Shown here piece after piece: positions 1 to 64,000 of a DNA stretch of 64,000 nt. The position numbers and the translations under genes are program-made. The notes under the pieces were generated by a model. It had not been told where the DNA came from. It worked only from the letters and a program-made list of their open reading frames with translations, and made no database searches. Origin of the DNA: Bacteroidota bacterium (GTDB taxonomy: Bacteria; Bacteroidota; Bacteroidia; Chitinophagales; Saprospiraceae); NCBI GenBank assembly GCA_024642705.1, contig JAHEAQ010000006.1, forward strand, positions 1 through 64,000, written 5' to 3'. Each line of letters begins with the position of its first letter. Position 1 is the stretch's first letter.

Positions 1-464
1 GAATAACAGAGGCTGCTTGATCATTTATATCTCTTATAATTCTTGGTCTGCCTTCATTTAAGACCAAAATAACAGGTTTGCCTGTTTTATATAATGCCAA
101 AGCAAGGTCAGATTGATTTTTAGAAATATCCAATTCCTTGCAATTTAGAAATAGTTTCGTACCAAACAGCGGTTGTTCTAGCTCTATTATTGGAAACATT
201 TAGAACTGATCCAATTTTATATTTCACAACAGCTTCTCTAGCTAAACTATCGTCTAATGCAAATGGCTCATCGCTAAAATATTGATTTCCCCCCTTGCTA
301 ATCACATCCAAAGTAAGTTGAGTCATTTGGCCTACTTTTTCTTCTATTGTCATTTGAGCAATTAAATTATTTGCTCTTGCAATAAAATCTAATTTATTAT
401 TTTGTCCCCTTACTTGATATGTTAAGGTCAATAATAACAAGCATATATATATATTGTTTTTCAT
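1..464 (-). pseudogene. Glycoside hydrolase family 3 (BglX-like beta-glucosidase), internally deleted and frameshifted; runs off the window
   Basis: The 5' part (464 down to about 145) encodes a signal peptide (MKNNIYICLLLLTLTYQVRG) followed by the family 3 start motif MTIEEKVGQMTQL and the WYETISKLQ element that sits near residue 105 in these enzymes. The frame stops at 120-122. One frame over, from about 145 to the window edge, the sequence reads ELDISKNQSDLALALYKTGK and then PVILVLNEGRPRII, which belongs to the C-terminal (alpha/beta)6 sandwich domain several hundred residues later in family members. The catalytic barrel, with its nucleophile Asp, is therefore missing between the two pieces and the frames do not match. 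The gene as written cannot make an active enzyme. It is either a real deletion pseudogene or an assembly chimera; the 3' part lies outside the window. Confidence 0.8.
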
Positions 465-697
465 ATATTTATTTTACTTTATTGAATGCCTAAAGTTAAA
501 TTGTAGAATCCTATAATTGATCATATTTATCCAACTTTAGTTCAATTATCCTTAAATATTCAATTCAACTTATAAAATATTCCTCATTTTTCACCTTTCC
601 CGAAAAAATAATGAGCCAATCTATACTTTATCAGCATAACTCCCTTTATTTGATAAAAAATTGAAAGTTTTCTTGATTTTAGATAAAAAACATATTT

Positions 698-2353
698 ATG
701 CTTTTACAAAAAAATCCGCTTTATACAAAAATTTGGCCTTTATTAGAAAGTCATTTTGATGAAATGATCAATGCTTCCATGAAAGAATTGTTTCAGGAAA
801 ATCCAAGTCGCTTCAATGATTTTAGTATAAATTTTGAAAATATATTACTTGATTATTCTAAAAATATAATCACAAAAGAAACAATTGATCTTCTTATTGA
901 ACTTGCCAAAGAAACTGGGTTAGAATCAGGAATCAAAAGTATGTTTGAAGGGGAACCAATAAATGAAACAGAAGATCGAGAAGTGCTTCATATTGCTTTA
1001 AGAAATCTTTCCAATAAACCAATTTTCGTAAATGGCAAGGATGTGATGCCAGAGGTTGTTAAAGTTATGAATCAAGTGAAAAAGTTCACCGAAAAGCTTC
1101 ATGATGGCAGTTGGAAAGGATTTAGCGGCAAATCCATAACCGATATCGTTAATATTGGAATTGGGGGATCTGATCTTGGACCAGTTATGGTTACTGAAGC
1201 TTTAAGACCTTATTGGAAACCTGGAATTGGATTGCATTTTGTATCTAATATTGATGGAACACATATAGCTGAAACTTTCAAGAAAGTAAATCCAGAAACA
1301 ACATTGTTTATTATCGCATCAAAAACTTTCACTACTCAAGAAACCATGACCAATGCATATTCGGCAAGAAAATGGTTCCTTAATAATGGAGGTAATGAGG
1401 AAAGTGTTGGAAAGCATTTTGTAGCAGTATCGACCAATTCTGAAGCTGTAGTTAAGTTTGGAATAGATGCAGATAATATGTTTGAATTCTGGGATTGGGT
1501 TGGTGGTCGATTTTCACTTTCCTCGGCAATAGGATTGCCTATTGCATGCGCAATTGGCTATGAAAGGTTTAGAGAACTTCAAGAAGGAATGCATGAAATG
1601 GATAATCATTTTAAAAATGAACCTTTTGAAAAAAACATTCCAGTTCTATTAGCCTTAATAGGTATTTGGTATACGAATTTTTTCGGTGCAGAATCTGAAG
1701 CAATTTTGCCTTATGATCAATATTTGCATCGGTTTGCAGCTTACTTTCAACAAGGGAATATGGAAAGTAATGGAAAATCAGTAGATCGGGCAGGAAATGA
1801 TGTAAGTTATCAGACTGGTCCAATTATTTGGGGCGAACCAGGAACAAATGGCCAACATGCTTTTTATCAGCTAATTCACCAAGGAACACGAATGATTCCT
1901 TGTGATTTTATCGTTCCTGCAATAAGCCATAACCCTATTGGGGATCATCATGAAATTTTACTTTCTAATTTTTTTGCACAAACTCAAGCATTAATGATGG
2001 GCATGAGCGCCGAAGAAGTATATGCTGACTTAAAGAAATCTAATAAATCAGAATCCGAAATAAACAAACTTTTGCCTTTCAAAGTTTTCGCCGGAAACAA
2101 ACCAACAAATTCTATTTTGGTACAAAAAATGACACCAAAAACATTGGGTATTCTAATTGCAATGTATGAGCATAAAATTTTTACTCAAGGGGTAATTTGG
2201 AATATCTTCAGCTTCGACCAATGGGGAGTACAATTGGGGAAATTATTAGCCAACAATATACTTCCAGAACTCAAAAAGAATGACATGTTTAAAAATCATG
2301 ACTCTTCAACCAATGGACTTATCAATACTTATAAAAAAATGAGGTCGGAATAA
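698..2353 (+). CDS. pgi: Glucose-6-phosphate isomerase
   Basis: Cytoplasmic enzyme interconverting glucose-6-phosphate and fructose-6-phosphate, linking glycolysis and gluconeogenesis to the glycogen genes 9 kb downstream. At 551 residues it has the usual length of the long bacterial/eukaryotic-type PGI. Visible signatures are the phosphate-binding [10 protein letters not shown] (about residues 151-160), [12 protein letters not shown] (about 208), [11 protein letters not shown] (about 268), the active-site Glu in NMESNGK (about 357), the His in [10 protein letters not shown] (about 386), and the C-terminal [10 protein letters not shown] with its catalytic Lys at 515. The ATG start gives a normal N-terminus. 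It stands alone: upstream is the divergent broken GH3 gene and downstream is a 218-bp regulatory gap. Confidence 0.97.
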
Positions 2354-2464
2354 ACAAAATTTGTGTTCTCAACAACTGATTTAATTTTAATAATTCATTT
2401 TAGATATTTACAATGAATTATAATACTTCTTTTCAGGTTTGAATTCTGTTAACAAAATTTTAAC

Positions 2465-2480
2465 TACGAAATAATTCGTA
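2465..2480. promoter_or_regulatory. BlaI-type operator, copy 1 (TACGAA-N4-TTCGTA)
   Basis: TACGAAATAATTCGTA is an inverted repeat of 6-bp arms around ATAA. An identical 16-mer lies 56 bp further on. Both sit just upstream of a BlaI/MecI-family repressor gene. BlaI boxes in other bacteria are also short dyads with TAC/GTA ends, so autoregulation by the adjacent repressor is the natural inference. Confidence 0.75.
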
Positions 2481-2520
2481 CATTCTTTGAATTTCAAAAA
2501 ACTTACCTTAGATTAGCATG

Positions 2521-2536
2521 TACGAAATAATTCGTA
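2521..2536. promoter_or_regulatory. BlaI-type operator, copy 2 (TACGAA-N4-TTCGTA)
   Basis: This is the same 16-bp dyad as at 2465, base for base, ending 35 bp before the repressor ATG. The space between the dyads contains TTTG at 2486 and TACCTTAG at 2504, a poor match with short spacing to the TTTG / TAnnTTTG promoter of this phylum. If that is the promoter, repressor bound at either site would cover it. Confidence 0.75.
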
Positions 2537-2571
2537 TAATGATAAAGTGTTATACAAACACTTAATTAACA

Positions 2572-2958
2572 ATGAATAAACAAAATTACATGATTCAACC
2601 TACGGATGCGGAATTAGAAATACTTAAAGTGCTTTGGAAAAATGGGAGTGCTTCTGTCAGATCTGTCCATGAAATCCTTTCAACAGAAAAAGAAGTTGGG
2701 TACACCACTACACTTAAGTTTATGCAAATCATGCATGAAAAGGGCTTCCTAGACAGAGATACTTCACAGCGATCTCATATATATTTCCCTTTAGTTAAAG
2801 AAAAAGATATTAAAGGGTCATTGCTCAAAAACTTCATGAAAAACACTTATGAGGGTTCTGCATCTAAACTAATTATGCAAGCATTAGGCAACAATAAGAT
2901 GTCTGCAAATGAATTGGATGAAATCAAAGCATTAATTAATAAAATAGAGAATATTTAA
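2572..2958 (+). CDS. BlaI/MecI/CopY-family transcriptional repressor
   Basis: A 128-residue winged-helix repressor. Family hallmarks are the opening PTDAELEILKVLWKNGSASV (about residues 10-29), the recognition region around VGYTTTLKFMQIMHEKG, and a C-terminal dimerisation helix containing the region where BlaI is normally cleaved. Proteins of this family bind dyad operators as dimers and are inactivated by a partner M56 metalloprotease. Here the partner gene starts 1 bp after the stop codon, and two identical dyads lie upstream, so an autoregulated repressor-protease operon is well supported. The inducing signal cannot be read from the sequence. Confidence 0.92.
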   Translation: MNKQNYMIQPTDAELEILKVLWKNGSASVRSVHEILSTEKEVGYTTTLKFMQIMHEKGFLDRDTSQRSHIYFPLVKEKDIKGSLLKNFMKNTYEGSASKLIMQALGNNKMSANELDEIKALINKIENI

Positions 2959-2959
2959 T

Positions 2960-4945
2960 ATGGAAATCTTTAATATACAATTTAATACTGCATTAGGGTA
3001 TACTCTAATTCACAGTATTTGGCAAGCAACAATAATTGCAATATTGATGACTTTGACTCTATTTTTTATTAAAAAAGAATCTGCAAAAACTAGATATCTT
3101 GTTTCAATTACTTCATTATTTGTGCAATTTGGACTTTCTGTTTTTACCTTTTTCTACCTATTTAAGCCATTAGAAAATAAAGAATTTGTCTTTAGTTATG
3201 TGCCAGCAAATATTAATTTAGATAATATAGTTCTGACAAACGCAGAATTATCTTGGTTGGATCTTTTCTATAATTTTGTTTCTGAAAATCTTCAATGGAT
3301 CATTTATACTTGGGCAATTGGCATGTTCTTCTTTCTGATAAGGATTTTGATTGGATTAAATTTTACTAAAAACCTTTATAAATCATCTAGAAAAATTGAA
3401 CAAGGATGGATTAATAATATGCTACAAAATCTTAAAGAGAAAGCTTTTTACTATTCTTGGATAGATATTAGAGAAACTATAAAAATTAATAGCCCATCCG
3501 TAAGCGGTTGGTTGAAACCGTGTATTTATTTTCCCGTTGGATTAATAAATCAAATAAGTCCATCCGAAGCAGAAGCAATTTTAGCTCATGAATTGGCACA
3601 TATTCTAAGAAATGATTACATCATTAATATATTTCAAAGTGTGATAGAAGCTTTCTTTTATTTTCATCCAGCAATATGGTGGATTTCCGCAAATATCAGA
3701 AATGAAAGAGAAAATGCTAGTGATGATCTTGCCATTCAAATCATTGGAGACAAAATAAAATATGCAAAATCCCTAGTGTATCTTCAAGAGTGGGAAAATA
3801 CATCTCAGTACAATCTAACAATGAATCTAGCAAATAAAAATACGCCTCTCTTTACCAGAATTAAAAGAATTTTAAATAAACCTGAAAATAGACAAGAAAT
3901 GAAAAATAAGATTTTCGCAAGCTTAATATTGCTATCCTCCATAATTTGGATATCTGCAAGTGATACTTATAATGCTTCTAATGATGAACAAATCATCGAA
4001 AACGTAGATGCCTACGAAAATGAGTTTATTATTTCAACATTGGATACCATTCCTCCGAAGACCAACGAATCCAAATCAACCATTATTGAATTAAAAAATG
4101 GGAAAATTCAAAGTCTAGAAATAAATGGTGAAAAAATTCCAGAATCAGAATTTGACCAACATCAAAATTTAATTCAAGAACTAAAAATTAATGATGATAT
4201 TCATTGGAATGATCATTCAATGAACGGTTTTCCAAGACATGAAAATATGGAAATATTAAGGCTACATGAAATGGAAGGATTAGACCGTATGTTATCTGAA
4301 TTAGATATCGTCAAACGTGAGATGCCAGCAAAAATGGAGAAAATGTACAGGGACATGGATCAATATCGAGCCCAATCTCATACTTGGAATAATGATAATT
4401 TCAACTTTAAGATGGATACTCTAAAAGTAAATCTTGATAGTTTAAAACTTAAAATGAAAGATTTTTATTTTGATTTTGACTTCCCAGAAATGGCCAACGA
4501 TGTTAAAATTTACTTAGACTCTTTTAATTTCCCAAAAATGGCTTTTGACGTACAGAACTATTTGGATTCCATCGATTTTAAAAAATATGGAAACGAATTC
4601 AGAATTGCCATGGATTCAATGCATTTTGAAAATCTTTACAAAGATTTAGATTCATTGAGAATGCCTAAATTTGACCACTTCTTTTTTAATTACAACAATA
4701 ATCTTGAATCAAAATTTATTAAAGAATTAAAGAAAGACGATTTGTATATCGATGGTTCAAATAATATCGAATTAAAAATTGATCAATTAAAAATAAATGG
4801 GAAAGTCCAATCATCAAATTTATTAGAACGTTACAAAAATATATATGAAGAAACTACAGGCACTAAATTATTAAAGGGTTCCTCTTTGAATATAGAAATT
4901 GAAGAAAATATAGATCAGAATCAGTATAATTACAAAAAAATATAA
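2960..4945 (+). CDS. M56-family (BlaR1-like) membrane metalloprotease with an unusual C-terminal extension
   Basis: Predicted inner-membrane signalling protease, 661 residues. Hydrophobic helices are visible near residues 10-35, 45-65, 110-132 and 313-330. The zinc site is ILAHELAH with H210-E211-x-x-H214, followed by NERENASDDLA about 40 residues later carrying the further Glu ligand. BlaR1 relatives sense a ligand outside the membrane and then cleave the BlaI repressor. BlaR1 itself ends in a penicillin-binding sensor domain; here the last 330 residues show no SxxK/SxN/KTG set. They begin with an IIELKNGKIQSLEINGEKIP segment and continue into an Asp/Phe-rich stretch in which [LM]DS[LFIM] recurs (LDSL, LDSF, LDSI, MDSM, LDSL). 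It is followed 12 bp later by the PDZ gene. I would not call it a beta-lactam sensor. Confidence 0.88.
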   Translation: MEIFNIQFNTALGYTLIHSIWQATIIAILMTLTLFFIKKESAKTRYLVSITSLFVQFGLSVFTFFYLFKPLENKEFVFSYVPANINLDNIVLTNAELSWLDLFYNFVSENLQWIIYTWAIGMFFFLIRILIGLNFTKNLYKSSRKIEQGWINNMLQNLKEKAFYYSWIDIRETIKINSPSVSGWLKPCIYFPVGLINQISPSEAEAILAHELAHILRNDYIINIFQSVIEAFFYFHPAIWWISANIRNERENASDDLAIQIIGDKIKYAKSLVYLQEWENTSQYNLTMNLANKNTPLFTRIKRILNKPENRQEMKNKIFASLILLSSIIWISASDTYNASNDEQIIENVDAYENEFIISTLDTIPPKTNESKSTIIELKNGKIQSLEINGEKIPESEFDQHQNLIQELKINDDIHWNDHSMNGFPRHENMEILRLHEMEGLDRMLSELDIVKREMPAKMEKMYRDMDQYRAQSHTWNNDNFNFKMDTLKVNLDSLKLKMKDFYFDFDFPEMANDVKIYLDSFNFPKMAFDVQNYLDSIDFKKYGNEFRIAMDSMHFENLYKDLDSLRMPKFDHFFFNYNNNLESKFIKELKKDDLYIDGSNNIELKIDQLKINGKVQSSNLLERYKNIYEETTGTKLLKGSSLNIEIEENIDQNQYNYKKI

Positions 4946-4957
4946 AAACAATTAAAA

Positions 4958-6196
4958 ATGAAAAAATACTTAATAGTAATATTAACACTACCTATTTGCT
5001 TTGGATTTAATTATGCCCAAGCTCAAAAAGTAGAAGAGAAAAAAGTGGTCATTATTACTAAAACAATTGATGATAAAGGAAATGTAAAAGAAGAAAGAAT
5101 AGAAAAATCAGGTGCGGAAGCAGACCAATACATTAAATCAAATGTGGAAGTTCAAGATGTTGTTGAAATTAATAAAAAAGTTGAAAAAGAAGTCACCGTT
5201 GAAATAAATGATGAAAATGGACAAATGCAAAAAACCATTCAAATTAGGATTAAAGATGGAAAAGATGGCGAACAAATTATGGAATGGGAAGGTGAAGATG
5301 AAAGCCAAATGCCTGAAGAAATGAAGAATCAAATGAAAGATGTCGAAATTATTATTGACAATTCTGGTGATAAAAAAGAGGAGAATGTGATAATAAGAAG
5401 AAATAATAATAAGGAAGAGAAAGAAATCCATATCATGATTGAAGATGACAATGGAAATGAAAAGATAATCAGGTGGAACGGCGAAGGTGAAATGCCTGAA
5501 CAGATGAAGGAATTAATGGAAAACGAGGATATTGTTATTCACTCCAATGATAAGCATCACAAAGATGTAAAAATAATTCGCAGATCAAATGACCAAGATC
5601 CAAAAATAATTGAATGGAATGGAGAGGGTGATTTACCTGCTGAAATTATAGAGAAACTTGAAAAAGAAGGTGTCCAAATAGATGGAGAAAATGTATTTAT
5701 TTTCAAAGGAGGTTCTGATAATGAAAAAAAGGATCATAAGATCATCATCAAAAGAAAAGGCGATAAAATGGAATGGCATTCTGATGATATGAAAAATGAT
5801 GATGATGTTATTATTTTGAAAAAAGGTCAGAACTTTGAATTTAATTCTGAAGATGGTGGTCATGTTATTGTTAGAGAACAAGATTTAGAACATGAAGGCA
5901 AACAAGAAATGAGGGAAATGGAAAGGAATATAATTTCTATGGATGATGGCAAACCAAGATTAGGAGTTATGATTGAAAATCACGTGGACGGTGTTGAAAT
6001 ATTAGAAGTTATACCAGGTTCTGCAGCTGAAAAAGCAGGAATTAAAACAGGAGATATCATCTATAAAGTTGGGAAAAGGAATGTAGGAAGTGTTCTTCAA
6101 TTGACCGATAGCCTAAAATCAATTAAATCTGGAGAATCAGTGAAAATAAAACTCTTAAGATCAGGAAGTAATGTAACTATTAAGGCTACTTTATAA
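4958..6196 (+). CDS. Secreted acidic repeat protein with C-terminal PDZ domain
   Basis: A 412-residue protein with an N-terminal signal peptide (cleavage near AQA, residue 22). Residues about 75-305 are strongly charged and low in complexity and contain a repeated unit: a hydrophobic pair, Trp, then an acidic/Gly motif, Pro and an amphipathic stretch (W110 in IMEWEGEDE, W173 in IIRWNGEGEMP, W220 in IIEWNGEGDLP, W273 in MEWHSDD). Residues about 330-412 form a PDZ domain (GKPRLGVMIE, EVIPGSAAEKAGIKTGDIIY). It is the third gene of the BlaI/M56 operon and ends in a hairpin terminator. A PDZ module suggests it presents or binds C-terminal peptides in the periplasm, perhaps with the M56 protease; that is inference. 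No catalytic residues are visible. Confidence 0.85.
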   Translation: MKKYLIVILTLPICFGFNYAQAQKVEEKKVVIITKTIDDKGNVKEERIEKSGAEADQYIKSNVEVQDVVEINKKVEKEVTVEINDENGQMQKTIQIRIKDGKDGEQIMEWEGEDESQMPEEMKNQMKDVEIIIDNSGDKKEENVIIRRNNNKEEKEIHIMIEDDNGNEKIIRWNGEGEMPEQMKELMENEDIVIHSNDKHHKDVKIIRRSNDQDPKIIEWNGEGDLPAEIIEKLEKEGVQIDGENVFIFKGGSDNEKKDHKIIIKRKGDKMEWHSDDMKNDDDVIILKKGQNFEFNSEDGGHVIVREQDLEHEGKQEMREMERNIISMDDGKPRLGVMIENHVDGVEILEVIPGSAAEKAGIKTGDIIYKVGKRNVGSVLQLTDSLKSIKSGESVKIKLLRSGSNVTIKATL

Positions 6197-6216
6197 GAGG
6201 ATCACAATAAAAATAG

Positions 6217-6246
6217 AAAAGGAGTCAAATTTGGCTCCTTTTTTAT
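6217..6246 (+). terminator. Rho-independent terminator of the BlaI/M56/PDZ operon
   Basis: GGAG and CTCC arms flanked by A and T runs form AAAAGGAG...CTCCTTTT around a TCAAATTTGG loop, with a following T-run. It lies 20 bp after the PDZ stop codon. Confidence 0.8.
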
Positions 6247-6320
6247 TTTTATACAGTAATTATTAAAATAATAAAGAATTGGTACTGTCCTTGTATTCTA
6301 ATTATTAAACATTGAATTTG

Positions 6321-7184
6321 ATGATGAATAAGGAGAAAGCTATTCTTTTAATGTATTGTAAAGATAAAAGAGGAATACTTGCCGAGGTGACTAACTTCAT
6401 TATGGGCAATAATGGAAATATTATCAATCTTGACCAACATGTAGATCAAGATGAAAACTATTTCTTTATGAGAATAGAATGGGAACTTGAAGGTTTTTCA
6501 ATTCCAAATGAAAAAATCGAAGAATATTTCAGCACATTAATTGCATTTAAATATTCTGCTTGGTATAAACTACACTTTGAGCCAAATAAGCCCAATATTG
6601 CTATTTTTGTTTCTCAATATAGCCATTGTTTTTTGGACATTCTTTCAAGGTATGAAGCAGGTGAATGGAAAATTAATATTCCATGCATCATTAGCAATCA
6701 TGAAAAATTTAGAAGTATTACGGATAGATTTGGCATTCCTTTCTTTTACTTTCCTGTAAAAAAGGACAATAAAAAAATTCTAGAAGCTGAGGAACTTGCA
6801 CTATTGAAAGAAAAAAATGTGGATTTGATTATTCTTGCTCGTTATATGCAAATACTTTCAAATGAATTTTGTGCTAAATATCCTAATCAAATTATTAATA
6901 TCCATCATTCTACATTGCCCGCTTTTCCGGGAGCTAAACCTTATGAGTCTGCCTTCAAACGTGGTGTAAAATTCATGGGTGCTTCTGCTCATTATGTCAC
7001 CGCTGATCTTGATGAAGGTCCAATCATTGCTCAAGATGTAATTTCAATCTCTCACAGAGATTCCATAAGTGATATGAAGAGAAAAGGAAGAAATATTGAA
7101 AAAATAGTGCTTGCTAATGCATGTTGGGCACATTTAAATCATCAAGTTCTTACTTATAATAATAAAACTGTTGTTTTTGATTAA
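6321..7184 (+). CDS. purU: Formyltetrahydrofolate deformylase
   Basis: Hydrolyses 10-formyl-THF to THF and formate, feeding formate to purine synthesis and balancing one-carbon pools. The protein has an N-terminal ACT domain (ILLMYCKDKRGILAEVTNFI, about residues 7-85) and a C-terminal formyltransferase-fold domain with NIHHSTLPAFPGAKPY (about 193-208) and the catalytic Asp in ADLDEGPII (about 232). Length (287) is typical. The open frame extends to a TTG at 6312, but two adjacent ATG codons at 6321 and 6324 give the normal family start; I chose the first. It is a single gene between two terminators. Confidence 0.94.
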   Translation: MMNKEKAILLMYCKDKRGILAEVTNFIMGNNGNIINLDQHVDQDENYFFMRIEWELEGFSIPNEKIEEYFSTLIAFKYSAWYKLHFEPNKPNIAIFVSQYSHCFLDILSRYEAGEWKINIPCIISNHEKFRSITDRFGIPFFYFPVKKDNKKILEAEELALLKEKNVDLIILARYMQILSNEFCAKYPNQIINIHHSTLPAFPGAKPYESAFKRGVKFMGASAHYVTADLDEGPIIAQDVISISHRDSISDMKRKGRNIEKIVLANACWAHLNHQVLTYNNKTVVFD

Positions 7185-7244
7185 ATAATTAAGAACCTAA
7201 TAAGATTAAAACTTGTAAAGAATGGAATTCAATTTTCTTTTAAA

Positions 7245-7280
7245 TTAAAAATAAAAAAGGCCAGAAAATTACTTCTGGCC
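7245..7280 (-). terminator. Rho-independent terminator of the cytochrome c peroxidase gene
   Basis: On the minus strand GGCCAGAA and TTCTGGCC (7280-7273 and 7266-7259) form an 8-bp stem with a 6-nt loop, followed by TTTTTTATTTTTA. It lies about 30 bp past the minus-strand stop codon. Confidence 0.88.
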
Positions 7281-7312
7281 CGACTCATTCTAAGTTTTAG
7301 GAAACTGTCATT

Positions 7313-8500
7313 TTATCTAATAAACGGATCTGAAAACCGTTCTGCATTTACAAAATTTTCATCAGTCAAAGTTTTAAGAAAATTTACCAATGCTTTTTTA
7401 TCTGTATCCCGAAGATTTAGAGTTTTTGCTTTGCCATTTTTAACAAACTTTTTATCTAAATTTTCGTGCAATTTAATCTTTGAATTGTAATGTTCTACTA
7501 CCTCTTCTAAACTCGCATACCTGCCATCGTGCATGTACGGCGAAGTTAAATTAATATTTCGTAAAGTAGGTATTTTAAACTGACCTTTTCCAAATCCATT
7601 ATCAGAATACTTTAAATCTAAACCAATGTTAGCGGTTCCTTTTATTTCAGGTCCTGCATATTCATTATTTCCTTGATCAAATCCTTCTTCCGGAAGCATA
7701 AAATTATCTAATCCTTTCAATGAAGATCCAGCGCCAACACCGTCAGGGGCACTAAAATTAATACCTTTGTGGCAAGATGAACAATTTGCTTCTACACTAA
7801 AAAAAATCTCTTTTCCTCTTAATTCCGAATTGGTAAAATTGTTAAACCCATTTGATGCAGCTTTATCAAATTTCGATTCCATAGAAACCATAGATCTTAA
7901 GAATTGAGATAAAGCTGAAATAATTCTATCTTCTTTAATTTCTTCACTTCCAAAAGCTTTCTTAAATAATGGTGCATAATAGTAAATCGTCTCAATTTTT
8001 TTTGACAAATCAGCCATTGATTCCATGCCCATTTCTATATGGTTCATTATTGGTTGGCTAACCAACTCTTCTACATTGTTTGCTCTAGAATCCCAAAATA
8101 AACTATTATTCAATACTGGATTTACTATAGCCATACTATTTCTTGGTGTAATTTTCTCTTCGAATCCTACACTGAAAGTCTTATTATCAGCAAATCCATT
8201 TTTTTGCTTATGGCACGAACTACAAGATATTCTATTATTGATGGATAATTGTGTGTCATAGAATAATACTCTTCCCAATGTTGCACCTTCATTTGTCACA
8301 CCTGCAGCAGACAACATTTCTGGTACACGGGAAACTTCTTCATTTTCAGAAAAATTCCAATTTGCATTTACGTAATCAAAGTTTTGATCAGGTAATTTCA
8401 ATTCTATATCTTTCTTATAGACATATATTTCCTTATCACAACCAGAAATCAAAAAAAATAAGAAAAACATTAATATACTCGAAGTGATTAAATATTTCAT
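7313..8500 (-). CDS. Di-heme cytochrome c peroxidase (CcpA/MauG family) lipoprotein
   Basis: A 395-residue periplasmic lipoprotein: a hydrophobic leader ends in LISGC, giving lipidation at Cys21. Two heme-attachment sites are present, CSSCH at 93-97 and CSSCH at 240-244, the spacing expected for a bacterial di-heme peroxidase that reduces H2O2 with electrons from small c-type cytochromes. Family segments GRVLFYD, NSLFWDSRA, PTLRNINLTSPYMHDGRYAS and a distal helix are all present. It ends with its own terminator. MauG-like proteins share the fold, so a role in cofactor modification cannot be excluded, but no partner gene suggests that. Two outer-membrane-type genes lie upstream on the same strand. 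Confidence 0.93.
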   Translation of the reverse strand: MKYLITSSILMFFLFFLISGCDKEIYVYKKDIELKLPDQNFDYVNANWNFSENEEVSRVPEMLSAAGVTNEGATLGRVLFYDTQLSINNRISCSSCHKQKNGFADNKTFSVGFEEKITPRNSMAIVNPVLNNSLFWDSRANNVEELVSQPIMNHIEMGMESMADLSKKIETIYYYAPLFKKAFGSEEIKEDRIISALSQFLRSMVSMESKFDKAASNGFNNFTNSELRGKEIFFSVEANCSSCHKGINFSAPDGVGAGSSLKGLDNFMLPEEGFDQGNNEYAGPEIKGTANIGLDLKYSDNGFGKGQFKIPTLRNINLTSPYMHDGRYASLEEVVEHYNSKIKLHENLDKKFVKNGKAKTLNLRDTDKKALVNFLKTLTDENFVNAERFSDPFIR

Positions 8501-8563
8501 GACCTATTTTTTAGTAAGTTATTCTTATATAAACGATAAAAACAAATAATTTGTAATTAAAAT

Positions 8564-9178
8564 CTAAAATTTATAGTTTAAAAAAATAGAAATTGGAGGA
8601 ATTACTGTGGCATTTAATAAACTTGAAGTTCCACCTACAATTCCAACAAATCCAATTCCTTCAGTACTCAAACTTAAATTTTCAAAAATAAAATATTCAA
8701 TCCCTAACCCCAAACCTATTCCTACACCTGCATTTTCATTATCAACAAAATCATTAATTGGTGAATTGAAATTACCTGCAACCAACATAAAATCAAAAGT
8801 TTGATAAAACATAAATTTTTCGTTCACTATTCGCCTCCATTCATATCCAAATCGCAAATTAAAATTCAATATATCATCTGTCAATCCGCCATTCGGAGTA
8901 ATTTCACTAGTAAGGATGTGCATTCCAAATCCAAACCTAAGTGCACTTCTGTTTTTTATTAATTTAAGGGTAGCTGAATATGGTCCAGTTTTATTTGAAA
9001 TTTGTTTGAATGGAACAATTTGATTGATTAAACCTGTTATATTCATTCCAAATTCCTTAATAATTACAGTATTTGAATTTGATGTATCCCGATTTTCCTC
9101 AATATTTTGTGCAAAAAAACTGGTTGAGATAAAAATCATCAAATAAGTCAAATAATATTTCTTGATCTCTTGTTTCAT
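8564..9178 (-). CDS. Putative outer-membrane beta-barrel protein (tandem paralogue 1)
   Basis: A 204-residue exported protein with a signal peptide cleaved near FFAQ (about residue 23). The rest alternates short hydrophobic and aromatic strands (RFGFGMHI, NLRFGYEW, FMFYQTFDFMLVAG, GVGIGLGLGIEYF) and ends in a C-terminal Phe, as expected for an 8-stranded barrel. It lies 3 bp downstream of a similar 222-residue gene. Both carry a GMN(I/M)T-like segment early in the mature protein and the same GLG-GxEYF element two thirds along, which suggests an old tandem duplication. No specific function can be assigned. Confidence 0.7.
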   Translation of the reverse strand: MKQEIKKYYLTYLMIFISTSFFAQNIEENRDTSNSNTVIIKEFGMNITGLINQIVPFKQISNKTGPYSATLKLIKNRSALRFGFGMHILTSEITPNGGLTDDILNFNLRFGYEWRRIVNEKFMFYQTFDFMLVAGNFNSPINDFVDNENAGVGIGLGLGIEYFIFENLSLSTEGIGFVGIVGGTSSLLNATVIPPISIFLNYKF

Positions 9179-9181
9179 TTA

Positions 9182-9850
9182 TTAGAATCTAACCATTACA
9201 TACAACTTTGATGGAGCAGCTATTTGTGAATTCCACCTTATTAAAGTTTTCTGGGCATTTATTGCAGGATTAAACTGAAATTCCTCAGTTCTATTAGTAT
9301 AATTATACAACGTATAGAAACTGCCCTCTACCCCAAAATATAATTTTTGATTCAAATAATATTCAAAACCAAATATTGGACCTAGCCCGAAACCAAATGA
9401 CTTTTCAAATATTTTCGAAATATCAACTTCATTGCTTACTGTATTTTCCTCTTTTCCAAATTGACCAATCAAATCAATACCATAAAAAAAAGCAATTTTA
9501 TGTCCTAAATATTTCTTTTTTTCGACCCCAAATCTAGAATTTATGCTATAATTATTGAAAATCAACTGCTCAACATCTTTAAGATTATTATCTGAGTTGG
9601 CTAATGCCACTCCAAATCCAATTCGATAAGCATGGTTTTTACGATTAAACTTAAATACAAATGGAAATGACTCAGGGCTAACATCATTGTTTGTGTTTCC
9701 TAAAAAACTGGTTAATAAACTAGTCATGTTCAAACCTATGTCATTGGACTTTGGAAAACTCATACTTTCTTGACCATGTGCATTTATGAAAACATATAAA
9801 CAAAGTCCAATTACTAAAAAATATGTGTTTTTATGTTTAAAACCTTTCAT
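9182..9850 (-). CDS. Putative outer-membrane beta-barrel protein (tandem paralogue 2)
   Basis: A 222-residue exported protein with a signal peptide ending near NAHGQ (about residue 27). It has alternating hydrophobic strands and a terminal MVRF. DIGLNMTSLLTSFLG near the mature N-terminus matches GMNITGLINQ of the downstream gene, and GFGLGPIFGFEYYLNQKLYFGVEGSF matches GIGLGLGIEYFIFENLSLSTEG. The 3-bp gap between the genes indicates co-transcription, with this gene first. No catalytic motif is seen; size and strand pattern fit a small barrel of the porin-like families common in this phylum. Confidence 0.7.
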   Translation of the reverse strand: MKGFKHKNTYFLVIGLCLYVFINAHGQESMSFPKSNDIGLNMTSLLTSFLGNTNNDVSPESFPFVFKFNRKNHAYRIGFGVALANSDNNLKDVEQLIFNNYSINSRFGVEKKKYLGHKIAFFYGIDLIGQFGKEENTVSNEVDISKIFEKSFGFGLGPIFGFEYYLNQKLYFGVEGSFYTLYNYTNRTEEFQFNPAINAQKTLIRWNSQIAAPSKLYVMVRF

Positions 9851-10193
9851 TGAAGAAGTTCGCTTATTTTGGAATATTTTTGTTTGTAATAATTATAAAA
9901 CGTATGTTAAAATGATTTATATCTAAATGACTCAAAAAGTTGAGCTATTTCCAAGATAATTAGATCCATATGTCACTAGAATCAAAGAGCTTGGTAGAAC
10001 AAATAAAGAAAAAGCTGATGCAATAAAAATCACTAAAAGATATAGGAATTCATACTATTTTCTTTTATTTCTTTTCTAAATAAATATTCGGTCTAAAGCA
10101 AATTCAAGATAATAAACTTGAATGATTAATAATTAAATTTGAATATTTAGATGTTCTAAAAAATATTTTTTTCACATAATCTGATTTAAACTT
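9851..10193. other. Gene-free gap with a possible decayed small reading frame
   Basis: The gap separates divergent transcription units and must hold both promoters. On the plus strand a 50-codon frame from an ATG at 9927 to a stop at 10077 is interrupted only by a TAA at codon 11. Beyond that stop it reads DPYVTRIKELGRTNKEKADA and IKITKR, with coding-like composition. It could be a decayed gene fragment. I see no RNA gene here. Confidence 0.35.
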
Positions 10194-10874
10194 ATGATAT
10201 TCCCAATTGGAGATGATAATGTCAAAGGCGGTAGTGTTCCCTTTTTTAGTTATGCTTTAATTGGAATAAATATTTTAATTTTTGTTTTCCAAAAATCACT
10301 AGATCCTAATGCTTCATTTCAATTTTTATACAATTTTGGAGCTATACCCACTGAAATTATGGCAGGTAATGACTTTTCATCTTTGTTAACCAATATTTTT
10401 TTACATGGAGGCTGGCTACATTTGTTAGGAAATATGGTTTTTCTGTGGATTTTCGCAGACAATATTGAAGCGACAATCGGAAATTCGAAATTCATTATTT
10501 TTTATCTTCTGGGTGGCATAGTTGCTTCTTTTTCTCACGTTTTAATTAATCAAGGTTCACAAATTCCAAGTATAGGAGCAAGTGGAGCAATAGCCGCTAT
10601 TATGGGGGCATATCTTGTTATGTTCCCAAAATCAAGAATAAAAATTTTCTTTTTCTTCAAAATCATTTACCTATCTTCTTATATATTTTTTGGTTTATGG
10701 ATAGCTCAAAACATATTTTCTGGGCTTAAAGATTTGGATATTAATGCAGCTGACATTAGTGGTACCGCATGGTGGGCGCACATAGGTGGTTTTGCTTTCG
10801 GTGTTGCTTCAGGATTGTATTTTAAAAAAATGGGCTACCTCGAAGAAGTTTATGAATCAACTGATAAAGTTTAG
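10194..10874 (+). CDS. Rhomboid-family intramembrane serine protease
   Basis: A 226-residue polytopic membrane protease that cleaves transmembrane substrates within the bilayer. Signature elements are GGWLHLLGNMVFLWIFADNI (the conserved HxxxN region, about residues 65-84), the catalytic serine in IGASGAIAAI (S130), the following MFPKSRIK loop, and the catalytic His in WWAHIGGFAFG (H196). Hydrophobic segments account for about six membrane spans. It stands alone; nothing nearby identifies its substrate. The ATG is followed by IFPIGDDN, the usual N-terminus of this subgroup. Confidence 0.93.
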   Translation: MIFPIGDDNVKGGSVPFFSYALIGINILIFVFQKSLDPNASFQFLYNFGAIPTEIMAGNDFSSLLTNIFLHGGWLHLLGNMVFLWIFADNIEATIGNSKFIIFYLLGGIVASFSHVLINQGSQIPSIGASGAIAAIMGAYLVMFPKSRIKIFFFFKIIYLSSYIFFGLWIAQNIFSGLKDLDINAADISGTAWWAHIGGFAFGVASGLYFKKMGYLEEVYESTDKV

Positions 10875-11109
10875 AACTATTAGCTTAATTCCGAATATCA
10901 ATTAATTTAACAAATTGATATTCTTCAGAAATTATTTAATATATTAACGCAACCAAAAAATCATTCTTTTTAAATGTAAGAAATCAATTTTCTTTTATTA
11001 ATTCATTTGAAAAGATGTTTTAAAATAAATATATTCTTCATATTTATATCCAAATGAAGTAACATTCAATAGTTTTAAAAAATTGAGCATATTAAGTGAA
11101 ATTTAACCG

Positions 11110-13017
11110 ATGAATAAAAAAGTAAAATCATATAGTCTATTTTCCGATTTTGACATAGCCTTGTTTAAAAGCGGCAAACATTATAAATTATATGAGAAAT
11201 TTGGCGCGCATTTGATTAATCATGAAGGTAGTGATGGAGTTTATTTTGCTGTTTATGCTCCTAGCGCAAGTCATGTTGAAGTTGTAGGAAGTTTTAACAG
11301 CTGGAATGGCGACGGTTATGGATTAGATGTTCGTTGGGACAGTTCAGGAATTTGGGAAGGTTTTATTCCAGATGTCAAAGAGGGCGATTTTTATAAATAT
11401 AGAATTGTTTCTCATAAAGACCATAAGATTAGAATCAAAGCGGATCCATATGCTTTCAAAACGGAAATGATGCCTAAGTCAGCATCGGTTGTGTGGAAAG
11501 ATGATTTTAATTGGAAAGACAAAACATGGATGACTAAAAATAGGTTGGTTAAAAATCATTTAAATGCGCCGTTTTCAATATATGAAGTTCATGTTGGTAG
11601 CTGGCGAAAAAAAGATGGTCGTTCCTTGCATTATTCTGAGATGGCCGTCGAATTAGTTGACTATGTCAAAGAAATGGGATTTACGCATGTAGAATTTATG
11701 CCAATTACAGAACACCCATATTACCCTTCCTGGGGATATTTGTCGACTTCATTCTTTGCGCCTACCAGCAGATATGGGGAACCTGAGGAACTAATGCTAT
11801 TAATTGACGAATTTCATAAAGAGGGAATTAGTGTAATTATGGATTGGGTGCCTGCACATTTTCCAAATGATGAATTTGCACTTGCCGATTTTGACGGATC
11901 TTGTATTTATGAACATTTTGATATTCAGAAAGGGTTTCATCCAGATTGGAATAGTTTAATTTTTAATTATGAGAGATCTGAAGTAAGATCATTCCTTATT
12001 TCTAGCGCTTTCTATTGGCTTGAACGTTATCATTTAGATGGATTGAGAGTTGATGCAGTTTCTTCAATGTTGTATCTTGATTATTCCCGGGAAGAAAGTC
12101 AATGGTCGCCAAATATTTATGGCGGTAACGAATATCTTGCCGCTATCAGCTTCCTCAAAGAACTAAATATTGCAACTTATAGCTCTTTTCCAGGAATCCA
12201 AATGATTGCAGAAGAGTCAACTGCATACCCAGGAGTAACGAAACCTGTTCACCATGGAGGTTTAGGTTTCGGAATGAAATGGATGATGGGCTGGATGAAT
12301 GACACTTTAGAATATTTTTCCAAAGATCCTATTTATCGTAAATTCCATCACAATTCAGCTAGCTTTTCTTTGACCTATGCTTTTTCTGAGAATTTTCTAC
12401 TTCCATTATCCCATGATGAGGTAGTTCATGGTAAAAATGCAATTGCTCGAAAAATGCCAGGCGATGATTGGCAAAAATTTGCAAATCTAAGATTGCTTTA
12501 TTCTTACATGTTTACACATCCTGGAAACAAACTTTTGTTTATGGGAAATGAAATCGGCCAAACTTCAGAATGGAATTTCAATGAAAGCATTCAATGGGGG
12601 TTGCTAGATTATCTTCCTCATCAAGGTATCCAGAAATTAATAAAAGAACTAAACAAATTATTCAAAAAAGAAAAACCTTTGAACGCTCATAATTTTTCAC
12701 AAGAGGGTTTTGAATGGATTTCATACGATGATAATGCAAACTGTGTGCTTGCATATCTCCGTAAAGATGGAAAAAATGAATTGGTAGTTGTTTGCAATTT
12801 TACTCCTCAGGTACTCTTCGAATACAAAATTGGAGTTACAAAACCTGGAACTTATAAAGTGCTTCTGAACTCTGACGATATAAAATATTCAGGAAGTGGA
12901 ATAGTCGAAACTAAAAAATTTATTGCCACAGAAATTGCCTCTCATAACAAAAAATATTCTTTAGATTTAGCTCTTCCTCCATTAGGAACATTAATATTAA
13001 AACTTGATAAGAAATGA
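11110..13017 (+). CDS. glgB: 1,4-alpha-glucan branching enzyme
   Basis: Introduces alpha-1,6 branches into glycogen. The protein has 635 residues: an N-terminal CBM48-type domain (about 30-120, VYFAVYAPSASHVEVVGSFN), a GH13 barrel and a C-terminal all-beta domain. Catalytic residues are visible: nucleophile D315 in GLRVDAV, acid/base E368 in IAEESTAYPG and the stabilising D436 in LSHDEVVHGK. It is the first gene of the glycogen operon and overlaps glgA by 4 bp (ATGA). Its length matches short bacterial GlgB enzymes with one N-terminal module. Confidence 0.97.
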   Translation: MNKKVKSYSLFSDFDIALFKSGKHYKLYEKFGAHLINHEGSDGVYFAVYAPSASHVEVVGSFNSWNGDGYGLDVRWDSSGIWEGFIPDVKEGDFYKYRIVSHKDHKIRIKADPYAFKTEMMPKSASVVWKDDFNWKDKTWMTKNRLVKNHLNAPFSIYEVHVGSWRKKDGRSLHYSEMAVELVDYVKEMGFTHVEFMPITEHPYYPSWGYLSTSFFAPTSRYGEPEELMLLIDEFHKEGISVIMDWVPAHFPNDEFALADFDGSCIYEHFDIQKGFHPDWNSLIFNYERSEVRSFLISSAFYWLERYHLDGLRVDAVSSMLYLDYSREESQWSPNIYGGNEYLAAISFLKELNIATYSSFPGIQMIAEESTAYPGVTKPVHHGGLGFGMKWMMGWMNDTLEYFSKDPIYRKFHHNSASFSLTYAFSENFLLPLSHDEVVHGKNAIARKMPGDDWQKFANLRLLYSYMFTHPGNKLLFMGNEIGQTSEWNFNESIQWGLLDYLPHQGIQKLIKELNKLFKKEKPLNAHNFSQEGFEWISYDDNANCVLAYLRKDGKNELVVVCNFTPQVLFEYKIGVTKPGTYKVLLNSDDIKYSGSGIVETKKFIATEIASHNKKYSLDLALPPLGTLILKLDKK

Positions 13018-14432
13018 AAGTGCTGCATGTAAGTATGGAATGTTATCCTGCTGCTAAAGCTGGTGGTATGGGAGATGTGGTCGGATCACTTCCAATATAT
13101 CTCAATAAAATAGGAATAAATAGTTCTGTTATCATTCCAAAATATAATTTGCCTTGGTTCAGAGATAAAAAGTATACTCATGTATTTTCAGGAAGTTTTG
13201 TGCAGTTTAGGGATTTAATAAATTTTACGGTTGAAAAAGTAGAAACAGATGAGTTAGGATTTGATTTTTATTGTATTTCTATTCCAGGAAAATTTGATAG
13301 AAACTCCATTTATTTGGATACTGATGGAGAAGGATACAGAGATGAACCTGAAAGAAATATCGCATTCCAGAGATCCGTTTTAGATTGGTTAAATGATAAA
13401 AGCTCAAATTTTGACTTAATACATTGTCACGATCATATGACTGGCCTGATTCCATTTTTAATGTCTCATGGAAATGCTTACAGTAAATTACGCAGAATAC
13501 CTACGTTTTTTAGTATTCACAATGCTGCATATTATGGAAGATTCAATTGGAATTATAAATACTTATTGCCCGATTATGACCATCAATATGAAGGATTATT
13601 AGATTGGGATGACAATATACATTCATTGGCATGTGCTGTGAAATGTGCTTGGAAAGTAAATACTGTATCCCCAAGTTATATGAAAGAAATCCAACAAATG
13701 GATAATAGTCTTTCTTTATTATTCCGACACGAAAATGAGAAATGCATAGGAATCCTTAATGGTATTGACAACGAAGTTTGGGATCCAAAAACTGATACAT
13801 TAGTAAAATATAACCGCAAAAACACTTGGGCTGACTTTAAAATTAAAAACAAACAAATATTCGCAGATGAATATGGTTTAGATCCTTCGTTGCCTTGGAT
13901 TTCATTTATTGGAAGGTTCAGTGAACAAAAAGGTGTGGATACTATTCCTCTTGCTGTTATTGAATTGTACAGAAGACAAAAAAATGCATGCTTTATTATT
14001 CTTGGGAATGGAAGCAAATACCTTGAACACCAGATTATGAATTTAGACACACCAGGAAGAGTAAAAACTTTTATAATGTACAATGAAGGAATAGCACATC
14101 AAATTTATGCTTCGTCTGATTTTATTATAATGCCTTCCAGATTTGAGCCTTGTGGATTAAATCAAATGTTTGCAATGAGATATGGAGCTGTTCCAATTGT
14201 AAGAGCGACAGGAGGATTAATTGATACCGTTGTAGAATCTACTGTCAATGGAACTGGTTTTTCTTATGCAAATGCAACTGCTCTAGAATTGGTAGAAGCT
14301 ATGGAAAGAGCAATATATACCTATAGTGACGATCTAAATTTCCCTAAATTAAGAGAACGTTGCGTAAGACAAAATTTTTCGTGGGAGCATTCTGCGGAAC
14401 AATATGCTAATGAATACAAAAAATTAATATAA
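13014..14432 (+). CDS. glgA: Glycogen synthase (ADP-glucose, GT5)
   Basis: Extends alpha-1,4-glucan chains using ADP-glucose. The 472 residues form the two Rossmann lobes of GT5. The N-terminal loop reads KAGGMGDVVGSLP, corresponding to the ADP-glucose-binding KxGGL motif with Met in place of Leu. The C-terminal lobe has FIGRFSEQKGVD and the PSRFEPCGLNQMFAMRYGAV element with the catalytic Glu. It starts inside the glgB stop (ATGA) and its TAA overlaps the ATG of glgC, indicating translational coupling. ADP-glucose specificity is also supported by the adjacent glgC. Confidence 0.96.
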   Translation: MKVLHVSMECYPAAKAGGMGDVVGSLPIYLNKIGINSSVIIPKYNLPWFRDKKYTHVFSGSFVQFRDLINFTVEKVETDELGFDFYCISIPGKFDRNSIYLDTDGEGYRDEPERNIAFQRSVLDWLNDKSSNFDLIHCHDHMTGLIPFLMSHGNAYSKLRRIPTFFSIHNAAYYGRFNWNYKYLLPDYDHQYEGLLDWDDNIHSLACAVKCAWKVNTVSPSYMKEIQQMDNSLSLLFRHENEKCIGILNGIDNEVWDPKTDTLVKYNRKNTWADFKIKNKQIFADEYGLDPSLPWISFIGRFSEQKGVDTIPLAVIELYRRQKNACFIILGNGSKYLEHQIMNLDTPGRVKTFIMYNEGIAHQIYASSDFIIMPSRFEPCGLNQMFAMRYGAVPIVRATGGLIDTVVESTVNGTGFSYANATALELVEAMERAIYTYSDDLNFPKLRERCVRQNFSWEHSAEQYANEYKKLI

Positions 14433-15718
14433 TGGTAGACAAAACAATTGCAATAATACTCGGAGGAGGATCGGGTACTCGGCTTTATCCACTTACAAAA
14501 AATCGTTCTAAACCTGCCGTACCTCTCGGCGGAAAATACAGGCTAATTGATATTCCAGTTAGTAATTGTCTTAATTCTAAGCTGCAAAGAATTTATGTAT
14601 TAACACAATTTAATTCAGCTTCATTAAATAAGCATGTTACCAATACGTATCATTTTGACATATTTTCGAAAGGATTTGTAGATATTCTTGCTGCAGAGCA
14701 AACATTGGAAAATTCAGAATGGTTTCAGGGAACAGCAGATGCTGTAAAACAGGTTCTTCCCCGAATCAATCACCAGGATCATGAATACATCATTATTCTT
14801 TCAGGCGATCAATTGTATCAAATGGATCTCAGGACAATCATAGATTGGCATGTGAGTTCTGGTTCTGATGTGACTATAGGAACAATTCCTGTGGATGCCG
14901 AGGATGCTCCAGGATTTGGTATCATGAAAGTTGATGCCAATTCGATGATCCAAGATTTTACAGAAAAACCAGGACCTGACATACTTAATAAATGGACTTC
15001 TCCACTGGAAGAAAAATATACCAGTCAAGGAAAAAATTACTTGGCTTCGATGGGTATTTATGTATTTAGTAAAAAAGCAATGAAAGATCTTTTTGAAGAA
15101 ATGCCAGATGCTACTGACTTTGGTAAAGATTATATTCCTCTTGCAGTAAATAGCGATAAATATATTGTTTCAAGTTTTCCTTTTGGTGGATATTGGTCAG
15201 ATATTGGAACCATCAAATCTTACTATGCTGCAAACTTGATGTTAACTGATTTTTTACCAGTTTTTAATTTGTATAGTAATGATTCCCCCGTATATACAAG
15301 AGCTAGGATGTTAGCTCCTTCTAAAATATTTAATTCAAGAATTAACCACACAATAGTTTCAGAAGGATGCATCATCCATGCAGAATTCATTGAAAATTCT
15401 CTTATTGGTATTAGAGCTAGAATCGGCCCAAGAACTACCATCAAGGATTCCATCGTTTTTGGAAATGATTATTATCAAAAATTGGAAGACATCTCAGAAG
15501 AATCTCAACAAAAATTGTTAGGAATTGGAAAAGATTGTCATTTAGATAGAACAATTATTGAGAAAAATGTGAAAATTGGCAACTTTGTTGACATTATCGG
15601 TGGAGAACATTTAAAAGATGCGGAGACTGATACTTACTGTATAAGAGAAGGAATTGTCATTGTCAAAAAAGGTGCTGTAATTGCAGATAATGTGAAAATT
15701 GGATCCTTGAAATATTGA
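14432..15718 (+). CDS. glgC: Glucose-1-phosphate adenylyltransferase (ADP-glucose pyrophosphorylase)
   Basis: Makes ADP-glucose from ATP and glucose-1-phosphate, the committed step of glycogen synthesis. The 428 residues start with the nucleotidyltransferase motif ILGGGSGTRLYPLTKNRSKP, then AVPLGGKYRLIDIPVSNCLN. The sugar-phosphate site FTEKPG and FPFGGYWSDIGTI are present, and the last third is a left-handed beta-helix. The enzyme is allosteric in other bacteria. The gene is translationally coupled to glgA (TAATG) and closes the three-gene operon with a strong hairpin terminator. Confidence 0.97.
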   Translation: MVDKTIAIILGGGSGTRLYPLTKNRSKPAVPLGGKYRLIDIPVSNCLNSKLQRIYVLTQFNSASLNKHVTNTYHFDIFSKGFVDILAAEQTLENSEWFQGTADAVKQVLPRINHQDHEYIIILSGDQLYQMDLRTIIDWHVSSGSDVTIGTIPVDAEDAPGFGIMKVDANSMIQDFTEKPGPDILNKWTSPLEEKYTSQGKNYLASMGIYVFSKKAMKDLFEEMPDATDFGKDYIPLAVNSDKYIVSSFPFGGYWSDIGTIKSYYAANLMLTDFLPVFNLYSNDSPVYTRARMLAPSKIFNSRINHTIVSEGCIIHAEFIENSLIGIRARIGPRTTIKDSIVFGNDYYQKLEDISEESQQKLLGIGKDCHLDRTIIEKNVKIGNFVDIIGGEHLKDAETDTYCIREGIVIVKKGAVIADNVKIGSLKY

Positions 15719-15743
15719 TCATTACCTATTATATTAATATTTG

Positions 15744-15792
15744 GACCATGAATATTTTCCATTTAATATCGAAATATTCATGGTCTTTTTAT
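15744..15792 (+). terminator. Rho-independent terminator of the glgBAC operon
   Basis: GACCATGAATATTT and AAATATTCATGGTC make a 14-bp perfect stem around a 14-nt loop, followed by TTTTT. It lies 26 bp after the glgC stop codon. Confidence 0.9.
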
Positions 15793-15987
15793 TATAATTT
15801 ATCAATTTCAAAATATTTATAGTCATTTATTTTTTTGAATCTCATCTTAAGTTGACCAATATACATTAACTTTAAGTGAACATTTTCTGGGTATTTTCTT
15901 TAGTTTGAATTAAATGTGTTTATTATTGCCATTCGAAAACAATTTTGACTTAATTAGTCCTTATCAACATCAACCAAATTTGGATCT

Positions 15988-18405
15988 ATGTTAGAACTTA
16001 CAGATGCTCACCATCATAGAGTTCATTATGAATCGTTTGAAAAATATCCAGGAACCTTTGTTTCTTTTGAAATAAAAGACCACTGGATAGATATTTTTGC
16101 AGATAATAATTCAATATTAAGAATTTACATCTTAACCAACCAAATTATAAGATTTAGATACGCTGTAAATTCTTTCTTTCCTCCTGATTTTTCGTATGCT
16201 ATAGACCCTAGTTTTACTCCTGAATATCCAACATTTAGATTTCTGGAAAAAAAAGATTTTTTAATTATTAAAACGACCAAGATTAAAATTGTTATCCATA
16301 AAAAACATTTACTAGTGAATGTTTATGATTTGAAAAACAATTTACTTTCTGCAGACGAAAAAGGATTTCATTGGGAAAATGACTTAAAAAATGGTGGCGA
16401 AGTTGTGAAAATGAGTAAATATACTTTTCAAGATGAATCATTTTTTGGACTAGGTGATAAAACAAGTTTACAAAACATAAAAGGAAAAAGATTTACCATG
16501 TGGGGAACTGATCAATTCGGTTACAAAGCTGATACAGATCCACTTTACAAGAATATCAACCTAACCTACAGTACTCGAAAAAATAAAACTTTTGCAATAT
16601 TTTTTGATAACACTTTCAGAACATATTATGACCTTGGGTACGAAAGAAATAATATTTATAGTTTTTGGTCAGAAGGTGGCGAAATGAATTATTATTTTCT
16701 TTATGGTGAAGATTTATTAAATGTTTCAGCTCAATATGCCTTGCTAACTGGAAAAGCTGAAATGCCACCAATGTGGGCTCTTGGTTATCAGCAATGCAAA
16801 TGGTCTTATTATCCAGAGCAGAAAGTTAAAGAAATAACCTCAAAATTAAGGGAAGTCAAGATTCCATGCGATTCAATATACCTGGATATCGATTATATGG
16901 AAGGATTTCGATGCTTCACTTGGGATAAAGAAAAATTTCCAAATCCCAAAAAAATGATTAGCGAACTAAAAGAAAATGGATTCAAAACTGTCGCTATCAT
17001 TGATCCGGGGATTAAAATTGATTCAGATTATCAGATTTTTAAAGAGGGCATTGAAAATGAATATTTCTGTAAAAGAACGGATGGTCCTTATGCCCAAGGA
17101 AGAGTTTGGCCTGGCGAATGTTATTTCCCAGATTTTACAAACCCAGAAGTGAGAGAATGGTGGGCAGGGTTATTTCAAGATTTAATTGAAAACATTGGTT
17201 TGGCTGGAATTTGGAACGACATGAATGAACCAGCAATATTTGATGTTCCTTCTAAAACCCTGCCTATGGATGTGAGGCATGACTATGATGGTCACCCATG
17301 CAGTCATAGAAAAGCACACAATATTTACGGCATGCAAATGACAAGAGCCACTGCTGAAGGAGTCAAAAGATTTGGAGGAAATAAAAGACCTTTGCTTATA
17401 ACTAGGTCTGGCTCGGCAGGTATGCAAAGATTTACAAGTGTTTGGACCGGTGATAATTTAGCCAGTTGGGAACATCTATTTATTGCACATATGCAAACCT
17501 TAAGATTAAGTATTAGCGGCGTTTCATTTTGTGGGTCTGATGTTGGAGGATTTATTGACCAACCTGACGGAGAGCTTTTTGTACGGTGGATGCAATTAGC
17601 TATTTTTCATCCCTTTTTTAGAAACCATTCTTCTGGTGATCATGGTGACCAAGAGCCATGGTCTTTTGGAGATGAATATCTCGCATTGGTAAGAAAAGCA
17701 ATAGAAACTAGATATGCTTTATTACCATACATGTATACTTGCTTTTATGATCATTGCATTACTGGAAAACCAATTTTAAGACCTCTTGCATTTTCGAATA
17801 TTGAAAATGAATCTAATATTATCAACAACAATCAAGAAGCCTTTCTTGGTGATCACTTAATTTTCAGTCCAGTATTTAAAAAAGGCACATTAAGCAAAAG
17901 TGTCTTTCTACCAAAAGGTTTTTGGTACGATTACATGGATAATAAACTTTATTCTGGAAATGCAATTTATGAAATTGATGCAAAACTTGATAAAATTCCT
18001 GTTTTTGCCCGAGCAGGGTCAGTGATTCCAAATTTTCATGTTATGCAATACGTTGGTGAAAAGAAAATTAATGAAGTCATTCTCAAAATATTTGTTGGAA
18101 AAGGGAAAACTCGAAGTCAATTTTACCATGATGATCTAGATGGTAATCAATATAAAGAAGGCCAATACAGACATACTATTTTCGAAACTGAACGAAAGGC
18201 AAATTGTTTTTTCATTCAACAATCATTTAACCTTGATTATGAGCCTAGTTATATTAAATATTTGATTCAAATAATTGGGGTGCCTAATCGCAATCTAACT
18301 ATCGAAATTGATGGGCAATTAATTCCAAAATATGCTTCTATTGAAAAAAATATAATAGAAATATCTGCCCAACGAGATTTCAAAATGATTGGAATACAAT
18401 TTTAA
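15988..18405 (+). CDS. Glycoside hydrolase family 31 alpha-glucosidase
   Basis: An 805-residue enzyme that releases alpha-linked glucose from the non-reducing ends of oligosaccharides. The N-terminal galactose-mutarotase-like domain is followed by a GH31 barrel with the nucleophile D411 in GIWNDMNEPAIF and the acid/base D489 in SVWTGDNLASW. The conserved FRNHSSGDHGDQEPW and PLLITRSGSAGMQRF segments are present, and beta-sandwich domains follow. There is no signal peptide, so it probably acts on cytoplasmic malto-oligosaccharides or glycogen fragments, consistent with its place after glgBAC. Other GH31 activities (alpha-xylosidase, transglucosidase) cannot be excluded by sequence alone. Confidence 0.93.
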   Translation: MLELTDAHHHRVHYESFEKYPGTFVSFEIKDHWIDIFADNNSILRIYILTNQIIRFRYAVNSFFPPDFSYAIDPSFTPEYPTFRFLEKKDFLIIKTTKIKIVIHKKHLLVNVYDLKNNLLSADEKGFHWENDLKNGGEVVKMSKYTFQDESFFGLGDKTSLQNIKGKRFTMWGTDQFGYKADTDPLYKNINLTYSTRKNKTFAIFFDNTFRTYYDLGYERNNIYSFWSEGGEMNYYFLYGEDLLNVSAQYALLTGKAEMPPMWALGYQQCKWSYYPEQKVKEITSKLREVKIPCDSIYLDIDYMEGFRCFTWDKEKFPNPKKMISELKENGFKTVAIIDPGIKIDSDYQIFKEGIENEYFCKRTDGPYAQGRVWPGECYFPDFTNPEVREWWAGLFQDLIENIGLAGIWNDMNEPAIFDVPSKTLPMDVRHDYDGHPCSHRKAHNIYGMQMTRATAEGVKRFGGNKRPLLITRSGSAGMQRFTSVWTGDNLASWEHLFIAHMQTLRLSISGVSFCGSDVGGFIDQPDGELFVRWMQLAIFHPFFRNHSSGDHGDQEPWSFGDEYLALVRKAIETRYALLPYMYTCFYDHCITGKPILRPLAFSNIENESNIINNNQEAFLGDHLIFSPVFKKGTLSKSVFLPKGFWYDYMDNKLYSGNAIYEIDAKLDKIPVFARAGSVIPNFHVMQYVGEKKINEVILKIFVGKGKTRSQFYHDDLDGNQYKEGQYRHTIFETERKANCFFIQQSFNLDYEPSYIKYLIQIIGVPNRNLTIEIDGQLIPKYASIEKNIIEISAQRDFKMIGIQF

Positions 18406-18409
18406 AAGC

Positions 18410-19189
18410 ATGATTAAAAATATATTTTTTTTCTTTTGTTTAGCAATCCTCCTTACTTCTTGCTCAAATAAGAAAGGAGAGCTTAATTTAGACCTTTATA
18501 AATCAATACCATTTGAATTTCAAAATGTGCTTAAAGCGCATGGTGGTCTTGATAAATGGCAAAGTATGGCATCTCTAACTTTTAATTTTACGCGAGGTGA
18601 AAAAAAAGAAATACATCAAATAGATCTCAAGTCCAGAAAAACAAGAATTGATTCTGATGATTTCAGTATTATTTATGATGGATTAGATGTATGGGTCAGC
18701 CCAAATAAAGAGGCATTTCCCGGATCTTCCGCAAGATTTTATCATAATTTAATGTTTTATTTTTATGCAATGCCTTTTGTATTAGCAGATCCTGGAATTC
18801 AATACACAAATCTTGAGCCCAAAGAAATTTTAGGAAAAATGTTTAATCGGATAAGTATAAAATATGATTCGGGTATTGGCGATGCGCCTGATGATGAATA
18901 TATAATTTGCTTTGATCCAGAAACAAATAAAATGGAATGGTTATTTTATACTGTAACTTATTTTTCAAAAGAAAAAGGAAATAGTTATAATGCCATTCAT
19001 TATGATAAATGGGGAGTTCAAAATGGTCTTTTACTACCTGAAACAATGGCTGGATTCAAAACAAACATTGAAGGAATTGGCGATAAAAGATATGAAAACA
19101 TTTTCGAAAATATAAAAATAACTTCTGACCCTCTTGACCAAAATATTTTTAAAATTCCTGAATCAGCAGAAATAGATAGTCTGAAATAA
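18410..19189 (+). CDS. Lipoprotein of unknown function
   Basis: A 259-residue predicted lipoprotein with a leader of Phe/Leu and the lipobox LLTSC. The ATG at 18410 lies 4 bp after the GH31 stop; the open frame extends to a TTG inside GH31, but the ATG gives the proper leader. The mature part begins with VLKAHGGLDKWQSMASLTFN, a pattern seen in exported LolA/outer-membrane-lipoprotein-sorting-like proteins of this phylum (compare HGGxxKW starts). It continues as a beta-rich domain (RISIKYDSGIGDAPDDEYII, KMEWLFYTVTYF). It is probably co-transcribed with GH31. The function is unknown. Confidence 0.78.
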   Translation: MIKNIFFFFCLAILLTSCSNKKGELNLDLYKSIPFEFQNVLKAHGGLDKWQSMASLTFNFTRGEKKEIHQIDLKSRKTRIDSDDFSIIYDGLDVWVSPNKEAFPGSSARFYHNLMFYFYAMPFVLADPGIQYTNLEPKEILGKMFNRISIKYDSGIGDAPDDEYIICFDPETNKMEWLFYTVTYFSKEKGNSYNAIHYDKWGVQNGLLLPETMAGFKTNIEGIGDKRYENIFENIKITSDPLDQNIFKIPESAEIDSLK

Positions 19190-19234
19190 TTCGCTTGTAA
19201 CTTGTTATTGCTTAAATTTCAAACTATTGATACC

Positions 19235-22039
19235 CTATTTATTTTTTACGCATTTTCCTCTTTTATTCCGTGAGTAACCTCTAATACAATCACATGTATT
19301 TTTAGCTTCATTCCAAACTTCATTCTTTTCAGGGCATGTATTGTTTTTTGATTGTGCATTTGAACTACCACTTATTTCCACACATTTACCGTTTTTATCT
19401 CTTTTAAAATTTTCAATACAACTACATATTGACAAATCTTCATTCCATACTTCATTTTCATCGTCGCATTTGTCTTCAATGCTCTCCACTTCATTTTTTA
19501 TAATTACATTTTTAACACAAACTCCCAAAGAATTCCGAAAATAACCTTCGTTGCAAAGACAACTATTCGTGCTATTATCCCAAAACTCATATTCCCCAAA
19601 ACAATCACTTTTAGTCATGGCAGATGCTGCAATTTGAATCATTTCTTTAACACAAATACCTTCCTTATTTCTTTCAAAGCCAGGGATACAATCGCATGCG
19701 GCCAATTGTGCATTCCATTGTTCATTTGGATTCAAACATTTATTAACTATTTTTTCAACTCTAACTTCTGCATTTGCAACATATTCGTTAAAAACTGCTT
19801 TTACTGTAAAATCGCCACTTCTTCTCGAACTAAATGGATTGATGATCAATGTTTTTTCAGTGACATCTTCAACTTTTCCCTTAGCATTAACCAATTCTAC
19901 TTTAAAAAAAACTTCTTCATTCACTTTTATTTTTGCGGTATCTGGAGTTATTCTTATATATGAGCCACTTTTTTCAGGTGTTTTAACAACTACCGATCTC
20001 TCTATTTTCCCATCACAATTTTCATCTATATCATTGTCTAATATTTCTTTTGCGCCTGGATTAATTTTTGAATTATTATCATTACAATCTACGTCTGAAG
20101 TATACCCATCTTTGTCCTTATCAATTTTAATAGGCTTTTGAGGTTTAACTTCATTGTTGACCTTTTTACTTGGCGATTGGCTAAAATCAAATTCAATAAA
20201 GGCCTCATATGAGCTCTGTTGATCATTTACAATCAATTCTATAGATTCGGTTCTTTCTCCATTTGTAGCTGTAAGTTTTAATGTTTCTTCTTTATTTGTT
20301 GAGATTGCATAAAAGAAATTAAATTCTCCCGAAGGATTACATTTTCTTTGGTCACAAATTGAACCACTGAACAATATATTTTTTGCATTTGAAATCTCTA
20401 CCACTACATTTTGAACAGGTAGTTTATTCTCATCTCTCACATAACCAAAGACGAATATCGGTGCGCTGTTATTCAATTTCTCAATTATTTTATCCAATTC
20501 AGCGCCTATTAATTCTTCGTCTAACAAGAATTTTCTGCCTATTAATTCATTAGAAATCTCATTAACAATAAGCTCATTGAAAATTTTTAAATCTTCGAAA
20601 TTAAGTCCGCCCCTACTTTTCATTAATTCATTGAGCCTGCTAAATCCAAGATTATCCATAAAGAAAGTTTCCAAAAATTCATCGCCACAATAGCTTATTC
20701 TTGAGTAATATTCTTTCGACAATTTTTGCACAGTTTTAATCTTATTTTGGATAACATTTTCCTTGAAATGAATAAATCCTTCTTTTTTGTTAAAACTTCT
20801 TGCAATAAAATTTATATCATTTGCTTTGACTGATTGGCCGTTTGTACTTAACCATTTGATCAAGGCAATAACATCTTCTTCTCCTTTGTGTAATCCATCT
20901 ACTTTCCCATCTATCCATTTTCCATTACTTAGAAAATAAATGGTAAGCCTTGGTTGATTATTTTCGGTTTTATAGAAAATATCTTTATAAACACCTGTAT
21001 TATTAAGTGGCAAGACTTTTAATCCAGGGTATGGCTCAATAACATTTTCATTTTTAGCTGTTTCTATTTTTTGGGGCTCTGGTTTGATGGGTCCAGGTTT
21101 AACGTCCTGAGGTTTTGGAGTTTCTTTAACATCTTGTTCATCTTTTGCAATTTTAGGATCAATAGGTTTATCAATTTGATTATTTTCCTGTTTTTTATCA
21201 ACAGCAATTTCTTCTGATAATTTTAACGAGCTTATATTACCCGTTAATTCTACCAATTCCTTTCCCATTTGATAAAAAGTATTCACTAATTCTTCTATAA
21301 TTGGTATTTCATCATCAATAGAACTTGCATAAACAAGAAGGGATTTAATTTTTATTGTAGAGTATTCTTCCGTACAGGCCAGCATAATTGCATTCACCAT
21401 TTCAATAATCTCAGATTCATTCGTGAATTTGAAGATTAATTTATTTTCAAGATCCTTTATTGAATTAAAATAGAAATCGTTTAAATCATAATCTTCCTTT
21501 ATTTTTTCAGGGTCTGTTTTTTTGCTCAACTCAACTCTTTCATTTTTATTCAATTCATCAATTGCTTCAATTACCTTACTTTTTTTGTCTTCAAAGCTTT
21601 GGAAAATTAAATTTACTTGGTTAGCGATATCTATATTATGCTTGCCTATAGAGCCATAAATCTTATTCGTAATCTTTGCTCTGACCATTGTTTCAATGTT
21701 CATTCTTGTTCCTGAATAAACATTTTTCTTCTGGTCTTTTTTATATTCTACGAAATAGGCATAGAGGTCATCGTAATATTCTTCTTTCTCAGCATCTATC
21801 CCAAAGTTTATTAATGGCTGAAGAATTTTTTTATAAAGGGTTATGTCAAATTTTTCTATTGGAAGAGTTAAAATATCAACTTCTAACTTATCCGTAAGTT
21901 TGGATTCTATTTGCCTTAAAATCTGGTCAGTTGCGTTTCTTTGAAATAGATAGGGATCAAAAATTATTTGTGCAATAACTGAACTACTAATTCCAAAGAA
22001 CACAAAAATTAAACATATATTTTTAGCTATCCTTTTCAT
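19235..22039 (-). CDS. Large secreted mosaic protein with MopE-type calcium motif and four Cys-rich repeats
   Basis: A 934-residue exported protein (signal peptide ending near VIAQ, residue 24). In order it has a helical, charged region (to about 280); a Pro/Lys-rich linker (about 290-325); a further globular part; a carboxypeptidase-regulatory-like beta domain (VFGYVRDENKLPVQNVVVEI, about 527-610); a DKDKDGYTSDVDCNDNN...NPGAKEI...ENCDG segment (about 639-680), the putative metal-binding motif of MopE-like proteins; an Ig-like domain (about 695-765); and four tandem repeats (about 767-934). Each repeat runs Cys-x(8-11)-Trp-x(n)-Cys-x-Cys-x-x-(G/N)-(F/Y)-x-R-x(n)-G-x-Cys-Val, resembling EGF-like units. 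It is a single gene with no secretion-sorting tail that I recognise. Probably surface or extracellular; function unknown. Confidence 0.8.
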   Translation of the reverse strand: MKRIAKNICLIFVFFGISSSVIAQIIFDPYLFQRNATDQILRQIESKLTDKLEVDILTLPIEKFDITLYKKILQPLINFGIDAEKEEYYDDLYAYFVEYKKDQKKNVYSGTRMNIETMVRAKITNKIYGSIGKHNIDIANQVNLIFQSFEDKKSKVIEAIDELNKNERVELSKKTDPEKIKEDYDLNDFYFNSIKDLENKLIFKFTNESEIIEMVNAIMLACTEEYSTIKIKSLLVYASSIDDEIPIIEELVNTFYQMGKELVELTGNISSLKLSEEIAVDKKQENNQIDKPIDPKIAKDEQDVKETPKPQDVKPGPIKPEPQKIETAKNENVIEPYPGLKVLPLNNTGVYKDIFYKTENNQPRLTIYFLSNGKWIDGKVDGLHKGEEDVIALIKWLSTNGQSVKANDINFIARSFNKKEGFIHFKENVIQNKIKTVQKLSKEYYSRISYCGDEFLETFFMDNLGFSRLNELMKSRGGLNFEDLKIFNELIVNEISNELIGRKFLLDEELIGAELDKIIEKLNNSAPIFVFGYVRDENKLPVQNVVVEISNAKNILFSGSICDQRKCNPSGEFNFFYAISTNKEETLKLTATNGERTESIELIVNDQQSSYEAFIEFDFSQSPSKKVNNEVKPQKPIKIDKDKDGYTSDVDCNDNNSKINPGAKEILDNDIDENCDGKIERSVVVKTPEKSGSYIRITPDTAKIKVNEEVFFKVELVNAKGKVEDVTEKTLIINPFSSRRSGDFTVKAVFNEYVANAEVRVEKIVNKCLNPNEQWNAQLAACDCIPGFERNKEGICVKEMIQIAASAMTKSDCFGEYEFWDNSTNSCLCNEGYFRNSLGVCVKNVIIKNEVESIEDKCDDENEVWNEDLSICSCIENFKRDKNGKCVEISGSSNAQSKNNTCPEKNEVWNEAKNTCDCIRGYSRNKRGKCVKNK

Positions 22040-22384
22040 TTTATTTACTTTTTAGGATCATGTTTTGGAGTCTTAAATAATTAAAATATAGGAAGAAGCT
22101 ATTTTCAAAGGCAAAAAATGGTGTTAATTTCATAAATGTTATACACTTAGGTTTTTATTTTCAAAAGGAGAAGAAGGAGCATTCTAATTATGTTTCTTTT
22201 AAAAGTTGAATTGTATTATGCCTTATTAAAGGGATTCAAAAAGTTTGTTTAATTACTAATCTATCTAAATATATATATAATAATTATTTTTTCCTAATTG
22301 ACACGTTTGCATTTTACAGCGAAGTCTTATAACTACCATTTCAGCAAATAAAATTGATAAATAACACAAAACAAGCTATGGTAA
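22040..22384. other. Gene-free AT-rich gap
   Basis: This 345-bp gap holds the promoter region of the minus-strand 934-residue protein gene and the 3' flank of the MBL hydrolase. It contains a short AT dinucleotide run near 22270. I see no reading frame, RNA gene or clear hairpin. Confidence 0.5.
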
Positions 22385-23278
22385 TTAAATTTGAAGGCGT
22401 ATCTGCCAATATCTCAATAATCCTGCAACACTCATCCATGGTGGGTTTGCCTTTTCATATTTATTCAAGAGTTCCGAATTTGTAACTCCTTCAGATACCA
22501 TTTGTTGGCCAACGAAATTTGTAAACAAAGAAATTAATTCTTTTTGATTGGTTTGCTTTTCAAAATGTAATTTGATAAAATTTGCCCAATTCCATAATTG
22601 TGATTTCAAGATCTGCATATGTTCCTCTACGTTTTGAATATTGCCGAAATGGGTTAGATATATTTCATTTAGATTCAGTGATAATAGCAGTTCAATACTT
22701 TCTAACCACTCTTCTATGTTAATATCTGGTGGTGGACATGGTGGCATGATTGGTCCCCCATCTATTTTGCACCCAGCTACATCTCCTACTATTGCAAGAT
22801 TTCCAATTTTCCATGCAATATGATGCGAGGCATGACCTGGAGTGTGAAATGCTTGAATAGAAAAATCATTAAACTTAAAAATTTCTTTGTGTTGTGTGGA
22901 ATGAAGCATTTCCGCCGAAATACTTTCCATTTTCCCCCATAATAATTCCATTTTATCCCCGTATATACGAGCAGCAGAGTTATAAAGACGAGTAGGGTCT
23001 ATCAAATGCTTGACTCCTTTTGGGTGAACATATATTTTTGTTCCGTTTTTTGCTAGCTCCCACGCAGCACCTGCATGATCAAAATGAATATGCGTAAGGA
23101 ATAAATGTTTTATATCAGAAAGTTTATATCCGTATTTTTCAATTTCACTTCTTAATTGATGAATAGAAGAATGAGGCCCGCACTCAAATAAAATTGGACC
23201 TTCTTTTTCACACTCTACCAAAAAAGCACCAATTGTTTCTGATGTGTCTAAAAAATTTAAATCTAGAATTTTTATCAT
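22385..23278 (-). CDS. Metallo-beta-lactamase-fold hydrolase
   Basis: A 297-residue cytoplasmic MBL-fold protein. The metal site is LTHIHFDHAG (H63, H65, D67, H68), with further ligands in TPGHASHH, VGDVAG and YLTHFGN, so a binuclear metal centre is expected. The C-terminal third is helical (NQKELISLFTNF...), as in glyoxalase-II-like and hydroxyacylglutathione-hydrolase-like enzymes of the larger subgroup. There is no signal peptide. The substrate is not evident and no neighbour points to a pathway. Beta-lactamase activity is not implied: residues specific to those enzymes are absent. Confidence 0.88.
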   Translation of the reverse strand: MIKILDLNFLDTSETIGAFLVECEKEGPILFECGPHSSIHQLRSEIEKYGYKLSDIKHLFLTHIHFDHAGAAWELAKNGTKIYVHPKGVKHLIDPTRLYNSAARIYGDKMELLWGKMESISAEMLHSTQHKEIFKFNDFSIQAFHTPGHASHHIAWKIGNLAIVGDVAGCKIDGGPIMPPCPPPDINIEEWLESIELLLSLNLNEIYLTHFGNIQNVEEHMQILKSQLWNWANFIKLHFEKQTNQKELISLFTNFVGQQMVSEGVTNSELLNKYEKANPPWMSVAGLLRYWQIRLQI

Positions 23279-23608
23279 TAATTACCCATTATAAACCTTC
23301 AATGTAGTGAAAAATATTTAAAGCTTTTCAAAACTTTTAGTTACGTTTAATATCCAAGATCCACAATGAAAAATTAAAGTTTCTATGAAAACTAAAAATA
23401 ATTCTAGAAACATAGAAAAAAATAAATTCACATAAAATATTGTTTTACTGCTAGTTATGAATTATATATCCAATTGTATACATTTACATACGACTACAAA
23501 TGATATTATTCGACTACAAACCGAATAAAAATTATCCAAGCCTCCATATTTGTATCATCAACAATTATTTATTAAAACCGTGCTTAATTGCACACAAAAA
23601 AAATTATT
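23279..23608. promoter_or_regulatory. Promoter gap with a direct repeat upstream of the short ssb gene
   Basis: The 330-bp gap lies between divergent genes. CGACTACAAA occurs at 23491-23500 and again at 23511-23520, exactly 20 bp apart (two helical turns), the layout of a tandem activator or repressor site. CATATTTG at 23545 is one base off the TAnnTTTG promoter element, placing the repeats just upstream of it. No RNA gene is seen. Confidence 0.4.
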
Positions 23609-23962
23609 ATGAATGCTTTAAACAACTCAGTAACATTAATCGGATTCTTGGGTACAGACGTAGATTATTCCATACTTCCAAGTGGAACAAAATTGGCAAA
23701 AACAGTAATTGCTACCAATTCTTACTATAAAGATAAAAATGGAGAGAAAGTACAAAAAACAGAATGGCATCCTGTTGTTGCATGGAACAAAACAGCTGAA
23801 TTGATGAGCCAACTTCTTAAAAAAGGAAGTCAGGTGTTAATTCAAGGTCAATTAAATCATGATAGTTACAAAACTAAGGACGGTGAAATGAAGTATTACA
23901 CCCAAGTGAAAATCAACGAATTCAAAAATTTTACTCAAAAAGATGAAAATCTTCCATTCTAA
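23609..23962 (+). CDS. ssb: Single-stranded DNA-binding protein, short paralogue
   Basis: A 117-residue OB-fold protein that coats single-stranded DNA. It begins MNALNNSVTLIGFLGTDVDY, contains TEWHPVVAWNKTAELMSQLL and KKGSQVLIQGQLNH, and ends in DENLPF, the short acidic tip used to recruit partner proteins. The tail linker is almost absent, making it shorter than the 165-residue SSB at 56789. The ATG at 23609 gives the family start; a TTG 21 bp upstream is in frame but adds non-conserved residues. It ends with a strong terminator. This is one of two SSB genes in the window, so it may have a specialised role. Confidence 0.93.
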   Translation: MNALNNSVTLIGFLGTDVDYSILPSGTKLAKTVIATNSYYKDKNGEKVQKTEWHPVVAWNKTAELMSQLLKKGSQVLIQGQLNHDSYKTKDGEMKYYTQVKINEFKNFTQKDENLPF

Positions 23963-24002
23963 ATGGGTTAAAATATTTTTGAAAAATTATTGACAAGTCT
24001 AG

Positions 24003-24047
24003 AAAGCTTGATATCGCAAACGTACACGATATCAAGCTTTTTTTTTA
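24003..24047 (+). terminator. Rho-independent terminator after the short ssb gene
   Basis: AAAGCTTGATATCG and CGATATCAAGCTTT form a 14-bp perfect stem around a 10-nt loop, followed by a T-run. The remaining 250 bp to the yceI start are AT-rich and hold nothing else I can identify. Confidence 0.92.
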
Positions 24048-24300
24048 ATATACAATCCAGAGATCTCTCAAAAACTCTACTCAAAGTAGGGCATTTAATG
24101 TTAATCTTTAACTATTAGATTGCCAAAATTGGATAAAACCTTCCTCAATTGCTCATCTGACAAATGTCTTTTAAACTACCTTTTTCATAAAATCAAAAAA
24201 ATTTAAGAAAAAAATAACATTTGTTATGAACAAATATTGTTTAAAACAATTTATGTTTGTATAAAATAATTTATAATTTTTCAAATCAAAAAAAATAACA

Positions 24301-24894
24301 ATGAAAAAAGGATTTATAATTATGCTTGCAGCAGTCGCATTTGTTGCATTTTCTTTTACAAGCATCGTAAAAGAAACTTATACAGCTAATGTTTCAAAAA
24401 GTGAAATAAACTGGAGAGCTTCAAAAGTTACTGGAAAACACAATGGTAATGTTGTTTTAAAAAATGGCAATTTAGATTTTAGTGATGGAGTTCTAACTGG
24501 TGGTTCATTCACAATAGATATGACAACAATTGACGTTTTGGATCTTGAAGGAGAATGGAAAGGAAAATTGGTTAACCATTTAAAATCTGCAGATTTTTTC
24601 AATGTTGAAAATTATCCTACTGCAAACTTTAAAATTACAAATGTTGTTCCTAAAGGAACACCTGGTGATTTCAAAATTACAGGTGATTTAACGATTAAAG
24701 GAATTACAAAATCCATTAAATTTTATGCTAATGTTGCAGAAATGGATGGAGCTAAAGTATCTACAGCAACAATTGAATTAGACAGAACCGATTTTGATGT
24801 AAGATATGGTTCAGGAAGTTTCTTTGATGGGCTTGGCGATAAAACCATCTACGATGATTTCGAATTAGATGTAAAATTAGTTTCTGAGAAATAA
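24301..24894 (+). CDS. YceI-family periplasmic protein
   Basis: A 197-residue exported lipocalin-like protein. After a signal peptide (to about residue 24) come the family segments SEINWRASKVTGKHNGNVVL, GGSFTIDMTTIDVLDLEG, FFNVENYPTANFKITNV and ITGDLTIKGITKSIKF. Family members bind isoprenoid-type lipids in an elongated barrel; some respond to stress. The gene is followed immediately by a hairpin terminator and then a MarR regulator in the same direction. The regulator might control it, but the terminator between them argues against a simple operon. Confidence 0.92.
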   Translation: MKKGFIIMLAAVAFVAFSFTSIVKETYTANVSKSEINWRASKVTGKHNGNVVLKNGNLDFSDGVLTGGSFTIDMTTIDVLDLEGEWKGKLVNHLKSADFFNVENYPTANFKITNVVPKGTPGDFKITGDLTIKGITKSIKFYANVAEMDGAKVSTATIELDRTDFDVRYGSGSFFDGLGDKTIYDDFELDVKLVSEK

Positions 24895-24908
24895 TTAATA
24901 TTTTTAAT

Positions 24909-24940
24909 GCGCTGTGGCAAGTGTCACAGCGCTATTTTTT
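24909..24940 (+). terminator. Rho-independent terminator after yceI; decides the start of the MarR gene
   Basis: GCGCTGTG and CACAGCGC form an 8-bp stem with an 8-nt loop and a TATTTTTTA tail. The open frame of the next gene runs back through this hairpin to an ATG at 24907, but the residues so encoded are simply the hairpin read as protein, so the start at 24946 is preferred. Confidence 0.9.
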
Positions 24941-24945
24941 ATACC

Positions 24946-25401
24946 ATGAGATTAGAAGAAGCCATTAAACAGCCAAAATTCAGATCAGAGCATAACAAAC
25001 TGATGCTTAATATTTTATATACTTTTAATTGGGTTGAAGAACCAATTAAAGCTGTTTTATCAGATTTCTCCTTAACCCTGCCACAATACAATATATTAAG
25101 GATTTTGAAAGGATCCTCTTCTAAACCTCTCTCTCCGAATGAAATTAAAGAGGTAATGCTTCATAAAAAGTCTGATTTGACCAGATTAATTGACCGACTT
25201 GAATCAAAAGCATTAATATATAGAGTTGTTTGTCCGTCCAATCGAAGAAAAATGGACATCACAATTACAAAGGAAGGTTTAAATATTTTGGACGAAATTT
25301 ATCCCATTTTGAATGCAAAGACTGAAAGCAAATTGCAAAAACATCTTACTTTAGATGAAGCCAAATTAGCAAATGAACTCTTGGATAAAATGAGAGGATA
25401 G
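24946..25401 (+). CDS. MarR-family transcriptional regulator
   Basis: A 151-residue winged-helix regulator that binds DNA as a dimer. The helix-turn-helix is SLTLPQYNILRILKGS...LSPNEIKEVMLHKKSDLTRLI, followed by the wing VCPSNRRKMDITITKEGLNI. The start ATG at 24946 follows the yceI terminator by 6 bp; the upstream ATG at 24907 lies inside that hairpin. The likely target is its own region or yceI, since MarR genes often sit beside what they control. No ligand can be inferred. Confidence 0.9.
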   Translation: MRLEEAIKQPKFRSEHNKLMLNILYTFNWVEEPIKAVLSDFSLTLPQYNILRILKGSSSKPLSPNEIKEVMLHKKSDLTRLIDRLESKALIYRVVCPSNRRKMDITITKEGLNILDEIYPILNAKTESKLQKHLTLDEAKLANELLDKMRG

Positions 25402-25596
25402 CTGAATATTTGCTTTTAATAAGTCCTCTTTAAATTTTATTCTTTTCTCCAATTCTGTAAAATAATTTCATATTGCATGTTATTGGTTTATTCAATCTGA
25501 AAGCCAATCATTAAAAACTAAAAAAACTAACTGCCTCAATTTTTAGATTCCATCGAGACAAATATTAACTTCGCACCTTTAATAAAAGAACTCAAT

Positions 25597-27030
25597 ATGA
25601 AAAGGTCGAAGATTAAAGATTTGCTCAACTCGGAAAGCACTGGTCATCAAGTTTGTGTAAAAGGATGGGTAAGAACATTTCGAAATAGTCAATTCATTGC
25701 AATAAATGATGGATCTACAATAAATACTATTCAAGCAGTTGCTACGCTGGATAAATTTGACAGTGCATTAATCAAAAGAATTACAACTGGGGCCGCAATT
25801 GGGGTTACTGGTCAACTGATAGAATCTCTAGGAAAAGGGCAAAAAGTAGAAATTCTGGCTGAAGAAATTGTGATTTATGGAGATTGTGATCCAGAAAAAT
25901 ATCCGCTCCAACCAAAAAAACATAGCTTAGAATTCTTAAGAGAAATTTCCCACTTGAGATTTAGAACTAGCACATTTGGTGCTGTATTTAGAATCAGAAA
26001 TGCTGCATCATTTGCAATTCATAAATTTTTCAATGATAGAGGATTTGTTTACATACATTCTCCTATCATAACTGGTTCGGATGCGGAAGGTGCAGGTGAA
26101 ATGTTTAGAGTAACTACTTTAGATATGGATAATGTACCTAAAACTGTGGATGGAAAAGTAGATGTGAAAAAAGATTTCTTCGCAAAAGAAACAAATCTGA
26201 CTGTTTCTGGCCAATTAGAGGCAGAATTAGGTGCCTTAGCGCTTTCAGATGTCTATACTTTTGGACCTACTTTTAGAGCTGAAAACTCAAATACCTCGAG
26301 GCATTTAGCAGAATTTTGGATGATTGAACCGGAAGTTGCCTTTTCTGACTTAACAGACAATATGAATCTTGCTGAAGATATGTTGAAATACATCATTGGC
26401 TATACTTTAAATCATTGCAAAGATGATTTAGAATTTTTAGAGCAAAGATTGCTAGACGAGGAAAAATCAAAGCCTCAAAATGAGCGTTCTGAAATGGCTC
26501 TTTTGGAAAAACTTAAATTCTGTTTAGATAATGACTTTGTTAGGTTAACCTATACAGAAGCCATACAAATATTAATGAATTCCAAGCCAAACAAAAAGAA
26601 AAAATTCCAATTTGTAATTGAAGAATGGGGTGCAGATTTACAGTCTGAACATGAAAGATATCTTGTGGAAACGCATTTTAAAAAGCCCGTTATTTTAACA
26701 GATTATCCTGCTTCAATAAAAGCATTCTACATGAGAATGAATGAAGATGGAAAAACAGTTGGAGCAATGGATATTTTATTTCCAGGAATTGGTGAAATTG
26801 TAGGTGGTTCTGTAAGAGAAGAAAGGCTAAATGTTTTGATAGAAAAAATGGAAGCAATGGACATTCCTTTAGAAGAAATGTCATGGTTTCTTGATACTAG
26901 AAGATTTGGCACATGTCCTCATGCTGGTTTTGGTTTAGGTTTTGAGCGGATGATACTTTTCCTTACAGGCATGGGAAACATAAGAGATGTTATTCCTTTT
27001 CCAAGAACTCCTGGAAATGCGGGTTTTTAA
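25597..27030 (+). CDS. asnS: Asparaginyl-tRNA synthetase
   Basis: Charges tRNA-Asn. The 477 residues have an N-terminal OB-fold anticodon-binding domain ([20 protein letters not shown]) and a class IIb catalytic core. Motif 2 is [20 protein letters not shown] and motif 3 is [15 protein letters not shown] near the C-terminus. The WMIEPE and [13 protein letters not shown] segments distinguish AsnRS from AspRS. An RNA-type leader, for example a T-box, is not evident. It is a single gene, with GH97 following 51 bp later. Confidence 0.97.
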
Positions 27031-27081
27031 TAAAAAAGCTCAAATTCAGTTTATTAAAAGATTAATTATAATAAATTTCTA

Positions 27082-29037
27082 ATGAAATTATCATTTAGTA
27101 TCTGCATTTCAATTTTTATTTCATTTGTAATTTCGGCCCAATCTATTGATGTGAAATCCTTCGATAAAGCAATTGACTTAAATGTAAATATAGCTGAGGA
27201 TATTACTTGGAGCGTTATGGTTAATGGGCAAAAAGCTGTTGAAATTGCCACCATTTCATTATCCCTTGAAAAAGTTAATTTAGGAAAAACTCCAAAATTG
27301 ATTTCACAAGATATAAGTGAAAAGCAAGAATCTCTATTTCCTGTTTTGGCTCAAAAAAACAATAAAATAGACAACCATTATAAAGCATTGCAACTGGTAT
27401 TTGAGGGCAATTATTCTATTGAATTTCGAATATACAATGAAGGTATTGCTTACAGATTTATTACAAACTTAGCTGGCGAAGTAAAAGTGCTTTCTGAACA
27501 AATGGATTTAGTATTGCCTATGGGAAGCACTTCATATTTTCCTCAAGAAGAAAGTACATACTCACATTATGAAAGAGATTATATCTTAAAAAATGTGGCA
27601 GATATAAAAAATGAAGAATTTGCATCTCTGCCAGTTCTTTTTTCAACCAATACCAATCAAAGAATTTTATATACTGATGCTGATCTGTTTGATTACCCAA
27701 ATTCATTTATTAAAGGCACTGGAACCAATAAGCTTCAATTAAAATTTCCAAATGTGGTGCTAGAATCTATACCGAATCCTAAAAGTTCTGATAGGAGCGA
27801 AATAATAACGAAAGAAGCCAATTATATTGCCTCTACCACTGGAAAAAGAAATTTTCCCTGGAGAGTATTCGCTTTGCCTAAAGAGGACAAAGATTTATTA
27901 GAAAATGAAATGGTTTATAAATTATCTCGAGAAAGAGCTTTAGAGGATATTTCATGGATACATCCTGGAAAAGTTGCTTGGGATTGGTATAATGCCAACA
28001 ACGTTTGGGGCGTTGAATTCGAATCTGGAATTAATAATCCAACATATAAATATTACATTGATTTTGCAGCTAAATATGGTTTAGAATATGTTATTCTAGA
28101 TGAAGGTTGGACTAAATCAACTACTGAAATATTGGAATGCAACCCTGAAATTAATGTAAAAGAATTGGTCGAATATGGAAAGACAAAAAATGTCGGGATT
28201 ATACTTTGGTGTCTTTGGAAACCATTAAATGAAAATACAGAAGAAATATTACAAACTTATGCGGATTGGGGAGTTAAAGGAATAAAAGTAGATTTTATGC
28301 AAAGAGCGGATCAATATATGGTGAACTCATATACAAAAATAGCCCAAGAATGTGCAAAGCGACAATTATTAGTGGATTATCATGGAGCATACAAACCTTC
28401 AGGATTAAGAAAGGCATATCCTAATGTAATCAGTTATGAAGGGGTTAGAGGAAATGAAAATAACAAATGGTCAGCAGCAATAACTCCAACTCACAATACT
28501 ACATTGCCATTTATTAGAATGGTCGCAGGCCCAATGGATTTCACCCCCGGAGCTATGAGAAATGCGCATATTGAAAATCATCAAATTAATTTTATGCGTC
28601 CTGTCGGTATTGGAACGAGAGCTCATCAAGTTTCGATGTATATGATTTTTGAAAGTCCAATTCAGATGCTTTGTGATACTCCCTCTTCCTATCTTAAAGA
28701 CGGAGAAACTGTTAATTTTATATCAAAAATTCCTTCCACGTGGGATGAAACTTATGGTTTAGATGGTAGAATAGGAGAATTTGTTGTAATTGCAAGAAAA
28801 AAAGACTCCAAATATTATGTTGGAGCTATGACAAATGAAGAATCAAGAACTATTCAAATAGATTTTTCATTTCTACCCGAAGGAAATTATTCTGCTACCT
28901 TATTCAAAGATGGTATAAATGCAGATAAATATGCAGAAGATTATAAAGTCACTACAATGAAGATAGATTCAAAAACTGTCATTGATATTAAACTTGCGAG
29001 AAGTGGTGGATGGTCTGCGATAATTGAAAAAATATAA
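27082..29037 (+). CDS. Glycoside hydrolase family 97 (SusB-like) enzyme
   Basis: A 651-residue exported glycosidase with a signal peptide ending near VISAQ. It has an N-terminal beta-supersandwich, a GH97 barrel beginning at WIHPGKVAWDWYNANNVWGV, and a C-terminal beta domain (YSATLFKDGINADKYAEDYK). GH97 contains inverting alpha-glucosidases such as SusB and retaining alpha-galactosidases. Here the barrel carries GIKVDFMQRADQ with D404, where the retaining group has its Asp nucleophile, and SYEGVRGNENNKW with E453 and E459. This favours the retaining, alpha-galactosidase-like group, although assignment needs an alignment. Periplasmic location is likely. No Sus transporter genes are next to it. 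Confidence 0.9.
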   Translation: MKLSFSICISIFISFVISAQSIDVKSFDKAIDLNVNIAEDITWSVMVNGQKAVEIATISLSLEKVNLGKTPKLISQDISEKQESLFPVLAQKNNKIDNHYKALQLVFEGNYSIEFRIYNEGIAYRFITNLAGEVKVLSEQMDLVLPMGSTSYFPQEESTYSHYERDYILKNVADIKNEEFASLPVLFSTNTNQRILYTDADLFDYPNSFIKGTGTNKLQLKFPNVVLESIPNPKSSDRSEIITKEANYIASTTGKRNFPWRVFALPKEDKDLLENEMVYKLSRERALEDISWIHPGKVAWDWYNANNVWGVEFESGINNPTYKYYIDFAAKYGLEYVILDEGWTKSTTEILECNPEINVKELVEYGKTKNVGIILWCLWKPLNENTEEILQTYADWGVKGIKVDFMQRADQYMVNSYTKIAQECAKRQLLVDYHGAYKPSGLRKAYPNVISYEGVRGNENNKWSAAITPTHNTTLPFIRMVAGPMDFTPGAMRNAHIENHQINFMRPVGIGTRAHQVSMYMIFESPIQMLCDTPSSYLKDGETVNFISKIPSTWDETYGLDGRIGEFVVIARKKDSKYYVGAMTNEESRTIQIDFSFLPEGNYSATLFKDGINADKYAEDYKVTTMKIDSKTVIDIKLARSGGWSAIIEKI

Positions 29038-29044
29038 AATTTGA

Positions 29045-29881
29045 TTAATTGAAAAACCACAAATAAGATTCTGGAAAATACATTTTCCAGAAAGTTTCAG
29101 AATGACCCTGCCCTTTTACTTCTTCTATCTTCAGATTTTCATCAGAATATTCTGACTTCAGAATGCTTTCCATTTTCTCAAAATTCATAACCATATTTGC
29201 TCCTTCATTTGAACCAACAATCATATGAATCTTTATATCGTTTAATTTTTTATTTTGTTGGTGAAGTTCAAAAATTTTGTCTGAAACCCAAAATGATGGC
29301 GAATACACTCCTGCCTTCGAAAAAATTTCAGGATATTTTATTATAGTATAAAATGCCATAAGACCACCCATCGATGATCCAATTATGGCAGTATTTGATC
29401 TATCAGATAATGTCAAATATTTCTCATCAATGTACTTTTTTAGATTCTCAACAAGAAAGTGTATAAAGATCTCACCAAATTGAGGTCCAAAATCAGGATG
29501 ATTATAAATATTATATTCTTGCATTCGAAAAACACTATGGTTGTCTATTCCCACTACAATAACTTCCTGTTTTCCTTCAGAAATAAATTTATCTAACGTC
29601 TCGTCTACGCCCCATTCTCCCACATAACTTGTTCTATCATCGAATAAATTTTGTCCATCAAGCATGTAAATAACTGGATATCGCTTGTCTAATTTTCCAT
29701 AACTAGGCGGTAAATATATTCGCAATGTTCTATAAGTTCCTGAATATGGAACAAAAATTTCATGCTCTAATATTTTTACATTTTCAGAAGCAGTAGATCC
29801 TGAAGTGCTTTGTGCATTTATTTGAAGAATACTAAAAAATAGAGTAAAAATGCCAATGGTTATAGTTGCTATTTTATTCAT
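29045..29881 (-). CDS. Esterase D/PHB-depolymerase-like alpha/beta hydrolase
   Basis: A 278-residue exported hydrolase of the putative-esterase family (Pfam Esterase type, related to feruloyl esterase and siderophore esterase IroE). After the signal peptide (ending near INAQ, residue 24) come RTLRIYLPPSYGKLDKRYPV and IYMLDGQNLF, the nucleophile elbow IIGSSMGGLMAF with Ser170, and the catalytic His260 in KGQGHSETFW. The acid residue is expected between them. The gene converges with GH97, with only 7 bp between stop codons. Substrate unknown; a role in carbohydrate de-esterification beside GH97 is possible but only inferred. Confidence 0.88.
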   Translation of the reverse strand: MNKIATITIGIFTLFFSILQINAQSTSGSTASENVKILEHEIFVPYSGTYRTLRIYLPPSYGKLDKRYPVIYMLDGQNLFDDRTSYVGEWGVDETLDKFISEGKQEVIVVGIDNHSVFRMQEYNIYNHPDFGPQFGEIFIHFLVENLKKYIDEKYLTLSDRSNTAIIGSSMGGLMAFYTIIKYPEIFSKAGVYSPSFWVSDKIFELHQQNKKLNDIKIHMIVGSNEGANMVMNFEKMESILKSEYSDENLKIEEVKGQGHSETFWKMYFPESYLWFFN

Positions 29882-30046
29882 TTCATTAAAATTAAATTTA
29901 CAAATCTGCTTATTTTAAGATTATTGTGCTTAACTAATTAAAATGCTTTTAGTTATTAAAACTTTAAAATGGAACTAAAGCACTTCATAAATCTTATTTT
30001 AAGCCTACCTTGTCGAATAATCAAAAGTATAAAAATTCAAAAATAG

Positions 30047-30054
30047 TATATTTG
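30047..30054 (+). promoter_or_regulatory. TAnnTTTG promoter element of the LolA-like gene
   Basis: TATATTTG is an exact match to the -7 element of Bacteroidota promoters, 38 bp before the ATG. The upstream -33 TTTG is not well preserved. Confidence 0.45.
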
Positions 30055-30092
30055 ATATCATAAAATCATTGTAATAAAAACAAATCAATAAA

Positions 30093-30839
30093 ATGAGAAA
30101 AATAACAATTTCAATTTTGTCAATTTTCACCCTCTTAATTTGTAATTCTATCAATGCTCAAACAGCCGATGAAGTAATTGATATGTACTTTGAAACTATT
30201 GGCGGTAAAGATAAAATTGCAACCTTAACAAGTACAAAAGCAACTTGCAATGCAAAAGCTCAAGGAATGGACCTTCCTGTAACAATGATATCTGCGGCTC
30301 CAAATAAAACAAGAATGGATATGATTTTCCAAGGCAAAGAACTGACACAAATGGCCTTTGATGGAGAAACAGCGTGGAGTATCAACTTTATGACTATGGA
30401 ACCTGAAGCAATGGATAAAGAACAATCCTTAGTTATAGCATCGCAAACAGATTTTCCAGATCCATTCCTAACTTACAAAGAAAAAGGATATACTATTGAA
30501 TTGACAGGTGAAGAAGATGTTGAGGGTGTAGATTGTCATATTCTCAAATTGACTAGAAAACCTGTAATGATAGGTGAAAAAGAAGAAGAAAATGTATCCC
30601 TTTTCTTTATGGATAAAGAAAATGGCATTCTTATAAAGCAAACCGATTATGCTTTGACTGGACCAGCAAAGGGTTCTGCTGTTGACACTTACTTTAGTGA
30701 TTATGAAGAAGTAGACGGAATGTATTTTGCATTTACAATTGTACAGAAAATGAATGGAACTGAGGTTTTCAGTGTTTCAATTGAAAAATTTGAAATAAAT
30801 CCAGAAATTGAAGATGGATATTTTTCTTTACCAAAATAG
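30093..30839 (+). CDS. Outer-membrane lipoprotein-sorting (LolA-like) protein
   Basis: A 248-residue exported protein with a signal peptide ending near INAQ. The mature part begins TADEVIDMYFETIGGKDKI and ends in KFEINPEIEDGYFSLP, typical first and last elements of LolA-like folds in this phylum, where an unclosed barrel carries a lipid or lipoprotein. Between them are strands such as MDMIFQGKELTQMAFDGETAW. It resembles the lipoprotein at 18410 in overall plan. It lies 95 bp upstream of the BNR-repeat protein on the same strand and may be co-transcribed. It is not the canonical LolA chaperone by visible motifs. Confidence 0.8.
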   Translation: MRKITISILSIFTLLICNSINAQTADEVIDMYFETIGGKDKIATLTSTKATCNAKAQGMDLPVTMISAAPNKTRMDMIFQGKELTQMAFDGETAWSINFMTMEPEAMDKEQSLVIASQTDFPDPFLTYKEKGYTIELTGEEDVEGVDCHILKLTRKPVMIGEKEEENVSLFFMDKENGILIKQTDYALTGPAKGSAVDTYFSDYEEVDGMYFAFTIVQKMNGTEVFSVSIEKFEINPEIEDGYFSLPK

Positions 30840-30934
30840 CATCAAAGTTGTTCAAATGAAATAAGAATTAGGATTTTTATTTCCTTTATTTTAACATCAA
30901 TTCAATAATTTTTGATCCAAAAACGTCCTAATAT

Positions 30935-33900
30935 ATGAGATTTTTATTTCCCATCAGTTTTGTATTTATAATTTTTCAAACCGTTATTTCTCAGGATAAT
31001 TCAATCATTAAAGGAGATGAAATATTTGGCGAAATGCGAGCTCGTCAGATTGGGCCAGCGATTATGAGCGGTAGAGTTATCGATATTGAAGTTCATCCAA
31101 AAGATGGAAATATATTTTATGTTGGATCTGCAGGGGGTGGAGTTTGGAAAACACAAGATGGAGGTATAACCTTTTCGCCAATTTTTGATGAGCATATTCA
31201 ATCTATAGGAAAGGTAAAACTCGATCCTATTAATCCTGATCAGAATATTTGGGTTGGAACTGGAGAAATTTGGACTCGAAATAGTGTTTCAATTGGAGAT
31301 GGCCTTTATAAGAGCGAAGATGGAGGGAAGAAATGGAAAAAAATGGGTTTTGAAAATTCAGAAAGGATATCTGGAATAGAAATTAATGCCGAAAATAGCA
31401 ATGAAATATTTGTCGGAGTACTTGGACCATTATGGGGCGATTATAACGAAAGGGGAGTTTTCAAATCCTCAGATGGAGGATTAACATGGAAAAATGTATT
31501 AAAAGGTGATGCCAATACAGGGTGTTCTGATTTATTCATGGATCCAAACAATTCCAATATCCTATATGCATCACTTTGGGAATTTAGAAGAACTGCATGG
31601 TCATTCAATTCTGGAGGCCTAAAAAGTGCATTGTATAAATCAATAGATGGAGGAGAAACTTGGAATAAAATCCACAATGGGTTTCCTGAAGGAAAACTTG
31701 GTAGAATTGGGTTTGCACAAGCCCCTTCCAACTCGAATGTATTATATTCAGTTTTGGAAACTGAGAACAACAAAGATAAGGGTTTATATAAATCTGAAGA
31801 TGGAGGAGAATCTTGGCTTCAGACTAATAATGATTTTGAATTAGCTATCCGGCCATTTTACTTTTCAAGAATCGTCGTGTCTCCTCATGATGAGAATACT
31901 ATTGCAAAAGCAGGATACTTGGGATCCATAAGTAAAGATGGAGGTAATACATTCAGAGGAATTCAAAGTAATGTCCATCCAGATATTCACGATTTTGCAT
32001 TTCATCCCAAAGATGTCAATAGAATATATTTAGGATGCGATGGAGGTGTTTACAGAAGTTTTGATGGAGGCAATATTTGGGCGATGTCTATGAGTCTTCC
32101 ATTATCCCAATATTATCATGTAACTACAGATAATGCTACACCTTTTAATGTATATGGCGGTCTTCAGGATAACGGTTCTTGGATTGGTGTTTCAAGTGCC
32201 GATGGAGGAATTGGTTCGAAAAACTGGATTTCAGTTGGTGCTGGAGATGGATTCAGGGTTTATCCCCATCCAGAAGATAACAATATCGTTTATTCCGAAA
32301 TGCAAGGAGCTGAAAACATCTGGAGGACAGATGTTAAACGAAATGAAGCTAAAATAGTAAAACCATACCCAGAAGCTGATGATCCAAAATTGAGATTCAA
32401 TTGGAATGCTTCTTTTGCTACAGGTTTGCATAACCCTGATGTATTATTTGCTGGCAGTCAATTTCTGCATAGATCTGAAGATAGAGGCGAAAGCTGGAAT
32501 AAGATTTCTCCTGATCTCACAACGAATGACAAATCAAAACAAAATCAATCTGAAAGTGGTGGTTTAAGTACTGATAATTCAGGTGCTGAAAATCATTGTA
32601 CAATTTTTACTATAGGAGAAAGTCCCATTAATGAAAAAATTATTTGGGTTGGAACTGATGATGGAAATGTTCAAATGACTACAGATGGTGGATTGAATTG
32701 GACCAATTTGACAAAAAATATCCCTGGACTTCCAAAAAACACATGGGTATATCATATTGAACCAAGTTCTTTCGACGAAAATACTGCCTACGCAGTTTTT
32801 GACGGCCACACTCAGAATGATATGAAAGCTTATGTGTTTAAAACTACAGATAGTGGAAAATCATGGAAAAATATTGCTACTTCTGAAATTAAAAGTTTTG
32901 CTAGATCAATTCAAGAAGATTATGTAAATCCTAATCTTTTGTACTTAGGTACAGAAACTGGTCTTTATATCACATTAGATGGCGGAAAATATTGGGGTCA
33001 ATTTACAAATAACATTCCACTCGTAGCCATCCATCATTTAACTTTACATGAAAGAGATAATTCACTAGTCATGGGAACTCATGGGCGAGGCATCATTATC
33101 ATTGATGATGTTACACCATTGCGACAAATTAACAATTCTGTAGTTTCAAAGCCAGTTCATTTTTTTGAAAAAGCTCCTAAGATAATGAATGAGGGAGGTG
33201 GATTTGGTGGATTTGGAATGGCTGGTGAATACGTGGGAGAAAATCCAAACAGCTCAGCAGAAATTGCATATTATTTAGATAAGAGGCATACATTTGGAAA
33301 AATGAAGATTGAAATTCTGGATGATGAAGGCAAAATAATCGCTGATTTAAGTCCAGGAAAGTCAAAAGGAATTAATGTCGTTTCTTGGAATTATAGACAC
33401 AAAATGCCAAAAATTGCGGAAGGAAAAACAATAACTTTTGGTGGTTTCAATACACCAATGGTTCCTCCAGGAACCTATAAAGTTAGAATGACCAAAGGTA
33501 AAGATGTCTATGAATCAAAAATAGCAATTGAAAGTGACCCTAATTCAAGCCATACTAAAGAAGAAAGAATGGCTGGATATGAAGCAGCTATGAGATTGTA
33601 TAACATGAATGAACAATTGGCTTACATCATTGCCCAAATAGATGGGATGAGTGACGGTTCAAAAGCAATCATCTCCAAAGATCTCCCGAAAAAGCTATCT
33701 AAAGCTATTGTAGAATTTAATGAGGGACTTGCAATTTTGAAAAAACCACTTGTTGTCATGACTGGAGATAATTATGTGGGTGCTGCAGAACCTGAATTGA
33801 GAGAAAAAATAGCCAATTTGTATGGAGATGTGGCTGGTTATGTCGGAAAACCTTCACTTGGGCAATTAAAAAATATGGAAACACTTGATACGCAGCTGCA

Positions 33901-34021
33901 AACGGTTCAGAATGAATTTAATGAAAAAGTCAAACAGCTGGAAAGTATAAATAAAATGTTGGAAAAAGAGGGTTTAGCGCCAATTAAACTAAGTAGTTTG
34001 GAGGCTTTTATCCGGGCATAG
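30935..34021 (+). CDS. Secreted VPS10/BNR-repeat (Asp-box) beta-propeller protein
   Basis: A 1028-residue exported protein with a signal peptide ending near VISQ. Residues about 40-740 form one or two beta-propellers marked by about eleven Asp-box loops of the type S-x-D-x-G-x-x-W (KSEDGGKKW, KSSDGGLTW, KSIDGGETW, KSEDGGESW, RSFDGGNIW, TTDGGLNW, TLDGGKYW and others). A beta domain (PPGTYKVRMTKGKDVYES) and a helical tail follow. Such proteins are often labelled glycosyl hydrolase or sialidase, but the sialidase RIP motif and Arg triad are not visible, so enzymatic activity is unproven. No C-terminal sorting domain is seen. Probably periplasmic or surface binding scaffold. Confidence 0.88.
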   Translation: MRFLFPISFVFIIFQTVISQDNSIIKGDEIFGEMRARQIGPAIMSGRVIDIEVHPKDGNIFYVGSAGGGVWKTQDGGITFSPIFDEHIQSIGKVKLDPINPDQNIWVGTGEIWTRNSVSIGDGLYKSEDGGKKWKKMGFENSERISGIEINAENSNEIFVGVLGPLWGDYNERGVFKSSDGGLTWKNVLKGDANTGCSDLFMDPNNSNILYASLWEFRRTAWSFNSGGLKSALYKSIDGGETWNKIHNGFPEGKLGRIGFAQAPSNSNVLYSVLETENNKDKGLYKSEDGGESWLQTNNDFELAIRPFYFSRIVVSPHDENTIAKAGYLGSISKDGGNTFRGIQSNVHPDIHDFAFHPKDVNRIYLGCDGGVYRSFDGGNIWAMSMSLPLSQYYHVTTDNATPFNVYGGLQDNGSWIGVSSADGGIGSKNWISVGAGDGFRVYPHPEDNNIVYSEMQGAENIWRTDVKRNEAKIVKPYPEADDPKLRFNWNASFATGLHNPDVLFAGSQFLHRSEDRGESWNKISPDLTTNDKSKQNQSESGGLSTDNSGAENHCTIFTIGESPINEKIIWVGTDDGNVQMTTDGGLNWTNLTKNIPGLPKNTWVYHIEPSSFDENTAYAVFDGHTQNDMKAYVFKTTDSGKSWKNIATSEIKSFARSIQEDYVNPNLLYLGTETGLYITLDGGKYWGQFTNNIPLVAIHHLTLHERDNSLVMGTHGRGIIIIDDVTPLRQINNSVVSKPVHFFEKAPKIMNEGGGFGGFGMAGEYVGENPNSSAEIAYYLDKRHTFGKMKIEILDDEGKIIADLSPGKSKGINVVSWNYRHKMPKIAEGKTITFGGFNTPMVPPGTYKVRMTKGKDVYESKIAIESDPNSSHTKEERMAGYEAAMRLYNMNEQLAYIIAQIDGMSDGSKAIISKDLPKKLSKAIVEFNEGLAILKKPLVVMTGDNYVGAAEPELREKIANLYGDVAGYVGKPSLGQLKNMETLDTQLQTVQNEFNEKVKQLESINKMLEKEGLAPIKLSSLEAFIRA

Positions 34022-34045
34022 AAAAAATACATCCTAATCGATGTA
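34022..34045 (-). terminator. Short hairpin terminator after prfA
   Basis: On the minus strand TACATC and GATGTA make a 6-bp stem with a 6-nt loop followed by TTTTTTC. It is weak but correctly placed 5 bp past the prfA stop, and it could also end the convergent BNR gene. Confidence 0.5.
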
Positions 34046-34049
34046 AATT

Positions 34050-35120
34050 TTAAACTGTCATGCCCGCTTTCATTTTTTCCATGTTTTCGTAGACTTGAAG
34101 AGATTCTATTATTTCTTCAATATTTCCTTCAATAATTTTATCAAGACTATACAATGTCAGATTAATTCTATGATCTGTAACCCTATTTTGTGGATAATTA
34201 TATGTTCTTATTTTATCAGAACGATCACCGGAACCCACTAAAGACTTCCGAGTAGAACTTACTTTGTTATTAAATTCTTCTTCTTTACTATCCTTTATTT
34301 TCTGATACAATCGGCCCATTGCAATCTCTCTATTCTTGATTTGGGAACGCCCATCAGTACTTTCAGCAACTATACCTGTTGGCAAGTGGGTAAAACGAAC
34401 ACCAGATTCAGTCTTGTTGACATGCTGTCCTCCAGCACCAGATGCTCTAAAGGTGTCAGTTTTAAGATCTGCTTTATTGATATCAATATCTTCCATTTCA
34501 AATTTAGGCATTATGGCAACTGTTGCTGCTGAAGTATGGACTCTTCCTTGAGATTCGGTTTTTGGAACTCTTTGAACCCTGTGGGCCCCAGATTCGAATT
34601 TTAATTTTCCATATACATCTTCACCGAAGATTTCTATAACAATTTTGCTATACCCTCCAGAAGTACCTTCATTTATATAAAGTACTTCCGTTTTCCAATT
34701 TTGGTTTTCAAAATATTTAGCATACATTCTATAAAGGTCACCAGCAAAAATGCTTGCCTCATCACCACCAGTTCCAGATCTAATTTCCATGATAGCATCT
34801 TTAACGTCCTCTGGATCTTTAGGAATGAGTAAAAACTTAATTTTTTCTTCTAACTCCTCCATATCTTTTTCTAAAGTCGACAATTCCATCCTTGCCATTT
34901 CTCTCATTTCCGGATCTTCATCTTTTGCCATTTCTTTAGCACCAATTATGCCATCCGTAATTGCTTTATATTCATGATACGCATCGTCGATTCCTTTCAG
35001 ATCCTTATATTCTTTATTGATCTGCATGAATCGTTTCATATCACTCAATATTTCAGGATCACCCATTTGTTCCTCTAACGTGAGGAATCTGTGGTGAATT
35101 GATTCTAACTTTTCTAACAT
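34050..35120 (-). CDS. prfA: Peptide chain release factor 1
   Basis: Releases the finished peptide at UAA and UAG codons. The 356 residues show the codon-recognition tripeptide region RVPKTESQGR (PxT), and the catalytic GGQ in SGAGGQHVNKTESGVRFTHL (about residue 230), whose Gln is normally methylated by PrmC. The N-terminal coiled coil (KDLKGIDDAYHEYKAITDGI) is complete. The PxT motif is the RF1 type, not the SPF of RF2. No prmC gene is adjacent. It is a single gene convergent with the BNR protein gene. Confidence 0.97.
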   Translation of the reverse strand: MLEKLESIHHRFLTLEEQMGDPEILSDMKRFMQINKEYKDLKGIDDAYHEYKAITDGIIGAKEMAKDEDPEMREMARMELSTLEKDMEELEEKIKFLLIPKDPEDVKDAIMEIRSGTGGDEASIFAGDLYRMYAKYFENQNWKTEVLYINEGTSGGYSKIVIEIFGEDVYGKLKFESGAHRVQRVPKTESQGRVHTSAATVAIMPKFEMEDIDINKADLKTDTFRASGAGGQHVNKTESGVRFTHLPTGIVAESTDGRSQIKNREIAMGRLYQKIKDSKEEEFNNKVSSTRKSLVGSGDRSDKIRTYNYPQNRVTDHRINLTLYSLDKIIEGNIEEIIESLQVYENMEKMKAGMTV

Positions 35121-35206
35121 AGTTGCAATTATTTTTGCGGCTGCAAAAATAGTTAAATAGTTAACAGCCTAACAAAGACTGTCATCAAAAAATAAAAATA
35201 AATGTA

Positions 35207-35446
35207 TTAATCGATTTTTATTTTATTCTTGATTGCTTGAATAAAATCTGGTGTAGCTTCAGATCTTTTCACATTGTTCTTTATAAAATTTCTAAAATTC
35301 TTCTCTTTTGAAAAAACTCTACCATAACTAGGGTCATGATTTATTCTTTCAAGCAATTCTTTTTCGTCTTCTGAATTTAAAGCACGATCTAAATAAAGAT
35401 CTACTTGTTTTCTGAAGTTCTGAAGATCATTTGTTCTACTCTGCAT
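35207..35446 (-). CDS. Short anti-sigma-like protein without zinc motif
   Basis: A 79-residue protein encoded 78 bp downstream of an ECF sigma gene on the same strand. Its layout follows the small one-domain anti-sigma factors of this phylum: a helix with LDRALNSEDEKELLERINHD, then YGRVFSKEKNFRNFIKNNV, ending TPDFIQAIKNKI. The HxxxCxxC zinc motif is absent: the Cys positions are replaced (HDPSYGRVF). Start: the frame opens at a TTG, but ATG at 35446 is the likelier start. A role as sigma antagonist is inferred from context and shape only. Confidence 0.6.
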   Translation of the reverse strand: MQSRTNDLQNFRKQVDLYLDRALNSEDEKELLERINHDPSYGRVFSKEKNFRNFIKNNVKRSEATPDFIQAIKNKIKID

Positions 35447-35544
35447 CGGTATAGATTTTACTAACAAATAATTACAGTATTTCCTATTTGGTGTATAAGT
35501 TAACTCATTTTAATAATAAACAGCAAATAAATAGAGAAAAAAAT

Positions 35545-36138
35545 CTATTCTTCTTCGTTTATATTTTTTGATCCTCGCACATCACGGAATCCCTTACTTA
35601 TTGCGTATTCTTTCAATTTTTCTTTGAGCATATTCCTTGCTCTAAATAAACGCGATCTTACAGTTCCAATTGGAACATTTATGATTTTAGAGATTTCTTC
35701 GTAAGTGAAACCTTCAATATCACATAGCAAAATCACAGTTCTAAAATCAATCGGAAGTTTGTTAATAGCTGTGGTGACTTCATCACCCATCATATTTTCA
35801 AAAATTTCCTCTCTTAAGTCTAAATAGTTTGTATTACCTTTCTCATCACTATCATGATAGCTGATGATTTCTTCAAAATCTACTTTTGTTGGTTGCTTAC
35901 TTTTTTTACGATATTCGTTAATATAAGCATTTTTCAATATTTTAAACAACCATGCCTTTGCATTAGTTCCCTCAATATATTTATCTATGAATCTATATGC
36001 TTTCATATAGGTTTCTTGAACCAAATCATCCGCATCATTTTCATTATATGTGAGGTGAAAAGCAAAAGTCTTAAGAGAATCTATGTGAGGTAGAAGTTCT
36101 TTTTCGAATAATTTATTCTTATCGCTAATTGTTGACAA
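35545..36138 (-). CDS. ECF-type RNA polymerase sigma factor
   Basis: A 197-residue sigma-70 family protein. Region 2 reads NDADDLVQETYMKAYRFIDK and GTNAKAWLFKILKNAYINEY; region 4 reads INKLPIDFRTVILLCDIEGF, then TYEEISKIINVPIGTVRSRL. It lacks regions 1 and 3 as expected for ECF factors. The start codon is a TTG, since the next in-frame ATG would remove region 2. The short anti-sigma-like gene follows, so the pair probably forms a stress-response switch. It resembles the sigma factor at 53289 in region 2 (GTN-KAWLF). Confidence 0.92.
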   Translation of the reverse strand: MSTISDKNKLFEKELLPHIDSLKTFAFHLTYNENDADDLVQETYMKAYRFIDKYIEGTNAKAWLFKILKNAYINEYRKKSKQPTKVDFEEIISYHDSDEKGNTNYLDLREEIFENMMGDEVTTAINKLPIDFRTVILLCDIEGFTYEEISKIINVPIGTVRSRLFRARNMLKEKLKEYAISKGFRDVRGSKNINEEE

Positions 36139-36186
36139 ATTTTAAATATTTAACGTGCGCAAATTAGAATAAAATTTTTATCTACA

Positions 36187-36867
36187 CTAATCTTTACCTT
36201 TTTTCTCTGTATTTATTGAAATAATTTGATCCTTGAATATTGCAAAAACTTGATCTCCTTGCTTTACTTTTATAGAAGCCGTTCCTGTAAAGCTGCCAAA
36301 TGCTGGCAAAATTCCTTGGTTTTCCCCAAAATAGAAACAAGGCAACTTCATCGATTGCTTACCTTCTCCTTTTAATTTTATTCCTGGGTGAATATGCCCA
36401 CATAGGTTATAATATTTTTCATTTTCTTCAGGATGGTGGCTTAACAAAAATGGTCCGATGACTTTATTATCATAGCATCTTATTCCTGCAGTTATATAAT
36501 TGTCTTGATGCAAGATATCGTGATTCCCAGAAATTAAAATAAATTCTATTTTTGAATATTTTGCTAGAAGAAAAGTTAATTGATCCCATTCTTTGTTATA
36601 GAAACTATGAAATAAATCTCCTAAAAAATATACTTTTTTAGGCTTCCATTTGCAAATTAACAATTCTAAAGTATCAAAATTTTTCTGACTTGCTGCTTGG
36701 GGAATTGGAATATTGTTTTTACGAAAGTGGGATACTTTACCAATATGCAAATCAGCAATTAACAAAGCTTTTATTTTGTCGTAATACATTGCTCTTTCGG
36801 AAATTAGAGTAAATTTTTCTCCTTTAATAAAACAAGAATGAGCTTTAAAATGATGGGTTTGCGACAT
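36187..36867 (-). CDS. pdeM: Ligase-associated DNA damage response endonuclease PdeM (metallophosphoesterase)
   Basis: A 226-residue calcineurin-like phosphoesterase. Metal-binding motifs are ALLIADLHIGKVSHFRKNNI (D-x-H), YFLGDLFHS (GD), LISGNHD (GNHD) and CGHIHPG (GHxH), and the spacing matches the PdeM family. Relatives sit in clusters with a DNA ligase, an exonuclease and an Lhr-like helicase; none of these is adjacent here. The likely start is ATG at 36867. TATATTTG lies directly upstream (36879-36872, minus strand) with only 4 bp between its end and the ATG, which would give a nearly leaderless transcript if it is the promoter. Confidence 0.87.
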   Translation of the reverse strand: MSQTHHFKAHSCFIKGEKFTLISERAMYYDKIKALLIADLHIGKVSHFRKNNIPIPQAASQKNFDTLELLICKWKPKKVYFLGDLFHSFYNKEWDQLTFLLAKYSKIEFILISGNHDILHQDNYITAGIRCYDNKVIGPFLLSHHPEENEKYYNLCGHIHPGIKLKGEGKQSMKLPCFYFGENQGILPAFGSFTGTASIKVKQGDQVFAIFKDQIISINTEKKGKD

Positions 36868-36909
36868 AGCACAAATATACAAGAGTTCTAAACACTTTAA
36901 AATTAGTAC

Positions 36910-37890
36910 TTAAAAATCGAATGCACTTAATTCTTTGGATCCATAAAGACTAGATTTCTCTTTCATTGGACTTTCAACATCGATTAAAGTGTAAGACGCT
37001 CTATTCTTTTGTACCCAATCTACTGCAAAATGCAATTGCTGATAAAATTCATCAGTTGTTAATTGAGATTCGTCAACAAACTGGTATGGATATTCATAAA
37101 TCAATGGTATAATGCTTTTTAGCATAAAATACCTTTGATAATCCTTTAACCTTTGACCAATAAGTTCAAAATCATCATTTATAATCTCGTCTATAATTGC
37201 ATCAAAAATTTCTCTGTCATTAGTAAAAACAAGACCAGGAAGTAATACATCAAAAAACTTAATGTCTAGTGGATGTTCTTTTACAATTTTTCGGCAAAAA
37301 TCAATCGCTTTATCGTTTCCTATGCGAGCCATTGCTTGAACTATTGTCCAAGACTCTAAAACTTGTTTATCCGTAAATTCTGAAATATTTGGCAGATTTA
37401 TATCAAGATCTTTATATCCTGCAATTACAATGTATTGTTTCTGATTTGGATCTTCTTCGATTAATTTTTGAATCAATGCTAAAGATTCTTGATTAAAGTA
37501 TTTTTTATCAAACTGAATCAAATGATTAGAAAGTTGAAATCTAAGACTGGGGCTCCTATCATTTATACATGCTTTTAAATGGTCTTCTATAACTCTTTCT
37601 TTAATTTCAGATTTTTCTGAATAATTATAAATATTTCGAGCAATTCCGTAAGCTTTGCTTCTCGTAACAGCTTGTTTGTCTTCATAGAAATTATGAAGTG
37701 ATTTTAAAGTAGCTTTATGGATATTTTTATTTTTTAAAAAATCTGTGGAATTAGAATTGGACAAATAAATAGAATAATACAATTTTTTGTATACTCCATT
37801 ATTTTGACTTTGCAAAAAAGTAGAACTTAGACATAGAATACAAAGGGCAAAAGACACCCTAAGTGCTTGTTGTTTTGTTAAGTATCTCAT
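36910..37890 (-). CDS. Exported HEAT-repeat-like protein of unknown function
   Basis: A 326-residue protein starting at the ATG at 37890, which gives a signal peptide (MRYLTKQQALRVSFALCILC) ending near LQSQ; an ATG eight codons upstream is also possible. The rest is entirely helical, with paired helices such as TKQVLESWTIVQAMARIGND and FDAIIDEIINDDFELIGQRL that resemble HEAT or ARM repeats. It ends DWVQKNRASYTLIDVESPMKEKSS. I do not recognise a family with a known function. It lies 43 bp upstream of pdeM on the same strand and may share a transcript. Confidence 0.6.
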   Translation of the reverse strand: MRYLTKQQALRVSFALCILCLSSTFLQSQNNGVYKKLYYSIYLSNSNSTDFLKNKNIHKATLKSLHNFYEDKQAVTRSKAYGIARNIYNYSEKSEIKERVIEDHLKACINDRSPSLRFQLSNHLIQFDKKYFNQESLALIQKLIEEDPNQKQYIVIAGYKDLDINLPNISEFTDKQVLESWTIVQAMARIGNDKAIDFCRKIVKEHPLDIKFFDVLLPGLVFTNDREIFDAIIDEIINDDFELIGQRLKDYQRYFMLKSIIPLIYEYPYQFVDESQLTTDEFYQQLHFAVDWVQKNRASYTLIDVESPMKEKSSLYGSKELSAFDF

Positions 37891-37956
37891 TATTAAAAAA
37901 ATCACAGGTTTCATTACAAATTTAATGATATCCTTAAAGTTTTATTTCTTAAAAGC

Positions 37957-37964
37957 TAGTTTTG
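37957..37964 (+). promoter_or_regulatory. TAnnTTTG promoter element of dtd; decides its start
   Basis: TAGTTTTG fits the Bacteroidota -7 consensus. It lies downstream of the first codon of the long open frame (37925) and 47 bp before the ATG at 38012, supporting the shorter protein. Confidence 0.5.
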
Positions 37965-38011
37965 CAAAATTGACGCCAAATTTTTTAAAAACTAAAACAA
38001 TAAAAAATTTA

Positions 38012-38464
38012 ATGAGAGCAATTATTCAGCGGGTAAGTAGAGCATCCGTTCAGATTGATGGGAAAATTCATAATAAAATTGATCGTGGAATATTATTACT
38101 TTTAGGAATAATGGATGACGATAATCAAGAAGACATAATTTGGTTAACAAGAAAAATTTCGATGATGAGAATTTTTAATGATGAAAATTATGTTATGAAT
38201 AAATCTTTAATCGATATAAATGGCCAGATTTTGATAATTAGTCAGTTTACCCTTCATGCTTCAACCAAAAAAGGAAATAGACCATCGTATCTTAAGGCAT
38301 CCAAACCAGAAATTGCCATTCCTATATATGAAAACTTCCTTCACACTTTTGAAACAGAAACAGGAATAGATACAAAATCGGGAGTTTTTGGCGCAGATAT
38401 GAAAGTGGATTTATTAAATGATGGCCCTGTTACCATATTTATTGATAGTAAAATGAAAGAATAA
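38012..38464 (+). CDS. dtd: D-aminoacyl-tRNA deacylase
   Basis: Removes D-amino acids mis-charged onto tRNA. From the ATG at 38012 the protein has 150 residues, the standard DTD length, and starts MRAIIQRVSRASVQIDGKIH. The two active-site motifs are ISQFTLHASTKKGNRPS and LLNDGPVTIFID at the C-terminus. The open frame continues 29 codons upstream, but those residues are not conserved and lie above a promoter-like element. The stop overlaps the ATG of the MazG-like gene (TAATG), indicating translational coupling. Confidence 0.95.
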   Translation: MRAIIQRVSRASVQIDGKIHNKIDRGILLLLGIMDDDNQEDIIWLTRKISMMRIFNDENYVMNKSLIDINGQILIISQFTLHASTKKGNRPSYLKASKPEIAIPIYENFLHTFETETGIDTKSGVFGADMKVDLLNDGPVTIFIDSKMKE

Positions 38465-38802
38465 TGACTATTTCTGATGCACAAAAAAAAGTTGACCTAT
38501 GGATTAAAACAATTGGAGTTCGTTATTTCAATGAATTAACAAATTTGGCAATGCTAACTGAAGAAGTAGGTGAATTAGCAAGATTAATTGCGAGAATTTA
38601 TGGGGAACAATCTTTCAAACAAGCCATAACTGCTGACCCAAAAAAAATGCTGTCTGATGAAATGGCTGATGTGTTATTTGTTCTAATCTGTCTTGCTAAT
38701 CAGATGGATATAGATCTTGACGATGCTTTGGAAAAAAATTTAGATAAAAAAACGAATCGAGATTCGTTAAGACATATTAGCAACGAAAAGTTAAAAGAAT
38801 AA
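38464..38802 (+). CDS. MazG-like nucleotide pyrophosphohydrolase
   Basis: A 112-residue all-alpha NTP pyrophosphohydrolase. The metal-binding EExxE and ExxD pattern is visible as LTEEVGELARLI and DEMADVLFVLICLANQM. Short single-domain members such as this hydrolyse non-canonical or excess (d)NTPs to NMP and pyrophosphate. It is coupled to dtd by a 1-bp overlap, so both may belong to a quality-control unit. The exact substrate cannot be told. Confidence 0.9.
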   Translation: MTISDAQKKVDLWIKTIGVRYFNELTNLAMLTEEVGELARLIARIYGEQSFKQAITADPKKMLSDEMADVLFVLICLANQMDIDLDDALEKNLDKKTNRDSLRHISNEKLKE

Positions 38803-38895
38803 TATTAGTGGAGAGAAATTAGATTTTTGTCCATTAAAAAAAAGAAAAAAGTAATTTTAAGTAATTTTGGCATCTATGGATAAAATTTCCACAAA

Positions 38896-40122
38896 ATGAG
38901 TAGAGAATTAGTTATTCTTGAGAAACTTGAAAAAGAACTGAGTTTAAAACAACTCCAGATTAAATCTTTGCTTACTATAACTCAAGCAATAAATAAAAAT
39001 GTTTCAGCTGAAGGATTATACAATATGTATAAATCTTTCCTAAGCTGGGAAATGGGTGTTCAAAAAATGGTACTTTTTGTGTTGGAAGACGACAAATGGT
39101 CTTGCACGTCTCACATAAATATTTCAAATGAATGGGTAATCAATGAATTGGATTTAGTCATTCACAATTATGAAAGATTACATACTGTCAAACCCGCTGA
39201 TCCAGAAGTTCTACAGGAATTTGATATAATAATACCAGTAATGCATAAAGATGCTCCAATTGCTTATGCAATTATTGGAGGAATAAAAGATCAAGAGGAT
39301 GTTTATAATAAAATTCAATTCATTACTACGATCACAAATATTATCGCAGTAGCCATTGAAAATAAAAGATTATTCAAAAAACAAATAAGACAAGAAAGAT
39401 TTAAAAAAGAAATAGAATTAGCTAGTGAGGTTCAAAAAATGTTAATCCCCGAACACCTCCCTGTTACAGATCGATATGAATTATCCAAAATATACAAACC
39501 TCATTTCAATGTAGGTGGAGATTATTTGGATTATATTAAGTTCGACGAAGACAAATTCGCTTTTTGTATTGCAGATATTTCAGGAAAAGGTGTAGCTGCA
39601 GCACTATTAATGGCAAATTTCCAAGCTATTATTCAAGGATTAATATTTCAATATCGAGATTTAGAAACTTTTGTTTTTGCTTTGAATCAATCCGTTTTTA
39701 GAATTACCAAAAGCGACAAATTTATTACATTTTTCATTGCTGAAATTGATATCAAAAACATGAAACTTCGTTACATTAATGCTGGACATTATCCGCCATT
39801 TTTATTTCAAAACAACAAACTCAAGCGTTTAGATAAAGGGTGTACATTTATTGGCGCATTTGAAAAGTTGCCCTCAATACAAGAAGAAGAATTGAATCTT
39901 GAACATAATTGTCTTATTTTTAGTTTTACAGATGGACTTGTAGATTTGGTAAATGAATCCGGAGAATATTTTGAAGACAAAAAAATTGAAGAATTTATTA
40001 AAGAAAACAATAAAAAATCCGCAGATTCATTCAACAATATATTATTAGAAGAAATTGAAAAATTTAAAGGAACACAATCCTACCCCGACGATATTGCAAT
40101 TTTAACTTGTAAAATTTTGTAA
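38896..40122 (+). CDS. SpoIIE/RsbU-type PP2C serine phosphatase
   Basis: A 408-residue cytoplasmic protein with a GAF-like N-terminal part (about 20-160, ending in ITTITNIIAVAIENKRLF), a coiled-coil linker (KKQIRQERFKKEIELASEVQ) and a SpoIIE phosphatase domain (about 185-408). Visible PP2C motifs are NVGGDYLDYI (first metal Asp), ADISGKGVAAALLMA, INAGHYPPFLF, FTDGLVDLVNESGE and YPDDIAILTCKI. RsbU-like proteins dephosphorylate anti-anti-sigma factors in partner-switching systems. No STAS or HATPase gene is nearby, so the partner must lie elsewhere. Confidence 0.9.
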   Translation: MSRELVILEKLEKELSLKQLQIKSLLTITQAINKNVSAEGLYNMYKSFLSWEMGVQKMVLFVLEDDKWSCTSHINISNEWVINELDLVIHNYERLHTVKPADPEVLQEFDIIIPVMHKDAPIAYAIIGGIKDQEDVYNKIQFITTITNIIAVAIENKRLFKKQIRQERFKKEIELASEVQKMLIPEHLPVTDRYELSKIYKPHFNVGGDYLDYIKFDEDKFAFCIADISGKGVAAALLMANFQAIIQGLIFQYRDLETFVFALNQSVFRITKSDKFITFFIAEIDIKNMKLRYINAGHYPPFLFQNNKLKRLDKGCTFIGAFEKLPSIQEEELNLEHNCLIFSFTDGLVDLVNESGEYFEDKKIEEFIKENNKKSADSFNNILLEEIEKFKGTQSYPDDIAILTCKIL

Positions 40123-40148
40123 TTTTGAGGGTAAGAAATATAAATTTG
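40116..40148 (+). promoter_or_regulatory. Candidate promoter of the TM2 protein gene
   Basis: TTTG at 40116 and TAAATTTG at 40141, spaced 21 bp, match both elements of the Bacteroidota promoter. The ATG at 40160 is only 11 bp after the -7 box, so the leader would be very short. Confidence 0.4.
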
Positions 40149-40159
40149 GATTTAATAAA

Positions 40160-41047
40160 ATGAAGAATAGGTTAACAGCAGCATGGTTTGCATTACTTTT
40201 AGGATCTTTTGGTGTCCATAAGTTTTATCTTAGAGACCCTGGTGCTGGAATTTTTTATATTGTTATTGCTATGATAGCTAGCAGAATGTCCATTCTACCT
40301 ATTTCTGGAATATTAGGAGTCATAGATGCCATAGTTCTTTTCTCAATGAGTGATGAAAAGTTTGATGCCAAGTACAATAAAAATTTTGAAAATAACATAA
40401 GAGAGCGGCAGAACAGAAGAGATGCCAGATATGAAAATCGATCTCAAAGAAGCTATCCTCCAAGAGATACTTATTCTAATAGACCTCAACCTAGAGAATA
40501 TGAATCTAGAAGAGAAAACTATAGAAAACCATCTCAAAGAAGTACAGATAGAATTCCTAGCAGACCAAGAGAAAACCCTTTTAAAAAAACAGGAATTTCA
40601 AAATACAAAGAATATGATTTAGAGGCAGCAATCGAAGATTTTAACAAAGGTCTTGAACTAGATCCATCAGATATGGCTCTTCATTTTAATTTAGCTTGTG
40701 CATATTCGCTTACAGAGCAGCCTGAACAATCATTTTCACATATTGCAAAAGCAGTAGATTATGGGTTTAAAGATTTTGAAAAAATCAAAACGCATGATGA
40801 TCTTGCCTTTTTGAGAATACAGGAAGGATTTGAAGAATTTCAGAATAACGGATATAAACTTGGAAAATCAGAAGGAATATCTAACCAAGATGGGGATACA
40901 GAAAAAATTGAAGTTGAAATTCCAAAACAAATTTTAGAAGACGATATATTATTATCACAATTACAGAAATTATCTGATTTAAGAAATAAAGGATTGCTTT
41001 CAGAAAATGAGTATTCTTTGGAAAAGGAAAAATTAATGAGACGTTAA
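40160..41047 (+). CDS. TM2-domain protein with TPR unit and SHOCT-like tail
   Basis: A 295-residue protein. Residues 1-70 form a TM2 domain: KNRLTAAWFALLLGSFGVHK, FYLRDPGAGIFYIV and a second helix with GVIDAIVLF. A basic, Arg/Ser/Tyr/Pro-rich linker follows (about 80-145). Then comes a TPR-type unit (AIEDFNKGLELDPSDMALHF through HIAKAVDYGF, about 155-205) and a C-terminal segment LSDLRNKGLLSENEYSLEKE typical of SHOCT oligomerisation tails. The combination suggests a membrane-anchored scaffold. Function unknown. Confidence 0.82.
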   Translation: MKNRLTAAWFALLLGSFGVHKFYLRDPGAGIFYIVIAMIASRMSILPISGILGVIDAIVLFSMSDEKFDAKYNKNFENNIRERQNRRDARYENRSQRSYPPRDTYSNRPQPREYESRRENYRKPSQRSTDRIPSRPRENPFKKTGISKYKEYDLEAAIEDFNKGLELDPSDMALHFNLACAYSLTEQPEQSFSHIAKAVDYGFKDFEKIKTHDDLAFLRIQEGFEEFQNNGYKLGKSEGISNQDGDTEKIEVEIPKQILEDDILLSQLQKLSDLRNKGLLSENEYSLEKEKLMRR

Positions 41048-41104
41048 ATAATGTTAAAGTGTAGGTAATTGTCCTTAAAAATGCGTCTTATAAAAAAATA
41101 AATT

Positions 41105-41764
41105 ATGATAGCCCAAGAATTAATATCCCAGACAGTATCTCCACTAAGGACCTCGGATTTAGGTGAAGAGGCTATTACAATAATGAATATTTTTCATGTG
41201 AAACACTTACCCATTGTAAATAATGAACAATTATTAGGTGTTATTTCTGAAGAAGAAATTCTAAATCATGATCTCAGCGAACCAATTGGGTCATTTAAAT
41301 TAACAATGCGAAGGCCTTACGCAAAGATAGAAGACCATATGTTTGAAGTGATGTCTGTGATGGCTGAAAACAGTTTAACTGTCATTCCTGTAATAGATAA
41401 TGAAAACAATTACAAGGGGCTAATTATACAAGATGACATCATTCAATTCTATGCCAATAGTTTTTCATTTACTGAAAGTGGCAGTATTATCGTTTTGAAA
41501 ACAACAAAAAGAAGTTATTCATTAGCAGAAATTTCAAGAATAATCGAAATGGAAAATGCTACCATTTTATCTTCGTTTTTGACAAAAAGCTTAGACAGCG
41601 ATGAAATTCTAGTTACACTTAAATTAAACGTCCAAGATATTCAACACATCATTGCAACTTTAGAACGTTATGAATATTCCATTAAAGCTACTTTTTCTGA
41701 AGTAGAATATTTTGATTCCATGAAAGAGAGATATGATTCGCTTATACATTTTCTAAATGTATAA
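41105..41764 (+). CDS. CBS-pair protein with ACT-like C-terminal domain
   Basis: A 219-residue protein. Two CBS motifs (about 5-60 with MNIFHVKHLPIVNNEQLLGV, and 75-125 with MAENSLTVIPVIDNENNYKG) form a pair that usually binds adenine nucleotides. The last 90 residues (SIIVLKTTKRSYSLAEISRI, then ILVTLKLNVQDIQHIIATLE) look like an ACT-type ferredoxin fold. It lies upstream of an Omp85-like gene and nadK in the same direction, an arrangement seen widely in this phylum. Regulatory function is inferred; no enzymatic domain is present. Confidence 0.85.
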   Translation: MIAQELISQTVSPLRTSDLGEEAITIMNIFHVKHLPIVNNEQLLGVISEEEILNHDLSEPIGSFKLTMRRPYAKIEDHMFEVMSVMAENSLTVIPVIDNENNYKGLIIQDDIIQFYANSFSFTESGSIIVLKTTKRSYSLAEISRIIEMENATILSSFLTKSLDSDEILVTLKLNVQDIQHIIATLERYEYSIKATFSEVEYFDSMKERYDSLIHFLNV

Positions 41765-41767
41765 TTC

Positions 41768-41775
41768 TATATTTG
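41768..41775 (+). promoter_or_regulatory. TAnnTTTG element that decides the start of the Omp85-like gene
   Basis: TATATTTG at 41768-41775 overlaps the TTG (41773) that opens the long frame, so translation probably begins at the ATG at 41797, about 21 bp after the box. Confidence 0.5.
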
Positions 41776-41796
41776 CCGATTATATCTAATTTCTTC

Positions 41797-43194
41797 ATGA
41801 GGATATCTCTTATTTCTATATTATTCTTTACTGTATTATTCAAAATTTCTGCTCAAGAAATTCTGATAGATAGTATAATTATTACAGGAAATAAAAGAAC
41901 AAAAGAACGTGTTATTCTTCGCGAATTAACTTTCAAAGCTAAAGATAGCTTAAATATAAAGGAAGGGTTCGAATCCATTGTGTCCTATAATGAAAAAAGA
42001 TTGTTAAGCATTGGACTTTTCAACCACGTCAAAATAAGCTTCACCGAAGATCCAAACCATGGCAATGAATACAATGTTCATATAGTAGTCAATGAAAATT
42101 GGTATCTCTTTCCATCTCCTATCTTTGAGCTTGCTGACCGTAATTTTAATTTGTGGTGGTATGAATTAAACCGAGATATCACTAGAGTTAATTACGGTCT
42201 AAGGGGAGAACATGTTAATTTAACTGGCAATAGAGACAAATTAACTTTGACTGCTCAATTAGGTTATACTCGAAAATTAGAATTAAAATATCACTTTCCA
42301 TTTCTTGATGCGAAGGGAAATTGGACGGCTTCCTTTAATGCTTACTATTCAGATGTAAAAGAAATGGCTTATAAAACTGTGGGAAATAAAACACAGTTTG
42401 GAAGTTATAATGACGAAGTAATGCAAACAAGAATTAGAATTGGTGGGGATATTGGATATAGACAAAATTTATATCTAAGCCATATTTTCAGGTTAGAATT
42501 TCATAAAAATACCATTAATGATTATGCAGCAACCATATTAAATCCCGACTATTTTCTTAATTCTGATACAAAAATCGAATTCTTTTTCTTCAATTATACT
42601 TTGTTTTATGACAATCGAGAATTTAGGATTTTCCCTGAAGCAGGAGATTATTTTCACTTAAATTTTAAGAAAGAAGGACTCTATATTTTCAATGATTACG
42701 ACAATATGTCTCTTGCTTTAGAATACGAAAAATATTTTAATTATAAATCCAAACTAATATGGAATTTCAGAGGTAAGGTAAAAGCTAATTTAATAAGAAA
42801 TAAATTAGCCTTTGCAAATAATTCTGCATTTGGTTGGGGAGAAGATTTATTAAGGGGATATGATCTATATGCCATTGATGGTTCGGATTTTGCTTATTTG
42901 AAATTAGGGATAAATTACAAGTTCTTTGAAAGAAAATATGATTTATCAAATGTCCTTCATGTATCACAATTCAACAAGATTGATCTAAAATTGTATTTTG
43001 GTATCGGATTCGATTCTGGATATGTAAATGAACGGGATTATATAGAAACAAATAATTTTAGCAATAGAATTATTTATGGATATGGGCCTAGTTTTGGGTT
43101 AATGTTATACAATACTTATCTTTTCAGTATAGACTATAGTTGGAATCATACTGGAGAAGGTGGTATTTTTGTTAGAAATAAAATTTCGTTTTGA
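41797..43194 (+). CDS. Omp85/BamA-like outer-membrane protein (single POTRA)
   Basis: A 465-residue exported protein: signal peptide MRISLISILFFTVLFKISAQ, then one POTRA domain (ILIDSIIITGNKRTKERVIL, then LLSIGLFNHVKISF) and a barrel of about 16 strands with regular aromatic alternation (YFHLNFKKEGLYIF, SIDYSWNHTGEGG), ending in IKSF-like KISF. Full BamA has several POTRA domains and about 800 residues in this phylum, so this is a short relative that could translocate or insert another protein, not the main BamA. It lies between the CBS gene and nadK. Confidence 0.85.
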   Translation: MRISLISILFFTVLFKISAQEILIDSIIITGNKRTKERVILRELTFKAKDSLNIKEGFESIVSYNEKRLLSIGLFNHVKISFTEDPNHGNEYNVHIVVNENWYLFPSPIFELADRNFNLWWYELNRDITRVNYGLRGEHVNLTGNRDKLTLTAQLGYTRKLELKYHFPFLDAKGNWTASFNAYYSDVKEMAYKTVGNKTQFGSYNDEVMQTRIRIGGDIGYRQNLYLSHIFRLEFHKNTINDYAATILNPDYFLNSDTKIEFFFFNYTLFYDNREFRIFPEAGDYFHLNFKKEGLYIFNDYDNMSLALEYEKYFNYKSKLIWNFRGKVKANLIRNKLAFANNSAFGWGEDLLRGYDLYAIDGSDFAYLKLGINYKFFERKYDLSNVLHVSQFNKIDLKLYFGIGFDSGYVNERDYIETNNFSNRIIYGYGPSFGLMLYNTYLFSIDYSWNHTGEGGIFVRNKISF

Positions 43195-43238
43195 AAAATT
43201 TAAACAAATTATTAATAAACCAGATCCATAATATTTAA

Positions 43239-44126
43239 ATGAGGAATATCTTATTATTTGGTAAAGGGTTCAAGGAGGATAATGAAGTATATCTTCATAC
43301 TTTAATGACCAATCTTGATAAAAGAAATGTTAAAATTTTTATGAATGGCACCTACCAAGATTTGTTGGTTAATCATGGAATTTTATTTTGTAATAATTGC
43401 ATACCATTAAACAATACAAACGAATTAGAAGCCGCGCAAATTGATGTAGTGATTACTTTAGGTGGAGATGGTACCATACTAGAGGCCATTACATTAATTA
43501 AACATTTAGAAATTCCAATCTTAGGAATCAATCTTGGCAGATTGGGCTTTCTTGCAATTATAGAAAAGGGGAAAATAGAAAAAGCTCTTGAAAAATTATT
43601 TGACCATAGATATTCTATAGGTGAAAGAGTGATGTTACAATTAAATGGTGCGGAAGAATTGTTTGGAGATAAGTCTTTTGCACTTAATGACTTTACAATT
43701 CATAAGAGAGACACATCTGCAATGATAAAAGTGCATACTTTTATTGACGGTTCCTTTTTGAACTCATATTGGGCTGATGGACTCATTATTTCCACACCTA
43801 CAGGTTCAACTGGCTATTCATTAAGTTGTGGCGGGCCAATAGTATTTCCATATTCTGGCAATTTTATTATCACTCCTGTTGCTCCACATGACATGAATGC
43901 CCGTCCAGTGGTTCTTTCAGATAAAACCGAACTGAGTTTTGTAATTGAGGGTAGAGGAGAGAATTTTTTGTGTACTTTAGATTCAAGATTTGAAATTGTT
44001 ACCTCAGAATATAAACTCTCGGTAAAAAAATGTCCATTTCAAACAAAATTGGTCCAATTAGAGGGCGTAAGTTTTCAGGAAACCATTCACAATAAATTAC
44101 TTTGGGGCAAAGATTTCAGAGCATAA
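43239..44126 (+). CDS. nadK: NAD kinase
   Basis: Phosphorylates NAD to NADP. The 295 residues contain the catalytic and nucleotide-binding GGDGT (75-79), INLGRLGFLA (97-106), and the signature TPTGSTGYSLSCGGPIVFP (about 187-205). Length and motifs are normal. It starts 44 bp after the Omp85-like gene in the same direction. The ATG is preceded by an A/T-rich leader without a Shine-Dalgarno sequence, as usual for this phylum. Confidence 0.96.
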   Translation: MRNILLFGKGFKEDNEVYLHTLMTNLDKRNVKIFMNGTYQDLLVNHGILFCNNCIPLNNTNELEAAQIDVVITLGGDGTILEAITLIKHLEIPILGINLGRLGFLAIIEKGKIEKALEKLFDHRYSIGERVMLQLNGAEELFGDKSFALNDFTIHKRDTSAMIKVHTFIDGSFLNSYWADGLIISTPTGSTGYSLSCGGPIVFPYSGNFIITPVAPHDMNARPVVLSDKTELSFVIEGRGENFLCTLDSRFEIVTSEYKLSVKKCPFQTKLVQLEGVSFQETIHNKLLWGKDFRA

Positions 44127-44263
44127 AGGCTTATTTTTCTTTTAATCTTGATTTGGGAATGCAAAATCTTAAAAATGTTTTTAGAATATGAAAAAGATGA
44201 TTGCCTAATTTCAGAAATCTAATTAACTTGTCACCAATACACCAATTATTAAACGATTGATCG

Positions 44264-44944
44264 ATGTCCACAATCAAATTCACTTATCAATCTGATATTG
44301 TTTTAGGATTTAGAGAAATTCCTAAAAACAATTTTTCACGTCAAATCTATTTTATTGAACAAAATCAGGATAATATTCAGAATATGGACACTTATTTTAA
44401 AACTGATTTATTAGAACATTATAATAATGCTTTATTTGAGCTAGGGCATTTTCGAAAATGCCTAAAGGATATTGATTCCTTGATACTAGATGTGATTGAT
44501 TATAATTTTTATAGGAAAGAGGAAGATGTTTTTCAAAAACTTTTATTGAGAAAATCTAGAGCTTTATATAATATTGGTTCATTCAATGAGGCAGAACATG
44601 TCATAAAGGAATTGTTAAAAATTAACCCTAATTCAGAATCTTCTATTAAGATTTTTCAAAATATCATTTCAAAAACATTTAAATCAAAAACAACTGGTAT
44701 TCGAGCATTATGCATAATGATGTTATTATTCGGAATCGGATTAACATGCTTTGATTTATTAGTAGTTCAAAACTTTTTCCCTGAACAAGCACAATCTCTT
44801 TTGGCAATTAGAAACTTTATGATGCTAGGATCAGGAACTTGTATTATTGGAATTGAAATTAGTGCTTATTTAATTGCAAAAACCACTTCAAAGCAATTTC
44901 AACTTGAATTCAAAGACAAAAAGTCTAAAAATTCACAAAGTTGA
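44264..44944 (+). CDS. TPR-like protein with two membrane helices, unknown function
   Basis: A 226-residue protein. Residues about 45-135 form three or more antiparallel helix pairs reminiscent of TPRs (HYNNALFELGHFRKCLKDID, RKSRALYNIGSFNEAEHVIK). Two hydrophobic segments follow, IRALCIMMLLFGIGLTCFDLLV and MMLGSGTCIIGIEISAYLIA, and then a Lys-rich tail. The soluble domain is N-terminal, so it would be tail-anchored to the inner membrane. It is a single gene between nadK and secA, each at least 135 bp away. I do not recognise the family. Confidence 0.6.
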   Translation: MSTIKFTYQSDIVLGFREIPKNNFSRQIYFIEQNQDNIQNMDTYFKTDLLEHYNNALFELGHFRKCLKDIDSLILDVIDYNFYRKEEDVFQKLLLRKSRALYNIGSFNEAEHVIKELLKINPNSESSIKIFQNIISKTFKSKTTGIRALCIMMLLFGIGLTCFDLLVVQNFFPEQAQSLLAIRNFMMLGSGTCIIGIEISAYLIAKTTSKQFQLEFKDKKSKNSQS

Positions 44945-45085
44945 TGCCATATTGACATCAAATCATAGAATTATTGCCTTGGTACAAATTATGTTCAATA
45001 ACTTTACGTTATGATATTCGATGTGATTATTTCATTGCATTGAATTTTAAAGACTCAAAATGTTTCACAAATTAATTTAGGTGCA

Positions 45086-45117
45086 TTTAGAATCTTATCA
45101 TTCATTAAATATCTTTG
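45086..45117 (+). promoter_or_regulatory. Candidate secA promoter
   Basis: TATCTTTG at 45110 is an exact TAnnTTTG match, with TTTAG at 45086 in the -33 position. The ATG is at 45137 after an A-rich leader. Confidence 0.45.
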
Positions 45118-45136
45118 TGGCAATTAATAAAAAAAA

Positions 45137-48100
45137 ATGTTAAAAACTTTCAAAAAATTATTCGGAACAAAGTACGATAGAGATGTAAAGACCTATAGTC
45201 CGGTAGTTAATATAATCAATTCCCATTTTGCTTCCTACTCATCTTTAACAAATGATGAATTACGAAATAAAACTTTAGAATTTAGATCCCGTATAGCTGA
45301 TCATTTGCAAGGCATTGATTCTGATATCCAAACATTAACAGATCAGGCAAACGATGAATCAGATCTATTAAAAACGGAAGGAATCTATAATCAAATAGAT
45401 GAATTTGCCAAAAAAAGGGATGTTCATCTTGAAGAAATTCTGAAAGAAATTCTACCCGAGGCATTCGCTGTGGTGAAAGAAACAGCAAGAAGATTTATGT
45501 TGAATTCAACAATTGAAGTGACAGCAACAGAGCACGATAGAAATCTAGCAGCCAAAAAGTCTTATCTGACAATATCTGATGATAAAGCAATTTATAAAAA
45601 TACGTGGCATGCAGCTGGCGGTGAAATTACATGGAACATGCTTCACTATGATGTTCAATTGATAGGTGGAATGGTTTTGCATGATGGTAAAATTGCAGAA
45701 ATGCAAACTGGGGAAGGAAAAACGTTAGTTGCAACATTACCTGCTTATCTTAATGGCCTATCTGGTCAAGGTGTCCATGTGATTACAGTGAATGATTATT
45801 TGGCAAGAAGGGATAGTGAATGGATTGGACCAATATTTGAATTTTTATTTTTGACCATTGATTGTATAGATAAATACCGACCACACTCTTCAGGAAGAAT
45901 TAATGCGTATAAGTGCGATATAACTTATGGTACAAATAATGAATTCGGGTTTGACTATTTGAGGGACAATATGGTCAGAAACCAGAAAGAGAAGGTTCAA
46001 GGAAAGCATCATTTTACAATGGTTGATGAGGTTGATTCTGTTCTTATTGATGATGCTCGAACACCATTGATTATTTCTGGTCCTGTTCCTGAAGGAACGG
46101 ATGATCAGGATTATATAATTTTTAAGCCAAAAGTTCAAAAACTTTATGATGTTCAGAAAAAACAGGCAACAGAATATTTAGCAGAAGCAAAAAAGCTTTT
46201 TAAAGAGGGAAATACTGGTAACCAAGAAGGAGACACAGGAATGGCATTGCTTAGGGCTTACAGATCATTGCCAAAATATAGACCTTTGATTAAGTTTTTA
46301 AGCGAAGAAGGTGTTAAAGTCTTGCTTCAAAAAACTGAAAATTTTTATATGCAAGAACAGTCAAAAAACATGCATATCGTAGATGAAGAGCTATATTTTA
46401 CAATAGATGAAAAAAATAGAAATGTAGAATTAACAGAAAAGGGAGCCGAGTTTTTGGCCAAAGGAGAAGAAGATCCAGGTTTTTTCATTATGCCAGACAT
46501 TACAATCTTAATTCAAGGATTGGAAGGGAAAGGCTTAACAAAAGATGAAGAAATAGCAGAACGTGAAAGAATAATTAGTGATTATTCTATCAAATCAAGA
46601 AGATTGCATACTGTAAGTCAATTGTTAAAAGCTTTTACTTTATTTGAAAAAGATGAAGAATATGTAGTTATCGAAGGCCAAGTTAAAATTGTGGATGAAC
46701 AAACCGGCAGGATGATGGAAGGTCGAAGATATTCCGACGGACTTCACCAAGCACTGGAAGCAAAAGAAAATGTCAAAGTTGGTGACCTTACACAGACTTA
46801 TGCAACAGTGACCCTACAAAATTATTTTAGAATGTACCATAAGTTGTCGGGAATGACAGGGACAGCTGAAACGGAAGCTAGTGAATTTTGGGAAATCTAT
46901 AAACTTGATGTTGTTGCAATTCCTACAAATAGACCTGTTATAAGAGAAGATAAAGAGGATTTGGTATACAAAACATCAAGAGAGAAATTCAATGCTGTGA
47001 TTGACGAAATTGAAAGAATGTGCGCTCAGGGACGACCATCTTTAGTTGGTACAACTTCAGTGGATATTTCTGAAAAATTGAGCAGAATGCTTAGTTTAAA
47101 AAATATAAAGCATAATGTCCTGAATGCAAAGCAGCATCAAAGAGAAGCTGATATTGTGGCAGAAGCCGGTAAAGCTGGTAATGTTACAATAGCCACAAAC
47201 ATGGCAGGTAGAGGAACCGACATTAAAATAACCGATGAGGTTAAAAAAGCAGGTGGTCTAGCAATAATTGCAACTGAAAGGCATGATTCCAGAAGAGTTG
47301 ACAGACAATTAAGGGGCCGTGCAGGTCGTCAAGGAGATCCTGGGTCTTCACAATTCTTTGTCTCCTTAGAAGATAATTTGATGCGATTATTTCATTCTGA
47401 AAGAATTGCAAAGGTTATGGATAGAATGGGTCATAAAGAAGGCGAGGTAATTCAACATTCTATGGTATCAAAATCATTAGAAAGAGCTCAAAAAAAGGTT
47501 GAAGAGAACAACTTTGGAATTAGAAAACGTTTGCTTGAATATGATGATGTCATGAATATTCAACGAGAGGCTATCTACAAAAAAAGAAATAACGCATTAT
47601 CAGGAAACAGAATTTCTGTGGACCTCAATAATATGTTTAATGCTTTGGCTGAAAACATCGTTGCAGATCATAAAATTGCGGGAAATTTCGACTCATTTAG
47701 AAATGAAGTGATTACCATATTAGGATTTGATCCAACTGTGGATGCTGCTACTTTTGCAGAAGGAAAAATTAATGAAATTACTTCTAGCTTAAAAGCCCAA
47801 ATGCATGAATATTATGGGAGAAAAGCTGAGAAAATGACAGAATTACTTTTTCCAATTATAAAAAATGTTCACAAAAATGAAGGTCACAGATACAAAAGAA
47901 TAGCGATACCCTATTCTGATGGTCGTGCCCAACCATTGCCTATTTCAGCTAGTCTTGCTGAATCAATAAATTCAAATGGCAAAACTTTAATGAGGGAAGT
48001 AGAAATGGCCGTCACATTAGCATTGATTGATGAAAATTGGAAAGAACATTTAAGATCAATGGACGAATTAAAAGAATCTTCACAAGCTGCATCATTTGAA

Positions 48101-48433
48101 CAAAAAGATCCATTAGTAATTTACAAAATGGAAGCATATGAACTTTTTGAAGAATTGGTCTATAATGTAAATAAGGATGTATGTTCCTATTTAATGAAAG
48201 GCAAAGTTCTTCTTAACTCTGGAGAAAATATTTCTGAAGCTCAGGAACAAAAAACAGATTTGAGTAAAGTTCAGACAAGCCGAGCTGAACAAGATGCAAG
48301 GGCTGCAGCTGAGGGTGTTAGCAATAGTTCGGCAAAACCTGAGACTTTTATTAGAACTGAGAAAAAAATTGGCAGAAACGATGCTTGCCCATGTGGCAGT
48401 GGTAAAAAATTCAAACAATGCCACGGTAGATAA
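45137..48433 (+). CDS. secA: Preprotein translocase ATPase SecA
   Basis: Motor that drives unfolded preproteins through SecYEG. The 1098 residues are about 200 longer than E. coli SecA, typical for this phylum, with an insertion in the first nucleotide-binding domain (about 340-420). Visible motifs are Walker A MQTGEGKTLVATL (about residue 190), FTMVDEVDSVLIDDARTPLI (DEVD box), the second-lobe MAGRGTDIKI and GRAGRQGDPGSSQF. The C-terminus ends with the zinc finger NDACPCGSGKKFKQCHG that binds SecB or ribosomes in other bacteria. The gene is followed 2 bp later by deoC. Confidence 0.98.
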   Translation: MLKTFKKLFGTKYDRDVKTYSPVVNIINSHFASYSSLTNDELRNKTLEFRSRIADHLQGIDSDIQTLTDQANDESDLLKTEGIYNQIDEFAKKRDVHLEEILKEILPEAFAVVKETARRFMLNSTIEVTATEHDRNLAAKKSYLTISDDKAIYKNTWHAAGGEITWNMLHYDVQLIGGMVLHDGKIAEMQTGEGKTLVATLPAYLNGLSGQGVHVITVNDYLARRDSEWIGPIFEFLFLTIDCIDKYRPHSSGRINAYKCDITYGTNNEFGFDYLRDNMVRNQKEKVQGKHHFTMVDEVDSVLIDDARTPLIISGPVPEGTDDQDYIIFKPKVQKLYDVQKKQATEYLAEAKKLFKEGNTGNQEGDTGMALLRAYRSLPKYRPLIKFLSEEGVKVLLQKTENFYMQEQSKNMHIVDEELYFTIDEKNRNVELTEKGAEFLAKGEEDPGFFIMPDITILIQGLEGKGLTKDEEIAERERIISDYSIKSRRLHTVSQLLKAFTLFEKDEEYVVIEGQVKIVDEQTGRMMEGRRYSDGLHQALEAKENVKVGDLTQTYATVTLQNYFRMYHKLSGMTGTAETEASEFWEIYKLDVVAIPTNRPVIREDKEDLVYKTSREKFNAVIDEIERMCAQGRPSLVGTTSVDISEKLSRMLSLKNIKHNVLNAKQHQREADIVAEAGKAGNVTIATNMAGRGTDIKITDEVKKAGGLAIIATERHDSRRVDRQLRGRAGRQGDPGSSQFFVSLEDNLMRLFHSERIAKVMDRMGHKEGEVIQHSMVSKSLERAQKKVEENNFGIRKRLLEYDDVMNIQREAIYKKRNNALSGNRISVDLNNMFNALAENIVADHKIAGNFDSFRNEVITILGFDPTVDAATFAEGKINEITSSLKAQMHEYYGRKAEKMTELLFPIIKNVHKNEGHRYKRIAIPYSDGRAQPLPISASLAESINSNGKTLMREVEMAVTLALIDENWKEHLRSMDELKESSQAASFEQKDPLVIYKMEAYELFEELVYNVNKDVCSYLMKGKVLLNSGENISEAQEQKTDLSKVQTSRAEQDARAAAEGVSNSSAKPETFIRTEKKIGRNDACPCGSGKKFKQCHGR

Positions 48434-48435
48434 TT

Positions 48436-49101
48436 ATGAAAAAAAAAAGTTTTGCTCAATATATTGATCATACCATTTTAAAACCCAACATTAATTTTTT
48501 TGATGTCTTAAAAATTGGTCAAGAGGTTTCAAAATATGGATTTGCTAGTGCCTGCATTCCTCCAAATTTTGTATTTGATCTTGCTTGCGAAATTCCTGAA
48601 ATTAATATTTGCACAGTGATTTCTTTTCCATTTGGGTATTCACATACTCAAGTTAAACTTAATGAATGCAAGCAATCAATTGAGGATGGTGCCGACGAGC
48701 TTGATTTAGTAGTTAATGTAACAGACGTGAAATCAGGAAAATGGCAAAAAATAAGTTCTGAAATGAAAACTATTAATGAATTTATTCACAGTAAAGGTAA
48801 AATAGTGAAATGGATTTTTGAAAATTCATATCTGACATCTGAAGAAATAGTTCGCCTTTGTAATTTGTGCAATGAAACAAAACCAGATTTCGCAAAAACT
48901 TCCACTGGATTTGGAAATTATGGTGCAAGAAAAGAGGATGTAATCTTAATGAGAAAGTATTTAAATCAGGATATTAAAATTAAAGCTTCAGGAGGCATTA
49001 AAACCTTTGAAGAAGCAAATGAATTTATAAATTTAGGTGCAAGTCGAATTGGTGCTTCTTCTGGTATAAATATTATTGATAAATATAATAAACTAAGTTG
49101 A
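48436..49101 (+). CDS. deoC: Deoxyribose-phosphate aldolase
   Basis: Cleaves 2-deoxyribose-5-phosphate to acetaldehyde and glyceraldehyde-3-phosphate in deoxynucleoside catabolism. It has 221 residues with all catalytic positions: Asp90 in ADELDLVVN, the Schiff-base Lys154 in FAKTSTGFG, and Lys183 in KIKASGGIKT. The opening YIDHTILKPN is the family start. Its start lies 2 bp past the secA stop, so it may be read from the secA transcript, although the two share no pathway. Confidence 0.96.
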   Translation: MKKKSFAQYIDHTILKPNINFFDVLKIGQEVSKYGFASACIPPNFVFDLACEIPEINICTVISFPFGYSHTQVKLNECKQSIEDGADELDLVVNVTDVKSGKWQKISSEMKTINEFIHSKGKIVKWIFENSYLTSEEIVRLCNLCNETKPDFAKTSTGFGNYGARKEDVILMRKYLNQDIKIKASGGIKTFEEANEFINLGASRIGASSGINIIDKYNKLS

Positions 49102-49125
49102 GGCAACTTTATAAAATTAGTTGAA

Positions 49126-49509
49126 ATGAAATACATATTAACGGCCGTTTTTTTAAGTTTTTTTTTGATTTCTTATTGTCAAGTATCGATTTTTGAAGAG
49201 TCAAAAATAAGTTTAATAATGCAGTCTTACGTAAACCAAAATAGATCGACAGAAAATGTCCAAGGTTGGAGAATCCAATTGATTACAACGAATGATAGAA
49301 GAAAAATGGAAACTGTTCGAAGTCAATTTAATGCTCTCCACCCAGAAGTTGAAACAAGTTGGAAACACATTAGTCCTTATTATTATGTTCAAACAGGTGC
49401 ATATAGAACAAAATTAGAATTACAAAGTTTTCTTTTAATGTTAAAAGATGATTTTCCTAATGCAATTCCAGTTATGGATAAAATCAAGAAAACAGAATTG
49501 CTAAAATAG
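49126..49509 (+). CDS. Exported SPOR-like protein
   Basis: A 127-residue protein with a signal peptide (to about residue 20, SYCQ). The mature part has one domain of the SPOR type: GWRIQLITTNDRRKMETVRS and PYYYVQTGAYRTKLELQSFL. SPOR domains bind denuded peptidoglycan glycan strands at division sites. It starts 24 bp after deoC and ends 2 bp before rodA, so it is likely co-expressed with the cell-wall elongation gene, consistent with a wall-related role. Confidence 0.8.
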   Translation: MKYILTAVFLSFFLISYCQVSIFEESKISLIMQSYVNQNRSTENVQGWRIQLITTNDRRKMETVRSQFNALHPEVETSWKHISPYYYVQTGAYRTKLELQSFLLMLKDDFPNAIPVMDKIKKTELLK

Positions 49510-49511
49510 AA

Positions 49512-50909
49512 ATGAATCGACTAAATACTTCCTTACGATTTGGATTGGATTGGGTTGCTTTATCAACATATCTAGCGTTGGTATTAATAGGGTGGTTAAT
49601 GGTATATTCATCATCGTCTGATACACTAGATTCAGAAAGTGTAATTTCTTTGGGAGGTTTAATAAACAAACATTTCATTTGGCTTTTATTTTCTTTATTC
49701 ATTTTTGTCTGTTCTTTATTTATTGATTGGAAATTTTGGGACACTTTTTCATATGTATTTTATGCATTGGGGATTCTTTCACTGATTGGAGTTCTCTTCT
49801 TTGGAATGAACTTGAAAGGAGCTACCTCTTGGTATTCTATCTTTGGTTTCTCATTTCAACCCGGTGAAACAGCCAAATTTTTTACCTGTCTTGCTGTAGC
49901 TTCCTATTTAAGCTCCTATAAAACTGACTTGAGCAAAATAAGGTCGCAAATTTCAGTTATTGGAATTTTTATGTTGCCTTCATTTTTAATTATTTTACAA
50001 CCAGATGCAGGGTCAGCTCTTGTTTTTCTAACTTTCTTCATCCTACTATTCAGAGAAGGGATTACGCCATTATACCATATTATTGGTATTAGTTTAATCT
50101 TAATTTTTATTTTTTCATTAATATTTGGTCCAGAAATAACTTCCCTTTTATTAATTGGACTTGGTGCAATAATTCTATCCACAAATTTTAGTAACAAGTA
50201 TATTTGGATTTTTGGTATTATCATTGGAATTATTCTGAGTATAATATTTGTACCCACATCTGAATTTTTGTTTGTGATTATAGCTGGAATTTCAGCACTT
50301 TCTTTGATTACTTTCTTACAATGGAATACCAAAAAATTATCTAATTATGTTTTGGTATTCTTTCTGGTTTTCATATCCATTTTGTTTTCTTTTGGCTCAA
50401 ATTTGGCTTTTGAAAAATTATTAAAACCCCATCAACAAGATAGAATAAATGTATGGTTAAGACCCCATTTGTGCGACCCACAAGGTTCGCTTTACCATAT
50501 TATTCAATCAAAACTAGCTATTGGTTCGGGTGGTTTACAAGGCAAAGGATTTTTGAAAGGTAATATGACAAAATTAGATTATGTGCCCGAAAAATCATCT
50601 GACTTTATTTTTAGCATAATTGGTGAAGAACAAGGTTTTCTAGGTGTTATCAGTGTAATTCTCCTGTTCATTTTATTACTATATCGAATTATTGTAATTG
50701 GAGAGAGATCAAAAAGTAATTTTGTAAGGAACTATGCTTATGGCGTGGCTGGAATAATATTTATTCATTATTTTTTAAATATAGGTATGACATTGGGTAT
50801 AATGCCCGTAATTGGGATACCTTTGCCTTTTTTAAGTCAAGGCGGATCAGCTTTAGTAGCTTTTTCATTAATGATAGGGGTTTTGTTGAAAATGGATCTT
50901 GCTCGCTAA
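49512..50909 (+). CDS. rodA: RodA-type SEDS peptidoglycan polymerase
   Basis: A membrane glycosyltransferase of the SEDS family that polymerises lipid II during cell elongation with a class B PBP. The 465 residues include about ten or more membrane helices. Motifs include GATSWYSIFGFSFQPGETAK, LQPDAGSALVF (with the catalytic Asp), KGNMTKLDYVPEKSSDFIFS and MPVIGIPLPFLSQGGSALV. There are extra hydrophobic segments in the middle (about 180-300), which make it longer than E. coli RodA. The preceding SPOR gene and following tgt are close neighbours. FtsW is the main alternative; the sequence fits RodA better. Confidence 0.9.
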   Translation: MNRLNTSLRFGLDWVALSTYLALVLIGWLMVYSSSSDTLDSESVISLGGLINKHFIWLLFSLFIFVCSLFIDWKFWDTFSYVFYALGILSLIGVLFFGMNLKGATSWYSIFGFSFQPGETAKFFTCLAVASYLSSYKTDLSKIRSQISVIGIFMLPSFLIILQPDAGSALVFLTFFILLFREGITPLYHIIGISLILIFIFSLIFGPEITSLLLIGLGAIILSTNFSNKYIWIFGIIIGIILSIIFVPTSEFLFVIIAGISALSLITFLQWNTKKLSNYVLVFFLVFISILFSFGSNLAFEKLLKPHQQDRINVWLRPHLCDPQGSLYHIIQSKLAIGSGGLQGKGFLKGNMTKLDYVPEKSSDFIFSIIGEEQGFLGVISVILLFILLLYRIIVIGERSKSNFVRNYAYGVAGIIFIHYFLNIGMTLGIMPVIGIPLPFLSQGGSALVAFSLMIGVLLKMDLAR

Positions 50910-50923
50910 AATATTTCAAAGCA

Positions 50924-52054
50924 ATGAAATTTAATATTGAAAAAAAAGATACCGGATCTAAGGCCAGAGCTGGATTTATACATACAGATCATGGAATTAT
51001 TCAGACTCCTATATTCATGCCTGTTGGTACGGTTGCAACTGTAAAAGGAATCCATCAAAAAGAATTAGAAGATGTAATCAATGCAGAAATTATTCTTGGA
51101 AACACATATCATCTTTATCTAAGACCAGGTGAAGAAATAATTAATAAATGCGGAGGCTTACATAAATTCATGTCATGGGATCGTCCACTTTTAACGGATA
51201 GTGGCGGTTATCAAGTTTATTCATTAAGTAACAACAGAAAAATTACTGAAGAAGGAGTAATGTTTTCTAGCCATGTCGATGGTTCAAAACATTTTTTCTC
51301 TCCTGAGAAAGCTATCGATATTCAGAAAAATATTGGGGCAGATATTATTATGGCTTTTGATGAATGCACGCCATATCCATGCGAATATAACTATGCGAAG
51401 AGGAGCATGGAAATGACACATCGTTGGCTAGACCGATGTATTGAACATATGAAAAAGACAGAAGGCATTTACGGATATGAACAATCCTTGGCCCCGATTA
51501 TACAAGGAAGCGTTTATAAAGATTTAAGAAAAAAATCTGCAGAATTTATAGCTTCTAGAGATGCTGATATCAATGCAATTGGAGGCCTATCAGTAGGTGA
51601 GCCCCATGAAGATATGTATGCTATGACGGAAGTGGTTACAAATATACTCCCAGAAAATAAACCTAGATATTTAATGGGAGTCGGTACCCCTGCCAATATA
51701 CTTGAAAGTATTTCTTTGGGTATTGATATGTTCGATTGTGTATTGCCAAGCAGAAATGCAAGACACGGTTTGTTGTATACTTCAGATGGTATCATCAATA
51801 TAAAAAATAGTAAATGGTCCGAAGATTTTGGACCTATAGATCAAAATCTTGGAATAGAAAGCAGCTCAAGATATTCAAAAGCATATCTCAGGCATCTTTT
51901 TCAAGTTAAAGAATTGCTCGGACCTCAAATTGCAACCTTGCATAATTTAAGCTTTTATCTTTATTTGGTTCGGGAAGCCAGAAAAAGGATTGTGGATGGG
52001 AGTTTTTCAAAATGGAAGTCCGAAATGGTTCCTAAATTACAAACGAGATTATAA
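50924..52054 (+). CDS. tgt: tRNA-guanine transglycosylase lacking the usual zinc cysteines
   Basis: Exchanges guanine-34 of certain tRNAs for preQ1 on the way to queuosine. The 376 residues carry PIFMPVGTVATVKGIHQKEL, the active-site LLTDSGGYQVYSL with the catalytic Asp, QGSVYKDLR, LMGVGTPANILESI and the nucleophile Asp in MFDCVLPSRNARHG. The C-terminal zinc site normally reads PxDxxCxCYTCxxxSRAYLRHL; here it is PIDQNLGIESSSRYSKAYLR, with no Cys, though the later His in ATLHNLSFYL remains. It ends 3 bp before the lptF/G gene. Confidence 0.94.
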   Translation: MKFNIEKKDTGSKARAGFIHTDHGIIQTPIFMPVGTVATVKGIHQKELEDVINAEIILGNTYHLYLRPGEEIINKCGGLHKFMSWDRPLLTDSGGYQVYSLSNNRKITEEGVMFSSHVDGSKHFFSPEKAIDIQKNIGADIIMAFDECTPYPCEYNYAKRSMEMTHRWLDRCIEHMKKTEGIYGYEQSLAPIIQGSVYKDLRKKSAEFIASRDADINAIGGLSVGEPHEDMYAMTEVVTNILPENKPRYLMGVGTPANILESISLGIDMFDCVLPSRNARHGLLYTSDGIINIKNSKWSEDFGPIDQNLGIESSSRYSKAYLRHLFQVKELLGPQIATLHNLSFYLYLVREARKRIVDGSFSKWKSEMVPKLQTRL

Positions 52055-52057
52055 CAA

Positions 52058-53146
52058 TTGCTGAAAAAAATTGACATATATATTATAAAGAAATTTCTTA
52101 CAACTTTCTTTTTTACCATTTTACTAATCACAATGGTGGCTGTTGTTATTGATTTTAGTGAAAAAGTTGAAAAATTCTTAGATGAATCTGTTAGTTGGAA
52201 AGAAATAATTTTTGATTATTATTTGAATTTTATACCTTGGATTAATGGGTTATTGTGGCCAATATTTGCTTTAATTGCAGTAATTTTCTTCACAAGTAGG
52301 CTTGCAAAAGACTCTGAAATAATTTCAATACTAGCTGCAGGAATTAGCTATTATCGCCTGCTTATTCCCTATATTCTTGCATCGTCGATTTTAGCATTAC
52401 TTTTATGGTATGGCAACAATTATGTGATTCCCAAAAGCAATTATGTAAAGAATACATTCGAAAATACATACATTTGGAAAAGCAATAAAAAAACATTGAA
52501 TGAAAATGTTCATTTTTTTATTGCTCCAGGTGAAAAAGCTTTTGTTCGTTATTTTCGACTTCGAGATTCAACAATGATAGATTTTAGGGTTGAAAAATTT
52601 AAAGATGGAAAACTTACAAGGTTGTTGAAAGCGAAAAGGTTGCAATATAATAATACTACTAAAAAATGGGGTATGAGCAATTATGTGCTGCGAACTTTTG
52701 ATGGAATGAATGAAGAAATTGAAGTCAAAACTGGAATTGAATTAGACACAAGTTTTGCGTTTACACCTGAAGATTTCATTAGATATTCTAATGAAATGGA
52801 GATGATGACTTCCCCTGCTATAAAAAAGCACATTGAATATGAGGCAGAAAAAGGAATTGGGAATTCAAAAAAATACTTAGTTGAATATTACCGAAGGAGT
52901 GCTGATCCTGTTACTATCATAATTTTAACCTTAATAGGTGTTTCTTTAGCTTCTAGAAAAGTTAGAGGTGGACTCGGTTTGAATTTAGCTTTAGGACTTG
53001 TTATTGGTTCTCTTTTTGTTTTGATTTCTAAGTTTTCTATCACCTTTGCTTACGGTCAAACCTTAACTCCTCTTCTTGGAATATGGCTTCCCAACATAAT
53101 TTTCACCATTGTCGCCATTTATCTGCTCTCTAAAGCACAAAAATAA
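52058..53146 (+). CDS. LptF/LptG-family lipopolysaccharide export permease
   Basis: A 362-residue inner-membrane permease of the YjgP/YjgQ family, which with LptB extracts LPS for transport. It has three N-terminal hydrophobic helices (IKKFLTTFFFTILLITMVAV and others), a periplasmic beta-jellyroll (about 135-265) and three C-terminal helices (TIIILTLIGVSLASRKVRGG). The start is a TTG 3 bp after the tgt stop; the next residues KKIDIYIIKKFL are the family start. A tgt-lptG pair is common in this phylum. The 3' third (from 52770) is part of the 1258-bp repeat and recurs at 54567. Confidence 0.93.
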   Translation: MLKKIDIYIIKKFLTTFFFTILLITMVAVVIDFSEKVEKFLDESVSWKEIIFDYYLNFIPWINGLLWPIFALIAVIFFTSRLAKDSEIISILAAGISYYRLLIPYILASSILALLLWYGNNYVIPKSNYVKNTFENTYIWKSNKKTLNENVHFFIAPGEKAFVRYFRLRDSTMIDFRVEKFKDGKLTRLLKAKRLQYNNTTKKWGMSNYVLRTFDGMNEEIEVKTGIELDTSFAFTPEDFIRYSNEMEMMTSPAIKKHIEYEAEKGIGNSKKYLVEYYRRSADPVTIIILTLIGVSLASRKVRGGLGLNLALGLVIGSLFVLISKFSITFAYGQTLTPLLGIWLPNIIFTIVAIYLLSKAQK

Positions 53147-53239
53147 TTTTGTTTACTCTTTTTTAAAAAAATATAAACATGCTATACACTGTATATCAAC
53201 TGTTTATATTATTTTAATAAAATTTTAACTAAATATGCA

Positions 53240-53269
53240 TTTGTTTTGTTTAATTTATTTGTATATTTG
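53240..53269 (+). promoter_or_regulatory. Promoter of the ECF sigma gene, copy 1
   Basis: TTTG at 53240 and TATATTTG at 53262 are 18 bp apart and fit both promoter elements of this phylum. The ATG follows 19 bp after the -7 box. Confidence 0.6.
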
Positions 53270-53288
53270 TTAAACAAAATAGAAACAT

Positions 53289-53819
53289 ATGTCATCATTA
53301 GAATTTAATAATCAATTAAACGCGCTTTCAACAATTCTTAATTCATTCGCATATAATTTGACGAAGAACTCAGAAGATGCTAAAGATTTGTATCAAGAAA
53401 CTGCATACAGAGCTATTACTAACAGGGATAAATTTATGCCTGGTACTAATTTGAAAGCTTGGTTGTTTACTATTATGAAAAATATATTTATCAACAATTA
53501 TAGAAGAAAAGCAAAAGCTAATACTATAGTTGATTCAACTGAAAATATGTATTTCATTAATTCAGGTTCTGCAACAATTTCAAATGATGCAGGTTCTAAT
53601 ATTTTCATGCAAGAATTGAAAGACATGATTGAAAGTTTAGAAGATTCTATTCGTATTCCTTTTGAAATGCATTATGAAGGATTCAAATATCAAGAAATTG
53701 CTGATGAATTAGATCTTCCTTTAGGAACCGTGAAAAGTAGAATTTTCTTCGCAAGAAGAGCGTTGAAAGAAATGATTGAAAGACAGTTTGGTGATATTGA
53801 AGCAGCTAGAGCTGTATAA
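53289..53819 (+). CDS. ECF-type RNA polymerase sigma factor, duplicate copy 1
   Basis: A 176-residue sigma-70 family factor with region 2 (KNSEDAKDLYQETAYRAITN, GTNLKAWLFTIMKNIFINNY) and region 4 (PFEMHYEGFKYQEIADELDL, PLGTVKSRIFFARRALKEMI). Regions 1 and 3 are missing, as in ECF factors. No anti-sigma gene is adjacent. It has its own promoter and hairpin terminator, so it is a monocistronic unit. A second copy with an identical protein sequence lies at 55086. Dosage could be doubled if both copies are real. Confidence 0.93.
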   Translation: MSSLEFNNQLNALSTILNSFAYNLTKNSEDAKDLYQETAYRAITNRDKFMPGTNLKAWLFTIMKNIFINNYRRKAKANTIVDSTENMYFINSGSATISNDAGSNIFMQELKDMIESLEDSIRIPFEMHYEGFKYQEIADELDLPLGTVKSRIFFARRALKEMIERQFGDIEAARAV

Positions 53820-53836
53820 AAAATTATAAAGAAAAA

Positions 53837-53871
53837 TCAGCGCTTTATTCTTATTTTAGCGCTGACTTTTT
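53837..53871 (+). terminator. Rho-independent terminator of the sigma gene, copy 1
   Basis: TCAGCGCT and AGCGCTGA form an 8-bp stem followed by CTTTTT. It ends 2 bp before the mutY ATG, so mutY would need readthrough or a promoter inside this hairpin region. Confidence 0.85.
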
Positions 53872-53873
53872 CT

Positions 53874-54062
53874 ATGAACAATTCTAAACTCTTTTCTTCA
53901 ACACTTCTAGATTGGCATGCTCAAGTCGATCGTTTTCTTCCTTGGAAAGAAGATAACAATGTTTTCTATATTTGGCTATCTGAAATCATCCTTCAACAAA
54001 CTAAAGTTGAACAAGGCATTCCTTATTCCAGTTTTACACTGAAAAAAATTTACAAATTTTAA
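53874..54062 (+). pseudogene. Truncated mutY (first 51 codons) fused to unrelated sequence
   Basis: This has the same first 51 residues as the intact MutY at 55671, through [11 protein letters not shown], then diverges to SSFTLKKIYKF and a stop. The divergence point at 54028 is the end of the 1258-bp repeat. The catalytic helix-hairpin-helix, the Asp and the Fe-S cluster are missing, so it is inactive. It is a by-product of the duplication. Confidence 0.92.
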
Positions 54063-54566
54063 GTAACTAGTAGTCTATTGCCTAAAATTGAAATTCCAAA
54101 TTTGGGCGCCCCGTAAATCTCATTTGTATCAAGAAATGATATTTTATTTGAAAGCTTTATTTCTCAATTTTGTGATGTATAGATTCGTGACATTGAACCA
54201 GAATTGGTGTTAAATGAGATTTAAATTTTTATAATGTATCACAACGAATTCAAAAAGCGTTTTGGAGTATTGGTTTTTACACCATGACCATAATCTATTT
54301 TAAAACAAGATAAGATGATAATTTGTGTAGAATAAGGTTAAATAAAGACTCCAAAAAAGTAAATCTCAAATATATCTTGGATTAATGATAGGATGATGTG
54401 GCAATACCATTGAAGACAATGTTTATGAAAAGAATATTTATTGGGACATACCTAGGCCAATAATAGAAAAGATGTTAATAAATATTGGAATACCTAAACA
54501 AATGCTTATTGCTAAGGCTGTTCTGAAGAACATTAAAAGTATCAACAAGCTTAACGTTTATGCCTT
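54028..54566 (+). other. 539-bp unique segment between the two repeat copies
   Basis: This DNA occurs once in the window. It contains an 11-bp perfect inverted repeat (AAATCTCATTT at 54115-54125 and AAATGAGATTT at 54212-54222), a GC-rich GGGCGCC patch at 54105-54111 that stands out in this AT-rich background, and an open frame from 54400 running on into the repeat (stop at 54577) with WDIPRPIIEKMLINIGIPKQ and LKNIKSINKLNVYALR. I do not recognise a transposase or integrase. It looks like decayed or intergenic DNA from elsewhere in the genome or from another molecule. Confidence 0.5.
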
Positions 54567-54943
54567 AAGATTTCATTAGATATTCTAATGAAATGGAGAT
54601 GATGACTTCCCCTGCTATAAAAAAGCACATTGAATATGAGGCAGAAAAAGGAATTGGGAATTCAAAAAAATACTTAGTTGAATATTACCGAAGGAGTGCT
54701 GATCCTGTTACTATCATAATTTTAACCTTAATAGGTGTTTCTTTAGCTTCTAGAAAAGTTAGAGGTGGACTCGGTTTGAATTTAGCTTTAGGACTTGTTA
54801 TTGGTTCTCTTTTTGTTTTGATTTCTAAGTTTTCTATCACCTTTGCTTACGGTCAAACCTTAACTCCTCTTCTTGGAATATGGCTTCCCAACATAATTTT
54901 CACCATTGTCGCCATTTATCTGCTCTCTAAAGCACAAAAATAA
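54567..54943 (+). pseudogene. 5'-truncated lptF/G remnant
   Basis: The last 116 codons or so of the LptF/G gene, identical in protein sequence to residues 247-362 of the copy at 52058. The N-terminal helices and most of the jellyroll are missing. An in-frame ATG at 54593 (MEMMTSPAIKKHIEYEAEKG) could start a fragment, but it would lack half of the membrane domain. It is a duplication by-product. Confidence 0.92.
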
Positions 54944-55036
54944 TTTTGTTTACTCTTTTTTAAAAAAATATAAACATGCTATACACTGTATATCAACTGT
55001 TTATATTATTTTAATAAAATTTTAACTAAATATGCA

Positions 55037-55066
55037 TTTGTTTTGTTTAATTTATTTGTATATTTG
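55037..55066 (+). promoter_or_regulatory. Promoter of the ECF sigma gene, copy 2
   Basis: Identical to the copy 1 promoter: TTTG at 55037 and TATATTTG at 55059. Confidence 0.6.
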
Positions 55067-55085
55067 TTAAACAAAATAGAAACAT

Positions 55086-55616
55086 ATGTCATCATTAGAA
55101 TTTAATAATCAATTAAACGCGCTTTCAACAATTCTTAATTCATTCGCATATAATTTGACGAAGAACTCAGAAGATGCTAAAGATTTGTATCAAGAAACTG
55201 CATACAGAGCTATTACTAACAGGGATAAATTTATGCCTGGTACTAATTTGAAAGCTTGGTTGTTTACTATTATGAAAAATATATTTATCAACAATTATAG
55301 AAGAAAAGCAAAAGCTAATACTATAGTTGATTCAACTGAAAATATGTATTTCATTAATTCAGGTTCTGCAACAATTTCAAATGATGCAGGTTCTAATATT
55401 TTCATGCAAGAATTGAAAGACATGATTGAAAGTTTAGAAGATTCTATTCGTATTCCTTTTGAAATGCATTATGAAGGATTCAAATATCAAGAAATTGCTG
55501 ATGAATTAGATCTTCCTTTAGGAACCGTGAAAAGTAGAATTTTCTTCGCAAGAAGAGCGTTGAAAGAAATGATTGAAAGACAGTTTGGTGATATTGAAGC
55601 AGCTAGAGCTGTATAA
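55086..55616 (+). CDS. ECF-type RNA polymerase sigma factor, duplicate copy 2
   Basis: The 176-residue product is identical to that of the gene at 53289, with the same promoter and terminator. In the unduplicated arrangement implied by intact mutY, this gene would lie between lptF/G and mutY, so one of the copies is extra. Region 2 and region 4 are complete, so it should be functional. Confidence 0.93.
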   Translation: MSSLEFNNQLNALSTILNSFAYNLTKNSEDAKDLYQETAYRAITNRDKFMPGTNLKAWLFTIMKNIFINNYRRKAKANTIVDSTENMYFINSGSATISNDAGSNIFMQELKDMIESLEDSIRIPFEMHYEGFKYQEIADELDLPLGTVKSRIFFARRALKEMIERQFGDIEAARAV

Positions 55617-55633
55617 AAAATTATAAAGAAAAA

Positions 55634-55668
55634 TCAGCGCTTTATTCTTATTTTAGCGCTGACTTTTT
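55634..55668 (+). terminator. Rho-independent terminator of the sigma gene, copy 2
   Basis: Identical to the copy 1 hairpin (TCAGCGCT/AGCGCTGA, CTTTTT), directly before the intact mutY ATG. Confidence 0.85.
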
Positions 55669-55670
55669 CT

Positions 55671-56738
55671 ATGAACAATTCTAAACTCTTTTCTTCAACA
55701 CTTCTAGATTGGCATGCTCAAGTCGATCGTTTTCTTCCTTGGAAAGAAGATAACAATGTTTTCTATATTTGGCTATCTGAAATCATCCTTCAACAAACTA
55801 AAGTTGAACAAGGCATTCCTTATTTTTTAAAATTTAAAGCTCGATTCAAAAACATTTTTGAACTAGCTTCTGCTTCAGACGAAGAAATCATGAAGCTTTG
55901 GGAAGGTTTAGGTTATTACTCACGGGCAAGAAATATGCACGAAGCTGCCAAACAAATTGTTCAAAATGGCGGACAATTTCCAAATACATACGAAACATTA
56001 TTGCAATTAAAAGGTGTTGGCCCTTATACAGCAGCAGCCATAGCGAGTTTCGCATACAAGATACCTATTCCTGTCATCGATGGAAATGTAAATAGAGTTA
56101 TTTCAAGAATTTTTGGCATTCATGAACCCATAGATAGTTCATCAGGAAAAAAAGAAATATTTCAAAGATTGTTAGAAGTATTTGACTCAAAAAAACCATC
56201 CGAATTCAATCAAGCTATAATGGATTTTGGAGCTTTACAATGCACACCAAAATTACCAGATTGCAAAATTTGCCCTTTTAATATGGATTGTTCTGCTTTC
56301 TTAACCGACACTATTTCCTTACTTCCAATTAAGACAAAGCGAATAATTAAAAAGAATAGAACATTTAACTACATCATAATAATCTTTGAAAATAAAATTC
56401 TGATTAGAAAAAGAAAAGAAAAAGATATTTGGAAGCATTTGCACGAATTCATATTAATTGAAGGCCAATCAGTCAGCATTCAATCCATAAAAAATTCAAT
56501 ATCAAAGTTATGTCTTGATTCAAAAATCACATTTAAAAAAATGTCTGCACCCATTACTCACTTGCTCACTCATCAAAAACTGGAAGTATTTTTCTTTCAT
56601 TTCACAGTTAATCATTTCACTCTAGAAAAAGATACGGACTATTTTTTTGTAGATGAACAAAACATAAATAATTTTGCATTTCCGAAAATAATTGAAAACT
56701 ATTTAAAAGAGAATTTAATTTATTTGAAAGCGAATTGA
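55671..56738 (+). CDS. mutY: A/G-specific adenine glycosylase
   Basis: Removes adenine mispaired with 8-oxoguanine. The 355 residues include the catalytic Glu region ([20 protein letters not shown]), the helix-hairpin-helix [20 protein letters not shown] with the catalytic Asp in [13 protein letters not shown], and the [4Fe-4S] cluster ligands C-x6-C-x2-C-x5-C in [19 protein letters not shown]-terminal NUDIX-like domain recognises 8-oxoG. It is the first gene of mutY-ssb-gldE-gldD, a conserved group in this phylum. Its first 51 codons lie in the 1258-bp repeat. Confidence 0.96.
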
Positions 56739-56755
56739 TATTTACCGTACCTTTG
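56723..56755 (+). promoter_or_regulatory. Internal promoter of ssb
   Basis: TTTG at 56723 and TACCTTTG at 56748, 21 bp apart, match both elements of the Bacteroidota promoter. It overlaps the mutY stop and lies 33 bp before the ssb ATG, so ssb can be expressed independently of mutY. It also argues against the frame start at 56735. Confidence 0.6.
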
Positions 56756-56788
56756 CATCAAATTGAATTAAGAATAAAAAAACCTGAT

Positions 56789-57286
56789 ATGATAAATAAA
56801 GTAATATTAATCGGAAATTTAGGCAAAGATCCTGAAGTAAGACATTTGGAAAATGGAGGTGTGGTAGGAAAATTCTCTTTAGCAACTAATGAAAATTATA
56901 GAGACAAATCAGGTGAATGGCAAACCATAACTGAATGGCATAATATTGTAGTTTGGCGACAATTGGCTGAACGTGCCGAAAAAAGTTTGAAAAAAGGAAT
57001 GCAAGTATATATTGAAGGAAAATTAACTACGCGGAAATGGCAAGATCAAAATGGGGCTGATCGATATTCTACAGATATTGTAGCAAACACATTAAGAATT
57101 TTGGATAGAAAAGATAGCAATGATAGTTATTCTGACAATGATTATCTATCAGAAAATGAAGTCTCGAACAAATTAACAACTTCAAAAGAAAAGGAAGTTT
57201 TTAATATTCCAGGAAGTAAATCAAATTCAAATGATAATTCTGGAGCTCAAGATTTCACTGATATGGATGATGATCTTCCATTTTAG
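56789..57286 (+). CDS. ssb: Single-stranded DNA-binding protein, main copy
   Basis: A 165-residue OB-fold protein protecting single-stranded DNA during replication and repair. The start [20 protein letters not shown] is the classic SSB N-terminus; the open frame runs upstream to 56735, but those residues overlap a promoter. The core carries [20 protein letters not shown] and [20 protein letters not shown]. The tail after residue 110 is disordered and acidic and ends in DMDDDLPF, the partner-recruiting tip. Its place between mutY and gldE is conserved in this phylum. Confidence 0.96.
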
Positions 57287-57320
57287 TACTAAGTTTATTT
57301 TTTAATGTAATTATAAGATT

Positions 57321-58736
57321 TTGGATTTAGAACCTCCTCCCGAATTTGGAATATTCTTTATTAATTATTTTTTGGTAGTTATCAGCAATGGAGGCTTAAT
57401 TGGTCTTTTTTCTATTTTAATAGTGCTTTTACTTTTTTCAGCATTAATTTCTGGGTCAGAAGTAGCTTATTTTTCCTTGAATCATAATGATATGGAGGAT
57501 ATTAAAAAAGAAGAAAACATTACTACTTCAAGAATATTAAAATTAAAAGACAAGCCCCGCGCATTATTAGCGACTATATTAATCAGCAATAATTTTATTA
57601 ATGTTGCAATTATTATAATATCTGATGTTATTTTCTCTGCATTGCTGCCTGAGGGATATTTTAACAATTCAGCACTGTGGTTGCAAACAAATATTTTTTT
57701 CCTCAATAATGTTCTAGAAAGCGCAATTTCAGATGGTATAATTTTCTCAATTACTGTTGTTGGTGTAACATTTTTATTGGTGCTTTTTGGAGAAGTTTTA
57801 CCAAAAATATATGCTAATATCAATAAACAGAAATTTGCCAAATTAATGGCTTTTCCACTAACAATTCTTGTTGTTTTATTAAGTGTATTAACAAAAATAT
57901 TGGTTCAATGGTCAAATAAGATTGAGCAAAAAGTGACTAAGCATAGCGGTTCGGTTAAAGCAATATTAAGAGATGATATTGATAAAGCAATAGACTTAAC
58001 AGTAAGTCAAGAAGAAAATGCTGAAGAGGAAGCAGATATATTAAAAGGCATTTTAAAATTTGGAGATGTATTGGTCAAACAAATTATGACCTCTAGAATG
58101 GATATTGTTTCCATCAATGAGAATACTTCTTTTGAAGACATGTTAACTGTCGTTAAACAAAGTAGTTTTTCAAGAATTCCAGTTTATAAAGATGATTTCG
58201 ATAATATTGAAGGTATTTTATTTGTTAAAGATTTACTTGGACATACCGATAAAAAAAATGATTTCGATTGGCAACAATTTATAAGAAATGACGTCTTTTA
58301 TATTCCAGAATCAAAAAAAATCAATGAACTTTTGAAAGAATTCCAACTAAAACGATTGCATATGGCTGTGGTAGTAGATGAATATGGAGGCACCTCTGGT
58401 ATCGTTACATTGGAAGATATTATGGAAGAAATTATCGGAGATATCAGAGATGAATTTGATGAAGAAAGTGAAATAGAATTTTTAAAAATTGATGACAACA
58501 ATTTTATTTTTGAAGGTAAAACTTTGTTAAATGATGTTTGCAGAGTAATTGGAGAAGATATTAATATATTCGATGCAGTCAAAGGTAAGGCAGATTCACT
58601 TGCTGGTCTATTTTTAGAAATGACTGGAAAATTTCCAAAAATTGAAAGTGAATTAGAACTCGACAAATTCAAATTGAAAATTGTTTCTGTTACTTCGAAA
58701 AGAATTGAAAAAATAAATTTGATGATTAAGCGATAA
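57321..58736 (+). CDS. gldE: Gliding motility-associated protein GldE (CNNM/CorC-like)
   Basis: A 471-residue membrane protein with a DUF21/CNNM domain of about four helices (about 15-190), two CBS domains (VKQIMTSRMDIVSINENTSF, then RIPVYKDDFDNIEGILFVKD and MAVVVDEYGGTSGIVTLEDI) and a CorC/HlyC C-terminal domain (KADSLAGLFLEMTGKFPKIE). GldE is a partner of GldD in gliding and type IX secretion genetics, and this family is also linked to ion transport. The start is a TTG giving MDLEPPPEFG. It is followed 3-6 bp later by gldD, confirming the GldE assignment over a generic hemolysin C homologue. Confidence 0.9.
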   Translation: MDLEPPPEFGIFFINYFLVVISNGGLIGLFSILIVLLLFSALISGSEVAYFSLNHNDMEDIKKEENITTSRILKLKDKPRALLATILISNNFINVAIIIISDVIFSALLPEGYFNNSALWLQTNIFFLNNVLESAISDGIIFSITVVGVTFLLVLFGEVLPKIYANINKQKFAKLMAFPLTILVVLLSVLTKILVQWSNKIEQKVTKHSGSVKAILRDDIDKAIDLTVSQEENAEEEADILKGILKFGDVLVKQIMTSRMDIVSINENTSFEDMLTVVKQSSFSRIPVYKDDFDNIEGILFVKDLLGHTDKKNDFDWQQFIRNDVFYIPESKKINELLKEFQLKRLHMAVVVDEYGGTSGIVTLEDIMEEIIGDIRDEFDEESEIEFLKIDDNNFIFEGKTLLNDVCRVIGEDINIFDAVKGKADSLAGLFLEMTGKFPKIESELELDKFKLKIVSVTSKRIEKINLMIKR

Positions 58737-58742
58737 TAGTTG

Positions 58743-59336
58743 ATGATGAAATATTCTACTCTTTTATTCTTTTCATTTATTTTGCTTTGTGCTTGCAATC
58801 AAGATCCTATCTATGCTCCAAAACCTAGATCCTATCCAAAAATAAATTTTCCAGAAAGAAATTACGTTCAATTTGATGAAGACTATTGTAATTTTACTTT
58901 TACTTATCCTGATTATGCACAAATCAAAAAAGACCTTTATTTTTTTGGTGAAAAACCAATAGACGAATGCTGGTTTAATCTTGAGCTATTGCCATTTAAT
59001 GGCGATTTACACTGTAGCTACATCCCCATTGACAATAGAGCACATTTTGATAAATTAGTGAATGATGCATTTACCATGGTTGGGAAACACAATATTAAGG
59101 CCCAATATAGGGATGATTTTCCTATCCATAAGGGCAACGTAAATGGTATGTTATTTGAATTGGACGGAGAAGTAGCATCCAAATTGCAATTTTATCTTAC
59201 CGATTCTGTAAATCATTTTTTCCGTGCTTCACTTTATTTCAATTCCAAAGTCAATTCAGATTCCATAGCACCGATCTTCGATTTTGTTAAGTTAGATGTT
59301 CTCAACATGATCGAAACTTTTGAATGGAAACAATAA
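58743..59336 (+). CDS. gldD: Gliding motility lipoprotein GldD
   Basis: A 197-residue lipoprotein (lipobox LLCAC) needed for gliding in Flavobacterium johnsoniae. It has the GldD pattern: PIYAPKPRSYPKINFPERNY near the mature N-terminus, then CNFTFTYPDYAQIKKDLYFF and CWFNLELLPFNGDLHCSYIP. Starts at ATG 58743 or 58746; a TTG just upstream is also in frame. It follows gldE directly in the conserved order. Presence of gldDE does not prove that the organism glides, since type IX secretion also uses gld genes. Confidence 0.9.
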   Translation: MMKYSTLLFFSFILLCACNQDPIYAPKPRSYPKINFPERNYVQFDEDYCNFTFTYPDYAQIKKDLYFFGEKPIDECWFNLELLPFNGDLHCSYIPIDNRAHFDKLVNDAFTMVGKHNIKAQYRDDFPIHKGNVNGMLFELDGEVASKLQFYLTDSVNHFFRASLYFNSKVNSDSIAPIFDFVKLDVLNMIETFEWKQ

Positions 59337-59360
59337 AAAAGGGCATCTTTTAAGACGCCC
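59330..59360 (-). terminator. Terminator of recA, shared with the convergent gldD end
   Basis: On the minus strand GGGCGTCTT and AAGATGCCC pair (one G-T) and are followed by TTTTTTATTG. It lies 27 bp beyond the recA stop codon. Confidence 0.85.
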
Positions 59361-59386
59361 AATTATTTTCTAAAATTAAAATCTGC

Positions 59387-60403
59387 TTATTTTGATTTCG
59401 CAGCAGGAATGATGTTATATTTTGTTTTAATTAAAGCTTCTATTTCATCTGAAAGTTCAGGATTGTCTTTCAAAAACTGTTTAGCACCTTCTCGTCCTTG
59501 CGCAATTTTTGTTCCATTGTAGCTATACCATGAACCTGATTTCTGTATTACTTCACATTCAACACCCAAATCAACCGTTTCACCTGTTCTGGAAACACCT
59601 TCACCAAACATGATATCAAAAGTTGCCACCTTAAATGGAGGTGCTAATTTATTCTTAACAACTTTTACTTTCACTGGATTTCCAATGACATTTCCATCTT
59701 TATCTTTTATTGCAGATCCGGATCTTCTAATATCTAGTCTGACTGAGGCATAAAATTTTAGTGCATTTCCGCCTGTTGTTGTTTCAGGATTACCAAACAT
59801 AACGCCAATTTTCTCTCTTAATTGGTTGATGAAAATGCAACAACATCCTGTTTTTCCAATTGTCCCTGTTAATTTTCGAAGGGCTTGAGACATCAATCGA
59901 GCTTGAAGACCCATTTTGGAGTCCCCCATTTCACCTTCAATCTCGCTTCGTGGAACCAAAGCAGCTACCGAGTCAATTACTATGATATCAATTGCTCCAG
60001 ATCTAATTAAGTTTTCAGTTATTTCTAATGCTTGTTCACCATTATCAGGTTGAGAAATCAATAAATTGTCTGTATCTACCCCTAAGGCTTCTGCATAAGT
60101 TCTATCAAAAGCATGTTCTGCATCAATAAATGCAGCAATTCCACCCTTTTTTTGACATTCAGCAATAGCATGAATTGCTAAAGTTGTTTTACCAGAGGAT
60201 TCAGGTCCATATATTTCTATAACTCTACCTTTAGGCAAACCTCCCACACCTAAACAAATATCCAGTCCGAGCGATCCAGTGGATATCGTTTCTGATTCTA
60301 CTACCTGTTTATCGCCTAATCTCATGATAGCTCCTTTACCATAACTTTTCTCCAAGCGATCAACTGCTAATTTTAGCGCCTTTAATTTTTCGTCTTTACT
60401 CAT
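59387..60403 (-). CDS. recA: Recombinase RecA
   Basis: Strand-exchange ATPase and coprotease of the SOS response. The 338 residues (from the ATG at 60403; a start 12 codons upstream adds a non-conserved leader) have Walker [14 protein letters not shown], Walker [13 protein letters not shown], the L1 region [20 protein letters not shown] and the L2 region [20 protein letters not shown]. The acidic C-terminal tail is short. It is a single gene. Upstream on the minus strand are TAAATTTG (60444-60437) and a short ACTTGACAAGT dyad. Confidence 0.97.
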
Positions 60404-60627
60404 AATTTTAAATATTATAAAAAATAAATATACGTACAAATTTAATATATACTTGACAAGTCTATAGTATTAGTGTAAGAAACATTGATTTTGTTCCTTT
60501 TTTTTCGAACTATTTTTTAAATATTTAGCGGGGAATTTTAGAACACAAAAATAATAGAGCAAAGAAATTTGCTTAAACTATTGTTATACAGTATTTTATA
60601 CAATACCGCGAAAAGAAAATAAAAAAT

Positions 60628-60969
60628 TTAATTAAGATAATTGTCAGAAAATAAAACTCCTTTTCTAGCATCGTATTCTGCTTGAATCCCAGAATTCAAT
60701 AAAGATCGCTTATAAGGAAATTTTCGAGTATCAATAATAAAGACTTTGCAAGCAATTGCTTTTTCTAGTTCCTTATGGGTACTTTTCCAACAATTACTTA
60801 TTTCGTGAGCTGTCGCATTATGAGATTTTTTCCATTTGCGACCTATGACTACTTCTAAATGAATAACCTCATTTCTATAGTCTAATAATTTTGAAGAAAG
60901 TCCATATCCTACTCTGTAAAACATGTCTGTTTCTAAAAAATGTTTTCTATTTAATTCTTCTATATTCAT
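60628..60969 (-). CDS. Small hypothetical protein
   Basis: A 113-residue soluble protein (MNIEELNRKHFLETDMFYRV at the start; the frame opens at a GTG 18 bp earlier). It contains YRNEVIHLEVVIGRKWKKSH, then ATAHEISNCWKSTHKELEKA and IACKVFIIDTRKFPYKRSLL. Composition is coding-like with a mixed alpha/beta pattern and two Cys. I recognise no domain. It lies between recA and a decayed channel gene, so it could itself be a remnant. Confidence 0.5.
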   Translation of the reverse strand: MNIEELNRKHFLETDMFYRVGYGLSSKLLDYRNEVIHLEVVIGRKWKKSHNATAHEISNCWKSTHKELEKAIACKVFIIDTRKFPYKRSLLNSGIQAEYDARKGVLFSDNYLN

Positions 60970-61108
60970 GCACCCAAATAAATGCACAAACTATGCCAAA
61001 CATCAATTGATTATTTTTATTTCGGTGCTGTCTTTCTCAATTGTAAAGACCAATGGAATTCTACAGCTTTTATTCTTAAAGAAATAATAAATAGAATTGA
61101 AATGCATT

Positions 61109-61604
61109 AGGAAAGAAATATGCTAATTACAAATTGAAGCTTTAGTGATAGCAATATTCCGCCTGCAAAAAATGGTGTGACATATATTTCTTTCCTGAAA
61201 ATTAGTGGAATCTCTTTGGCTAAGGTGTCTCTTAATACTCCATCGAAAACAGCTGAAAGTCTACCCGTTATAATTCCAAAAAATAGGAGAAAAGTCCAGA
61301 TTCAATCTTTTTTGAATCCCAGATGCAGTGAATAATCCAATGCTAACTGTATCAAAAAAAGTCTTTCTTAATTTTAATATTTGGGTTTTGAATAAGTATA
61401 CTAGAGGAATAAAACAAAAAATAACAATTACATAATTCAAATTAGTAACCCATGAGACTGGCAAAGATCCAGTCAATATATCCCTTAATCTATAGCTTTT
61501 GTAAAACCTAATACGGTAGCTCCAAAAATATCAAGCTTTTTATCAATACCACTTGAAACCCTACTAATTGGAAAAATTAATGTTCCAAATAAATCTATAG
61601 AATT
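61109..61604 (-). pseudogene. Frameshifted TRIC-family (YadS-like) cation channel gene
   Basis: Three pieces in different frames join into one TRIC protein on the minus strand. Piece 1 (about 61604-61500) reads NSIDLFGTLIFPISRVSSGI and DKKLDIFGATVLGF, the N-terminal helix pair. Piece 2 (about 61495-61261) reads YRLRDILTGSLPVSWVTNLN with the RD-L motif, a Gly-rich stretch missing at the junction, and a second helix set to QKRLNLDFSPIFW. Piece 3 (about 61279-61109) reads GIITGRLSAVFDGVLRDTLA and KEIPLIFRKEIYVTPFFAGG. Two frameshifts and the loss of the first GGG motif make it non-functional unless they are sequencing errors. Confidence 0.85.
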
Positions 61605-61616
61605 AAAATAATATTA

Positions 61617-62114
61617 TTAATTAGATCCTCCCTCAACAAGTAATATTACACCATCAGCAATAAATTTAAGTTCGACTTTTGCTTGTGTAATAGCCGCTAT
61701 TTCTTCCTTAGACTTGCCTGCATCTTCTGCATAATGTCTCAATTCATCCACTGCAGTTTCTTCTCGAAAAGCTTGGCCTTGCATGATTACTTTTTTGCCA
61801 GCGATATCTTTTGGCATAAAAAATCCATAATCTTTAAACTTCACCATCATTGGATCTTGATTGAAATCTTTTTCTGATACAATATTCATCCAACATCCTT
61901 TAGCTTGGCATACAGCTTCAACTTTACCCTCTACTTTAACATCTAATGGCCCCTCATTACCTGCTAATTGAACCAATAAATCATCGTAGCTAATTGCATC
62001 TGAACCATTAATCATTGCACCAAAATGAAGACCTTCATCTGTTTTAACAGTTTCAATTTTCTGCGAGCATGCAGTTCCGATAACTGCAAAACATAAAAAT
62101 ATAATGTATTTCAT
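61617..62114 (-). CDS. DUF4920-type lipoprotein
   Basis: A 165-residue exported protein with a lipobox-like leader (VIGTACSQK, Cys16). The core has KVEGKVEAVCQAKGCWMNIV, the Cys-x(n)-GCWM element characteristic of DUF4920, and KFKDYGFFMPKDIAGKKVIM, then QAKVELKFIADGVILLVEGG at the end. The two Cys could form a disulfide or bind metal. It is a single gene, with TRIC remnants downstream and an upstream gap of about 257 bp before the divergent TIM-barrel gene. Function unknown. Confidence 0.88.
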   Translation of the reverse strand: MKYIIFLCFAVIGTACSQKIETVKTDEGLHFGAMINGSDAISYDDLLVQLAGNEGPLDVKVEGKVEAVCQAKGCWMNIVSEKDFNQDPMMVKFKDYGFFMPKDIAGKKVIMQGQAFREETAVDELRHYAEDAGKSKEEIAAITQAKVELKFIADGVILLVEGGSN

Positions 62115-62371
62115 TTTCTAATTTTTTATTTTTAACAAAAATAATTAAATAGCATTGAACAGCTTCTTTTTTTAGCTAAAAAGTATTTATAATAACAATG
62201 TTTAACATTTAAATTGCCTTTTATTAAACTTGAAATGAATCAATACATTCTTAATTCGATTTATTAATTGAATAACATAATTGCACTTAGTTGAAAAAAA
62301 ATATTAATTTTCCAATTAGAAATTCAATTCTTTGATTTTTCAATTATTAACAATCTAAAAATAATAGAACA

Positions 62372-63262
62372 GTGGTAAATCAATCGTCTCGAAGAAAAAT
62401 ATTGAAACAAATTGGATTAGGTTCCTTAATGATGGGAAGTTCAATGCCCGTTTTTTCAATGGAAAATAAAAATTCTCAAATGGCCCCACTAAATGGAAAT
62501 ATTAATCATTCTGTTTGCCAATGGACTCAAAGTTTCCTCAGTATTGAAGAATTATGTATTACTGTAAAGGAATTAGGCTTTAATGCAATTGATTTAATAA
62601 ATCCAAAAGACTGGCATATATTGAAAAAACATGGTGTTGAATGCAGTATGGTTAATGGAGCTGAAATAAATTTAGTAGACGGATGGAATAATACAGATTT
62701 TCATGGGACTTTAATCGATAGCTATCACAAGCACATAGACTTGGCAGCCGAAGCAGGTTATAAGAATATAATATGCTTTAGTGGAAACAGGAGAGGAATG
62801 GACGATCAAGTGGGAATGGATAATTGTGCTAATGGATTGAAAAAAATAATGAGCCATGCTGAGGAAAAAGGCATAATAATACAAATGGAATTGCTTAATA
62901 GTAAAGTGAATCACAAAGATTATATGTGTGATAAATCGCCATGGGGTGTTGAGTTAGCTAAAAAAATAGATTCGCCAAATTTTAAATTACTTTATGATAT
63001 CTATCATATGCAAATTGATGAAGGTGATGTAATAAGAACAATTAGAGACAACCATCAATATTTTGGTCATTATCATACTGGGGGAGTTCCTGGAAGAAAT
63101 GTCATTGATGAAACCCAAGAATTATATTATCCAGCAATAATGAAAGCAATACTTGAGACTGGTTTCCAAGGTTATGTAGCGCAAGAATTTATTTCTACAC
63201 AAAAAGAAAATGCTGGTAAAATTGCTGAATTGAAAAAATCAGTTCTGATTTGCGATATTTAG
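62372..63262 (+). CDS. Tat-exported TIM-barrel sugar isomerase-like protein
   Basis: A 296-residue protein of the xylose isomerase/hydroxypyruvate isomerase superfamily. The start is a GTG followed by a twin-arginine leader (SSRRKILKQIGLGSLMMGSS), so it is exported folded. The barrel has IICFSGNRRGMDDQVGMDNC, then IIIQMELLNSKVNHKDYMCD, LLYDIYHMQIDEGDVIRTIR with metal-ligand Asp/His, FGHYHTGGVPGRNVIDE and YVAQEFIS with the last Glu. The Glu-Asp-His-Glu metal set appears complete. The substrate is not identifiable; hydroxypyruvate or a related keto acid is a reasonable guess. Confidence 0.88.
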   Translation: MVNQSSRRKILKQIGLGSLMMGSSMPVFSMENKNSQMAPLNGNINHSVCQWTQSFLSIEELCITVKELGFNAIDLINPKDWHILKKHGVECSMVNGAEINLVDGWNNTDFHGTLIDSYHKHIDLAAEAGYKNIICFSGNRRGMDDQVGMDNCANGLKKIMSHAEEKGIIIQMELLNSKVNHKDYMCDKSPWGVELAKKIDSPNFKLLYDIYHMQIDEGDVIRTIRDNHQYFGHYHTGGVPGRNVIDETQELYYPAIMKAILETGFQGYVAQEFISTQKENAGKIAELKKSVLICDI

Positions 63263-63367
63263 AAAATGTACGCACAGTATTTAGCTTCGAATCTAATTAA
63301 TTCTGAAAATGTTTCTTTGAACATTAAAGCCAATCAAAAGGTTAACCTTACGAAACAATAAGTAAAT

Positions 63368-64000
63368 ATGGCCTGGAAATGGTATGATAGTGAAGTAGTG
63401 AAAATTGAGGAAGTCAATTCTATACTCAAAAGATTTTATTTAGAAATAATTGATTTCGAAAATTTCGAATTTGAAGCTGGTCAATTTATTACCATAGATT
63501 TGCCAATATCCGAAAAAAGAATAAAAAGATGGCGCAGTTATTCTATTGCAAATGCTCCAGATGGTACAAACCTAATTGAACTTTGCGTTGTCTTATTAGA
63601 AAAAGGGCTTGGGACCAATTATCTGTTCCATGATGTAGAAATAGGGACTAAGATTAAATTTAAAGGACCCTCAGGAACATTCTATCTGCCAAAGGAAATC
63701 CAAACAGATATCGTAATGATTTGTACTGGAACTGGTGTCGCTCCTTTTCGAAGTATGATAAATGATTTATTAAAGAACAAAAAAACCAAACATAATATAC
63801 ATCTAATCTTCGGGGCACGTTATAAAGAAGACATCCTATATTATGAGGAATTTCAACAGTTGGAAAAAGTACACCAAAACTTTAAATATGATGTTTGTCT
63901 TTCCCGAGAAAACCATTGGAATGGGTACAAAGGATATGTGCATCAAGTGTATATGGATGATTATAACGAAGGGGCGAAAAACATTAAATTTTATATTTGT
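63368..64000 (+). CDS. Ferredoxin-NADP reductase-like flavoprotein (5' part)
   Basis: The first 211 codons from the ATG at 63368 to the window edge, all open. The FAD domain has RWRSYSIANAPDG (RxYS motif) and GPSGTFYLPKE; the NAD(P) domain has MICTGTGVAPFRSMINDLLK and LIFGARYKEDILYYEEFQQL. Such proteins pass electrons between NAD(P)H and ferredoxin, flavodoxin or an oxygenase partner. No 2Fe-2S domain is present in the visible part, though one could follow. It begins 105 bp after the TIM-barrel gene and may be co-transcribed. Confidence 0.9.
   Translation, partial: MAWKWYDSEVVKIEEVNSILKRFYLEIIDFENFEFEAGQFITIDLPISEKRIKRWRSYSIANAPDGTNLIELCVVLLEKGLGTNYLFHDVEIGTKIKFKGPSGTFYLPKEIQTDIVMICTGTGVAPFRSMINDLLKNKKTKHNIHLIFGARYKEDILYYEEFQQLEKVHQNFKYDVCLSRENHWNGYKGYVHQVYMDDYNEGAKNIKFYIC

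Follow-up and report, generated by a model that had tools for sequence, protein, structure and literature searches.

Does the direct repeat that doubles an ECF sigma factor gene at this locus belong to the chromosome, or is it a product of strain mixture, of an integrated circle or of the assembly process? In the window (the whole stretch of 64,000 nucleotides that was analysed), the gene order runs lptG-R-S-R-mutY, where R denotes the repeated segment and S the spacer between its copies. Tandem duplications of regulator genes are common. If real, this case would present a newborn regulatory-gene duplicate before any change, in a gene whose relatives have been duplicated in tandem and kept, so that the first steps of sigma-factor divergence could be followed. 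We find it probable that R-S-R is real in the main chromosome and arose by a very recent tandem duplication, which doubled 1258 bp and left 539 bp of filler at the join. The duplication itself is an ordinary kind of event, and the nature of S is largely explained.

The repeat and its genes

The two copies of R agree at 1258 of 1258 bases with a constant offset of 1797 bp, and identity ends exactly at the coordinates in Table 1; the direct repeat reported by an earlier sequence-only reading of this DNA is thereby borne out. R is the only exact repeat of at least 25 bases, direct or inverted, in the window, and it is not due to chance. In 516,493 bases, comprising all of the source contig C63 and parts of C186, C176 and C20 (about 9% of the 5.7 Mb genome), the next longest exact repeats measure 121 bases and flank N gaps.

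Open reading frames and protein families agree with the gene picture of that reading, in which lptF/G is whole with copy 1, mutY is whole with copy 2 and the sigma gene is doubled. The sigma gene lies entirely within R and is hence present twice, and the encoded proteins are identical, as had been claimed. The lptG 3′ fragment in copy 2 retains an open frame of 116 aa (54593-54943), and the open frame of the mutY 5′ fragment extends into the spacer, to 54062.

Table 1. Coordinates of features at the duplicated sigma locus (positions in the window)
Feature	Position	Strand	Basis or remark
lptF/lptG-type permease, whole	52058..53146	+	PF03739 2.5e-70; begins outside R, ends inside copy 1
Repeat R, copy 1	52770..54027	+	lptG 3′ part, promoter-like site, sigma, mutY 5′ part
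Hairpin, 11-bp perfect stem, loop of 3	52773..52797, again 54570-54594		starts 3 bases inside the left end of R
Promoter-like TTTG-N18-TATATTTG ahead of sigma	53240..53269, again 55037-55066	+	motif scan
ECF sigma copy 1, 176 aa	53289..53819	+	PF04542 6e-14, PF08281 1.2e-12; TIGR02937 above cut-off
mutY 5′ fragment, first 154 bases	53874..54027	+	truncated where copy 1 ends
Spacer S, decayed internal slice of IS1634-like transposase gene, single copy	54028..54566	+	protein matches, frameshift-tolerant alignment
Right-end 22 bases of S	54545..54566	+	16/22 match with lptG 52748-52769, just before R
Repeat R, copy 2	54567..55824	+	1258/1258 identity with copy 1
ECF sigma copy 2	55086..55616	+	identical to copy 1
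mutY, whole	55671..56738	+	TIGR01084 291.5 bits against cut-off 286.5; starts in copy 2, ends outside

The motif ahead of each sigma copy is of a type that we take to be a Bacteroidota promoter. Its count in the window (11 sites, 7.67 expected by chance) is weak evidence when taken alone. The TATATTTG element and its surroundings also precede the sigma gene of Portibacter lacus, so each sigma copy probably has its own promoter. A scan of sigma-70-type promoters was uninformative (17 found, 17.2 expected). Rfam gave no matches between 52000 and 57000, and no tRNA was found in the 64 kb window.

Gene order in relatives

The 80 best sigma relatives were compared together with their loci, several of which are cut by contig ends. 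The order lptG-sigma-mutY with a single sigma gene was found at 36 of the 80; the remainder show sigma-mutY only (16), lptG-sigma only (8), sigma alone (13) or two sigma genes (7), and a second lptG or mutY match was found at none of the 80. The nearest sigma genes are those of Portibacter marinus (84% identity) and P. lacus (82%), and each of the two genus mates has a single sigma at E <= 1e-45. In P. marinus lptG is located elsewhere on the contig, and on the other strand before sigma the translations read as recO-like and dehydrogenase-like genes. Among the matches listed, other family genomes with two to five such sigma matches genome-wide are frequent, so paralogues of the R sigma are common in the family.

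The order lptG-sigma-mutY with one sigma gene is likely ancestral. Given this order in relatives the duplication is derived, and since its copies are unchanged it is either recent or has lately been evened out. As assembled, near-identical direct copies occur together with a single-copy order in relatives, which is how we recognize a recent tandem duplication.

Tandem sigma pairs are present elsewhere in Saprospirales at seven loci (L045, L046, L047, L056, L057, L060 and L062), six of them also adjoining mutY, and all seven pairs are diverged (70-87% DNA identity). In a sigma tree, every locus except L045 contributes its 5′ copy to a single group (97/94 support). For five of those six loci the 3′ copy falls together with three single genes (97/95), and that of L060 stands beside both groups. 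We take the pairs of these six loci to stem from a single old duplication; L072, L083 and L110, the three single genes, may represent lineages that have lost the 5′ copy. L045 is a separate, younger pair (87% DNA and 97% protein identity). The sigma gene of the window joins the two genes from Portibacter (100/96) and lies outside both sets of pairs. The tree thus points to at least two earlier independent tandem sigma duplications, which makes a real third one believable.

Origin of the spacer

No open frame of at least 60 aa lies within S. When its frames were read with X at stops, two of them matched, in the same order, one 520-aa gene of a family genome (G095), with E values of 1.5e-5 and 1.5e-4 per genome, in both cases the best among 150 genomes. 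These matches are distant (38% and 34% identity). Matches at E <= 0.1 occurred in 9 and 11 of the 150 genomes, own genome included; under 1e-3 there was G095 only, besides the own genome. Taken as 150 tests each, the two protein matches come to only about 0.002 and 0.02, and the weight therefore lies in their falling in order within one gene and in a frameshift-tolerant alignment. That alignment scored 191.5, against 48.4 +- 7.0 for shuffles (maximum 69.5, n=150) and 57.5 for the opposite strand of S.

The matched gene encodes an IS1634-family transposase (NF033559, 2.5e-107, 359.9 bits), and the aligned part of S, 54075-54552, corresponds to residues 54-278. An open transposase gene is absent from S, which has 10 stops in one frame and a frame change between the two matches. 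The ordered matches to one gene and the frameshift-tolerant alignment identify S as an internal slice of a long-dead IS1634-like transposase gene. The NF033559 profile does not report S itself and the G095 match is distant, so the family name depends on this one relative. Nothing was found in the S frames given to Pfam (three pieces of S) or to PHROGs (three pieces, one from the minus strand).

DNA searches with S revealed no second copy in the assembly of its own genome, where the 41 rows at E <= 10 consisted of S itself and 40 short matches with E 0.005 or worse. Among 298 family genomes 40 were matched at E <= 0.01, own genome among them; the matches in the other 39 measure 20-90 bases and are strewn across S, and we read them as AT-rich noise. 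The plasmids searched gave no match, the phages searched a single 38-base stretch (E 4e-3) shared by two records of the same phage, and the viral contigs 0 matches to three exact patterns (S, the R/S join and R). The source of S may be in an unassembled part of the genome.

Contig C189 ends in another, different IS1634-like fossil, which we considered as this source and rejected because only short pieces of it are identical to S at the DNA level. A scan of the whole of C63 and of C186 as far as 200 kb did not find the rest of the transposase gene to which S belonged; leaving S aside, the top scores there (130.5 and 139.5) are general background. The alignment path can be continued from S into R (233.5 compared with 191.5), which we do not take as homology since unrelated stretches reach 110-139 under loose gap costs.

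The joins and a likely mechanism

The left join, where S meets the second copy of R, shows two features. The 16/22 similarity between the right end of S and the lptG sequence just before R has a chance of 1.1e-4 per random position pair (199,372 trials in the window). The hairpin and its second copy are the only perfect stems of at least 11 bp with a loop of 3-8 in the window, the DNA fold of the copy 2 edge has a z of -3.0, and the palindrome is absent from the same place in P. lacus lptG. Both features, noticed after the fact, would be expected traces of an illegitimate, replication-linked join and would be irrelevant to an assembler. At the right join no similarity was found between the start of S and the continuation of mutY. 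A terminator-like palindrome at the right end of R (54009-54028, minus strand) was left unused, as it needs G-T pairs and is not among the perfect hairpins.

The mechanism was most likely template switching during replication, from mutY to the fossil to lptG, or an equivalent joining through short homology. DNA synthesis would have broken off in mutY at 54027, used the transposase fossil as template over the next 539 bases and then returned to lptG at 52770, copying the segment again; the 22-base imperfect match and the hairpin would have favoured the join at that position. The filler would already have been decayed as a transposase gene when the duplication took place. Such an event costs little, because lptG and mutY each retain one whole copy, and it gives the cell an additional sigma gene complete with promoter region, presumably with an effect on dosage. 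Copying of this kind should leave the source of S elsewhere, yet the assembly holds no second copy.

Assembly and alternative explanations

The window is part of C63 (116,493 bases), in a genome of 5.7 Mb in 194 contigs that is rated 99.96% complete. There are five N100 gaps in the 516,493 bases; identical 121-base flanks occur at three of the five, 65-base flanks at one and none at the last, and the three identical 121-base cases make this look like a short-read de Bruijn assembly with k=121. Nineteen contig ends (17 and both of C63) have no 21-mers in common and give no information on the assembler's k. No SSU rRNA (16S) gene was detected in the genome by a search that was positive in 9 of 14 control genomes. 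A missing SSU rRNA gene is common in genomes binned from metagenomes, and its absence here suggests such an origin.

At k=121 the 1258 bases of R, ten times longer, could not be crossed, so that the assembler would have inferred the path lptG-R-S-R-mutY from reads that must have shown both S-R joins. This admits a doubtful but serious alternative, in which the main chromosome is single-copy (lptG-R-mutY) and R-S-R, S-R repeats or a circle of R and S are confined to a minority strain or molecule; the assembler would have gone through the R-S-R loop once and output both copies. The signs of k=121 and of metagenome origin favour it, as does the lack of any other exact repeat longer than 121 bases in 516 kb. 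It is opposed by the need for both joins in the reads, since two independent chimeras sharing S would be unlikely, and by the left join, which bears the features of a recombination site. Pure invention of R-S-R by the assembler is unlikely, because both joins, R-to-S and S-to-R, would have to exist in some DNA.

A true duplication could also be old. It would then have formed around an IS1634-like element, gene conversion keeping the arms identical while the element decayed; S is indeed an old and heavily decayed transposase gene, and the 16/22 similarity at the left edge may be a stretch of the duplicated segment that has since eroded. We consider this improbable. Identity is sharp to both ends of R, with no similarity beyond the right end, and neither the lptG nor the mutY fragment shows a single change. 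Of the 22 bases, the first 8 fall within the sequence aligned with the transposase (to 54552), and the second sigma is absent in both genus mates.

The number of S+R units cannot be read from a short-read graph, and there is a slim chance, slightly smaller still, that cells vary in sigma copy number through a live, expandable array of this 1797-bp unit. The array, if true, would be a copy-number switch of a regulator in a family tandem-duplicated at least twice before in relatives.

The sequence-only reading had offered three origins, namely a 1797-bp circle integrated by single crossover, a tandem duplication in which DNA was inserted, and an assembly error from mixed strains; the second fits best and the first is unsupported. 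Integration of a circle carrying R and S would leave exactly this geometry (that of a Campbell-type insertion), but it is very improbable, as S is decayed and without an open frame of at least 60 aa, and hence without an intact replication or mobilisation gene there, plasmids gave no match, phages gave the 38-base match only (E 4e-3) and viral contigs none, and R equals the neighbouring chromosomal copy letter for letter, so that the circle would have had to come from this or a near-identical genome.

Comparison with known systems

A recent tandem duplication with filler, as preferred here, resembles products of template switching. As described in PMC3161906, amplification in E. coli (Lac system) involves template switching with inserted nearby sequence and microhomology. 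Its MMBIR or long-distance template-switch products share with our locus a direct repeat, inserted sequence and possibly short homology at one join; the present case differs in that the source of the filler was not found in the assembly and there is no sign of selection as an amplification.

Compared with IS1634-family insertion sequences (NF033559), S aligns with residues 54-278 of a 520-aa transposase, but it is an internal slice only, interrupted by many stops and frameshifts, and the NF033559 profile does not report it. Further parallels are the older Saprospirales sigma pairs, which involve the same gene family arranged head to tail; those pairs have diverged to 70-87% identity, whereas the copies of R are identical.

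Assembly gaps and transposase remnants

Since the bases flanking three N100 gaps on C63 (the contig of the window) and C186 are identical over 121 positions, the contig ends there seem to overlap by k, the assembler word length, and to have been scaffolded rather than joined. In a profile search of the source genome (G000) and its two genus mates, no match passed the IS1634 family cut-off. A second decayed piece of an IS1634-like transposase is listed below.

Features of the source genome and a relative
Feature	Location	Remark
N100 gap	G000:C63:115047-115388	identical 121-base flanks
N100 gaps	G000:C186 at 45322 and 98679	identical 121-base flanks
Second decayed IS1634-like transposase piece	L137 (G000:C189, last 260 bases)	stops at contig end
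Tandem sigma pair, same gene as in the window	L045:5075-5614 and 6146-6685	other Saprospiraceae genome

The sigma locus in relatives

The Portibacter marinus locus (L033) keeps sigma and mutY together with lptG apart from them, recO-like and dehydrogenase-like genes taking its place upstream of sigma; the sigma/mutY spot was therefore already rearranged earlier within the genus.

An older tandem duplicate of the sigma gene adjoins mutY at L046, L047, L056, L057, L060 and L062, whose 5′ sigma copies cluster as a single group in the tree. The L045 pair, its copies 87% identical in DNA and 97% in protein, is separate and younger.
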